From Candidatus Brennerbacteria bacterium RIFOXYC1_FULL_41_11 (GTDB lineage: Bacteria; Patescibacteriota; Minisyncoccia; UBA6257; Brennerbacteraceae), in NCBI GenBank assembly GCA_001817215.1, contig MHHX01000003.1, positions 1 through 34,867 of the forward strand: 34,867 nucleotides of DNA, written 5' to 3'. Shown one piece after another: positions 1 to 34,867 of this stretch (the stretch's first letter is position 1; each line of letters starts with the position of its first letter). Both the position numbers and the translations under genes were made by a program. The notes under the pieces were generated by a model that did no database searches, had not been told where the DNA came from, and worked only from the letters and a program-made list of their open reading frames with translations.

Positions 1-50
1 GTTGCCTGGAAACATATTAAAAAATTCTTTAAACAAAAAATTGTCAAAGA

Positions 51-686
51 TTAAAGTGTGGGGGTATAAATCCTAATTATATCGAGTTCTTGTCCGACTT
101 TTAAACCAAGATTATATTTTTCAACAAGATTTTTTATCTCTTCAAAACCGGGGTAACCCTTTTGCCTGCCCATCAACCTGGCGTCATCAATCAAGACAAC
201 CGAACCAGATTGCCAATGCTCCAAAATTGTCTTTATTTCTTTTACCAATGGCAAGTTATCGTCACTACCGACAGTAATTCCCTCAGAATAATGAGCGTCA
301 AGCCAAAACAGCGTTGGTTTTTTCGAGGCGTTTTTAAAAATTTCCGGCAAAACAATGGCGCTGTCGCCTTGATGAATTTTAATGTGCGAATATTTTGCAA
401 ACCTTTTTCGCGCTTCTTTGGCCAAGTTTTCGCCAAGCTCTATTGAATGAATTTCGGAAAACAGATTTTTAACCGCGGCCACGGTGTCACCCAGATAGGT
501 GCCAGTTTCAATAAATATTGACGGCGAAAACTTCTTAGCATACTGTTTGATGACTGCGCGCTTGAACAATGCCGGAGGCGAAACTCCCTGTTTTGAACCA
601 AAAAACCACAAAACCGCTTCAAAATAAGATTTCAAGAGTCTTAACAATGGATATGCCCTTGTCTGTTTGAGGTAATCTTTAAACAT
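51..686 (-). CDS. class I SAM-dependent methyltransferase (Methyltransf_24-like)
   Basis: A 211-aa Rossmann-fold methyltransferase, last complete gene of the glycan operon. The SAM-binding region is around residues 57-85 (FIETGTYLGDTV, then acidic SIELGE), and residues 105-135 carry HQGDSA and FWLDAHYSEG, with VLIDDARL near residue 165. This order resembles the small methyltransferases found beside polysaccharide glycosyltransferases. No signal peptide or membrane segment is evident, so it should be cytoplasmic. The start overlaps the end of the preceding glycosyltransferase gene by 8 nt, which suggests translational coupling. The substrate is unknown; methylation of a sugar or sugar nucleotide is inferred from context only. 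Confidence 0.75.
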   Translation of the reverse strand: MFKDYLKQTRAYPLLRLLKSYFEAVLWFFGSKQGVSPPALFKRAVIKQYAKKFSPSIFIETGTYLGDTVAAVKNLFSEIHSIELGENLAKEARKRFAKYSHIKIHQGDSAIVLPEIFKNASKKPTLFWLDAHYSEGITVGSDDNLPLVKEIKTILEHWQSGSVVLIDDARLMGRQKGYPGFEEIKNLVEKYNLGLKVGQELDIIRIYTPTL

Positions 687-1782
687 ATTTTTCCAAACGC
701 TGCCGCCATTTCACGGCCAAATCATCCCAGCCGAACTTTGCCACAGCTTGTTTCCTTGCCGCCAAACTCATTTTTTTCAGTTTTTCCGGATCAGCCAGTG
801 ATTTTTTGATTAAAGACTCAAACATTTTCAGCTCTTGTTCCCGGCTGTCTTTTGTTTGAACAATAATACCACACTCATTTGTAAGCAACTCTTCCGGGCC
901 AGAACCGGAGCTGGCAATGACTGGACATCCTGAAGCCATGGCTTCAGCAACAACCATGCCGAATCCCTCAAACAAGGACGGGAAAATAAACAGATCGCAA
1001 GAAGCTAAGAGAATGGCCACGTCATCCCTGGACATTTCCTTGACCCAAAAAACGTTTTTCGTTTGAGAAATTTCCGTTGACAGATCTGTTTCCGGATTGT
1101 TTCTGCCGACCAGAACGAACTGAATTTCAGGAAAGCGTTTTGCCAGTTCAACAAAAACTTGCGGCCGTTTTCTCAAAATTAAAGCGCCGATAAAAGAAAA
1201 TATTCTTTTTGAATCATCCAAGCCGAATTTTTTCTTGAAGTATAATTTATCGCGTTTTCCAGGATAAAACTGCTTTAAATCCACGCCGTTGTAAATGACG
1301 TCTATTTTGGCCGAAAGCTTGAACGGCTTTAAAGAATCAGCCGCGTATTGGGAAATTGTCAGAATGCAATCAGCTCGCTTGATGAAAAAAACCACTGAAC
1401 GCCAGAGTAGATCAAAACTTGAGTTACGGTAAGGATAATCTTTCAAATGATATGGCACGGGGCCGTTAAGGTGCAAAACCAATTTTGATTTTCTCGGGTG
1501 GAAAAGCAAAAACAGTATTTCCATTGGTTCGCCGGTAAAGAGAATAATTTCCGGTTTTATTTTCCAGAGCCAGAAAAAACGAACCGAGAACCTTAACAAT
1601 CTTGACTTTGTCCGGGTTTCAATAATCCTGATTGAACCCGGGTCACCGTTAAAATCGTCGGCCGTTGTCCAGTATTCGCAAAACTCCGGTTTCAGCCTTT
1701 TGAAAATATTCAAACGAATCAGGCTGACGGCCTGGCTTGGCAAAATTGATAAATGGCTGGTGGAAAAAATCTTGATGGCCAT
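679..1782 (-). CDS. glycosyltransferase family 4
   Basis: A 367-aa GT-B enzyme that would transfer a sugar from a nucleotide-sugar donor to a growing envelope glycan. The C-terminal donor domain has the typical block FPSLFEGFGMVVAEAMASG near residues 265-285. It retains both glutamates of the EX7E motif and is followed by CPVIASSGSGPEELL. Residues near 195 (SFIGALILRKRP) form the usual start of the C-terminal Rossmann domain. Length is normal for GT4. It lies 2 nt from the upstream GT2 gene and overlaps the downstream methyltransferase gene. No SD is seen. The exact sugar cannot be told from sequence. Confidence 0.9.
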   Translation of the reverse strand: MAIKIFSTSHLSILPSQAVSLIRLNIFKRLKPEFCEYWTTADDFNGDPGSIRIIETRTKSRLLRFSVRFFWLWKIKPEIILFTGEPMEILFLLFHPRKSKLVLHLNGPVPYHLKDYPYRNSSFDLLWRSVVFFIKRADCILTISQYAADSLKPFKLSAKIDVIYNGVDLKQFYPGKRDKLYFKKKFGLDDSKRIFSFIGALILRKRPQVFVELAKRFPEIQFVLVGRNNPETDLSTEISQTKNVFWVKEMSRDDVAILLASCDLFIFPSLFEGFGMVVAEAMASGCPVIASSGSGPEELLTNECGIIVQTKDSREQELKMFESLIKKSLADPEKLKKMSLAARKQAVAKFGWDDLAVKWRQRLEKYV

Positions 1783-1784
1783 GG

Positions 1785-2567
1785 TTATTTTTTGCCGGTA
1801 ATTCTTCTCCAGGCCGGCGCCAGGAAAAACCTTAACCGTTCAATCAAAAACCGCAGATAAAAATTAAAATATTTCAGCTGAGACCGGCCATATTTCCTGC
1901 CGATCAAGAAGGTCTCGCGCCAAGCCAAGAAAGGATCTTTTCTCAATAAAGCATTACTTCTGACTACAAATGCCGCGCTTATAATCTCAAGTTTTCTGAT
2001 TTTTGGCCTCAGCTTTAAGATTTTCAGCCACAGATCATAATCTGCTAAAAGCTTGTACTGAATATCAAAGCCGCCGACCATTGCGAATAATGATTTTTTA
2101 AAAAACACGCCTTCAGGCACAAATTTATTGCCTTTGTTTAAAAACATTTCAAAACTCGGATTTTCTGGAGCTTGATTGAGTTGTTCTGGCCTATCTGGGT
2201 AAATCGCTTTTGTATTTGTAACCACCATCTCGAGATTTTCATCTCTGACAAATTCATTCATTACTTTTTCAATGATGTCATCCACTAAATAGTGGTTGTC
2301 AGTATCGAGCCAACTCAAAACCTCGCCTTTAGCAATTTTAAAACCCTTATTCAACGCGTCGTAAATTCCTTTATCTTTTTCAGAAATCCAATTGATTTTT
2401 TCACCATAACTTTTGAGAATTTCCAAAGTGTTATCAATTGAACCGCCGTCAACAACAATCTGTTCGATATCAGAATATGTCTGACTAAAAACAGACTGAA
2501 TGGCTTTTTCTATGTACTCTCCAGAATTGAAACTGGCCGAGACTATGGAAATTAATGGCCTCGTCAT
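1785..2567 (-). CDS. glycosyltransferase family 2
   Basis: A 260-aa GT-A enzyme. The N-terminus reads PLISIVSASFNSGEYIEKAI, then QIVVDGGSIDNT, which bind the nucleotide sugar. The metal-binding DXD is DTD in LSWLDTDNHY near residue 90. A DKGIYDALNKG block precedes it, as in WcaA-type transferases. The C-terminal part has ADYDLWLKI, the usual acceptor-side block. No membrane anchor is clear. The start overlaps the upstream GT4 stop by 4 nt (ATGA), so the two are probably co-translated. It presumably adds one residue to the repeat unit; donor and linkage are unknown. Confidence 0.9.
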   Translation of the reverse strand: MTRPLISIVSASFNSGEYIEKAIQSVFSQTYSDIEQIVVDGGSIDNTLEILKSYGEKINWISEKDKGIYDALNKGFKIAKGEVLSWLDTDNHYLVDDIIEKVMNEFVRDENLEMVVTNTKAIYPDRPEQLNQAPENPSFEMFLNKGNKFVPEGVFFKKSLFAMVGGFDIQYKLLADYDLWLKILKLRPKIRKLEIISAAFVVRSNALLRKDPFLAWRETFLIGRKYGRSQLKYFNFYLRFLIERLRFFLAPAWRRITGKK

Positions 2568-3754
2568 AAAAGCGACTCGTAAAGCGACAGATATTGGTCG
2601 GTCATTTTTTCGACAGTAAAATTAGCCGCAACTCTTTCAACGCACTGCTGTTTCATGGCCGATAATTTCTCCGTATCAAGATGCAGGATATACTCAATGC
2701 CACTGCGAAGATCATCAATATTTTTGTATTTTGCCACATAGCCGGTTTTTAAATGCTCGACCTCTTCTGTAACGCCGCCAGTATCAAAACCAACAACCGG
2801 CAATCCGCAAGCCATTGACTCTAAAACAGTCAGAGGAAAATTATCCGCCAAGGACGGAAATAAAAATACATCACTAGCGGAAAAATATTTTGCCAAAAGA
2901 TTCCTGTTTCTAGATTTTGGAATAAACCAAAGGTTATCCCTTGTTTTGTCTTCTTGTTTGCCGCCAACACAGATAAATAAAAAACTTTGTTTATCTGTTA
3001 TTGTTTCAACTAAATCTTGCGTATATTGCCAGCCTTTTCTTGGATCAGCGTTACCACCTGACGCCAGAAACAAAATGATTTTTTTATCCTCTGGCCAGCC
3101 AAGTTCCTGACGACAATCCTGTTTATTGTGCTGCCTGAAGATAGAAGTATCAATGCCATTGTTTATCACTTGACATGGCTTGTTTTCCAAAACGCTCCGC
3201 GCAACAAGATTTTTCAACCACAAAGACGGTGTCACTAAATTAAGTCTGGTTTTGGCATAAATTCTGGATTTTTTCCATGCCAAATATTTTTCATTATGCC
3301 ATTCCATCGGCGGATAATGATTTAAATCTCCGCAATGGAAAAATCCGTTTTTCAAACTGTCTTCCGACGGATAAGCGCAACGCGAAGAAATTGACCACAA
3401 GTCATGCAATGTCCAAACAATAGGTTTTTTCTCGGAAATCTTTCTCAGCGTATCCAAATTGAAGAAATAACAATGGAGATTATGACAGTTAACAATATCC
3501 GCTTCTTGAAACTCTTTGGTCTTCAAAATATAATCCGTTCGATAAAAATCAATATCGTTCGCCAAAACACGGCTAACAATCTGCTGTTTTGGAAATGTTG
3601 GCGGAATTTTAAAAACATTTTTGTCGTCTGAAACTCTGTCGCTGACAAACATTGAAACAAAATGTCCTCTCTTCTCAAGCTCCATTTTCAGATCCCAAGA
3701 GACCTGAGCCGCGCCACCGGCTTTGTCAATTGTGCCGATTTGCAGTATTTTCAT
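2564..3754 (-). CDS. glycosyltransferase family 4 (WcaC/WcaL-like)
   Basis: A 396-aa GT-B protein. The N-terminus MKILQIGTIDKAGGAAQVSW is typical of GT4 enzymes of exopolysaccharide clusters, and residues 85-125 hold VNCHNLHCYF and WTLHDLWSIS, a motif set shared with WcaC-like transferases. In the C-terminal block FPSLADNFPLTVLESMACG the first Glu of EX7E is replaced by Asp, giving DX7E, which many WcaC-like members tolerate. It sits in the operon with 4-nt overlaps on both sides. Its role as a glycan chain glycosyltransferase is inferred from family and context. Confidence 0.88.
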   Translation of the reverse strand: MKILQIGTIDKAGGAAQVSWDLKMELEKRGHFVSMFVSDRVSDDKNVFKIPPTFPKQQIVSRVLANDIDFYRTDYILKTKEFQEADIVNCHNLHCYFFNLDTLRKISEKKPIVWTLHDLWSISSRCAYPSEDSLKNGFFHCGDLNHYPPMEWHNEKYLAWKKSRIYAKTRLNLVTPSLWLKNLVARSVLENKPCQVINNGIDTSIFRQHNKQDCRQELGWPEDKKIILFLASGGNADPRKGWQYTQDLVETITDKQSFLFICVGGKQEDKTRDNLWFIPKSRNRNLLAKYFSASDVFLFPSLADNFPLTVLESMACGLPVVGFDTGGVTEEVEHLKTGYVAKYKNIDDLRSGIEYILHLDTEKLSAMKQQCVERVAANFTVEKMTDQYLSLYESLL

Positions 3755-4572
3755 ATTAATTTTTTAGCTTCCATATAAAACGAGTCTGGCTTTCTCGGCT
3801 TATTTTTGTCTCTTGATTCATCAAAGCTGTATTTAACCCAGCCAGTGATTTTTGAAACATTCCAGTCAGTCTTATTAATATCCGCGAATCCGCAACTCTT
3901 TAATAGATAGCTGAGCGAAGCACTATCATACATCCACTTATGAAGCTCGCCGATTTTTTCCGGGTCTTTTGAACGAAATAAAGATTTCAAGCGATTAAAA
4001 ACTTTCTGCGACAAAGACCGCTTGATCCTTATCTTGTTCAATTTTTGTTTATTCCAAGGATAAAAGTCATAAAATTCATCTCCTACGCGACTGGCTATGT
4101 ATTCCCAGCCGACATCACCTTGTCTCAAGGTTTTTAACATCTCGCCCCCGGAAACCTTGCGCGTTGTTTGATCATACAACTCCAATAAAGACCAATAATA
4201 ACGCTGCCAATTTTGTTCTATCGGTTCTTTATGATAATTTTCAAGATTTTTTAAATACTCCTTAGTAATACCTTCCAAATCAGGCAAAACCAACCTCACT
4301 AAACCACCCGGTTTTAACACCCGAAAAATCTCTTTAATTAAAAACCCACCTTTCTCACGAGAAAAATGCTCCAAAACATGAGAAGAATAAACCGCATCAA
4401 AAGTATTATCCGCATAAGGAATACCACGATTCAGGTCATGATAAACAACGTCTTTTGAATGATAAAGATCAAGATTGTTCCATTCAGATGAAAATATGCT
4501 GCCGCAACCGAGATTCAACAAATACTGCCCAGATGAAGATTTAATCGGTTTTTTAATCATGATTGTTTCCAA
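3751..4572 (-). CDS. class I SAM methyltransferase (type 11)
   Basis: A 273-aa methyltransferase. Motif I is LNLGCGSIFSSEW near residues 18-30. It is followed by NLDLYHSKDVVYHDLNRGIP, the acidic-loop region, and then SSHVLEHFSREKGG and RVLKPGGLVRLVLPDLEG at residues 65-100. This set is characteristic of Methyltransf_11 proteins encoded with glycosyltransferases. The C-terminal 170 residues are less conserved and may bind the acceptor. The gene overlaps its upstream neighbour by 20 nt. No SD is visible. Substrate unknown. Confidence 0.85.
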   Translation of the reverse strand: METIMIKKPIKSSSGQYLLNLGCGSIFSSEWNNLDLYHSKDVVYHDLNRGIPYADNTFDAVYSSHVLEHFSREKGGFLIKEIFRVLKPGGLVRLVLPDLEGITKEYLKNLENYHKEPIEQNWQRYYWSLLELYDQTTRKVSGGEMLKTLRQGDVGWEYIASRVGDEFYDFYPWNKQKLNKIRIKRSLSQKVFNRLKSLFRSKDPEKIGELHKWMYDSASLSYLLKSCGFADINKTDWNVSKITGWVKYSFDESRDKNKPRKPDSFYMEAKKLI

Positions 4573-5695
4573 TTGCCCTTAAATAACCATCGACCATTTG
4601 ATCGAGAGAAAACTCATTTTCAATCTTTTCGAAAGAACGCTCCCCCATGCTAATAAGATTTTGTGGATCATTCATTGCTTCTGTCAACTTTTTCAGAAGA
4701 TCTTTATCGGTTCCGTTAAACAAAAAACCATTTACCCCATTCCTGATCAAATCTAAACCCGTTCCATCGGCCCGGCTGGCAATCACCGGCAAGCCGCAAG
4801 CCATTAAAGTATTAATGCCTAAGCCTCCGAGCCCAGGCAAAACGCCCAAGCTATGAACGCAAACAATCTTTGCCAGATCTATATCATTATAAATCGCGCC
4901 GGCAAAAAAACATCTTCTCAAACCTATTTCTTTCGCGTAATTTTCAAGAGACGGACGCAAAGATCCGTCGCCGACGATAGTCAAAAAAGAATCTGGAAAG
5001 TAATTCTCAATCTGCTTGTAAGCCCGCAACAAACTGTCTATCTTTTTGCCAGGAGTTAATCTGCCCACATAAACAATTCCACCCGATCTCTTCTCAAAAT
5101 CTTTTCTGAAAACATAGGCCCTGATCAAACTTGTATCTACCGCATTATGGGCTAAAAATATTTTATCTGCCGCCACACTATGAATAACTCTGAAATAATC
5201 AACCATATAATTGGAATGAGCGATAATCCCATCCGCCTCCGGCACAACTACCAAGTCTTTTATTCCTTTTAATATCTTTCGAGGATTCCATGGAGCAAAT
5301 CTCAAAAATTTTTCCAGATAAAGATTGTCTATCCAATAACCGTCGCAACCCATCCATAAAGTTCTAACCTTCAATGATCGAAGCCTTAAGTCGGATTCCC
5401 GATGGGAAAAAATATGGTATAGCGACGCATCAAAAGAAATAAAAACATCGGCCCGTGATGTTTCCAAAACTTCAAAGATATCCGGATGAAAACCATTATC
5501 ATTTTCTTGCAATCTGATCGCATTAAAGGGCAAATTTCTATCAACGTCAATCACGCCATCATGATTCGTAATCTTACTAGCTACCACTACCAGGTTGACT
5601 CTTTCCGCTAGCCGCTTGAAAAAGGGTACGCGATAATTGGCAATTAACCCTTGTTCGAAAACTACAGTGGGTTTTTCCGTCTGGGCTTGATTCAT
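4553..5695 (-). CDS. divergent glycosyltransferase family 4
   Basis: A 380-aa GT-B-like protein. The donor-domain start (GGIVYVGRLTPGKKIDSLLRA, near residues 205-225) and TIVGDGSLRPSLE are standard GT4 blocks. The usual EX7E stretch reads LPGLGGLGINTLMACGLPV, so neither catalytic-region glutamate is at its expected place. The fold is clear but the active-site chemistry may differ or be reduced. It lies between an FkbM-like methyltransferase (4-nt overlap) and a type 11 methyltransferase (20-nt overlap), so it is expressed with the glycan genes. It could be an unusual transferase or a non-catalytic homologue. Confidence 0.8.
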   Translation of the reverse strand: MNQAQTEKPTVVFEQGLIANYRVPFFKRLAERVNLVVVASKITNHDGVIDVDRNLPFNAIRLQENDNGFHPDIFEVLETSRADVFISFDASLYHIFSHRESDLRLRSLKVRTLWMGCDGYWIDNLYLEKFLRFAPWNPRKILKGIKDLVVVPEADGIIAHSNYMVDYFRVIHSVAADKIFLAHNAVDTSLIRAYVFRKDFEKRSGGIVYVGRLTPGKKIDSLLRAYKQIENYFPDSFLTIVGDGSLRPSLENYAKEIGLRRCFFAGAIYNDIDLAKIVCVHSLGVLPGLGGLGINTLMACGLPVIASRADGTGLDLIRNGVNGFLFNGTDKDLLKKLTEAMNDPQNLISMGERSFEKIENEFSLDQMVDGYLRAIGNNHD

Positions 5696-6414
5696 CGCGT
5701 CGTGTTAGGTTTAAAAAACAAATAAGAACTGCCGTCAACCGTAAACGGCAGAAATCCGTAATTCTTTAAAATGCTCACAGCTTTTCCTGTGTGCTTCCTA
5801 GAATATTGGCTAACAGTACCGTGATGGAACTCAACAAAAACCTGGGGGAAAGGCACGAAAAACTCTTTTTTATTGCTGAAAATAAGATCGTATTCAGCTC
5901 CTTCAAGATCAAGCTTCAGGTACTGTGCTCTTTCTGAACCAATTTCTTTCAACAAGGCATTCGGAGTCAGGCTTCTAACCTTATAGGACCTAACCTTATC
6001 AGAGACAACATTTTTATGCTCCGACAACAATGATCCGGAAACGTTATCCTCACTCTCAAAAAATTCAAACTCGCCGTTCTCGAAAGAAACCGCGATCGGC
6101 AAATGGAAAAAGCTATCTTTATAATACGACTCAAGCCGCCTTAACTGTTCTTGGTGTTTTTTTGTCGGATCAATCCCGAAGGATTTGATTCCGTATTTTT
6201 TTATCAATGCCACTGACAAATCGGCATCAAAACCACAGCCAACGTCGATGATGATATCACCGGATTTAAAAATCGGCAAAAAAAGATAGTTCGGTTCGAT
6301 AAAACATATTTTGTGTTTTTTGATCAATCGGCGGTTACGCCACGTCATAAATATTTCTTGATACTCTGAATGTATCCTTTTCATTCTTTTTAAAAATTTA
6401 AACACTTGGATCAT
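5692..6414 (-). CDS. FkbM-family methyltransferase
   Basis: A 240-aa SAM methyltransferase. Motif I is IIIDVGCGFDADLSVAL near residues 55-72, followed by FGIDPTKKHQEQL. The FkbM hallmarks are the central SEDNVSGSLL segment, SLTPNALLKEIG, and LKLDLEGAEYDLI near residues 165-178. FkbM-family enzymes methylate hydroxyls of sugars or natural products, and here a sugar hydroxyl is the likely target. Both ends overlap neighbours by 4 nt, which places it firmly in the glycan operon. Confidence 0.85.
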   Translation of the reverse strand: MIQVFKFLKRMKRIHSEYQEIFMTWRNRRLIKKHKICFIEPNYLFLPIFKSGDIIIDVGCGFDADLSVALIKKYGIKSFGIDPTKKHQEQLRRLESYYKDSFFHLPIAVSFENGEFEFFESEDNVSGSLLSEHKNVVSDKVRSYKVRSLTPNALLKEIGSERAQYLKLDLEGAEYDLIFSNKKEFFVPFPQVFVEFHHGTVSQYSRKHTGKAVSILKNYGFLPFTVDGSSYLFFKPNTTR

Positions 6415-7565
6415 GAGAAAGATTCTAATTCGGGGAATAATTCCAAAAGCGCAACGTCAATGAAAAACTTTGCGGTCCAATTCGGTAAAAAATACGGTGC
6501 ATACTTGCCATCAACGGGCCAAGAGCCCGGGAGAGATCCAAGAAACTCTTTTGAGCCGCCAGTTATCTGTTTTTCGCAAACGTAATCCACCAATCTATTC
6601 GCCTTTCTTAAATATTCTTGATTTTTAATCTTATGATAAAACTTTAAACAAATAATCGCCAACTGCAGATTGCCTACTAAACAAGAATAAGAAACATCAG
6701 CTTTCCAACTTTCATCAAACTCACCGGCCAAGAAGCCATTATTTTTGATCTTCGGAAAAATATTTTTGAAAAACAATTCGATCGATAGAAAAACTCTTTT
6801 TTTCAATTCCAGGTCTTCTATTAACTGTCCCGATTCCCATAAACCACTGATCGTATAACCCATAAGATGAGTCCATGGTCCTGTTTTTGAATCTAGGGCC
6901 ATATTTTCAAACCAACCATTATCTTTTTGTTGAGACAATGTCCATTCAATATTTTTTTGGGCTGATTGATAATACTTTTTTTGACCGAACTCTTGCCAAA
7001 CTAACAAAAGCGCCCAAGCGACTCTGGCTTGATAAGCTTTAGGCTCAAAACCGTCTGCTTCGATCCAAAACCCTTCAGATTTTTGAATCAAGATAAGCCA
7101 ATCGGCTGCTTTTTTTGCCGCTGACAGAAAATCATTCTTGTGCGTAAAGCGATAAAGCGATACTAAACCAAGCATCACCTGTCCAGTATTAAACACCTTT
7201 TGAGAGACCGAACCGTCTTCTTTTTTCTCACCAAAAGAACCGTCTTTATTCTGTACCTTGACCTCCCACTCGCCCATCAAAATCGCCTGGTCAATGAACT
7301 CCTGCTTTTCAAACTTTACGCCATAAGCCAAAAAAGAAGGGATGATATAACCAGTGGTTTCCCGATAGGCTTTTTCCCACTTCTTACTCGTAAGAGAATA
7401 CCCGGCTGACACGCCCTGAAAACTTGTACTTTCGTGGGCAATTTTTAACCAACTAGCTGCCAGGTTTAATCTTTCTGATAAATCAACATCAAGGCGCGGA
7501 AGTCCAAGATACTTTCGCTTAGTCAAAATCTTATTGAATCTGTTTTTGAGTTTATTAAAAATCAT
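6411..7565 (-). CDS. alpha/alpha-toroid protein of the glycan cluster (six-hairpin glycosidase-like)
   Basis: A 384-aa protein without signal peptide or membrane helix. It shows repeating helical hairpins of the (alpha/alpha)6 toroid type, with periodic motifs such as TGQVMLGLVSLYR, AADWLILIQKSEGFW, ARVAWALLLVWQEFG and NIEWTLSQQKDNGWF. The 'Q..DG.F/GWF' pattern at the ends of hairpins resembles six-hairpin glycosidases and terpenoid-cyclase-like toroids. I cannot assign a reaction. Overlaps of 4 nt on both sides tie it to the methyltransferases, so a role in trimming, epimerising or recognising the glycan is plausible but inferred. Confidence 0.6.
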   Translation of the reverse strand: MIFNKLKNRFNKILTKRKYLGLPRLDVDLSERLNLAASWLKIAHESTSFQGVSAGYSLTSKKWEKAYRETTGYIIPSFLAYGVKFEKQEFIDQAILMGEWEVKVQNKDGSFGEKKEDGSVSQKVFNTGQVMLGLVSLYRFTHKNDFLSAAKKAADWLILIQKSEGFWIEADGFEPKAYQARVAWALLLVWQEFGQKKYYQSAQKNIEWTLSQQKDNGWFENMALDSKTGPWTHLMGYTISGLWESGQLIEDLELKKRVFLSIELFFKNIFPKIKNNGFLAGEFDESWKADVSYSCLVGNLQLAIICLKFYHKIKNQEYLRKANRLVDYVCEKQITGGSKEFLGSLPGSWPVDGKYAPYFLPNWTAKFFIDVALLELFPELESFS

Positions 7566-8206
7566 TTTGTTGCTTCAAGAAAGAACATCTGCTCCGGACG
7601 ATTATCGATTTTCTCAATATCCGCTAAAACACTTTCCCGATATTTTTTCTGCTCGACAGTTCGGAAACCGGCATTTTTAAATAATAATGCCAAGGACTCA
7701 AAATCATAAACATACTTGCTAGTTTTGCCGCCATAACTTGCAAACCCGAAAAACCATTGATTAAATTTGTCGGCAACGGTCGCGCCCGGAAACCTATCCC
7801 GTCCATCGGGCAATTTCTCGAAGAAAAAATACTCGTCTCGCGAAAGATATTTTTCAGCCAGAATTTTCAAGTCCTGAACGCCGAATCTTGCCACTCCGAC
7901 CGGTTTCAAAACCCGATAAACGTCTTTCATGATTTTTTGCGCCCGATCATACGTAAAATAGTTTATCGCTGAAATACAGACAACCGCGTCCATGGAGTCG
8001 TCACGAAACGGTAACAAAAATTTTTCGAGATCCAAAATTAAATCTGCTTTAGGCTCAAGATCAACATTCCAATAATCAGACAAAACATTGGCTCCGGAAC
8101 AAAGATTGACTCGTCTTTTTTCCCCTTGCCAGCCGATTAACCGGATAAAAAAATATAGTAACCAACCTCGCCCAATATTTTTGAAAAGATTTTTGATACG
8201 AGCCAT
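7562..8206 (-). CDS. class I SAM methyltransferase
   Basis: A 214-aa methyltransferase. Motif I is degenerate: VNLCSGANVLSDYWNVDLE near residues 33-52, where the usual GCG is CSG. It is followed by DLEKFLLPFRDDSMDAVVC and DVYRVLKPVGVARFGVQDL. The latter two blocks are diagnostic of Methyltransf_11. The DLEP acidic region that contacts SAM is kept. The N-terminal 30 residues are basic and hydrophobic and could associate with the membrane. It shares one nucleotide with its upstream neighbour and four with the next gene. Substrate unknown. Confidence 0.78.
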   Translation of the reverse strand: MARIKNLFKNIGRGWLLYFFIRLIGWQGEKRRVNLCSGANVLSDYWNVDLEPKADLILDLEKFLLPFRDDSMDAVVCISAINYFTYDRAQKIMKDVYRVLKPVGVARFGVQDLKILAEKYLSRDEYFFFEKLPDGRDRFPGATVADKFNQWFFGFASYGGKTSKYVYDFESLALLFKNAGFRTVEQKKYRESVLADIEKIDNRPEQMFFLEATK

Positions 8207-8916
8207 TATTTTCTGAAAACAAAAGATTTAATCAGATCTCCTTGTTTATCAAAAACATAGTAATTGAAACCGCCTTCCCACAAAAACATGTTTGAGAACA
8301 GATCTTTATTCTGGCGATACATTTTCCGTATCCCGTTTGGATACTTCGCATGGGCAAAATGATAAAAATCATCACTGCCCGTGTCTCGGTGTTCAGTATC
8401 CGGATACTCGTGAAAAATCAGGGTATTACCGAGTTGGGAAACGTACCATTTATGAAAATCTTTTTTGCCAACAAAGTTAAACATGATATCTGACATCCTT
8501 GTGGGCGTTTCCAGATAGCCCCTCTTACCGACTCGCATAATCTCATCACAAGCCTGAGCAGCATCTCCAACGTGTTCCAGCACATGAGCACAGTAAACAA
8601 AATCAAACTCCTTGTCTCGAAAGGGCAATTTCTCAATATCGGCCTGAACAAACTGTCTCCCATGTGTTTCAAGTTCATTCCAACGGTGTTGAGTTTCTTG
8701 CGGATATTTATCAGCCAGATGGGTCGCATAAGGAAACGGCTCGCCGCCAGAACCAATGTCCAAAATTTTATCGTCCGGTTTTATCTTAAAATCAACGAAT
8801 CTTTTCTGATAATCAATCTTTTTCTCATAAGAAAAACCTTTGAGAATATAAACTTTCAAATAGAGAAAATTCAATTTTTGCAGAAACCCTTTTATCAAAA
8901 AAAGTATTTTCCTCAT
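8206..8916 (-). CDS. class I SAM methyltransferase (type 11)
   Basis: A 236-aa methyltransferase with motif I KILDIGSGGEPFPYATHLAD near residues 48-67. The segment QADIEKLPFRDKEFDFVYC and AHVLEHVGDAAQACDEIMRV follow at residues 92-130. This is the classic order for Methyltransf_11 proteins. The N-terminal 30 residues are basic and hydrophobic, a possible membrane-associating segment. It is the second gene after the flippase and overlaps it by 4 nt. It is presumably one of the enzymes decorating the same glycan. Confidence 0.83.
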   Translation of the reverse strand: MRKILFLIKGFLQKLNFLYLKVYILKGFSYEKKIDYQKRFVDFKIKPDDKILDIGSGGEPFPYATHLADKYPQETQHRWNELETHGRQFVQADIEKLPFRDKEFDFVYCAHVLEHVGDAAQACDEIMRVGKRGYLETPTRMSDIMFNFVGKKDFHKWYVSQLGNTLIFHEYPDTEHRDTGSDDFYHFAHAKYPNGIRKMYRQNKDLFSNMFLWEGGFNYYVFDKQGDLIKSFVFRK

Positions 8917-10427
8917 TTTATTTTCTTTAAAAAAGATTTAATCAACTCCGAATCCTCTTCTTCGACAAATCCCAATAACCAAAAAAGACTAATCGCTATT
9001 GCAAACCCAAACAAGATTAACAGCAGACACTGCCAAAGTCCAACTGCCAAGACTAACAAAAAATACTTAGCCATGACAACCAAAATTGCAGAAACTAAAA
9101 GCAACTTAAGAAAGATACCGGCATAAAATCTTAAACTGTCAGTAAAATCTAACTCTTTCTTCTCGAAGATAAAAATTAAAAAAATAACCGGCAACAAAGC
9201 CAACAAAAATGCCAACGCCGCGCCCAACAAACCGTATAGTGGAATTAAAAAAACTAAAAAAACTATGTTTACCAAAGCCATAAAACAAGAAAAAACAGCT
9301 AATGTTTTTGATTTCCCCAGACCAAAATAGAAACCGCTCAAAACTTCATAAATACTAAAAAGAATATAGGTCGGCACAAAAAAATATAAAAGTGGAGCAC
9401 CCTTGTCCGCGATCTCCTGACCAACCCAAAAACGCATTAGCCTCTCACCAAAAATCATCAACACCACTCCGGATAAAACAGAAAAAGTGATCGCGATCCT
9501 CAAGGCCCGACGAAAACTCTGGCCAAATTTTTGTCTTTCTTTCTGATAAAACAAATCAGTGGCCACTGGATAAAGAGTGGCCGCTGAGCTGCCTGATACA
9601 GAATAAACTTTTTGGGCCAAGCTGTTCGAAATTGTATAAAAAGCAAGAAAAGAATTGCCAAGCATTTGAGAGATAAAAAATCTGTCAACCTGCATGAGAA
9701 AATTATTAGCAAGGCCGCTAACAAAATTAAAGAGGCCGAATTTCATTTTTCGAAAAAGCTCTTGACTGGAAAATTCAAATTTTACACGGATCTCTGGCAT
9801 CGCTTTTTTAACCATCAAAAAACAAATCATAAAATTTGCCAGGCCGGCAATAAGATGAGAACTCAAAAGCCAGGTTAGGCTCGGTCTCAAGAAAGCAAAG
9901 GCTATCAAAAGAAAGTTTAAAATTGTATTCTGAATAAATGCAGCCTTGCCCAAAATATCAAATCGCTGAATCGAAATCGCCGTGCTCATAAACGGCGAGC
10001 TTGCCATCAAAACAACAAAATACAAACCGCCAATCCAAAATCCATACTGCGTCTGACGTAAAAACTCACCCCGAATACCGAAAATAGAATCGGCAAGAAA
10101 CGATAGCCCCACAAGCAAAACTAATCCGATTAAACCAATACCCGTCCTGATCAAAACAAAACTGTTCAACAGCCTATTCCTTTTCTCAACCTCTTTACCC
10201 ACAATGTATTCAATAAAAGAATTGGCAAAAGCAGCTCCCACGCCAAGATCAAGCAATGACAAAAAAGAAATAATCGTCAAAATCAGTATGTAAACCCCAT
10301 AATTTTCAATCCCGATTTTATGCAACAAGAGCGGGGTGACAAAAAAATTAAGGACAGTAACCCAGAAAATATTAAACACCTGCCAGAGAGAATTTTTCAG
10401 CGTTTTTTGAGATAAAGATTCTTCCAT
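8913..10427 (-). CDS. Wzx-type polysaccharide flippase (MOP superfamily)
   Basis: A 504-aa integral membrane protein with about 12-14 hydrophobic helices. The N-terminal KNSLWQVFNIFWVTVLNFFV and GIENYGVYILILTIISFLSL are typical of RfbX/Wzx proteins, which move lipid-linked oligosaccharide across the cytoplasmic membrane. A central block (MQVDRFFISQMLGNSFLAFY) matches the family's pattern of a charged helix after the sixth segment. It is the first protein gene of the glycan operon. Its ATG lies only 11 nt after the tRNA-Thr gene, so it may be expressed from the tRNA promoter after processing. No SD is visible. Confidence 0.88.
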   Translation of the reverse strand: MEESLSQKTLKNSLWQVFNIFWVTVLNFFVTPLLLHKIGIENYGVYILILTIISFLSLLDLGVGAAFANSFIEYIVGKEVEKRNRLLNSFVLIRTGIGLIGLVLLVGLSFLADSIFGIRGEFLRQTQYGFWIGGLYFVVLMASSPFMSTAISIQRFDILGKAAFIQNTILNFLLIAFAFLRPSLTWLLSSHLIAGLANFMICFLMVKKAMPEIRVKFEFSSQELFRKMKFGLFNFVSGLANNFLMQVDRFFISQMLGNSFLAFYTISNSLAQKVYSVSGSSAATLYPVATDLFYQKERQKFGQSFRRALRIAITFSVLSGVVLMIFGERLMRFWVGQEIADKGAPLLYFFVPTYILFSIYEVLSGFYFGLGKSKTLAVFSCFMALVNIVFLVFLIPLYGLLGAALAFLLALLPVIFLIFIFEKKELDFTDSLRFYAGIFLKLLLVSAILVVMAKYFLLVLAVGLWQCLLLILFGFAIAISLFWLLGFVEEEDSELIKSFLKKIK

Positions 10428-10438
10428 AAATTAGATTG

Positions 10439-10510
10439 AGCCAGCGGAGGGACTTGAACCCACAACCTACGGTTTACAAAACCGTTGCTCTGCCATTGAG
10501 CTACGCTGGC
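10439..10510 (-). tRNA. tRNA-Thr(UGU)
   Basis: Read on the minus strand this folds as a cloverleaf. The acceptor is GCCAGCG/CGCTGGC, the D stem GCTC/GAGC, the anticodon stem ACGGT/ACCGT with loop TTTGTAA (anticodon TGT), and the T arm GTGGG-TTCAAGT-CCCTC, which has one U-U mismatch. The discriminator is U and no CCA is encoded. It is the promoter-proximal element of the glycan operon. Confidence 0.95.
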
Positions 10511-10532
10511 GCTCTCATGCTTATTTATGCCT

Positions 10533-10561
10533 ATTTTAGCAGAAAAACACTTTTCCATAAA
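10533..10561 (-). promoter_or_regulatory. promoter of tRNA-Thr and the glycan operon
   Basis: On the minus strand an extended -10 (TGC followed by TAAAAT, 10533-10538) lies 17 nt from a weak -35 (TTTATG, 10556-10561). The predicted start is about 15 nt before the tRNA. No other promoter is evident before the flippase gene, so the whole operon may depend on it. Confidence 0.5.
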
Positions 10562-10568
10562 GAAGGTC

Positions 10569-10597
10569 TTTACTAGAAAAAATTAGTAAACTATGTT
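10569..10597 (+). promoter_or_regulatory. promoter of orphan gene 10638-10892
   Basis: TTTACT (10569-10574), 17-nt spacer, TATGTT (10592-10597). It is divergent from and close to the tRNA-Thr promoter. The leader is about 35 nt. Confidence 0.5.
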
Positions 10598-10637
10598 AAA
10601 AATACTAACCAAAAATCACTGTTGCCAAGGAGGCACG

Positions 10638-10892
10638 ATGGACCAACAAGCTGTTATCGCATTTCTCAAGAAGAATCACGACAATAAAATAATCATCACG
10701 ACCAGAAATCACCCCGAGCGAGGATGGATGTTATTTTCCGAAAGCGGAGAATCCGTAAACATCGACAGACCATTTTATGACGGAAGCCTTCTTCCAGGTG
10801 GAGTAAGGATCGATAATTTCACCGTCAAACTGCTCTCACTGTATCCGAGCTCCGTCGGCGGCAGGCAGGGTTTTAAAATCTCAATCACGTAA
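10638..10892 (+). CDS. orphan small protein, 84 aa
   Basis: Not recognised. The start is set by a near-perfect SD, AAGGAGG, 5 nt before the ATG at 10638; an earlier in-frame ATG at 10593 lies inside the predicted -10 element and has no SD. The protein (MDQQAVIAFLKKNHDN...) is soluble, with alternating beta-like hydrophobic stretches (KIIITTRN, GWMLFSE, DNFTVKLLSLYP) and no signal peptide. It is a solitary transcription unit with its own promoter and a hairpin terminator just after the stop. It is the opposite of the SD-less minus-strand operons around it. Function unknown. Confidence 0.75.
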   Translation: MDQQAVIAFLKKNHDNKIIITTRNHPERGWMLFSESGESVNIDRPFYDGSLLPGGVRIDNFTVKLLSLYPSSVGGRQGFKISIT

Positions 10893-10896
10893 AGAC

Positions 10897-10933
10897 ACAA
10901 AAGCGCTGTCAAAAATGACAGTGCTTTTGTTTG
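10897..10933 (+). terminator. intrinsic terminator of orphan gene 10638-10892
   Basis: A 14-bp stem (ACAAAAGCGCTGTC pairing with GACAGTGCTTTTGT, one G-U) with an AAAAAT loop and T-rich 3' arm. The next gene's -35 box begins at its edge. Confidence 0.8.
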
Positions 10934-10959
10934 ACAAAAACCCCAAAATAGATTAAAAA
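10931..10959 (+). promoter_or_regulatory. promoter of orphan gene 11003-11275
   Basis: A consensus -35 TTGACA (10931-10936), 17-nt spacer and TAAAAA (10954-10959), directly after the preceding terminator. Confidence 0.6.
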
Positions 10960-11002
10960 TATCTCAGCAACTAACATTCAATACATGCCACAGGAGGCAA
11001 GA

Positions 11003-11275
11003 ATGACTATTCCAGAATTTGTTCTCTATGGATTATCAAATCCAAGATTTGATGTTTTTTTAATCTGGGATGAAAAAGATGAGGCGCATAGGATCTATCG
11101 GGAGATTGATGATCAATTCTTGGATATTGGACAATCCGGGATACTGTTGGTCAAAAAATCCAACAAAGTAGAACATGGCACCCTGATCTGCACAGGCGTT
11201 AGAGGAACAGAACAAGACCTCTTTGGACGAAAAGTATGCTTTATCGGAAAATTTTCTTTCCAGAGCAAAAACTGA
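11003..11275 (+). CDS. orphan small protein, 90 aa
   Basis: Not recognised. The SD CAGGAGGCAAGA places the start at the ATG at 11003 (MTIPEFVLYGLSN...). The upstream in-frame ATG at 10985 lies before the SD and is rejected. The protein is soluble and acidic in its first half (FLIWDEKDEAHRIYREIDD). The second half has beta-like segments (GILLVKKSNK, GTLICTGVRG, KVCFIGKFSF). No signal peptide is seen. It is a second solitary cassette with its own promoter and a shared bidirectional terminator. There is no visible similarity to the neighbouring orphan beyond the architecture. Confidence 0.75.
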   Translation: MTIPEFVLYGLSNPRFDVFLIWDEKDEAHRIYREIDDQFLDIGQSGILLVKKSNKVEHGTLICTGVRGTEQDLFGRKVCFIGKFSFQSKN

Positions 11276-11283
11276 GCCAACAA

Positions 11284-11320
11284 AAAAACAGAGTCGCTAT
11301 TTAGCGACTCTGTTTTTATT
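11284..11320. terminator. bidirectional terminator between convergent orphan genes
   Basis: AACAGAGTCGC and GCGACTCTGTT form a perfect stem around a short TATTTA loop, with an A-run on the left and a T-run on the right. It serves the plus-strand gene ending at 11275 and the minus-strand gene ending at 11316. Confidence 0.85.
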
Positions 11321-11543
11321 TGGCATGAATGCCGGAAACTGTCACGTTGCAACCTGACAGAGCATTACGGCAATGCCTTCCTCGACCGTAAGTACCCGTG
11401 CAGGTATCGCAACCACAATCGCAAATATCCTTCTCTTTTTTATCAGAACCCTGCGGCTTCACATCAAGAGAATTCACGAGAGATGCGAAGTTTCTGGAAT
11501 CATCATAATCTTCCCAGGACTTAAGACTTGGATATTTTTTCAT
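11316..11543 (-). CDS. cysteine-rich small peptide, possible modified-peptide precursor
   Basis: A 75-aa peptide. Residues 1-39 are charged and cysteine-free, like a leader (MKKYPSLKSWEDYDDSRNFA...). Residues 40-75 carry all six cysteines (41, 43, 45, 48, 58, 65) in the pattern CxCxCxxC-x9-C-x6-C, with Gly, Thr and Ser between them. A strong SD (AAAGGAG, 8 nt before the ATG) and a good promoter support it. No signal peptide is present. The two-part layout resembles ribosomally made, post-translationally modified peptide precursors. A small metal-binding protein is equally possible. No radical SAM or other maturase gene lies in this window. Confidence 0.75.
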   Translation of the reverse strand: MKKYPSLKSWEDYDDSRNFASLVNSLDVKPQGSDKKEKDICDCGCDTCTGTYGRGRHCRNALSGCNVTVSGIHAK

Positions 11544-11564
11544 AGCATCAACTCCTTTACTAAT

Positions 11565-11593
11565 AACTTAAAGAATTATTAAAAGTTTGTAAA
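11565..11593 (-). promoter_or_regulatory. promoter of the cysteine-rich peptide gene
   Basis: On the minus strand, TTTACA (11588-11593), 17-nt spacer, TAAGTT (11565-11570). The leader contains the strong SD. murF, which ends at 11658, has no visible terminator, so read-through could add to expression. Confidence 0.5.
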
Positions 11594-11657
11594 GTGCATA
11601 ACTAGCAATTCGCCAACCTGCGTCAATACACCTTTGGTACACAACAACAATTTGAAT

Positions 11658-12959
11658 TTATTTCCAAGGCGTTTCTTGTCTTACCAACAACTCCTTGGCT
11701 TTTTCGGGATGAGCCATAACATCTTCAACAACCAACTCCATTCTCATCCCCTGTGAACCCTTAATCAGAACCAAGTCTCCTGGTTCAATCAAATTTTTCA
11801 GTTTTGTGCTCACCTCAACTGATTTCTCAAACCAGAAAACCTTATCAAGGTTATCCTTAAAACGACCACGACTCAATGCCTTTGCATAAGCAAACTTCAT
11901 TTTCTGACCGACAAAAAACATTAAATCACAAAATCCAGAAGCGTTTTCGCCGATTGTTTCGTGCGTTTCCGGCGCGTATCGACCCAGTTCAAGCATATCC
12001 CCCAAAACGGCAATCTTCCTTTTCGCAGGCAAGTCTGCAAAAGTTTCCAAAGCCGACTGCATCGCCAAAGGCGCGGCATTGTAAGTATCATCAAGAATCA
12101 CAGATTCGGCAATGCCTTCAATTAAATGCATCCTGCCATTTTCTTGATGAAAATCAGTGGCAACATTCGCCAGCTCAACAAGATTCAGATCAAATGCAAT
12201 CCCGCAAGCGAAAGAAACTGCAATCGCATAAGCCGATGGTCGACCCAAACTTTGCTTCAACCACACCGGCACAACGCTACCCCGATGTTCAACTCTAAAA
12301 AATATCCCATCGGGCAGTTCAAAACCATTATCAATAATTTTTGTTTTTACTTGATAATCAGTGATTCTCATATCTGCTCCTTGATTAAAACCAAAACTAA
12401 TCACCTTCGCTTTTGTTTTTTCTTTCATCTGCCAGACACGCTCATCGTCAAAATTCAAGACCGCGAAATCTTTCTTCGTTAACCCTTTCAAAATCTCAGA
12501 TTTTTCATTAATCAACTGATCAGTCCCCTGAGGGTAGTTTTCAACATGCACGGGCACCCGACCGATTGCCGTCACCACCGCCAGCCTTGGTTTTGCCAAA
12601 GAAACAAGTTTTTTAATATCACCGGGCTTATCCGCCCCCATCTCGCAAACAATAAAATGCGGATAATGCCCATCTTTGAACAAAATCAACCAGAAACCCA
12701 GTACGAAATTTTTCAACCATAAAAATAGACTTGATTTTGCTTCCACGCCGCCGATAAAAGCCAAGGACAAGCCTATTTCTGTGTTCAGATTCTTCTCTGT
12801 TTTCCTTGTCGGAAAATATCTTGAAAAAATCAAATAAACGGCTTCCTTGGCAGAAGTTTTCCCGACCGAACCGGTAATAGCAATAATTTTCGGCTGGTAC
12901 TTTTTGATAATCGATCCTGTCAAAAAACTAAAAACTTTTTTTATTAGCTCTCTTTTCAT
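11658..12959 (-). CDS. murF: UDP-N-acetylmuramoyl-tripeptide--D-alanyl-D-alanine ligase
   Basis: A 433-aa Mur ligase that adds D-Ala-D-Ala to the UDP-MurNAc-tripeptide in the cytoplasm. The ATP P-loop is AITGSVGKTSAKEAV near residues 27-41. It is followed by KTEKNLNTEIGLSLAF, the usual substrate-contact block, then VCEMGADKPGDIKKL, LDDTYNAAPLAMQSAL and AVLGDMLELG. The N-terminal uridine-binding domain is very short, as the P-loop lies at residue 28 rather than about 100, so it is a reduced MurF. It is the last gene of the local dcw operon, 9 nt after the C39-like gene. Confidence 0.9.
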   Translation of the reverse strand: MKRELIKKVFSFLTGSIIKKYQPKIIAITGSVGKTSAKEAVYLIFSRYFPTRKTEKNLNTEIGLSLAFIGGVEAKSSLFLWLKNFVLGFWLILFKDGHYPHFIVCEMGADKPGDIKKLVSLAKPRLAVVTAIGRVPVHVENYPQGTDQLINEKSEILKGLTKKDFAVLNFDDERVWQMKEKTKAKVISFGFNQGADMRITDYQVKTKIIDNGFELPDGIFFRVEHRGSVVPVWLKQSLGRPSAYAIAVSFACGIAFDLNLVELANVATDFHQENGRMHLIEGIAESVILDDTYNAAPLAMQSALETFADLPAKRKIAVLGDMLELGRYAPETHETIGENASGFCDLMFFVGQKMKFAYAKALSRGRFKDNLDKVFWFEKSVEVSTKLKNLIEPGDLVLIKGSQGMRMELVVEDVMAHPEKAKELLVRQETPWK

Positions 12960-12968
12960 AATAATCGA

Positions 12969-13808
12969 TTACAGTATTTGTGTTTCTAAAAATCTCTTTT
13001 TCAGCACTTCAATATCCTTTTCGACATACTCCGGAATAAAAATATTTTTCAGGTTTTCTTTCGGAAAGCCAAGTTCTTCTTGAGAAAAAACCAAAGCTTG
13101 TTTCGGTCCGGAAAATTGATATTGAAAATATTTATCCATAACGTTCCATGCCAAGATTTTACTCTTCGGAGGCTCGCCGTCTTTCAAAACTTGAAACGGG
13201 TCAACAACCGACACCGAACCACTGTCAAAACCATCAAGAAGCACCACGTGCCTGCCTTTCTCAACACCAAAATCTGGGTACAGCTTCTTCAGAAGTTCTT
13301 TTTCTCCGCTATCAAGAGTTTGTTCCAAGATAAAACGGTTATCAAGAGACAAGGCTAAAAATGATTTTTTCCCGGGAATCATATCAAAAAGCTGGTCAAT
13401 ACCGGAAAAGTTATGTAAAGAATGAACCTTGACGCCAAAAATATTTAAAAATGCTGCAACCGCATGATGATAAGTATTCCCCAGTGGATCAACAATTCGC
13501 CAACCCATATCATAAGGCTTTGGCAATCCGCTTGGCTCAACCTTGTGAAACGGCAACGTTATTCTATAAAAATCTCCGACGACAATGTCTCCATCTTTAT
13601 CGCCGATAACTCGTGAATCAAAAATGAAATTAATTGCCATGCAAGCTACGGTCGGCAAACAAATCTTCCTGACCAAAGATTGACTGCTTTTTCCTTGTAA
13701 ACAATCTAATCCCGTGACATTATGTCGTTCCGTCCGAAAAAAACTTTCAAGAGCCGTTGCCACTCCGTCCGCGGCTCTAAACTGGTTTAAAAAGAGACTT
13801 TCTTTCAT
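12969..13808 (-). CDS. C39-like cysteine peptidase-fold protein inside the dcw cluster
   Basis: A 279-aa protein. KICLPTVACMAINFIF at residues 49-64 matches the C39-like pattern C-x-P-x-x-x-x-M, with Cys50 as candidate nucleophile. GRHVVLLDGFDSGSVSVVDPF at residues 186-205 supplies the expected His187 and Asp203. No signal peptide or transmembrane helix is apparent, so it looks cytoplasmic. The start overlaps the ftsI stop (TAATG), so it is translationally coupled to the septal transpeptidase. A peptidase or transglutaminase-like role in wall assembly is possible but inferred. It occupies a place where murE is common in other dcw clusters. Confidence 0.65.
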   Translation of the reverse strand: MKESLFLNQFRAADGVATALESFFRTERHNVTGLDCLQGKSSQSLVRKICLPTVACMAINFIFDSRVIGDKDGDIVVGDFYRITLPFHKVEPSGLPKPYDMGWRIVDPLGNTYHHAVAAFLNIFGVKVHSLHNFSGIDQLFDMIPGKKSFLALSLDNRFILEQTLDSGEKELLKKLYPDFGVEKGRHVVLLDGFDSGSVSVVDPFQVLKDGEPPKSKILAWNVMDKYFQYQFSGPKQALVFSQEELGFPKENLKNIFIPEYVEKDIEVLKKRFLETQIL

Positions 13809-15595
13809 TAATTCAATTCCTCTGGCTTGTCCGGCGGCACGGCGTAATAATTAAGCATAAAGCTCATAATCTTTCTAAAAAGCGGTACGGCCGTAGCCTC
13901 GGCATAACGAACTCCTTTAGGATCTTCGATTCTTGTTAAAACCACAAACTGAGGATCAGAAACAGGAACCAAACCTAAAAAACTATGATTAACCCTTTCT
14001 GAATAGCCCTTGCCGTCTTCCCTGGGAATCTCTCCTGTGCCGGTTTTGCCGGCGATACGATATCCTTTAATTTTTGCGGCTTTTCCAGATCCTTTTTCTC
14101 CGGAAATAACGTTCTCCAATAACGGCAAGGCCTGATCAACAACGTCTTTTGACATGGTTCGTTTATCAATTTCCGGTTTTGTTATTTTCACCTTATCGCC
14201 TTTTCCCCTAATCTCAGAGACTACAAAAGGCTTCATCATCGTACCACTATTGCCGAAAGCGGAAAATTCTTGCAAAAGCTTTATCGGCGTCACGGCTACG
14301 CCTTGACCAAAAGAAGCCGTGGCAAAATTAATTCTCCTGCCTTCGGGCGCATAAAAATTGGAAAAAGAAGATTGTATCTCTTGAGGAAGATCAATTCCTG
14401 TTTTTTCTTCAAACCCCATCGTTTTTAAAATAAAATCTCGGAAGAAAGAGTCGCCGACAGTCTCTTGAATGAATACAGCTCCAAGGTTATAAGACCTCTC
14501 GAGGAAAAGACTCATAGAAATCATTTTTTTTGGTGCCGAATCCCCGGCATTTCTAATTACCTCGCCATCGATTTTTTTCTCTCCAGAATCATAGTATTCC
14601 GTTGTTGGTTTTATTTTCCCCGAAGAAAGACCGGCGGCTAAAGTAAAGGGTTTGAAAACGGAACCCGGCTCGTACCTTAAAGAGACCGCACTGTTCAAAA
14701 AAACAGAAAGATCTTTTTCTTTTGAATAAAGATTCGGATCAAAATTCGGATAATCAGCAAGAGCGATAATCCTTCCTGTCTTGGGATCCATGACAATCAC
14801 ATTGCCGCTTTTAGCGTTCCACTTTTTCACTTCTTCGGCTAATAATTTTTCGATTTCACGCTGAACAATCGGTTCAATTGTCAAGACAATATCTGAACCA
14901 TCTTTCTTGTAAAGTCCCGATGCGCCAAGAAAAGAACTTTTGGAAAGTATTTTTTCTAGTGCTTGGCGGTCCGGTCCGGAACCAGAAAGCAAATCATTAA
15001 AACCAAGCTCAACACCATAGCGACCGTCGAGTCGATCATCGTCATTGAAACCAACAAATCCAATCAGATGACTGGCAAACTCTTTCAATGGGTAAAATCT
15101 TGACTCCTCATCTTCCACCCAAAGTCCCTTAACCCCCAAGGTTCTTATTTCGACCGCCTTTTCTTCAATAATATTTTTCTTCAAAACTTCATAAGCATCT
15201 TCTGTTTTCGATATCTTCGTCAGAACCTCATCGTAATTCAAAGACAGCAATTCGGATAAAAACTCGGCTAATTTTTTCTTTTCTGGTTCTCCCCCGACAA
15301 AATCACGAGGACTAAAAACCGCATGATAAACATGCTTATTAACCGCCAGCGGCTGAAGATTATTATCTTTGTCTCTAGCCAGCATCTCCCCTCTCTCCGG
15401 GCCAAACTCAGAAACATCAATCTGCTGAGCAAGGGCTTTTTCTTTCCACTCATCATGTTTCGAAACCTGTAAAGAAAAGTACCTAAAAGCCAGAGTGTTG
15501 ACGGCCAAAATAAAAAATCCGACGGTTAAAAATATCCGAATTGAAAAAGATCGGAGTGAAAAAATATTTTTCAAACTCTTTTTGATGGCTCTCAC
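13808..15595 (-). CDS. ftsI: septal peptidoglycan transpeptidase (FtsI/PBP2 family)
   Basis: A 595-aa class B penicillin-binding protein. One transmembrane helix lies at about residues 19-40, then the dimerisation domain (GPERGEMLARD). The transpeptidase domain has SVFK (Ser312 nucleophile), SYN (368-370) and KTG (517-519), so all catalytic motifs are intact. No C-terminal PASTA domains are seen. It cross-links peptidoglycan at the division septum. A GTG start at 15595 fits the frame, and no SD is visible. It follows the ftsL-like gene by 23 nt and overlaps the next gene by 1 nt. Confidence 0.92.
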   Translation of the reverse strand: MRAIKKSLKNIFSLRSFSIRIFLTVGFFILAVNTLAFRYFSLQVSKHDEWKEKALAQQIDVSEFGPERGEMLARDKDNNLQPLAVNKHVYHAVFSPRDFVGGEPEKKKLAEFLSELLSLNYDEVLTKISKTEDAYEVLKKNIIEEKAVEIRTLGVKGLWVEDEESRFYPLKEFASHLIGFVGFNDDDRLDGRYGVELGFNDLLSGSGPDRQALEKILSKSSFLGASGLYKKDGSDIVLTIEPIVQREIEKLLAEEVKKWNAKSGNVIVMDPKTGRIIALADYPNFDPNLYSKEKDLSVFLNSAVSLRYEPGSVFKPFTLAAGLSSGKIKPTTEYYDSGEKKIDGEVIRNAGDSAPKKMISMSLFLERSYNLGAVFIQETVGDSFFRDFILKTMGFEEKTGIDLPQEIQSSFSNFYAPEGRRINFATASFGQGVAVTPIKLLQEFSAFGNSGTMMKPFVVSEIRGKGDKVKITKPEIDKRTMSKDVVDQALPLLENVISGEKGSGKAAKIKGYRIAGKTGTGEIPREDGKGYSERVNHSFLGLVPVSDPQFVVLTRIEDPKGVRYAEATAVPLFRKIMSFMLNYYAVPPDKPEELN

Positions 15596-15618
15596 TTTTG
15601 ATAAAAAAGAAAATCCCG

Positions 15619-15987
15619 CTAATTCTTAACCTGATAAATAATTGATCCGGGATTTTCTAATTGTACCATTAAAGCAAAGTCTTTAAGAGAATCAGGAGAC
15701 AGTAAATCAGCCTGACGCAACTCAATCCTTTCCTTTGCCATCTTGTATTCTTCTATCTGACTATTCAGCGCCTGAATCTCGAAAGATAAAAACACTGAAT
15801 CAACCGCCAGATATAAGAATCCGAAACCGCAAAAAACAGCTACCCCCAAAAGAACCGCAAGCGTTCTTGTCAAAGATACCAGCTCAACTACCCTTTTGAG
15901 AAAGTTAACCCCAACTTTCCTACTGTTCCGAGCGGCACCGTAACCAGTAAATACCAACTGTCTTTGATAAGGTGAAATAACTGTCAT
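15619..15987 (-). CDS. ftsL: FtsL-like division protein
   Basis: A 122-aa bitopic membrane protein. It has a basic cytoplasmic N-terminus (about residues 1-38), one transmembrane helix (about 39-63) and a short coiled coil (IQALNSQIEEYKMAKERIEL). A C-terminal SLKDFALMVQLENPG segment resembles the FtsL/DivIC C-terminus. Sequence identity in this family is low. The call rests on topology, size and position between rsmH and ftsI, which is the conserved dcw order. It would act with FtsB and FtsQ at the septum. No SD is visible. Confidence 0.72.
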   Translation of the reverse strand: MTVISPYQRQLVFTGYGAARNSRKVGVNFLKRVVELVSLTRTLAVLLGVAVFCGFGFLYLAVDSVFLSFEIQALNSQIEEYKMAKERIELRQADLLSPDSLKDFALMVQLENPGSIIYQVKN

Positions 15988-16025
15988 AAATTTAACTTTT
16001 AACCGAAATTCTTAACTAATATTTT

Positions 16026-16889
16026 TTAAATTTTTTGAATGGCCCGTAGTTTTGCCGATCTCGCCGAAGGATTGTCCTTTATCTCTTGCTCAGTCGGCTT
16101 CAACGGTTTTTTTGTCAAAATTTTCACCTTGCCATTCTTTTCTGAATTTTTGAAAAAACTTTTCACGATTCCGTCTTCAAGAGAATGATAGCTAACAACC
16201 ACGACTCTCCCGCCGCTTGCCACCAACTCTATGGCTTTGGGCAAAGATATTTTCAAGTTCTCGAGCTCGTCATTCACCGCAATTCGCAAGGCCTGAAAAA
16301 CTCTGGTCGCGGGATTAATCTTTGAATGCGTGCCGACGGTTTTCTGAATCAAATTTGCCAGCCCGCTGCTCGAAACTATCGGTCTGGATCTGACGATCAT
16401 CTGAGCAATTCTTTTTGAAAATCTTTCTTCCCCGTATTCACGGAAAATCTTTTCCAAATCTCTTTCCGAAAAATGATTAATTATCTTGTCCGCCTCAAGC
16501 TCTGATTCTCTGGCGAAACTCATTTTCAGGGGCTCATCTCTCTTGAATGAAAATCCTCTTCCGGATTTTTCTAACAAAAATTTGGATAGTCCCAGGTCGT
16601 AAACAACGCCATGAATTTCCTTGATTCCGGATTGCTCGACAAATTCATCAATATTTTTGAAATTTCCTGAAACCGGAATTAATCTTTTAGAGCTAACATT
16701 TCTTTCAAGCTCGGGGATAACTTCAGCATTCCAATCGATCGCCAAAACTTTTCCGGAAGGATCAGTTAATCTCAAAATTTCTTTTGAATAACTGCCCTCA
16801 CCAGCCGTAGCATCAATAAAATTTTCACCGGATTGGGGGTTGAGAAATTCTATAACCTCTTGTAAAAGAACGGGAACATGGACAAACAT
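16026..16889 (-). CDS. rsmH: 16S rRNA (cytosine(1402)-N(4))-methyltransferase
   Basis: A 287-aa enzyme that methylates N4 of C1402 in 16S rRNA. The start is set at ATG 16889 (MFVHVPVLLQEVIEFLNP), where the family begins; upstream in-frame codons lie inside mraZ. Motifs are FIDATAGEGSYSKEIL (SAM site), VLAIDWNAEV, GVVYDLGLSKFLLE, FSFKRDEPLKMSF, and the C-terminal VVSYHSLEDGIVKSFF and PSARSAKLRAIQ. The DLGLSK motif replaces the usual DLGVSS, a mild divergence. The start lies 2 nt beyond the mraZ stop. Confidence 0.93.
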   Translation of the reverse strand: MFVHVPVLLQEVIEFLNPQSGENFIDATAGEGSYSKEILRLTDPSGKVLAIDWNAEVIPELERNVSSKRLIPVSGNFKNIDEFVEQSGIKEIHGVVYDLGLSKFLLEKSGRGFSFKRDEPLKMSFARESELEADKIINHFSERDLEKIFREYGEERFSKRIAQMIVRSRPIVSSSGLANLIQKTVGTHSKINPATRVFQALRIAVNDELENLKISLPKAIELVASGGRVVVVSYHSLEDGIVKSFFKNSEKNGKVKILTKKPLKPTEQEIKDNPSARSAKLRAIQKI

Positions 16890-16891
16890 GA

Positions 16892-17323
16892 TCAGACGCC
16901 CAACTCTGACAACTTTTCGGCAATATCTCCGGACTCTTTCTCGGTTTTCATTTTGTAATCTTGCCAACTTGATTTATCCCAAACTTCCAATCGATTGAAA
17001 ACCCCGGCAACAACAACTTGTTTTGACAAACCCGCGTACTTTCTCAGATAATCCGACACCAAGACTCTCCCTTGTTTGTCAATCTCAACATCTATCGCGC
17101 CGGCAAACATTAAACGAGCAAACGCTCTTGAGTTTGATTGAACCAATGGCAATTTTGAAATTTTCTCTGCAAGTGCATTCCATTCTGATTTAGTAAAAAT
17201 AAACAGACATTTATCAATCCCGCGCGTGACAACGGCGCCATTTGTTAATTCATCTCTGAATTTAACCGGTATTGCCATGCGCCCTTTCTGATCAATGTTG
17301 TGTTGAAATTCTCCGATGAACAC
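16892..17323 (-). CDS. mraZ: transcriptional regulator MraZ
   Basis: A 143-aa protein with two tandem SpoVT/AbrB-like domains. The first has GEFQHNIDQKGRMAIPVKFR and the second AIDVEIDKQGRVLVSDYLR; the DxKGR/DxQGR repeats are the family signature. It forms ring oligomers that bind direct repeats upstream of its own gene and control the dcw operon. The start is GTG at 17323 with no SD. Just upstream is a four-copy GTG-starting 10-nt repeat array that fits an MraZ operator, so autoregulation is likely. Confidence 0.93.
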   Translation of the reverse strand: MFIGEFQHNIDQKGRMAIPVKFRDELTNGAVVTRGIDKCLFIFTKSEWNALAEKISKLPLVQSNSRAFARLMFAGAIDVEIDKQGRVLVSDYLRKYAGLSKQVVVAGVFNRLEVWDKSSWQDYKMKTEKESGDIAEKLSELGV

Positions 17324-17352
17324 GTTTTTGTTAAAAAATATTATTTAAAAAG

Positions 17353-17461
17353 TTATCAACAGATTTACCCACTTATCCACACCTTTATCCACAATCCCCC
17401 ACTTCTATTAATATTCTAGTCCTATAAACCCACTGGTCAATACCCCAAAACCTGTGGATAA
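17353..17461. promoter_or_regulatory. DnaA-box-like cluster overlapping the MraZ operator
   Basis: The plus strand has TTATCAACA (17353-17361), TTATCCACA (17373-17381 and 17385-17393) and the reverse TGTGGATAA (17453-17461). Three are perfect matches to the general DnaA-box consensus. Two fall within the GTGG repeats and could be a by-product of them, but the distal reverse copy does not. A DnaA role is inference. Confidence 0.4.
17363..17402 (-). promoter_or_regulatory. MraZ-box operator (four 10-nt repeats)
   Basis: Read on the minus strand, four consecutive 10-mers each start with GTG: GTGGGGGATT, GTGGATAAAG, GTGTGGATAA and GTGGGTAAAT. This fits known MraZ boxes, which are GTGG-type repeats with 10-nt spacing just upstream of mraZ. 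The last repeat ends 40 nt before the GTG start. Confidence 0.7.
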
Positions 17462-17498
17462 CTAAAAATCATTGGAATCTTATGCCCGCCTATAAAAT

Positions 17499-17526
17499 TT
17501 GACACGTATTCACAAAATGTTACTTT
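17499..17526 (+). promoter_or_regulatory. promoter of orphan gene 17560-17832
   Basis: TTGACA (17499-17504), 16-nt spacer, TGT followed by TACTTT (17521-17526), giving an extended -10. Confidence 0.55.
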
Positions 17527-17559
17527 AAAAATAAGGAGGCCCGGCAGAAAGGACTCCCC

Positions 17560-17832
17560 GTGAAGAGAGAAGAAGAACTTCAAATGATCAAGTCCAAGGC
17601 GGAAAAGTGCTACGAGAAAGACAAGCTTCCTGTGGCTATGGTAAACCACGGCAATGGTTTGCTCCATATCCACAAGATCGATCTCGAAGCCCCATCTGGA
17701 CTGTCCTTCCTGGCCTCAATCTTCGCTACTGGCAGAGACTCATGGCTTGGAGAACATCCAGAATGCAGATTCGTCTGTGAGTTAGACGACTATCTGTATC
17801 GCAGTGGACGCGTCGTAACGTGGTTCTCGTGA
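17560..17832 (+). CDS. orphan small protein, 90 aa
   Basis: Not recognised. The start is GTG at 17560 with AAAGGA 6 nt before it. A second, stronger AAGGAGG at 17533-17539 has no start codon at a usable distance, so the leader carries two SD-like sites. The protein has a charged helical N-terminus (KREEELQMIKSKAEKCYEKD), a middle segment (PVAMVNHGNGLLHIHKIDLE) and an aromatic C-terminus (DDYLYRSGRVVTWFS). No signal peptide is seen. Base composition is visibly richer in G+C than the flanking mraZ and ychF. It is a solitary cassette with a structured 3' UTR of about 110 nt. Confidence 0.7.
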   Translation: MKREEELQMIKSKAEKCYEKDKLPVAMVNHGNGLLHIHKIDLEAPSGLSFLASIFATGRDSWLGEHPECRFVCELDDYLYRSGRVVTWFS

Positions 17833-17838
17833 CCACGC

Positions 17839-17971
17839 TCCCTTGCTGGAAGGGAACAGGAAAAATTCGATAGACTCTCCTTTCTTTATGGGATTGGACC
17901 TGTCTCCAATCAAGACCTAATATCGCCGGGCCAAACTCGAAGACCGACGCGTTACCGCGTCGGTCTTTTAA
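17839..17971 (+). terminator. structured 3' UTR ending in an intrinsic terminator
   Basis: Three successive hairpins occur: TCCCTT/AAGGGA (17839-17855), ATTGGA/TCCAAT (17893-17910), and a perfect 12-bp stem AAGACCGACGCG/CGCGTCGGTCTT with loop TTAC (17940-17967) followed by a T-rich tract. The last is a strong terminator. The first two make this UTR unusually structured. Confidence 0.8.
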
Positions 17972-17996
17972 TTTTTAAAAATTCCTTAAAAACTAT

Positions 17997-18034
17997 CTGT
18001 CCACTATACACGCGATCGCGTGTATAGTGGACAG
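17997..18034. repeat. perfect 38-bp palindrome
   Basis: The sequence CTGTCCACTATACACGCGA is followed directly by its exact reverse complement, with no spacer and GCGATCGC at the centre. It lies 38 nt beyond the ychF stop. On the minus strand it is followed by ATAGTTTTT, so it could act as the ychF terminator. It could also be a protein-binding or mobile palindromic element. Confidence 0.85.
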
Positions 18035-18072
18035 GGGAAAAATAAATAACCAAGAATCCAAACAACTAAGTG

Positions 18073-19176
18073 TCAGGCGCCGTGCTTGATAATCAAGACA
18101 TCACCATCCTGAACGAGATACTCTTTGCCTTCTGACCTGATCAACCCCTTTTGCCTAGCGGTCACCCAACCACCGGCTTCAATAAGCTTTTGCCAATAAA
18201 TCGCATCGGCGCGGATAAAGTTTTTTTCAAAATCTGTATGAATCGCACCGGCTGCTTGCGGCGCCCTGAAATCTTGTTTTATAGTCCATGCCCTGATTTC
18301 TTTTTCTCCGGCCGTCAAAAAAGACATCAAGCCGAGCGTGGCAAAAGCTTTTTTGATTAAGCGTTCAAGACTCGAGGACTTCACCCCCAAAGACTCTAGA
18401 TAATTTTTTTGCTCATCGTCGGAGAGTTCCGCCAGCTCAGATTCGGTTCTGGCGCAGATACAAACAACCTGGTCTTTTTGTAAATTGAATCTACCAGCAA
18501 ACTCATTCTCAATTAAATCGCTATCTTTCAAATCTTCTTCATCTGAGTTTAAAGCAATCAAAATCGGCTTTTGTGTCAATAAGTGGAATTCTTTTAAGAT
18601 CACCCCCTCCTCTTCGGTCAAGACAACCTTTCTTGCGACAATTCCCTTTTCAAAACTCTCTTTCAGTTTTGAAATTAAATCCCATTTTTTTCTGGCATCT
18701 TTATCCGGCGTGTTGCCGGGACTTTTCTGTTTTTCCAACGTTTGCAAATCTGCCAAAAGCAGCTCAGTTTCAATTACTTCAAAATCTTTTTTCGGATCGC
18801 TTGAACCCTCCCTGATGATATTTTCATCCTTGAAATTCCTGACCACATGGCAGATCGCATCAACTTCACGGATATGGGATAGAAATTTATTTCCCAATCC
18901 CTCTCCCTTGTGCGCACCGGCAATAAGGCCAGCAATATCAACAAACTCAACGGTTGAAGGCACTAACGGCGGCAAGCGCTCAAGCGACTCACTTGACTTG
19001 ATAAGCTCAGCCAGTTTCAAAAGTCGTTCATCCGGTACGGGTACAACTCCAACATTCGGCTCAATCGTCGCGAACGGGAAGTTAGCCGCAAAAGCTTGCT
19101 GTTTTTTTAAAAGCGCGTTAAAAAGTGTTGACTTGCCAACGTTAGGCAAACCGACTATGCCGATTGATAAAGACAT
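18073..19176 (-). CDS. ychF: redox-regulated ATPase/GTPase YchF (OLA1 family)
   Basis: A 367-aa Obg-family P-loop NTPase that binds ribosomes. G1 is GLPNVGKSTLFNALLKK at residues 8-24. The switch region is FPFATIEPNVGVVPVPD, and G3 is VDIAGLIAGAHKGEGLGN. ALNSDEED takes the place of the N-K-x-D motif, as in YchF proteins, which prefer ATP. The C-terminal TGS domain includes GEKEIRAWTIKQDFRAPQAA and RSEGKEYLVQDGDVLIIKHG. Length is normal. It has its own promoter (TTTACT-17-TAAACT), no SD, and a hairpin downstream. Confidence 0.95.
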   Translation of the reverse strand: MSLSIGIVGLPNVGKSTLFNALLKKQQAFAANFPFATIEPNVGVVPVPDERLLKLAELIKSSESLERLPPLVPSTVEFVDIAGLIAGAHKGEGLGNKFLSHIREVDAICHVVRNFKDENIIREGSSDPKKDFEVIETELLLADLQTLEKQKSPGNTPDKDARKKWDLISKLKESFEKGIVARKVVLTEEEGVILKEFHLLTQKPILIALNSDEEDLKDSDLIENEFAGRFNLQKDQVVCICARTESELAELSDDEQKNYLESLGVKSSSLERLIKKAFATLGLMSFLTAGEKEIRAWTIKQDFRAPQAAGAIHTDFEKNFIRADAIYWQKLIEAGGWVTARQKGLIRSEGKEYLVQDGDVLIIKHGA

Positions 19177-19206
19177 GAAAAAAAACTTAAAAAATAAGAC
19201 AAAACC

Positions 19207-19235
19207 AGTTTAGCGTGGAAACAAAAATAAGTAAA
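19207..19235 (-). promoter_or_regulatory. promoter of ychF
   Basis: Minus strand: TTTACT (19230-19235), 17-nt spacer, TAAACT (19207-19212). The start codon is about 30 nt downstream. Confidence 0.5.
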
Positions 19236-19265
19236 ATAAAGAGACGGCGTTTGAATCGCTATCTC
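19230..19265 (-). terminator. hairpin terminator at the end of the NUDIX pseudogene
   Basis: Minus strand: GAGA..GCG and CGC..TCTC form an interrupted stem around ATTCAAA, followed by TTTATTTTA. It overlaps the stop codon and the ychF -35 box. Confidence 0.5.
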
Positions 19266-19762
19266 TTCAATGGGAATATCCTGTCATAGGTATCAATCAA
19301 CGCTTCAAAAGCATTGTTTTTGATCAGGTCATCCCTTGTAAAACCTTTAATGCCAAAATCTTTATAATGTTCATCGTTTAAACCATTCCCAGCAATTTCT
19401 TTTTCTTCCGGCGTTAACTCAACACAAAAAATAGAGACAGACACGTGAGTGCCTTTTTCATGGACGGATGCCCGCGATGGCTCCATACAATATCAGCAGT
19501 TTTCACGAACTTGAACCTTGATTCACCAAGCAAAAGCGAAGTCTCCCGCTGAAAACACCTCTCATAGATTGGAGCTCAATTTCGCCCGCCAGCCTCCGAC
19601 CGCCAAAACCCCAAAAAGAATCTTTCAACGGCCAGTTTGTACGTTTGCCAAGATAAATCTTTATTCTGCAAAATCCACGATCATGGCATCGGTCGTGACA
19701 ATAACCATATTCTCCAAAATCGCCCGATACTGTTCTTCGAGAATGAAAAAAACCAGATTCAT
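19259..19762 (-). pseudogene. NUDIX hydrolase, broken by three frameshifts
   Basis: The first frame gives EEQYRAILENMVIVTTDAM and stops after residue 33. The +2 frame continues with KIYLGKRTNWPLKDSFWGFG and GRRLAGEIE. The +1 frame gives YERCFQRETSLLLGESRFKF and VKTADIVWSHRGHPS. The original frame then resumes with KGTHVSVSIFCVELTPEE and a C-terminus DEHYKDFGIKGFTRDDLI. Joined, these read as a NUDIX protein of about 168 aa, with a degenerate NUDIX box (GRRLAGE...RETSLLLG) lacking its usual glutamates. The shifts fit three single-base deletions that sum to zero. The start at ATG 19762 has GGAG 6 nt before it. Natural decay or assembly errors are both possible. Confidence 0.7.
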
Positions 19763-19863
19763 TTTGAACTCCGGATCTTAGCGGTAAAACTTGTATGGTT
19801 TATTAATGGTCATAACTTTTTCTTGCTTTTTAGTTTTTTATCTTCACTGTAAAAATGAAAATC

Positions 19864-19900
19864 TAAAAAAATTAGTCTCGGCATCTATCCGAGACTAAAT
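19864..19900 (-). terminator. terminator of the small membrane protein gene
   Basis: TTAGTCTCGG and CCGAGACTAA form a 10-bp stem with a 7-nt loop, followed on the minus strand by a run of T. It lies just past the stop at 19913. Confidence 0.8.
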
Positions 19901-19912
19901 CGAGCGACATGG

Positions 19913-20239
19913 TCACTGAAACAAAACGAAGAATCTGGACACCGAGTCAACCCCGTAGCCAACCAAATTCGATAGCCAGAGCACCGCAGAAATAGTGGCG
20001 CCAATCAACCACCATTTGACCCAGGATAACCCAAAAATCTTTCGTGATCCAAAGAAACAAACAATGGAAAGGCAGGTCGCTAAGAAGCTAGCAATGCTCA
20101 GCAAAAAGAATAAGGTGATCTCTGCCCAAAAAGCATATTCACTCTTTGGAAACGCCACCATATAAAATATGGCAGCAATCAGTACCCCCACGAAAACATC
20201 AACCGGGGTTGGCTTTAGCCATTTGAAAAAACGGGACAT
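19913..20239 (-). CDS. small integral membrane protein, 108 aa, orphan
   Basis: Not recognised. A strong SD (AAAGGAGG, 9 nt before the ATG) sets the start at 20239 (MSRFFKWLKPTPVDVF). Upstream in-frame codons to 20302 run through leader hairpins and are rejected. There are three hydrophobic helices, at about residues 14-28 (FVGVLIAAIFYMVAF), 35-62 (FWAEITLFFLLSIASFLATC and beyond) and 72-95 (VKWWLIGATISAVLWLSNLV). The N-terminus is basic, so it is probably inside. It is a solitary gene with its own terminator and a structured leader. Function unknown. Confidence 0.75.
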   Translation of the reverse strand: MSRFFKWLKPTPVDVFVGVLIAAIFYMVAFPKSEYAFWAEITLFFLLSIASFLATCLSIVCFFGSRKIFGLSWVKWWLIGATISAVLWLSNLVGYGVDSVSRFFVLFQ

Positions 20240-20260
20240 AACACTCACCTCCTTTCCTGC

Positions 20261-20308
20261 GCGGCATGTAGCCGCTGATATTTTTGAGATCTTAGTTTGC
20301 AAGATCTC
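20261..20308 (-). promoter_or_regulatory. two-hairpin 5' leader of the small membrane protein gene
   Basis: Two inverted repeats lie before the SD: GAGATCTT/AAGATCTC with a 7-nt loop (20286-20308), and GCGGC/GCCGC with a 5-nt loop (20261-20275), the latter 8 nt from the SD. They could gate translation. The promoter is not clear. Confidence 0.45.
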
Positions 20309-20427
20309 TGAAAACTACTAAAACATAACATTAAGAGGCAATCATGTCAATGCTGATCCGAATTTGGCGCTATAGATACTATGGGATTTCAATCACGACC
20401 CATAATATGCATACCAAATTTTATTTC

Positions 20428-20474
20428 GTGCGGATGTAAGAATCGGACTTACGGCCTCTTCGATGTGAACGAAG
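20428..20474 (-). pseudogene. tRNA-Val(CAC)-like 3' half
   Basis: Minus strand: anticodon arm CTTCG-TTCACAT-CGAAG, 5-nt variable region AGGCC, T arm GTAAG-TCCGATT-CTTAC, then ATCCGCA. Both arms are perfect 5-bp stems with exact tRNA spacing. The anticodon loop is identical to that of the intact tRNA-Val(CAC) 60 nt upstream, but the other arms differ. No matching 5' acceptor strand or D arm is present. It is either a decayed tRNA or a tRNA-like RNA element. Confidence 0.5.
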
Positions 20475-20479
20475 CGGCA

Positions 20480-20514
20480 CGTCAAGCGCGACTGGCACGT
20501 TTGACGTGCCAGTC
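20480..20514. repeat. competing palindromes beside the tRNA-like fragment
   Basis: GACTGGCACGT-TTG-ACGTGCCAGTC (20490-20514) is a perfect 11-bp hairpin. GGCACGTCAA within this block can also pair with TTGACGTGCC at its other end, so two mutually exclusive hairpins are possible. No T-run follows. Confidence 0.6.
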
Positions 20515-20537
20515 CTAAAAAGCTACAAAATCATGTC

Positions 20538-20612
20538 TGGTGGGCGCTACAGGATTTGAACCTGTGACCCCTGCAATGTGAATGCAATGCTCTGCCGCTG
20601 AGCTAAGCGCCC
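20538..20612 (-). tRNA. tRNA-Val(CAC)
   Basis: Minus strand cloverleaf: acceptor GGGCGCT/AGCGCCC, D stem GCTC/GAGC, anticodon stem TTGCA/TGCAG with loop TTCACAT (anticodon CAC), T arm ACAGG-TTCAAAT-CCTGT. The discriminator is A and the 3' CCA is encoded, unlike the three other tRNAs in the window. An extended -10 (TGG TATTAT, 20625-20630) sits just upstream. Confidence 0.93.
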
Positions 20613-20639
20613 TTTACTGAAAAAATAATACCACAAACT

Positions 20640-20682
20640 CATCCAGCAAAAAACAGGCTTTACGCCTGTTTTTTGCTGGATG
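20640..20682. terminator. strong 19-bp hairpin terminator
   Basis: A perfect 19-bp stem with a 5-nt loop. The inner part AAAAAACAGGC/GCCTGTTTTTT is a classic A-run/T-run terminator for the 434-aa gene ending at 20697. The outer part lies under the putative tRNA-Val -35 region. Confidence 0.85.
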
Positions 20683-20696
20683 GTATAAAATCAAAA

Positions 20697-22001
20697 TTAT
20701 TGATAAACAATCTCCGGTTGACTCTCTTCTGGAATTCCAATATCTCGAAACGCAGATATTAATCCTCTTTCAAACTCAACTCTTCTGAAATCAACAGCTC
20801 CCTTTTCTCCGGAAGCAACTGGAGTAGCTAGTGATTGGATCTTCAATAAATTAATAAACTCAGCCACCTTAATGCTAGAAACTTCTTTACCTTTATTATC
20901 AGAATCAGGATCGCGGTCGACTATCGTAATTACCGTATTCGGACCATCAGCCTTAACCAATATTTGATAATACTTCGACCTGCCATTAAGCGAAGATAAA
21001 ATTTGAAAAAAGGAATGACTTGGTAGGCCTTCTCTTTGTTGATGCTTTAAAACAGGAACATTCATGCCAGATTCTGCCATACGAACTTGTGTGGGAACCG
21101 GATCTTGAAAAATCACGGAATTTGCTGGCACTGAAGAAATCGCAACTCTAGATGGTTTTCTTATCGGTTTATCAGAAACGACTATCTTGTCATCTGCACC
21201 AGAAGATAACCAAGCCGGCATATCAGAACCCGGCTGAACAACAGGCGCTCCTGTCTCGGGGTGTTCTTTTTCTTCTGCTGACGAATCCTGTTTTATTTCC
21301 CTCACAAACTCCACTTTAGGGATATTTAATGCGAAAGTGCTAAAAATCGCCATGCTTAAATCTTTCAAAAACCTCCCTCTTTTATCAGAATTCGTAAGAG
21401 AAGGAATGGTTATGAATTTTCTGCTTAGCTCCGAGAGTTTTTCAATAGAGATCTCTTCAAAATTATCACCGGCCAAGGAACTATTAGTTAACTTTAAAAT
21501 AACATCGCCGTCTTCATTTTTGTAAACTTGGATCACACAACTTTCTGCACTTGCCTTCCATTCAAAAAGGGCCTGTAAAAAATCGTGCGGGAACTTTGGT
21601 TTTTCAGCGACGGTTTCTGGAATCATCCCGGGAGCAGCCACAGACTCACCAGCACCTTCAACAGCAGCAACGGTCTCTGGTTTTATTTCTGGCTCTGATA
21701 TAATTTCCGGTTCTGGCTTTTTATTCCCCAGATTTTTCAAAAAATCTTGGACTTTTTTTCTTGCTTCCTGCTGTGCATTAACAAAAGCTTTGTCAGCAGC
21801 TAGTTTAGAGGAGCTTAAGTTCTTCTTTAGACCAGCGCGTCGTTTCTCATCTTCGTCGACTCCACTTTTGTTCTTTCCATAAACATCCCGAGCTAAATCA
21901 AGCCCAGTATAAGGTTTATCTTTTTGATCTTCTGGCGCAACTCTTTGTTCATTGAGAAAATCGCTTGCTGCTTCTGATTTGTTTGGGGAGAATTTATTCA
22001 T
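20697..22001 (-). CDS. hypothetical protein with two copies of a repeat domain, 434 aa
   Basis: Not recognised. Residues 1-95 are charged and probably helical or disordered, and 96-136 are a Pro/Glu/Val-rich linker. Residues 137-231 and 326-432 look like two copies of one domain: F(L/F)Q.L near the start, a beta stretch ending in ILKLTN or VITIVD, an acidic turn with EEISIEKLSEL or KEVSSIKVAEF, and a terminal helix ending NIPKVEF or GIPEESQ. A disordered linker separates them. No signal peptide or membrane helix is seen. It has no SD, an own terminator at each side, and lies alone between rplL and tRNA-Val. Confidence 0.7.
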   Translation of the reverse strand: MNKFSPNKSEAASDFLNEQRVAPEDQKDKPYTGLDLARDVYGKNKSGVDEDEKRRAGLKKNLSSSKLAADKAFVNAQQEARKKVQDFLKNLGNKKPEPEIISEPEIKPETVAAVEGAGESVAAPGMIPETVAEKPKFPHDFLQALFEWKASAESCVIQVYKNEDGDVILKLTNSSLAGDNFEEISIEKLSELSRKFITIPSLTNSDKRGRFLKDLSMAIFSTFALNIPKVEFVREIKQDSSAEEKEHPETGAPVVQPGSDMPAWLSSGADDKIVVSDKPIRKPSRVAISSVPANSVIFQDPVPTQVRMAESGMNVPVLKHQQREGLPSHSFFQILSSLNGRSKYYQILVKADGPNTVITIVDRDPDSDNKGKEVSSIKVAEFINLLKIQSLATPVASGEKGAVDFRRVEFERGLISAFRDIGIPEESQPEIVYQ

Positions 22002-22037
22002 AGTTTAATTTTACAACATTCTTAAAGAAACGCAATA

Positions 22038-22073
22038 AACATAAAAATCCCGCCAAAACGGGATTTTTATGTT
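22038..22073. terminator. terminator of the rplJ-rplL operon
   Basis: AACATAAAAATCCCG and CGGGATTTTTATGTT form a perfect 15-bp stem with loop CCAAAA, right after the rplL stop. A-runs and T-runs on both sides make it bidirectional. Confidence 0.85.
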
Positions 22074-22086
22074 TAAAATACAATAC

Positions 22087-22467
22087 TTATTTTAACTCAA
22101 CCTTCGCTCCAGCTTCTTCGAGTTGCTTTTTCAAAGCTTCAGCTTCTTCTTTAGCCACGCCAGCTTTAACTGCTTTCGGCGCAGCATCAACCAAATCTTT
22201 AGCTTCTTTCAAACCCAGACCAGTGATTTCCTTAACAGCTTTAATGACAGCAATCTTTTGCTCACCAGCTGCGGTCAAAACAACATCAAAAGATGATTTT
22301 TCTGCGGGCGCGCCAGCCTCACCAGCACCACCGGCTGCCGGAGCCGCCATCACAGCCGCCTGAGCCTTAACACCGAACTTTTCTTCCAAAGCTTTAACCA
22401 ACTCTGCGAGTTCCAAAACCGAAAGAGTTTCGATTTCTTTGATAATTTTATCCATTTTATCGGCCAT
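22087..22467 (-). CDS. rplL: 50S ribosomal protein L7/L12
   Basis: A 126-aa stalk protein. The N-terminal dimerisation domain ([20 protein letters not shown]), an Ala/Gly-rich hinge ([16 protein letters not shown]) and the C-terminal domain ([20 protein letters not shown], then [11 protein letters not shown]) are in normal order. It recruits translational GTPases to the 50S subunit. It is co-transcribed with rplJ, 108 nt apart, with a long hairpin between that may tune the L12:L10 ratio. No SD. Confidence 0.97.
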
Positions 22468-22498
22468 ATTTTTTTATTTATTAATAATTTCCTCGACC

Positions 22499-22560
22499 CC
22501 CGGTAGAAGATTTTCGACAAAACTTCGTTTCTAGAAAATCTGTCGAAAATACTCTACGGG
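22499..22560 (-). promoter_or_regulatory. rplJ-rplL intergenic hairpin
   Basis: An imperfect 20-bp stem (core TTTTCGACA/TGTCGAAAA, outer GTAGA/TCTAC) with a loop of about 21 nt. There is no T-run, so it is more likely an RNA processing or stability element than a terminator. Confidence 0.5.
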
Positions 22561-22575
22561 ACAAGTTATCTTTTT

Positions 22576-23127
22576 CTAATTGCTGGCTTTTGTCTTCTCA
22601 ATTTCTTTCAAAGTCAATAAAAACTTCTGAATCGTTCCCGAGCAAACATACGCCAGTCCAGCTATCGGCGAAACAAGAACATTCACGAGCTGACCGTGCA
22701 AAATTTCTTTGGAAGGGATTTTCGAAAGTTTTTTCGCATCGTCTTGTTTGATAAAAGCTTTTTCGAAAATGGCAGCCAAGATTGAAAGAGAATCTTTAAT
22801 TTTAGTTTTTGGACTGTTTTCTTTAATAAACTTATCAATGACTTTGGCAATATCAATCTCGTTTCCGTTTGCATAGACAACACCGAACGAGCCTGAATAA
22901 TCATCAATTCCAGGAAACTCAATTTTATTTTCTTTCAAACCAATCTTCAAAAGATTTTTCTTGACAACTTTATATTTAGCTCCAAGATCAAGAATCATTC
23001 TTTTAAACGCAGTCAAAGCTAGAGTTTTAGCATTAGCAAGATCAACAAAATAAAGATACTGATGATCTTTTAAAATCTGATTAAGCTCACTAACAATTTT
23101 TTCTTTCTTTTGCCACGTAATAGACAT
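22576..23127 (-). CDS. rplJ: 50S ribosomal protein L10
   Basis: A 183-aa protein that anchors the L7/L12 dimers to 23S rRNA. The N-terminus has KEKIVSELNQILKDHQYLYF and VDLANAKTLALTAFKRMILD, then KYKVVKKNLLKIGL, the standard L10 rRNA-binding blocks. The C-terminal helix (GTIQKFLLTLKEIEKTKA) binds L12 dimers. It has no SD. A promoter and an L10-leader-like element upstream suggest autoregulation by L10-L12. Confidence 0.95.
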   Translation of the reverse strand: MSITWQKKEKIVSELNQILKDHQYLYFVDLANAKTLALTAFKRMILDLGAKYKVVKKNLLKIGLKENKIEFPGIDDYSGSFGVVYANGNEIDIAKVIDKFIKENSPKTKIKDSLSILAAIFEKAFIKQDDAKKLSKIPSKEILHGQLVNVLVSPIAGLAYVCSGTIQKFLLTLKEIEKTKASN

Positions 23128-23179
23128 AAATTTTAAAATTCCAAATTACAAAATCCATCCTTCGACTGCGCTCGGGATT

Positions 23180-23224
23180 CATTTTTGGCTTTGCCAAAAA
23201 TGAAAATTCTGCGTTGCCGCAGAA
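23180..23224 (-). promoter_or_regulatory. two hairpins between the L10 leader and rplJ
   Basis: CATTTTTGGC/GCCAAAAATG with a 3-nt loop (23180-23202), and TTCTGCG/CGCAGAA with a GCAA tetraloop on the minus strand (23207-23224), followed there by TTTT. The second resembles a weak attenuator. Both sit in the 5' UTR. Confidence 0.5.
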
Positions 23225-23240
23225 ATATCAAAAAAACTTT

Positions 23241-23285
23241 GTCTCTACAGGCAGAGAAAACCTCTATTAATCAGAAAGAACCTGT
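23241..23285 (-). ncRNA. ribosomal protein L10 leader-like element
   Basis: On the minus strand ACAGG at the start pairs with CCTGT near the end, enclosing TTAATAGAGG and an AGAG/CTCT hairpin. The order AGGT...TAATAGAG...CTGCCTGTAGAG fits the L10 leader, which L10-L12 binds to repress its own operon. It begins about 15 nt after the predicted transcription start. Confidence 0.55.
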
Positions 23286-23606
23286 TTTCTGCGACTTTTT
23301 AAGTATAGCAAAAGATATGAAAAAAAACAAGAATAAAAAAGGGTCCTGATGATAATCAGGACCCTCGAACTGAATCCAGAACCCAAGGTCCTGGCTGGAA
23401 AGAAGGGTAACCCCACCCCTTGTTTGAACAATGGCGACCTGCCCATGTTGCATAAGCCACGCACCATCAGGGATATGAGCATCCTTTACGCAAACAACAG
23501 GCTTTCTGCCATAATGCTGCCCGCTTTTGATGTTCAAGCCCGATGCGCCAGCGGCCTCCAAAAAATCACGAGCGACACCAATGTCGTGAACAAAAAGATT
23601 AGGCAT
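23271..23606 (-). CDS. orphan small protein running through its own terminator
   Basis: Not recognised. The SD AAAGGAGG, 5 nt before the ATG, sets the start at 23606 (MPNLFVHDIGVARDFLEAAG). The promoter is TTGCGA (23653-23658), 16-nt spacer, extended -10 TGG TATGTT (23631-23636), overlapping the previous terminator. About 80 residues look like a normal folded protein (NIKSGQHYGRKPVVCVKDAH, GVTLLSSQDLGFWIQFEG). The frame then passes through the terminator hairpin and reaches a stop only at 23271, within the L10 leader. The last 30 residues are T-tract-derived (FLFLFFFISF). The transcript may be non-stop, or a frameshift may hide a stop at the hairpin. Confidence 0.6.
   Translation of the reverse strand: MPNLFVHDIGVARDFLEAAGASGLNIKSGQHYGRKPVVCVKDAHIPDGAWLMQHGQVAIVQTRGGVTLLSSQDLGFWIQFEGPDYHQDPFLFLFFFISFAILKKSQKTGSF
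23302..23330 (-). promoter_or_regulatory. promoter of the rplJ-rplL operon
   Basis: Minus strand: TTGTTT (23325-23330), 17-nt spacer, and an extended -10 TGC TATACT (23302-23307). Confidence 0.65.
23341..23364 (-). terminator. terminator hairpin inside the open frame of orphan gene 23271-23606
   Basis: GGGTCCTGAT and ATCAGGACCC form a perfect 10-bp stem with a 4-nt loop, followed on the minus strand by TTTTTT. The gene upstream has no stop codon before this point. Confidence 0.8.
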
Positions 23607-23646
23607 GGAAGCCTCCTTTCTATAATTTATAACATACCACAAAAAC

Positions 23647-23679
23647 AAAATGTCGCAACCTTACGGTTGCGACATTTTT
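23647..23679 (-). terminator. terminator of the 330-aa orphan gene
   Basis: AAAATGTCGCAACC and GGTTGCGACATTTT form a perfect 14-bp stem with a 4-nt loop, followed on the minus strand by GTTTTTG. It also contains the -35 box of the next orphan gene. Confidence 0.85.
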
Positions 23680-23696
23680 ATTATTACAGATTACTC

Positions 23697-24689
23697 TTAC
23701 CTAGGCGGTGAGTTGAACTCTCCTGGCTCGAACTCAGCCTCACTGCAAGAGTTGTAAATCTTGACCCTCCAACCTCTGTTTGCAAGATCCGGAGGGATTT
23801 TTGGCAAAGCGTTCTTATATTTCCCATCAAAAGCGCCACCGAAATTTCCGGGCATGCCGTTGTAAACATACGCCCAGATCATCACGCCGATATCCTGGTA
23901 ATCACGTGTCAGGGTGTGAATCCACCACCAGACGCGACGAACAACTCCATTGGCGTCAACGTACGCCCCGCAAACAGGAGGTTCGCCATCCCACCCACCA
24001 TTACTGGAACCGCCCGCTGCCACATTGGCCTTGGCCCTGGCAAAACGGTCAATCAAGGCGTTCGTCGCTAGGTTAGCGAAGGTTCCTGAAACATATGGGC
24101 TGTGCTCATCCGAAGAGTGGACTCGGTGAGGTTTCATGGCTTGAGCTTCAATGGACTGACGCGCCAGATCATTGTAATAGGCTAGTTTGGGATCATCGGG
24201 CATTGATGATGTCAGAACACACAAAATCAAGAGCCCAGTCAGTGGCGCGCCGATAATAATAACCGGCGACAACGTAATACCAGCTGCCACAGCTGTTGTT
24301 TCCGCAGCAGCCAATCCTGTCGCCTCAACCACCACAACGGTCTCTGCCGCAAACAACGACTCAGCCAAACCAATCGCTCCAACTGACGGCACGAAAGACC
24401 ACATCTCGTCCCCATCTTCAGTCACGAAATAGGAGTAGATGGTTTTTGAGGCATTCGTGGGCCAGTAATCTACTGACGGCGCTGGTGTACCCTCAGTACC
24501 TGGAGCAAAACTCCACTGCGAAGTGCTTAGATCAGCCGAATTGCCAGTAACGGCTGGCCAGTGAATCTGTTGCCAGTAATTCCCATACATCAAGGCAAGG
24601 CAGATGAACACACTGCCATCGGAACTCTCAGAAACCATCGAAGTTTCAGAGCACGGCTGGTCTTGCGCCACGGCATTTTTCATCTCCAT
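23697..24689 (-). CDS. large orphan protein with one hydrophobic segment, 330 aa
   Basis: Not recognised. Residues 1-125 are polar and aromatic (YGNYWQQIHWPAVTGNSADL, WSFAPGTEGTPAPSVDYWP). A long hydrophobic stretch follows at about 110-165, ending in SPVIIIGAPLTGLLILCVLT. The C-terminal 165 residues are soluble and rich in Trp, Gly and Asn (NGGWDGEPPVCGAYVDANG, RRVWWWIHTLTRDYQD). It is markedly richer in G+C than its neighbours, suggesting transfer. The start is uncertain: GGAG lies between two in-frame ATGs and best fits an out-of-frame ATG at 24676. A later in-frame ATG at 24590 is another candidate. Confidence 0.6.
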   Translation of the reverse strand: MEMKNAVAQDQPCSETSMVSESSDGSVFICLALMYGNYWQQIHWPAVTGNSADLSTSQWSFAPGTEGTPAPSVDYWPTNASKTIYSYFVTEDGDEMWSFVPSVGAIGLAESLFAAETVVVVEATGLAAAETTAVAAGITLSPVIIIGAPLTGLLILCVLTSSMPDDPKLAYYNDLARQSIEAQAMKPHRVHSSDEHSPYVSGTFANLATNALIDRFARAKANVAAGGSSNGGWDGEPPVCGAYVDANGVVRRVWWWIHTLTRDYQDIGVMIWAYVYNGMPGNFGGAFDGKYKNALPKIPPDLANRGWRVKIYNSCSEAEFEPGEFNSPPR

Positions 24690-24783
24690 TCAAATCTAAG
24701 ACCCGCGGGTTCCAATGACCACAGAAAGACACGGTGACACAAAGATTATCCTTATCTTGAACAATAACTTAAAAATGTTATCC

Positions 24784-24789
24784 TATAAT
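24784..24789 (+). promoter_or_regulatory. -10 element of orphan gene 24847-25098
   Basis: A consensus TATAAT. A TTGAAC lies 21 nt upstream (24757-24762), too far for a normal -35. The leader is about 50 nt. Confidence 0.4.
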
Positions 24790-24846
24790 CCTCGTACGGT
24801 TCAAGGCTTTTAAAAAGCCAAATAAATAACTGTGCAGGAGGCACTA

Positions 24847-25098
24847 ATGTTGATCGTAGTATACGGAAGTAAGAAATTCTCTGTCCCCGATGAAGCAATG
24901 ATGATCCGAGAGGCGGTGATCGTCATCGACAACAGAACTGCAATCATCGCGAGAGATTGGCGAGACAATGTTACACAAGCAGTCAGGGAGATCCCCCATC
25001 TGCCACGCCACATCCAGCACACAGAGGGGCTCAAGGATTACTTGATCGAAAAAAAGTTCTGCGCCGCCAGCTCAATTTTCATCGGCAACGTAATGTAG
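24847..25098 (+). CDS. orphan small protein, 83 aa
   Basis: Not recognised. The SD GCAGGAGGCACTA, almost identical to that of the gene at 10638, sets the start at ATG 24847 (MLIVVYGSKKFSVPDEAMMI). The earlier in-frame ATG at 24832 precedes the SD. The N-terminal half alternates beta-like segments (LIVVYGSKKF, AVIVIDNRTAIIAR), and the second half is helical and basic (NVTQAVREIPHLPRHIQHTE). No signal peptide. It is a monocistronic cassette with a strong terminator 2 nt after the stop. Confidence 0.75.
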   Translation: MLIVVYGSKKFSVPDEAMMIREAVIVIDNRTAIIARDWRDNVTQAVREIPHLPRHIQHTEGLKDYLIEKKFCAASSIFIGNVM

Positions 25099-25100
25099 CC

Positions 25101-25137
25101 AAAAAACACGACAGAACAAAGTCCTGTCGTGTTTTTT
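25101..25137 (+). terminator. terminator of orphan gene 24847-25098
   Basis: AAAAAACACGACAG and CTGTCGTGTTTTTT form a perfect 14-bp stem with a 9-nt loop and a T-run. Confidence 0.9.
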
Positions 25138-25158
25138 ATTGAATCAGACAATAACATG

Positions 25159-25229
25159 AGCCTCTTGTCAGAATCGAACTGACATCAGCGGTTTACGATA
25201 CCGTCGCTCTACCATTGAGCTAAAGAGGC
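25159..25229 (-). tRNA. tRNA-Thr(CGU)
   Basis: Minus strand: acceptor GCCTCTT/AAGAGGC, D stem GCTC/GAGC, anticodon stem with CGGT/ACCG and loop ATCGTAA (anticodon CGT), T arm GTCAG-TTCGATT-CTGAC. The outer anticodon pair is A-C. Discriminator U, no CCA encoded. It stands alone between two plus-strand orphan genes. Confidence 0.93.
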
Positions 25230-25279
25230 ATTAAAAGATCTTAAAATAATTTGAAGAAAATTGCTAGATACATACAAAA

Positions 25280-25308
25280 TTGAAAAAATACGAAAAGTGT
25301 TTTAAGAT
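25280..25308 (+). promoter_or_regulatory. promoter of orphan gene 25329-25610
   Basis: TTGAAA (25280-25285), 17-nt spacer, TAAGAT (25303-25308). The leader to the ATG is only about 15 nt and holds the SD. Confidence 0.6.
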
Positions 25309-25328
25309 AAAAACAAAGGAGATGAACT

Positions 25329-25610
25329 ATGCTGCTACAAGCAAAGAACGAGGAAAGCGGAGTTCAACTGATCTTTTCAATGAACACCATTGGAGAAGCC
25401 AGGCTGAATATCTGGTTTACAAAAGATAGCAACCGGCATTCCTGCAAAGACACAAAATTTGCAGCATTGGACAAAATCGGAGCTACCCAGTGGCTAAATA
25501 ATGGGCAAATAAAAAACTGGGTCAAGGGAGAAGCTGGTGGTATCGGCGTCCAGCTTCTGGAAATGATCTACAAAGAAGCAAGCGAAGAAGCCATGAGCAT
25601 AAAAACATAA
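25329..25610 (+). CDS. orphan small protein, 93 aa
   Basis: Not recognised. AAAGGAG lies 7 nt before the ATG at 25329. The protein starts with a beta-rich half (GVQLIFSMNTIGEARLNIWF) and continues with polar and helical segments (FAALDKIGATQWLNNGQIKN, VQLLEMIYKEASEEAMSIKT). No signal peptide or membrane helix is seen. It is a single cassette with its own promoter, and a terminator that also serves the convergent tgt gene. It resembles the other orphans only in architecture and size. Confidence 0.75.
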   Translation: MLLQAKNEESGVQLIFSMNTIGEARLNIWFTKDSNRHSCKDTKFAALDKIGATQWLNNGQIKNWVKGEAGGIGVQLLEMIYKEASEEAMSIKT

Positions 25611-25614
25611 AGAC

Positions 25615-25648
25615 AAGAACGAGCGGAAACAATCTGCTCGTTCTTTAT
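25615..25648. terminator. bidirectional terminator, orphan gene / tgt
   Basis: AAGAACGAGC and GCTCGTTCTT form a 10-bp stem with an 11-nt loop and a short T-rich tail. It overlaps the tgt stop codon on the other strand. Confidence 0.75.
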
Positions 25649-26754
25649 TTAACTTCTTTTCGAAGTTGTCTGATTACCATGGCATAGATTCTCAAGTTAT
25701 GAATAGTCGCCAACCTCATGGCCAATGGCTCGTTGAGTTTGAAAAGATGATTCAGATAAGCTCGAGAATAATTTTTGCAGACGAGACAATCACAGTATTT
25801 TGAGATTGGCTTGTTTTCTTTTTGGTGTTTTTGCTTATTGATGTACAAATATCTAAAAAAAGATTTTGGAACTCTCGCCCCTATTAAGTTTTTCAACGGT
25901 TTTTTGATCTCGTAAAGCCTTTGATGTCTGGCATCCCTCGTCGGCAACACGCAGTCATAAATTTGATAACCAGCTTTTGTAAAAACAATCAAATCTTCAA
26001 GCTTACCAATGCCAAGGCCGTACTTGTAATATTTATCAGGGATAATCTTTGCCAGCCACTTGATAAGATCAACTTGCAAGGGATTGCCAGCATTCGGCAC
26101 CCAACCGCCCATACCATAGCCATCAAAACCAATCTTCAATAGTTCGCTCAGACAAAACTCTCTCAGATCCTTGTTGTCACCTCCCTGAACAACACCGAAC
26201 AATAAAGGTCGCTTGATAATTGGTAAATGACGGAGGGAAATTTGTTTTTCAAACTCAATTTCGCATCGGCGAGCCCAAGAAATTGTCCGTTCAACTGAAG
26301 TTTTATTCTGTTTTTCCGAAATATTTGACGACGGGCAATCATCAAGACATATCATAATATCTGAACCAATCTCAAACTGCATCTGGATGCTTTTTTCTGG
26401 AGTCAGCAAATTCTTGACTGGTTTTTTCAAACCGCCTGTATAAAAAATAGCTCCGTCGTCAATTACACGACCTCCTTTTTTCTTACCCCGAGCATAGATC
26501 AGAGAAAATACCTGAAACCCGCCAGAATCAGAAATAATCAATCCGGGAAAATCCATGAACTTCCTGACACCGCCAAACTTTTTCAAAACCGCTTTGCCAG
26601 GATCATGAATCAAATGAAGCGTATTAACGCAAACGCCGTCAATGCCAACGTTAATCAGGTCTTTAGTGTCAACGGAACGCACAACAGCCCGCGTGGCATC
26701 CGGACAAAAAATCGGCAGTTTGTATTTTTTGTTTTTGACTTTTAGATACTTCAT
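25645..26754 (-). CDS. tgt: tRNA-guanine transglycosylase
   Basis: A 369-aa TIM-barrel enzyme that exchanges guanine-34 of GUN-anticodon tRNAs for a 7-deazaguanine. SDSGGFQVFSL holds the base-recognising Asp76, and YDCVLPTRDARH holds the nucleophile Asp267. GVVQGGDNKDLRE (187-199) binds the base. The zinc site is complete: Cys321, Cys323, Cys326 and His352. The N-terminus (CPDATRAVVRSVDT) is less typical than the usual TPVFMPVGT. No queuosine-synthesis genes are in the window, so precursor salvage is possible. It starts inside the last codons of the glycosylase gene (4-nt overlap). Confidence 0.93.
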   Translation of the reverse strand: MKYLKVKNKKYKLPIFCPDATRAVVRSVDTKDLINVGIDGVCVNTLHLIHDPGKAVLKKFGGVRKFMDFPGLIISDSGGFQVFSLIYARGKKKGGRVIDDGAIFYTGGLKKPVKNLLTPEKSIQMQFEIGSDIMICLDDCPSSNISEKQNKTSVERTISWARRCEIEFEKQISLRHLPIIKRPLLFGVVQGGDNKDLREFCLSELLKIGFDGYGMGGWVPNAGNPLQVDLIKWLAKIIPDKYYKYGLGIGKLEDLIVFTKAGYQIYDCVLPTRDARHQRLYEIKKPLKNLIGARVPKSFFRYLYINKQKHQKENKPISKYCDCLVCKNYSRAYLNHLFKLNEPLAMRLATIHNLRIYAMVIRQLRKEVK

Positions 26755-27752
26755 GCACGAATCTCTTTACGCAACCAATCAATCTGTTGTTCCTTGTGCT
26801 GCCACCACAAATCTTCCCAAAAATAATGCACAGCCAGATGTTTATACTTTCCGTATTTATTGATAAATCGCAAAAGTTTATCAACTGAAACCGGATTTGT
26901 TGTCTCTTTGCCAAACCACAGCTTAGAATAAATTTTCTGCTCCCACGGCGAGATGTGATCAAACACATCCCAACGGTGAAAAACGTCAAATAAAATATAC
27001 CAAACAGTAGCTGGACCGACTCCGTAAAGCGCAAGTAATTCTCGGCGTTGAGTTTCACAAGGTTGCTCGCGCAATTCAAACTCATTTATCAATTTCTTTC
27101 CGAAATAATCATCAATTTTCTTGATTGATTTTGCCCGATAGCCAAGTTTCAATTTCCGCAGTTTTAATTCTGAAACATTTTTTAATCCGCCGGGCGGCCA
27201 AAAACACCAGAGCTCTTTCCTGCCAAACTTAACCTGCGTACCGAAATTTTCCAATAATGTTCTGAACATATTAATTGACCGCCTGACAGACGCGTTCTGC
27301 AGGACAATGCCAACAATCAAATACTCGTAAAGAGAGCTCGGCTGGCCGGGCCGCATTCCGCGCATTCTTTTTATGACCGGACCGAGTTTTCTGTCTTTGC
27401 CGAAAAGTCTATAAAACTCTTTCAAATCTAAATTAAAATTGTAAAAATAAGAAACTTCTCCTATCAAGTCATTGAAGAATCTATTCTTAAATTCTTGAGA
27501 ATTTAAGAATAGATTAGGCGATGTATAGATGCCAATTTTAACCAATGGTTTATTAACACTGCCACTGTTTTCTATTTTCAGACCAAGCGGCACGCCTCGC
27601 CACCGCCATGTTTGCCAACGGATTCCTGGCTGCCAGATGTTGTCTCCGGAAGTAAAATGATCAGGCTTGTGAATTGTTTTATCGAAACTAAACGGCGCTG
27701 TTGGCTTCAAAAAAAATGTTTTCCGCAGCTTCAGTTTAATCGTCTTGCTCAT
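26751..27752 (-). CDS. HhH-GPD DNA glycosylase (OGG1/AlkA-like)
   Basis: A 333-aa base-excision repair glycosylase. The helix-hairpin-helix is LLALYGVGPATVWYIL near residues 239-254, followed by RWDVFDHISPWEQ with the candidate catalytic Asp265. The position of the OGG1 lysine is occupied by Ala/Thr, so a monofunctional glycosylase without lyase activity is more likely. The N-terminal half has an RWRGVPLGLK block typical of AlkA/OGG1 domains. ATG 27752, 5 nt after the deaminase stop, is preferred to TTG 27773. A long inverted repeat lies within residues 81-93. The damaged base is not predictable. Confidence 0.8.
   Translation of the reverse strand: MSKTIKLKLRKTFFLKPTAPFSFDKTIHKPDHFTSGDNIWQPGIRWQTWRWRGVPLGLKIENSGSVNKPLVKIGIYTSPNLFLNSQEFKNRFFNDLIGEVSYFYNFNLDLKEFYRLFGKDRKLGPVIKRMRGMRPGQPSSLYEYLIVGIVLQNASVRRSINMFRTLLENFGTQVKFGRKELWCFWPPGGLKNVSELKLRKLKLGYRAKSIKKIDDYFGKKLINEFELREQPCETQRRELLALYGVGPATVWYILFDVFHRWDVFDHISPWEQKIYSKLWFGKETTNPVSVDKLLRFINKYGKYKHLAVHYFWEDLWWQHKEQQIDWLRKEIRA
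27478..27515. repeat. 18-bp-arm inverted repeat inside the glycosylase gene
   Basis: AATCTATTCTTAAATTCT and AGAATTTAAGAATAGATT are exact reverse complements separated by TG. Read in frame on the minus strand it encodes NLFLNSQEFKNR, so the frame stays open. It may be an inserted palindromic element or a selected mRNA hairpin. Confidence 0.85.
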
Positions 27753-27757
27753 AAAAA

Positions 27758-28186
27758 TCACGCTGTCGGCCAAGGATGATCAATAATATCCAGCAACTTG
27801 AATCTTTCCAAAACCTCGCCTTTATTACTAACAATAATAATTTCAACATTCTGCTTTGAGCGGATATAGCTTTCCCAGAGAAGTTGTTTGCACATGTGGC
27901 ACGGATAAACCGGTTTGTCACCGCCGGCTGTTTCATTAGCTGTCGTGGCAATCACCACGATCTCATACTCGCCATGAGCCGCGGCATGCGCCAAAGCCGC
28001 TTGTTCGGCATGCAAAGTCAAAGAATGAGTATCCGAAGCGTATTGACCCGAAGAATAAATATTGCCATCTTTTGTCAAAACAGCAGAACCAACCCTGAAA
28101 TCTCCCGGTTGATTAGTGCCCGTAAAAGCATTTTTAACGCCTTCTTGCGCCGCTTGAATCAATTTTATTTCTTGTTCTTGCGTCAT
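27758..28186 (-). CDS. cytidine deaminase-like protein
   Basis: A 142-aa zinc deaminase of the CDA fold. The zinc and proton-shuttle motif is HAEQAALAHA (His59, Glu61), and the second motif is PCHMCKQLL (Cys95, Cys98). The first ligand is His, not Cys as in most short tetrameric cytidine deaminases, so dCMP- or other nucleoside-type deaminases are alternatives. It would deaminate a cytosine nucleoside to its uracil form for salvage. No SD. It lies 5 nt after the VOC gene. Confidence 0.8.
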   Translation of the reverse strand: MTQEQEIKLIQAAQEGVKNAFTGTNQPGDFRVGSAVLTKDGNIYSSGQYASDTHSLTLHAEQAALAHAAAHGEYEIVVIATTANETAGGDKPVYPCHMCKQLLWESYIRSKQNVEIIIVSNKGEVLERFKLLDIIDHPWPTA

Positions 28187-28191
28187 AATAT

Positions 28192-28560
28192 TTATTTTCC
28201 AGAGACTTCCCAGATATTGCCATCTGGATCTTTAAAATACGCCACTACTTGCCCCCAGGAAGTAGTTTTAGGGCCTTCAAACATCTCCACGCCCCTCTGT
28301 TTTAATTGTTTACACGATTCATTAACGTCTTCGACCTGAAAAGCCAGAACACAACCACCCGTCTGACCCATAAATCTTTCGGGAAACATACTCACGGCTT
28401 TATCTTTTTGAAAAATCGCCAACGATGTACCCTCCATTTTAAAATCGGTAAACCCATCGTCTTGAGAGTTTAATTCAAGACCAAGGATATCTTTATAAAA
28501 ACGCGTTGAGACTTCCAGATCTTTAACCAACAAACAAACAGCAAAAAGTTTTTCAAACAT
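28192..28560 (-). CDS. VOC/glyoxalase superfamily protein
   Basis: A 122-aa vicinal-oxygen-chelate protein. Two beta-alpha-beta-beta-beta modules are seen: LLVKDLEVSTRFYKDILGL with FTDFKMEGTSLAIFQ, and VLAFQVEDVNESCKQLKQRG with VAYFKDPDGNIWEVSG. The C-terminal DPDGNIWE supplies a metal-binding Glu. The first expected His is not obvious, so metal binding may be incomplete. Relatives include glyoxalase I and bleomycin-binding proteins. The substrate is unknown. ATG 28560 is chosen over the adjacent TTG. It is co-transcribed with its neighbours. Confidence 0.82.
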   Translation of the reverse strand: MFEKLFAVCLLVKDLEVSTRFYKDILGLELNSQDDGFTDFKMEGTSLAIFQKDKAVSMFPERFMGQTGGCVLAFQVEDVNESCKQLKQRGVEMFEGPKTTSWGQVVAYFKDPDGNIWEVSGK

Positions 28561-28572
28561 CAATTTTTTTAT

Positions 28573-29001
28573 TTAATTAAAACTCTCTTCTTGAATTAGC
28601 GGCGGATCAGATGAATAATCAGACATCCTCGTCCAAATTGGTTTGATCTTTATATAGCCAGTTTCGGGAATGCCTTTGAACTCCAGAGATTCTGGGTGGA
28701 AGTTAAAATACGTTTCTTCACATTTTTTAAACTCATCTCCAGACTCAACCAGAGTCGCCATGCCATGATACTGAATATTCAGTTCATCAAAACCCCAGCC
28801 AAAAACTAGCGCAACCTTAGGATTCTGCATCAGATTACTCCATTTCCGACTCGATTTATCCGTGCTGCAAATCACTGTCAAATCATCTAAAACAGCATAG
28901 CCCATAACCGCAGATGCTGGTTGATTGTCTAGGGAACTGGTCGCCAAAACGCAGAGCTTCGGTTCTCTTTTTTTTAAAAAATCCAAAAAATCTTGAGACA
29001 T
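28573..29001 (-). CDS. pyridoxamine 5'-phosphate oxidase-like FMN-binding protein
   Basis: A 142-aa split-barrel flavin-type protein. The N-terminal DFLKKREPKLCVLATSSLDN and PASAVMGYAVLDDLTVICST, then SSRKWSNLMQNPKVALVFGW, match the PPOX family core, which binds FMN or F420. The C-terminal YIKIKPIWTRMSDY is also typical. The short length argues against true PdxH; a general stress or reductase-type member is more likely. It is the first protein gene after tRNA-Gly, 17 nt downstream, without an SD. Confidence 0.82.
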   Translation of the reverse strand: MSQDFLDFLKKREPKLCVLATSSLDNQPASAVMGYAVLDDLTVICSTDKSSRKWSNLMQNPKVALVFGWGFDELNIQYHGMATLVESGDEFKKCEETYFNFHPESLEFKGIPETGYIKIKPIWTRMSDYSSDPPLIQEESFN

Positions 29002-29018
29002 ATTTTGTTTTTAATTTG

Positions 29019-29089
29019 AGCGGACGATGGGAATCGGACCCACGTCTCATGCTTGGGAAGCATGTATACTGCCATTGTACTACGCCCGC
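29019..29089 (-). tRNA. tRNA-Gly(CCC)
   Basis: Minus strand cloverleaf: acceptor GCGGGCG/CGTCCGC with one G-U, anticodon stem CATGC/GCATG with loop TTCCCAA (anticodon CCC), T arm GTGGG-TCCGATT-CCCAT. Discriminator U, no CCA encoded. It leads the PPOX-VOC-deaminase-glycosylase-tgt operon. Confidence 0.94.
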
Positions 29090-29153
29090 GCGAAAAAGTT
29101 GCTACCAAGCCGACGATTCTGCCGGCTCCCCCGACTTTCTCGTCGAAGCTATA

Positions 29154-29489
29154 CTAATCCCTCTTGAAAAATAACTTTATCTTCTCGAAAAAATTCGGTT
29201 CCGGAGGCGTACTCGGCATTGGCGACGGCGAAATAAAGATTACTAATTTTTCTCCCGGCTTAACGAAGTTTAATCTTTTTCTGACCTCAAACTCTTTAAA
29301 AACATCCAAAGACACCAAGTCCAGCACACTATCCAAAGCCTCATTGTCCCGAACCAAAGTGCGAGCTTCCATATCAAGCGCTTTCTGCCGCTTAACCAAA
29401 TCATTGTGTCTCAACCAAGCCGTAACCAAACCAGCCGCCAAAAACGGGGCTAACATTGCTAGAATCCAACCGAAAGTTCTCTGTCTCAA
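29154..29489 (-). CDS. ftsB: septum formation initiator, FtsB/DivIC-like
   Basis: A 111-aa bitopic membrane protein: a transmembrane helix at about residues 8-25 (WILAMLAPFLAAGLVTAWL), a short coiled coil at about 30-58 (LVKRQKALDMEARTLVRDNE), then the diagnostic EVRKRLNFVKPGEKLVIFI near residues 67-85, as in DivIC/FtsB. It has a Pro-rich C-terminus. It would link FtsL and FtsQ at the division site. The gene lies between lepA and the tRNA-Gly operon. The start and an SD are not well defined. Confidence 0.75.
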   Translation of the reverse strand: MRQRTFGWILAMLAPFLAAGLVTAWLRHNDLVKRQKALDMEARTLVRDNEALDSVLDLVSLDVFKEFEVRKRLNFVKPGEKLVIFISPSPMPSTPPEPNFFEKIKLFFKRD

Positions 29490-29499
29490 CTCGAATTAT

Positions 29500-29546
29500 A
29501 ATCCCGACGCTTCGGTCGGGATTCCGACTCCGAAGGACGTCGGAGT
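29500..29546. repeat. tandem GC-rich inverted repeats between lepA and ftsB
   Basis: AATCCCGAC/GTCGGGATT with loop GCTTCG (29500-29523), then ACTCCGA/TCGGAGT with a 6-nt loop (29527-29546). There is no T-run on either side, so a REP-like element or mRNA 3' stabiliser is more likely than a terminator. Confidence 0.6.
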
Positions 29547-29627
29547 TAATAATCATTAGATTAATAATACCACGACCAAAAATTGGAAAGCTCTGTGCCT
29601 TAGAGATTCTAAACTATTTCTTATCAA

Positions 29628-31451
29628 TTATTTTGTGGCCTTGAACACTTCAAAAAATACAGATGGTTCAAGATTTACTTTACCAAACTGCGAAAGGCGT
29701 TTCTTGCCTTCTTTTTGTTTTTTCCAGAGTTTCATTTTCCTGGTTCTATCCCCACCATTTTTACCAAAATTGCCAAGCTTCTTTTTTGAAGCAGGGATCG
29801 TCACCCTGGCAATGATTGTCGAACCAATAGCCGCCTGAAGCGGCACCGGAAAAACCTCGTGCGGCAAAATCTCTTTGAGCTTTTCAACCGTCAACTTACC
29901 CAAAGTATAAGATTTCTCTCTCGAAACGATTCTTGAAAAAGCATCCACTTTTTCATTATTGACCAGAACATCAAGTCTCACCAACTCTCCTTTCTGCCAA
30001 TCGGAAATCTCGTAACTCAAAGAAGCATAGCCCTGGGAAACGCTTTTCAACTTATCGTAAAAATCAACAATAATCTCTGACAGTGGCGCAACAAAGTTAA
30101 TCAAAATGCTTGTTTCCGAGATATTTGAAATATCTCCGGCAACACCCCGACTCAACTGAACCAAATTCAGAATCCCCGAAAGATGAGAATTCGGAGTAAT
30201 AATCTCGCCCAGAACCCAAGGTTCTTGCAGCTCGATCAGTTTGTCTGCAGGCGGCAAGTCGCTCGGTGAAAAAACATTTTTCAATCCCCCATCATCCAAC
30301 ACCGCTTTATACAAAACAGTTGGGATTGTCACAACGGGATCAAGCTGATATTCACGCTTCAGGCGCTCCCTTACAACCTCAAGATGCAAGGTGCCTAAAA
30401 GACCGAGACGAAAACCCTGACCCAAAACCTCTTGTTTCTCTTTTATAAAAAACAAAGACGCATCATTCAATTTCAGCTTTCCAAGCGCCAGTTCCAATAA
30501 ATCGAATTTACTGGCATCTTCCGGATAGAAATTAACAAAAACAACCGGCTGGGGCTCTTTGTATCCCGGCAAGGGTTTCACCGCTTCGGTTTTTAGATTT
30601 GAGTTTTGAGATTTAAGATTCAAAACAGTATCGCCGACTTTTACCAACCCCGGGTTTTTTATCCCAGTAGCCACGTAACCAATCTCACCAGCGCGCAAAA
30701 AACCTGTCGGTGTTAATTTGGGCTTAAAAATCCCAACTTCTAAAGCTTCGGCCTCCGTATCAGTAGCAAAGAATTTAATTCGATCGTTTTTGTCTACCCT
30801 GCCGTCAACCACCCTAAGATAAGCAATCGCTCCCTTATAAGCATCAAAAGCAGAATCAAAAACCAAGGCTCGCAGTTGTTTCAAATCATTTACCTCAGGA
30901 GCCGGAATCTTCTCAACAACCGCATCCAGCAACTCTTTAACGCCCTTGCCCGTTTTCGCGGAAACCTCCAAAACTTCTTCCGGAAGACAACCAACGAGCT
31001 CACTCATTTTTTTCTTCAGGTCAAACAAAAAATCTTTTGAGAAAGCAAGATCAACTTTATTTACTGCCGGAATGATTTTCAACCCCTGCTGTTGAACAAG
31101 GTGAAGGTTGGCCAAGGTCTGAGCCTGAATCCCCTGGGTCACATCAACCAATAAAATGGCACCCTCGACAGCCGCCAAAGATCTCGAAACCTCATAGGAA
31201 AAGTCGACGTGACCGGGAGTGTCAACCAAATTCAAAATGAGTTCTGATTCACCATGGCGATAAACCATCCGGACCGGTTGAAGCTTAATAGTTATTCCCC
31301 GTTCACGTTCAAGATCCATCTGATCGAGAAATTGATTGCGAAACTCTCTCTTTTCAACCGTCTCCGTTATCTCCAGCATCCGATCGGCTAGTGTACTCTT
31401 CCCATGATCAATGTGGGCCGTTATAACAAAATTTCTGATTTTAGATTCCAT
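29628..31451 (-). CDS. lepA: translation elongation factor 4 (LepA)
   Basis: A 607-aa translational GTPase that back-translocates or remodels stalled ribosomes. G1 is AHIDHGKSTLADRML at residues 12-26, then RERGITIK (switch I), DTPGHVDFSYEV (G3) and NKVDL (G4). The C-terminal LepA-specific domain ends KKRLSQFGKVNLEPSVF, with GGDRTRKMKLWKKQKEGKK. Length is normal (about 600). Its start overlaps the murJ stop by 11 nt. No SD. It is the standard EF4, distinguished from EF-G by this C-terminal domain. Confidence 0.97.
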   Translation of the reverse strand: MESKIRNFVITAHIDHGKSTLADRMLEITETVEKREFRNQFLDQMDLERERGITIKLQPVRMVYRHGESELILNLVDTPGHVDFSYEVSRSLAAVEGAILLVDVTQGIQAQTLANLHLVQQQGLKIIPAVNKVDLAFSKDFLFDLKKKMSELVGCLPEEVLEVSAKTGKGVKELLDAVVEKIPAPEVNDLKQLRALVFDSAFDAYKGAIAYLRVVDGRVDKNDRIKFFATDTEAEALEVGIFKPKLTPTGFLRAGEIGYVATGIKNPGLVKVGDTVLNLKSQNSNLKTEAVKPLPGYKEPQPVVFVNFYPEDASKFDLLELALGKLKLNDASLFFIKEKQEVLGQGFRLGLLGTLHLEVVRERLKREYQLDPVVTIPTVLYKAVLDDGGLKNVFSPSDLPPADKLIELQEPWVLGEIITPNSHLSGILNLVQLSRGVAGDISNISETSILINFVAPLSEIIVDFYDKLKSVSQGYASLSYEISDWQKGELVRLDVLVNNEKVDAFSRIVSREKSYTLGKLTVEKLKEILPHEVFPVPLQAAIGSTIIARVTIPASKKKLGNFGKNGGDRTRKMKLWKKQKEGKKRLSQFGKVNLEPSVFFEVFKATK

Positions 31452-33003
31452 CTTTAAAAACAGATTTAAGTTCGGGAAGCTTCAGATAACCGAAACGAAC
31501 ACCAAACACGAAAGCGACCACAACCAAAAATCCCTTGAGAAACAAAAGGCCGAATAGCCCGAAATTAAAAAATTGATAATCCAAAAGATTAAAGATTAAA
31601 ACCGGCAGGACACAAAGGCCACCAAAACGCAGCCCGAGGAACAAGTTCTTTTTCGAAAGGGGTAAAGTTAAAAATCCGATTCTCTTTTTGAAAAGAAAAT
31701 ACAAAAGCAAAGAATCTATCAAATAGCCGAGATTCAATCCAAACACCAAGCCGACAATGCCGAACGTTTTTGAAGCCAACCAGATCAGGGGAATCTGAAA
31801 AACTACGGCCGAAACAATTCTGATCAAAAATGGCGTTTTCGTGTCAGTCGCAGCAAAAAAAGCCCTAATCAAAAACATAGTAAATGCCTGAAACGGCAAA
31901 AATAAAACAAAAACCAAAAATACCAAGCCAGTCAACATCTGATCGGCAAAAGAAAAATTTCCGTAACCCAGAAACAAGCCGACAATCTCTTTTGAGAAAG
32001 CAGCAAAGGCCAACGTTATGGGAACAATGATAATCGCAATTCTTGAAAAGACCTCGTCAATACTATTAATGAAATCTTGTTTTCTCTCCGGCGATCCTTC
32101 TGTTTCATAATCAGCCCATTTCTGAGAAATAAAAGGGAAAGAAGCTGTGACTAAAGACATCACCACAACCGTGATCGGTAAAGACTGCAAGGAATCAGCC
32201 AGGTTATAAATCCCCAAAGAACCGACCGCCAAAAGAGAAGAAACTGAGGTGACCCAGAACAGGACAACGTTATTCATCAAGATCGTCATTGATCTAGGGA
32301 TCATCAGAAAAATAGTTTCTTTGAGGTACGGAACCGCGGTTTTATTGAAAAGAAACTTGAAACCAAGTGCTTTCAAACCAGGAATCTGGATCAGAAGGTG
32401 CAATAAGGCTCCAAAAACCACCCCCCAGGCAACTCCGGATATGCCCCAAAAATCTGAAAACCAAGCCACGCCTATAATAATCCCGACATTATAAAAAACC
32501 GGCGCCAAAGACGAAACAAAGAACTTTTTAAAACCCTGAAGAGTTATGGAAAATAAATTAGAAAGAGAGAGGAAAATCGGTTGGATCATCAATATTCTCA
32601 AAAGTGAGGATAACTTTTCAATATCCGAAAGAGAAAAACCAGGTGCAATCAATAAGGCTAATTTTTCGGAAAAAAAGAAAACTATCAAAGCAGATAGACC
32701 GAAAAATAAAATAAAAATAGAAAAGATTCTTGAGATCAACGACCAAACATCTTCCTTACCGTTTTTGATCGCTTTGGCAAAAACCGGCATAAAAGAACTG
32801 GATAAACTTGAGAAAACAAGAAGACCATAAAGGAAATCAGGAATCCGGAAAGCTGCAAAATAAATATCAAGGTCTCTTGAGGCACCGAACTTGGACGCCA
32901 AAAGCGTGTTCTTCAAAACTCCCAATAGACTGCCGACAATAGTAACCAAAGCCACCGTCAGGGCACCTTTCTCGATTGAAGTTTCTTTAGATTTCCAAAA
33001 CAT
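31441..33003 (-). CDS. murJ: lipid II flippase MurJ
   Basis: A 520-aa membrane protein of the MOP superfamily with about 13-14 helices. The N-terminus VALVTIVGSLLGVLKNTLLA is followed by KFGASRDLDIYFAAFRIPDF, the MurJ signature, and later VFVLFLPFQAFTMFLIRAFF, AATDTKTPFLI. It flips lipid II to the outer face of the cytoplasmic membrane. ATG 33003 is preferred to TTG 33024. It follows prfA by 23 nt and overlaps lepA. It is distinct from the Wzx at 8913, which lies in the glycan operon. Confidence 0.93.
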   Translation of the reverse strand: MFWKSKETSIEKGALTVALVTIVGSLLGVLKNTLLASKFGASRDLDIYFAAFRIPDFLYGLLVFSSLSSSFMPVFAKAIKNGKEDVWSLISRIFSIFILFFGLSALIVFFFSEKLALLIAPGFSLSDIEKLSSLLRILMIQPIFLSLSNLFSITLQGFKKFFVSSLAPVFYNVGIIIGVAWFSDFWGISGVAWGVVFGALLHLLIQIPGLKALGFKFLFNKTAVPYLKETIFLMIPRSMTILMNNVVLFWVTSVSSLLAVGSLGIYNLADSLQSLPITVVVMSLVTASFPFISQKWADYETEGSPERKQDFINSIDEVFSRIAIIIVPITLAFAAFSKEIVGLFLGYGNFSFADQMLTGLVFLVFVLFLPFQAFTMFLIRAFFAATDTKTPFLIRIVSAVVFQIPLIWLASKTFGIVGLVFGLNLGYLIDSLLLYFLFKKRIGFLTLPLSKKNLFLGLRFGGLCVLPVLIFNLLDYQFFNFGLFGLLFLKGFLVVVAFVFGVRFGYLKLPELKSVFKDGI

Positions 33004-33026
33004 AAAATGTGAGCCGTCTGCCAACT

Positions 33027-34088
33027 TTATCCAAGCTGCTTTGTCACTTCGTCATTAATAATTTCCAAGTCACCGGCCAGAATCCGAGAGATATTTTTCC
33101 AAGATTGGTTAATCCGATGATCTGTAATTCTATCTTGAGGAAAATTGTAAGTCCTGATCTTTTCCGAACGTTCGCCAGTACCAATCTGAGATCGACGCTC
33201 AGAAACACGTTCTTCCATTTGCTCTCGACGCTTAATATCAAGAAGCTTCGCTTTTAATATTCCCAGGGCCCTTTCTTTATTTTGATGCTGATATCTTTCA
33301 GACTGGCAAGAAACAACAATGCCAGACGGCGAATGCTTAATTCTAACGGCGGTTTCGACTTTGTTAACATTTTGCCCACCGGCGCTAGAAGATCTGAAAA
33401 AGACAATCTCCAAATCTTTTTCCGAGATCTCGAGTTTGACATCTTTCAAAACTGGCATCACAGCCACGGTCGCTGTTGAAGTGTGAATTCTTCCAGCCTT
33501 TTCTGTTTCTGGAATCCTCTGAACACGATGAACGCCACTTTCATATTTTAACAATGAAAAAACTCTTTTACCCTTTATTTCGCAAATCACCTCTTTATAG
33601 CCGCCAAGCTCATCCCTACTTTCGCTAATCATCTTGAATTCCCAATTATTTTTTTCAGTATACGCACGGTACATTTTAAAAAGATCAGCAGCAAACAAAG
33701 CCGCTTCGTCACCGCCGGTGCCAGCCCGAATCTCCAGTATTGCTTCTTTTATTCCTTCTTCGTCCTGCGCCTCCGGATCATCAAGTCGTTGTATTAAAAG
33801 ATTTAATCCCTTTTTAAGCTCCTCTGCCTTTGGAATCAATATCCCCGACTCTTCTTCGGCAAGATCAGCTAAAGCTTTGTCCAATGATTCTTGAATAATG
33901 ATCCTGTTCTGGCTGATGTTATTGGAAAGCTTTTCCAAATCATCGATTTTTTCCAAAATCACTGAAAGCCTTGAGAGTCTTTTTGAAGATTTAACATATA
34001 CCTCCTGATCGCGGATAAAATCAGGCCGGGAAACTTTTGCCAAAAGATCTTGATACTCTTCTCTGATTTTTTGGAATTCATTAAGCAT
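33027..34088 (-). CDS. prfA: peptide chain release factor 1
   Basis: A 353-aa class I release factor for UAA and UAG. The peptidyl-hydrolysis loop is SSSAGGQNVNKVETAV (GGQ at 237-239). The codon-recognition region is HRVQRIPETEKAGRIHTST, where the RF1 P-x-T motif is Pro-Glu-Thr (193-195). The RF2 SPF motif is absent. EIRAGTGGDEAALFAADLF is the standard domain 1-2 link. It is followed by murJ; no SD. Confidence 0.97.
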   Translation of the reverse strand: MLNEFQKIREEYQDLLAKVSRPDFIRDQEVYVKSSKRLSRLSVILEKIDDLEKLSNNISQNRIIIQESLDKALADLAEEESGILIPKAEELKKGLNLLIQRLDDPEAQDEEGIKEAILEIRAGTGGDEAALFAADLFKMYRAYTEKNNWEFKMISESRDELGGYKEVICEIKGKRVFSLLKYESGVHRVQRIPETEKAGRIHTSTATVAVMPVLKDVKLEISEKDLEIVFFRSSSAGGQNVNKVETAVRIKHSPSGIVVSCQSERYQHQNKERALGILKAKLLDIKRREQMEERVSERRSQIGTGERSEKIRTYNFPQDRITDHRINQSWKNISRILAGDLEIINDEVTKQLG

Positions 34089-34186
34089 CTTTTTATTAAA
34101 AAAATAAAACCCCGCAAGGCTTTCCTAAGTTTAATTTTCGAACCAACAAAAATCAAACAAGAAGAAAACCCGCCGGGGGAAAATCG

Positions 34187-34477
34187 TTATTTCTTTGTAT
34201 TATTTTTCTTTGCTTCTTTGACTCGGGTCTGATTTTTCTCTTTTTTCGTTATGGGTTTCAATGATTTCAGCTGTTTCGATCTCGCAACTTTTGCCTGATA
34301 CTTATCAACTCTACCGGCGGCATCAATTAATTTATCTTTGCCGGTAAAAAAAGGATGGCACTGAGAACAAACTTCAACTTCAATCATCGGTTTAGTAGCG
34401 CCAACCTCAAAAATAGCGCCGCAGGCACACTTAATCTTCGCATCTGAATAGTATTGAGGATGAATATCTTTTTTCAT
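34187..34477 (-). CDS. rpmE: 50S ribosomal protein L31
   Basis: A 96-aa L31. The zinc-ribbon cysteines are present (KCACGAIF and CSQCHPFFTGK), so this is the C+ form. MKKDIHPQYY is the usual start. A basic C-terminal extension (SLKPITKKEKNQTRVKEAKK) makes it longer than the usual 65-75 aa. It lies directly upstream of prfA, a common pairing. No SD. Confidence 0.95.
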   Translation of the reverse strand: MKKDIHPQYYSDAKIKCACGAIFEVGATKPMIEVEVCSQCHPFFTGKDKLIDAAGRVDKYQAKVARSKQLKSLKPITKKEKNQTRVKEAKKNNTKK

Positions 34478-34496
34478 AAAAACAACAAGAATACAT

Positions 34497-34867
34497 TCGA
34501 GAAGAAACTCGTAAGCCGGATTCTGTTTTTAAACAATCATTAGTCTAGGCCCTCAATTACTTTCGGGCTCAAGCGACTCCCCCAATGGAACGCATTGGAT
34601 ACGGTCTTGTACTCCGCAAGGATTTAGCCGTTTCACTCCTAGCGTCACCGCCAGGACTATACTTTCAAAAATTAGATCTCTATTTTCGAAAGATATTCCG
34701 AGATTCTTTCGAATCCGGACGTCTCTGCTCGCACCTCGTCCGCTACAACTGCACCCGTCTGCAACGCATGTGCGTAGCATTTCGGGTAGACAGATGTTGA
34801 CGGAGACGGGTATTACCCGCTACGTTTTTGACCCAGTTATTAGCTGAGAAATAGTATCCGGACTTTC
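34497..34867 (-). ncRNA. rnpB: RNase P RNA (5' part outside the window)
   Basis: On the minus strand GAAAGTCCGG lies at the window edge, which is the conserved core near the 5' end. GCTTGAGCCCGAAAGTAA and GGCCTAGACTAATGATTG follow near the 3' end, then ACAGAATCCGGCTTAC (34511-34526). These are hallmark bacterial RNase P RNA segments. The 3' end is set by the closing helix and is approximate. The first part of the gene is cut off at 34867. Confidence 0.92.

Follow-up and report, generated by a model that had tools for sequence, protein, structure and literature searches.

The window, that is, the whole 34,867-nt stretch of DNA that was analysed, carries on its minus strand a short gene for a cysteine-rich peptide. 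The features of this gene, two of which are defined by comparison with the relatives described below, are the following:

11316 to 11543, minus strand: coding sequence of 75 aa (MKKYPSLKSWEDYDDSRNFASLVNSLDVKPQGSDKKEKDICDCGCDTCTGTYGRGRHCRNALSGCNVTVSGIHAK), ATG start and TAA stop, from the ORF list and the synonymous codon score of both halves.
11349 to 11423, minus strand: Cys/His core, residues 41-65 (CDCGCDTCTGTYGRGRHCRNALSGC), with a spacing common to the relatives L047a and L061.
11424 to 11543, minus strand: charged N-terminal segment without cysteine, residues 1-40, which differs from that of the relatives.
11552 to 11558, minus strand: Shine-Dalgarno sequence AAAGGAG, 8 nt 5′ of the ATG, from reading of the sequence.
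11284 to 11317, minus strand: intrinsic terminator hairpin from the stop codon on, from its fold (z = -8.0) and its sequence.

The translation has cysteines at positions 41, 43, 45, 48, 58 and 65 and histidines at positions 57 and 73. An earlier sequence-only reading of this DNA had described a 75-aa peptide with all six cysteines in the last 35 residues, a charged N-terminal half free of cysteine and a strong Shine-Dalgarno sequence, and all of this was borne out by the ORF, whose first 40 residues contain no cysteine. The same reading had placed the gene at 11316-11593; the ORF itself ends at 11543 and the remaining ∼50 nt are upstream sequence. Inside the core, six cysteines fall within 25 residues and form two overlapping CxC and one CxxC. 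Cysteine accounts for 8% of the peptide compared to 0.8% across the proteins of the window, and the window contains one ATG-started ORF of at least 60 aa with at least six cysteines within 35 residues, against 0.12 in dinucleotide-shuffled sequences.

Synonymous codon use gave 0.094 bits per codon for the peptide gene (0.06 and 0.11 in its two halves) compared to 0.10-0.17 in the three neighbouring genes compared, with murF at 0.13, ftsI at 0.10 and the opposite-strand ORF at -0.13. The total codon log-odds of the gene is weak, as the training genes contain few cysteine codons. The terminator has a stem of 15 pairs, whose first bases overlap the TAA stop, and T-runs on both sides; because of this symmetry, with a T-run on either strand, it can also act as terminator of the convergent plus-strand ORF at 10985-11275. 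From these results we concluded that the ORF is a real stand-alone gene. The sequence-only reading had also given the gene its own promoter, and this claim was not supported: a sigma-70 consensus scan showed no site upstream of the gene and no more sites in the region than in shuffled sequence, so that the promoter is unproven. By reading of the sequence, no signal peptide, membrane segment or GG cleavage site is apparent in the peptide. An AlphaFold2 single-sequence model had a mean pLDDT of 48.6 and provided no usable structure.

The division and cell-wall cluster mraZ-mraW-(15619 ORF)-ftsI-(C39-like ORF)-murF lies upstream of the gene, and tRNA-Thr and a polysaccharide flippase lie downstream of it. 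In G005, a genome of the same GTDB family, murF and the flippase are 67% and 62% identical to those of the window and their order is kept, and small ORFs other than the peptide gene occupy the interval between them. The five other genomes of the family yielded no relative of the peptide, and the DNA that the region has in common with them is limited to murF and the tRNA sequence. Since the flanks are conserved in G005 and the peptide is not, the gene appears as an addition to a variable spot between operons, outside any conserved cluster. Two plus-strand ORFs at 10593-10892 and 10985-11275, each with a Shine-Dalgarno sequence, are convergent with the peptide gene; neither matched any profile and their coding scores are ambiguous. 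Between ftsI and murF, the C39-like ORF (12969-13808, minus strand, 279 aa) showed a sub-threshold match to Peptidase_C39_2 (E = 0.13) and has Cys/His/Asp motifs that could be read as the active site of a C39-like enzyme. Its counterpart occupies the same place in G002 (37% identical) and is absent at that place in G005.

Searches against known families gave no credible match. Neither the peptide, nor its core, nor L047a or L061 matched Pfam at E ≤ 10, and NCBIfam, PHROGs and PADLOC gave no matches to the peptide. No credible match was obtained by phmmer among PDB sequences, where the best matches, to the designed propeller SAKe6BE, were summed sub-threshold repeats, and profile A5 matched no PDB chain. 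Hence, in Pfam and the PDB, no zinc-binding domain profile or solved structure matches the peptide. Translated searches (tblastn) of phages and plasmids yielded no match at E ≤ 1; of the low-scoring matches, the one whose annotated ORF was read (H5) lacks the motif, and a phage match (H1) runs antisense to the annotated gene. Viral contigs provided no confirmed relative.

We searched for relatives of the peptide across ∼900 genomes of the order, the class and the phylum. Single-sequence searches of 60-61 relatives and of 244 genomes of the order returned nothing credible, with no match at E ≤ 0.001, and no close orthologue turned up. In the class (384 genomes), a weak match (E = 0.035) in G401 corresponds to L047a (MAKKEINAMTFGSRDATKLPSRVCDCPCKRCDDQGHCGKAQTGCDALVRVPRR), an intact 53-aa gene with two stacked AGGAGATGAG before its ATG and a hairpin after its stop codon. 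Directly upstream lies a second short ORF, L047b (ICRCLHCDRSPTHCGVSQDSCWC), which was located by its position, independently of similarity; it keeps CxCxxC, HC and Cx6C and is a degenerate paralogue of L047a. A search of 380 phylum genomes with a profile that included L047a and L047b then gave L061 (MNWLLAFLFGLRDDGGVCTCSCPGCEAETYHCRNRERGCNR) in G703, a gene with a GTG start, an AGGAGG and a hairpin past its stop codon. The peptide, L047a and L061 have in common the spacing C-x-C-x-C-x2-C-x(4-8)-HC-x6-C, which in extended form reads [IV]C-x-C-x-C-x2-C-x(4-8)-HC-x6-C-[ND]. A Shine-Dalgarno sequence precedes all four genes, and a hairpin follows each single gene and the L047 pair. The N-termini differ among the four, so that the alignment is restricted to the Cys/His core. 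The sequence-only reading had proposed to look in relatives for conserved cysteines behind a variable leader, and this is the pattern that the few relatives show: the whole sequence is not equally kept and matches no known zinc domain, and some relatives do keep the cysteines.

By E-values alone, no relative is significant, and the relatives are few and very divergent. The strict motif would be expected by chance ∼0.05-0.07 times in a six-frame translation of 700 Mb (an estimate from ∼900 genomes of ∼0.75 Mb each) and was found twice besides the peptide itself, a figure that is supportive and short of conclusive, since the motif was fixed after the matches had been seen and the matches had been chosen for similarity. 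The peptide, L047a and L061 score higher when aligned to one another than when aligned to core-shuffled versions (P = 0.0005-0.001), values that are flattered because L047a and L061 were picked for similarity; L047b against L047a also exceeded core-shuffled versions (P = 0.003). A looser version of the motif recovered, in the loci retrieved up to that point, no short open segment other than these four, and a profile re-search of the 384 class genomes yielded no further credible member. Taken together, these findings suggest that the peptide and its few relatives form a sparse, undescribed putative family.

Several other candidates were inspected and set aside. A GTDB-wide scan gave two matches, of which L003 is a frame overlapping an opposite-strand ORF of annotated size in a high-GC actinobacterium, and L002 is an exact match of 13 residues (DYDDSRNFASLVN, at 2562-2600) between the N-terminal half of the peptide and the TerB_N domain of a TerB_N/TerB_C protein of a spirochaete. 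As nothing else aligns, the latter identity is probably a coincidence. In L018, from G193, the Cys-rich stretch forms the tail of a membrane protein and lacks the HCx6C part, and many other weak matches were in the wrong frame or contained stops. L040 (1507-1692 in G485:C2) is a stand-alone gene for a 61-aa peptide with ten cysteines, a Shine-Dalgarno-like GAGG and a perfect terminator. It resembles the peptide and neither L047a nor L061 (P = 0.17 and 0.99), and was left out of the family for this reason; its sequence is not clearly related to that of the peptide.

On balance, we lean towards reading the peptide as a small, probably cytosolic metal-binding protein, most likely of zinc, encoded by a stand-alone gene and sharing its ligand spacing with its relatives. 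The C-terminal half would be a compact metal-binding unit made of the CxCxCxxC cysteines, the HC and the last cysteine of Cx6C, and the variable charged N-terminal half could act as a linker or as a tail that binds a partner. The six cysteines and one histidine could offer as many as seven ligands, which would suffice to hold one or two zinc ions or a small cluster of copper. The protein might then function as a tiny structural-zinc or metal-buffering protein. Clusters of the CxCxCxxC type are usual in metal sites and unusual in disulfide peptides. The spacing is kept and the flanks are not, an export signal is not apparent, and neither maturase nor thioredoxin was detected, a combination that suits a metal site more than it does a modified or disulfide-bonded peptide. 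We infer metal binding, the identity of the metal, the location of the protein and its biological role from these sequence features; L061 has a hydrophobic N-terminus, so that location may differ between members. Of the two readings that had been offered from the sequence, a metal-binding peptide and a RiPP precursor, the first thus gained support, indirectly, through the CxCxCxxC / HC / Cx6C ligand spacing of the relatives, and the second did not.

A possibility that we take seriously, though we do not favour it, is that the gene is an orphan with a Cys-rich tail, recent or evolving very fast, and that the spacing of L047a and L061 reflects convergence or coincidence; metal or thiol chemistry would still be possible for such a gene. 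The lack of a match in the family and of any below the threshold in the 60 relatives and the order speaks for this explanation, as do the E-values of L047a and L061, which are at chance level across some 380 genomes each, and the profile re-search, which brought nothing new. Against it, L047a and L061 both unite the strict spacing, an intact short ORF, a Shine-Dalgarno sequence and a terminator at so low a chance expectation, and none of the other weak matches inspected combines these traits.

It is improbable that the peptide is a secreted disulfide-rich bacteriocin or effector. Its small size and even number of cysteines would suit such a role, but the signal peptide or GG site is missing by reading, the CxCxCxxC cluster points the other way, and no thioredoxin-family protein was detected in a genome search limited to that family. 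Equally doubtful is the idea that the peptide and its few relatives are scattered fast-turnover peptides of tiny-genome bacteria, which would be exported to a partner cell and have their Cys/His core cross-linked or loaded with metal, either by an unknown enzyme or by one that the partner supplies.

The proposal that the peptide is a RiPP precursor, with residues 1-40 as leader and the Cys-rich tail as core, seems to us very unlikely. It has in its favour a leader-core layout recognizable by eye, and graspetide clusters have been described in bacteria of the candidate phyla radiation (PMC8939145). The sequence-only reading had called for a genome-wide search for radical SAM, YcaO and thiol-disulfide enzymes, and radical SAM (PF04055), YcaO (PF02624) and thioredoxin were all undetectable in the 608-kb genome (96.5% complete, so that 3.5% may be missing), in a search that covered these three families. 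No maturase or exporter adjoins this isolated gene, and among the relatives it is the Cys spacing that is conserved and not the presumed leader. The statement that the window holds no maturase also withstood scrutiny. Its sole candidate, the minus-strand ORF at 6411-7565, is a weak LANC_like match (27.2 bits against a Pfam cut-off of 23.2) that also passes the cut-off of C5-epim_C, scores better there, is surrounded by glycosyltransferases and methyltransferases and lacks the zinc-ligand Cys-His-Gly (CHG) motif. For these reasons we read it as an alpha/alpha-toroid carbohydrate enzyme and rejected a lanthipeptide route. The C39-like ORF does not help the proposal either, since G002 keeps it in place and yet yielded no relative of the peptide, and the two are therefore not linked. 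On present evidence, with these enzymes undetected and the LanC-like match explained otherwise, a RiPP precursor is unlikely.

Also very improbable is a functional transcript, either a structured small RNA or an attenuator in which the ORF is incidental: the 3′ part and the terminator fold strongly (z = -5.8), but without the terminator the fold reaches only z = -2.2, no Rfam family comes near its gathering score, the Shine-Dalgarno sequence and gene-like codon use are present, and no co-oriented gene lies directly past the terminator to be attenuated.

Among known systems, bacterial metallothioneins of the SmtA type (PF02069) resemble the peptide in being small, with CxC, CxxC and His in a short Cys-dense stretch, and in the presumed role of a cytosolic metal ligand. 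Unlike them, the peptide shows no match to the profile even at E = 10, has a different spacing and only six cysteines, and carries a Cys-free N-terminal half with Trp, Tyr and Phe. RiPP precursors (lanthipeptides, sactipeptides and CPR graspetides) have, like it, a charged N-terminus free of cysteine and a Cys-rich part at the C-terminal end; in contrast to them, the peptide has no maturase cluster, radical SAM or YcaO, no conserved leader and no GG cleavage site. A small zinc-ribbon-like protein of 98 aa lies in G005 between murF and the flippase (L011, 6438-6734) and is, like the peptide, short, Cys-containing and encoded on the murF strand between the same flanking genes. Its similarity to the peptide is no greater than composition would give (P = 0.46), and it has paired CxxC knuckles (CxxC...CxxC) whereas the peptide has CxCxCxxC...HCx6C. 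Ribosomal protein L31 of the window (34187-34477; CxC...CxxC) is also small, and its cysteines presumably bind zinc, but it belongs to a defined Pfam family (PF01197) and bears no similarity to the peptide.

Genomes of ∼0.6 Mb carry few dispensable genes, and yet this one encodes a six-cysteine miniprotein with its own ribosome-binding site and terminator, whose Cys/His spacing recurs, if rarely, across the phylum. The description of the host as an ultra-small bacterium agrees with its genome size, and the genomes of its relatives are mostly 0.5-1.4 Mb. Should the peptide bind metal, it would represent a minimal, 25-residue metal site that belongs to no metallothionein or zinc-finger family described so far, and would hint at the way in which such cells keep zinc or copper. 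Should its resemblance to the relatives be coincidental, the gene would simply add to the orphan small genes. The case also illustrates the ease with which a Cys-rich ORF is mistaken for a RiPP precursor where the genome has no maturase. Elsewhere in the window, the minus-strand ORF at 23697-24689 encodes a protein of 330 aa that contains Cys and Trp, has no Pfam match and carries a hydrophobic stretch in its middle; it is possibly a surface or secreted protein.
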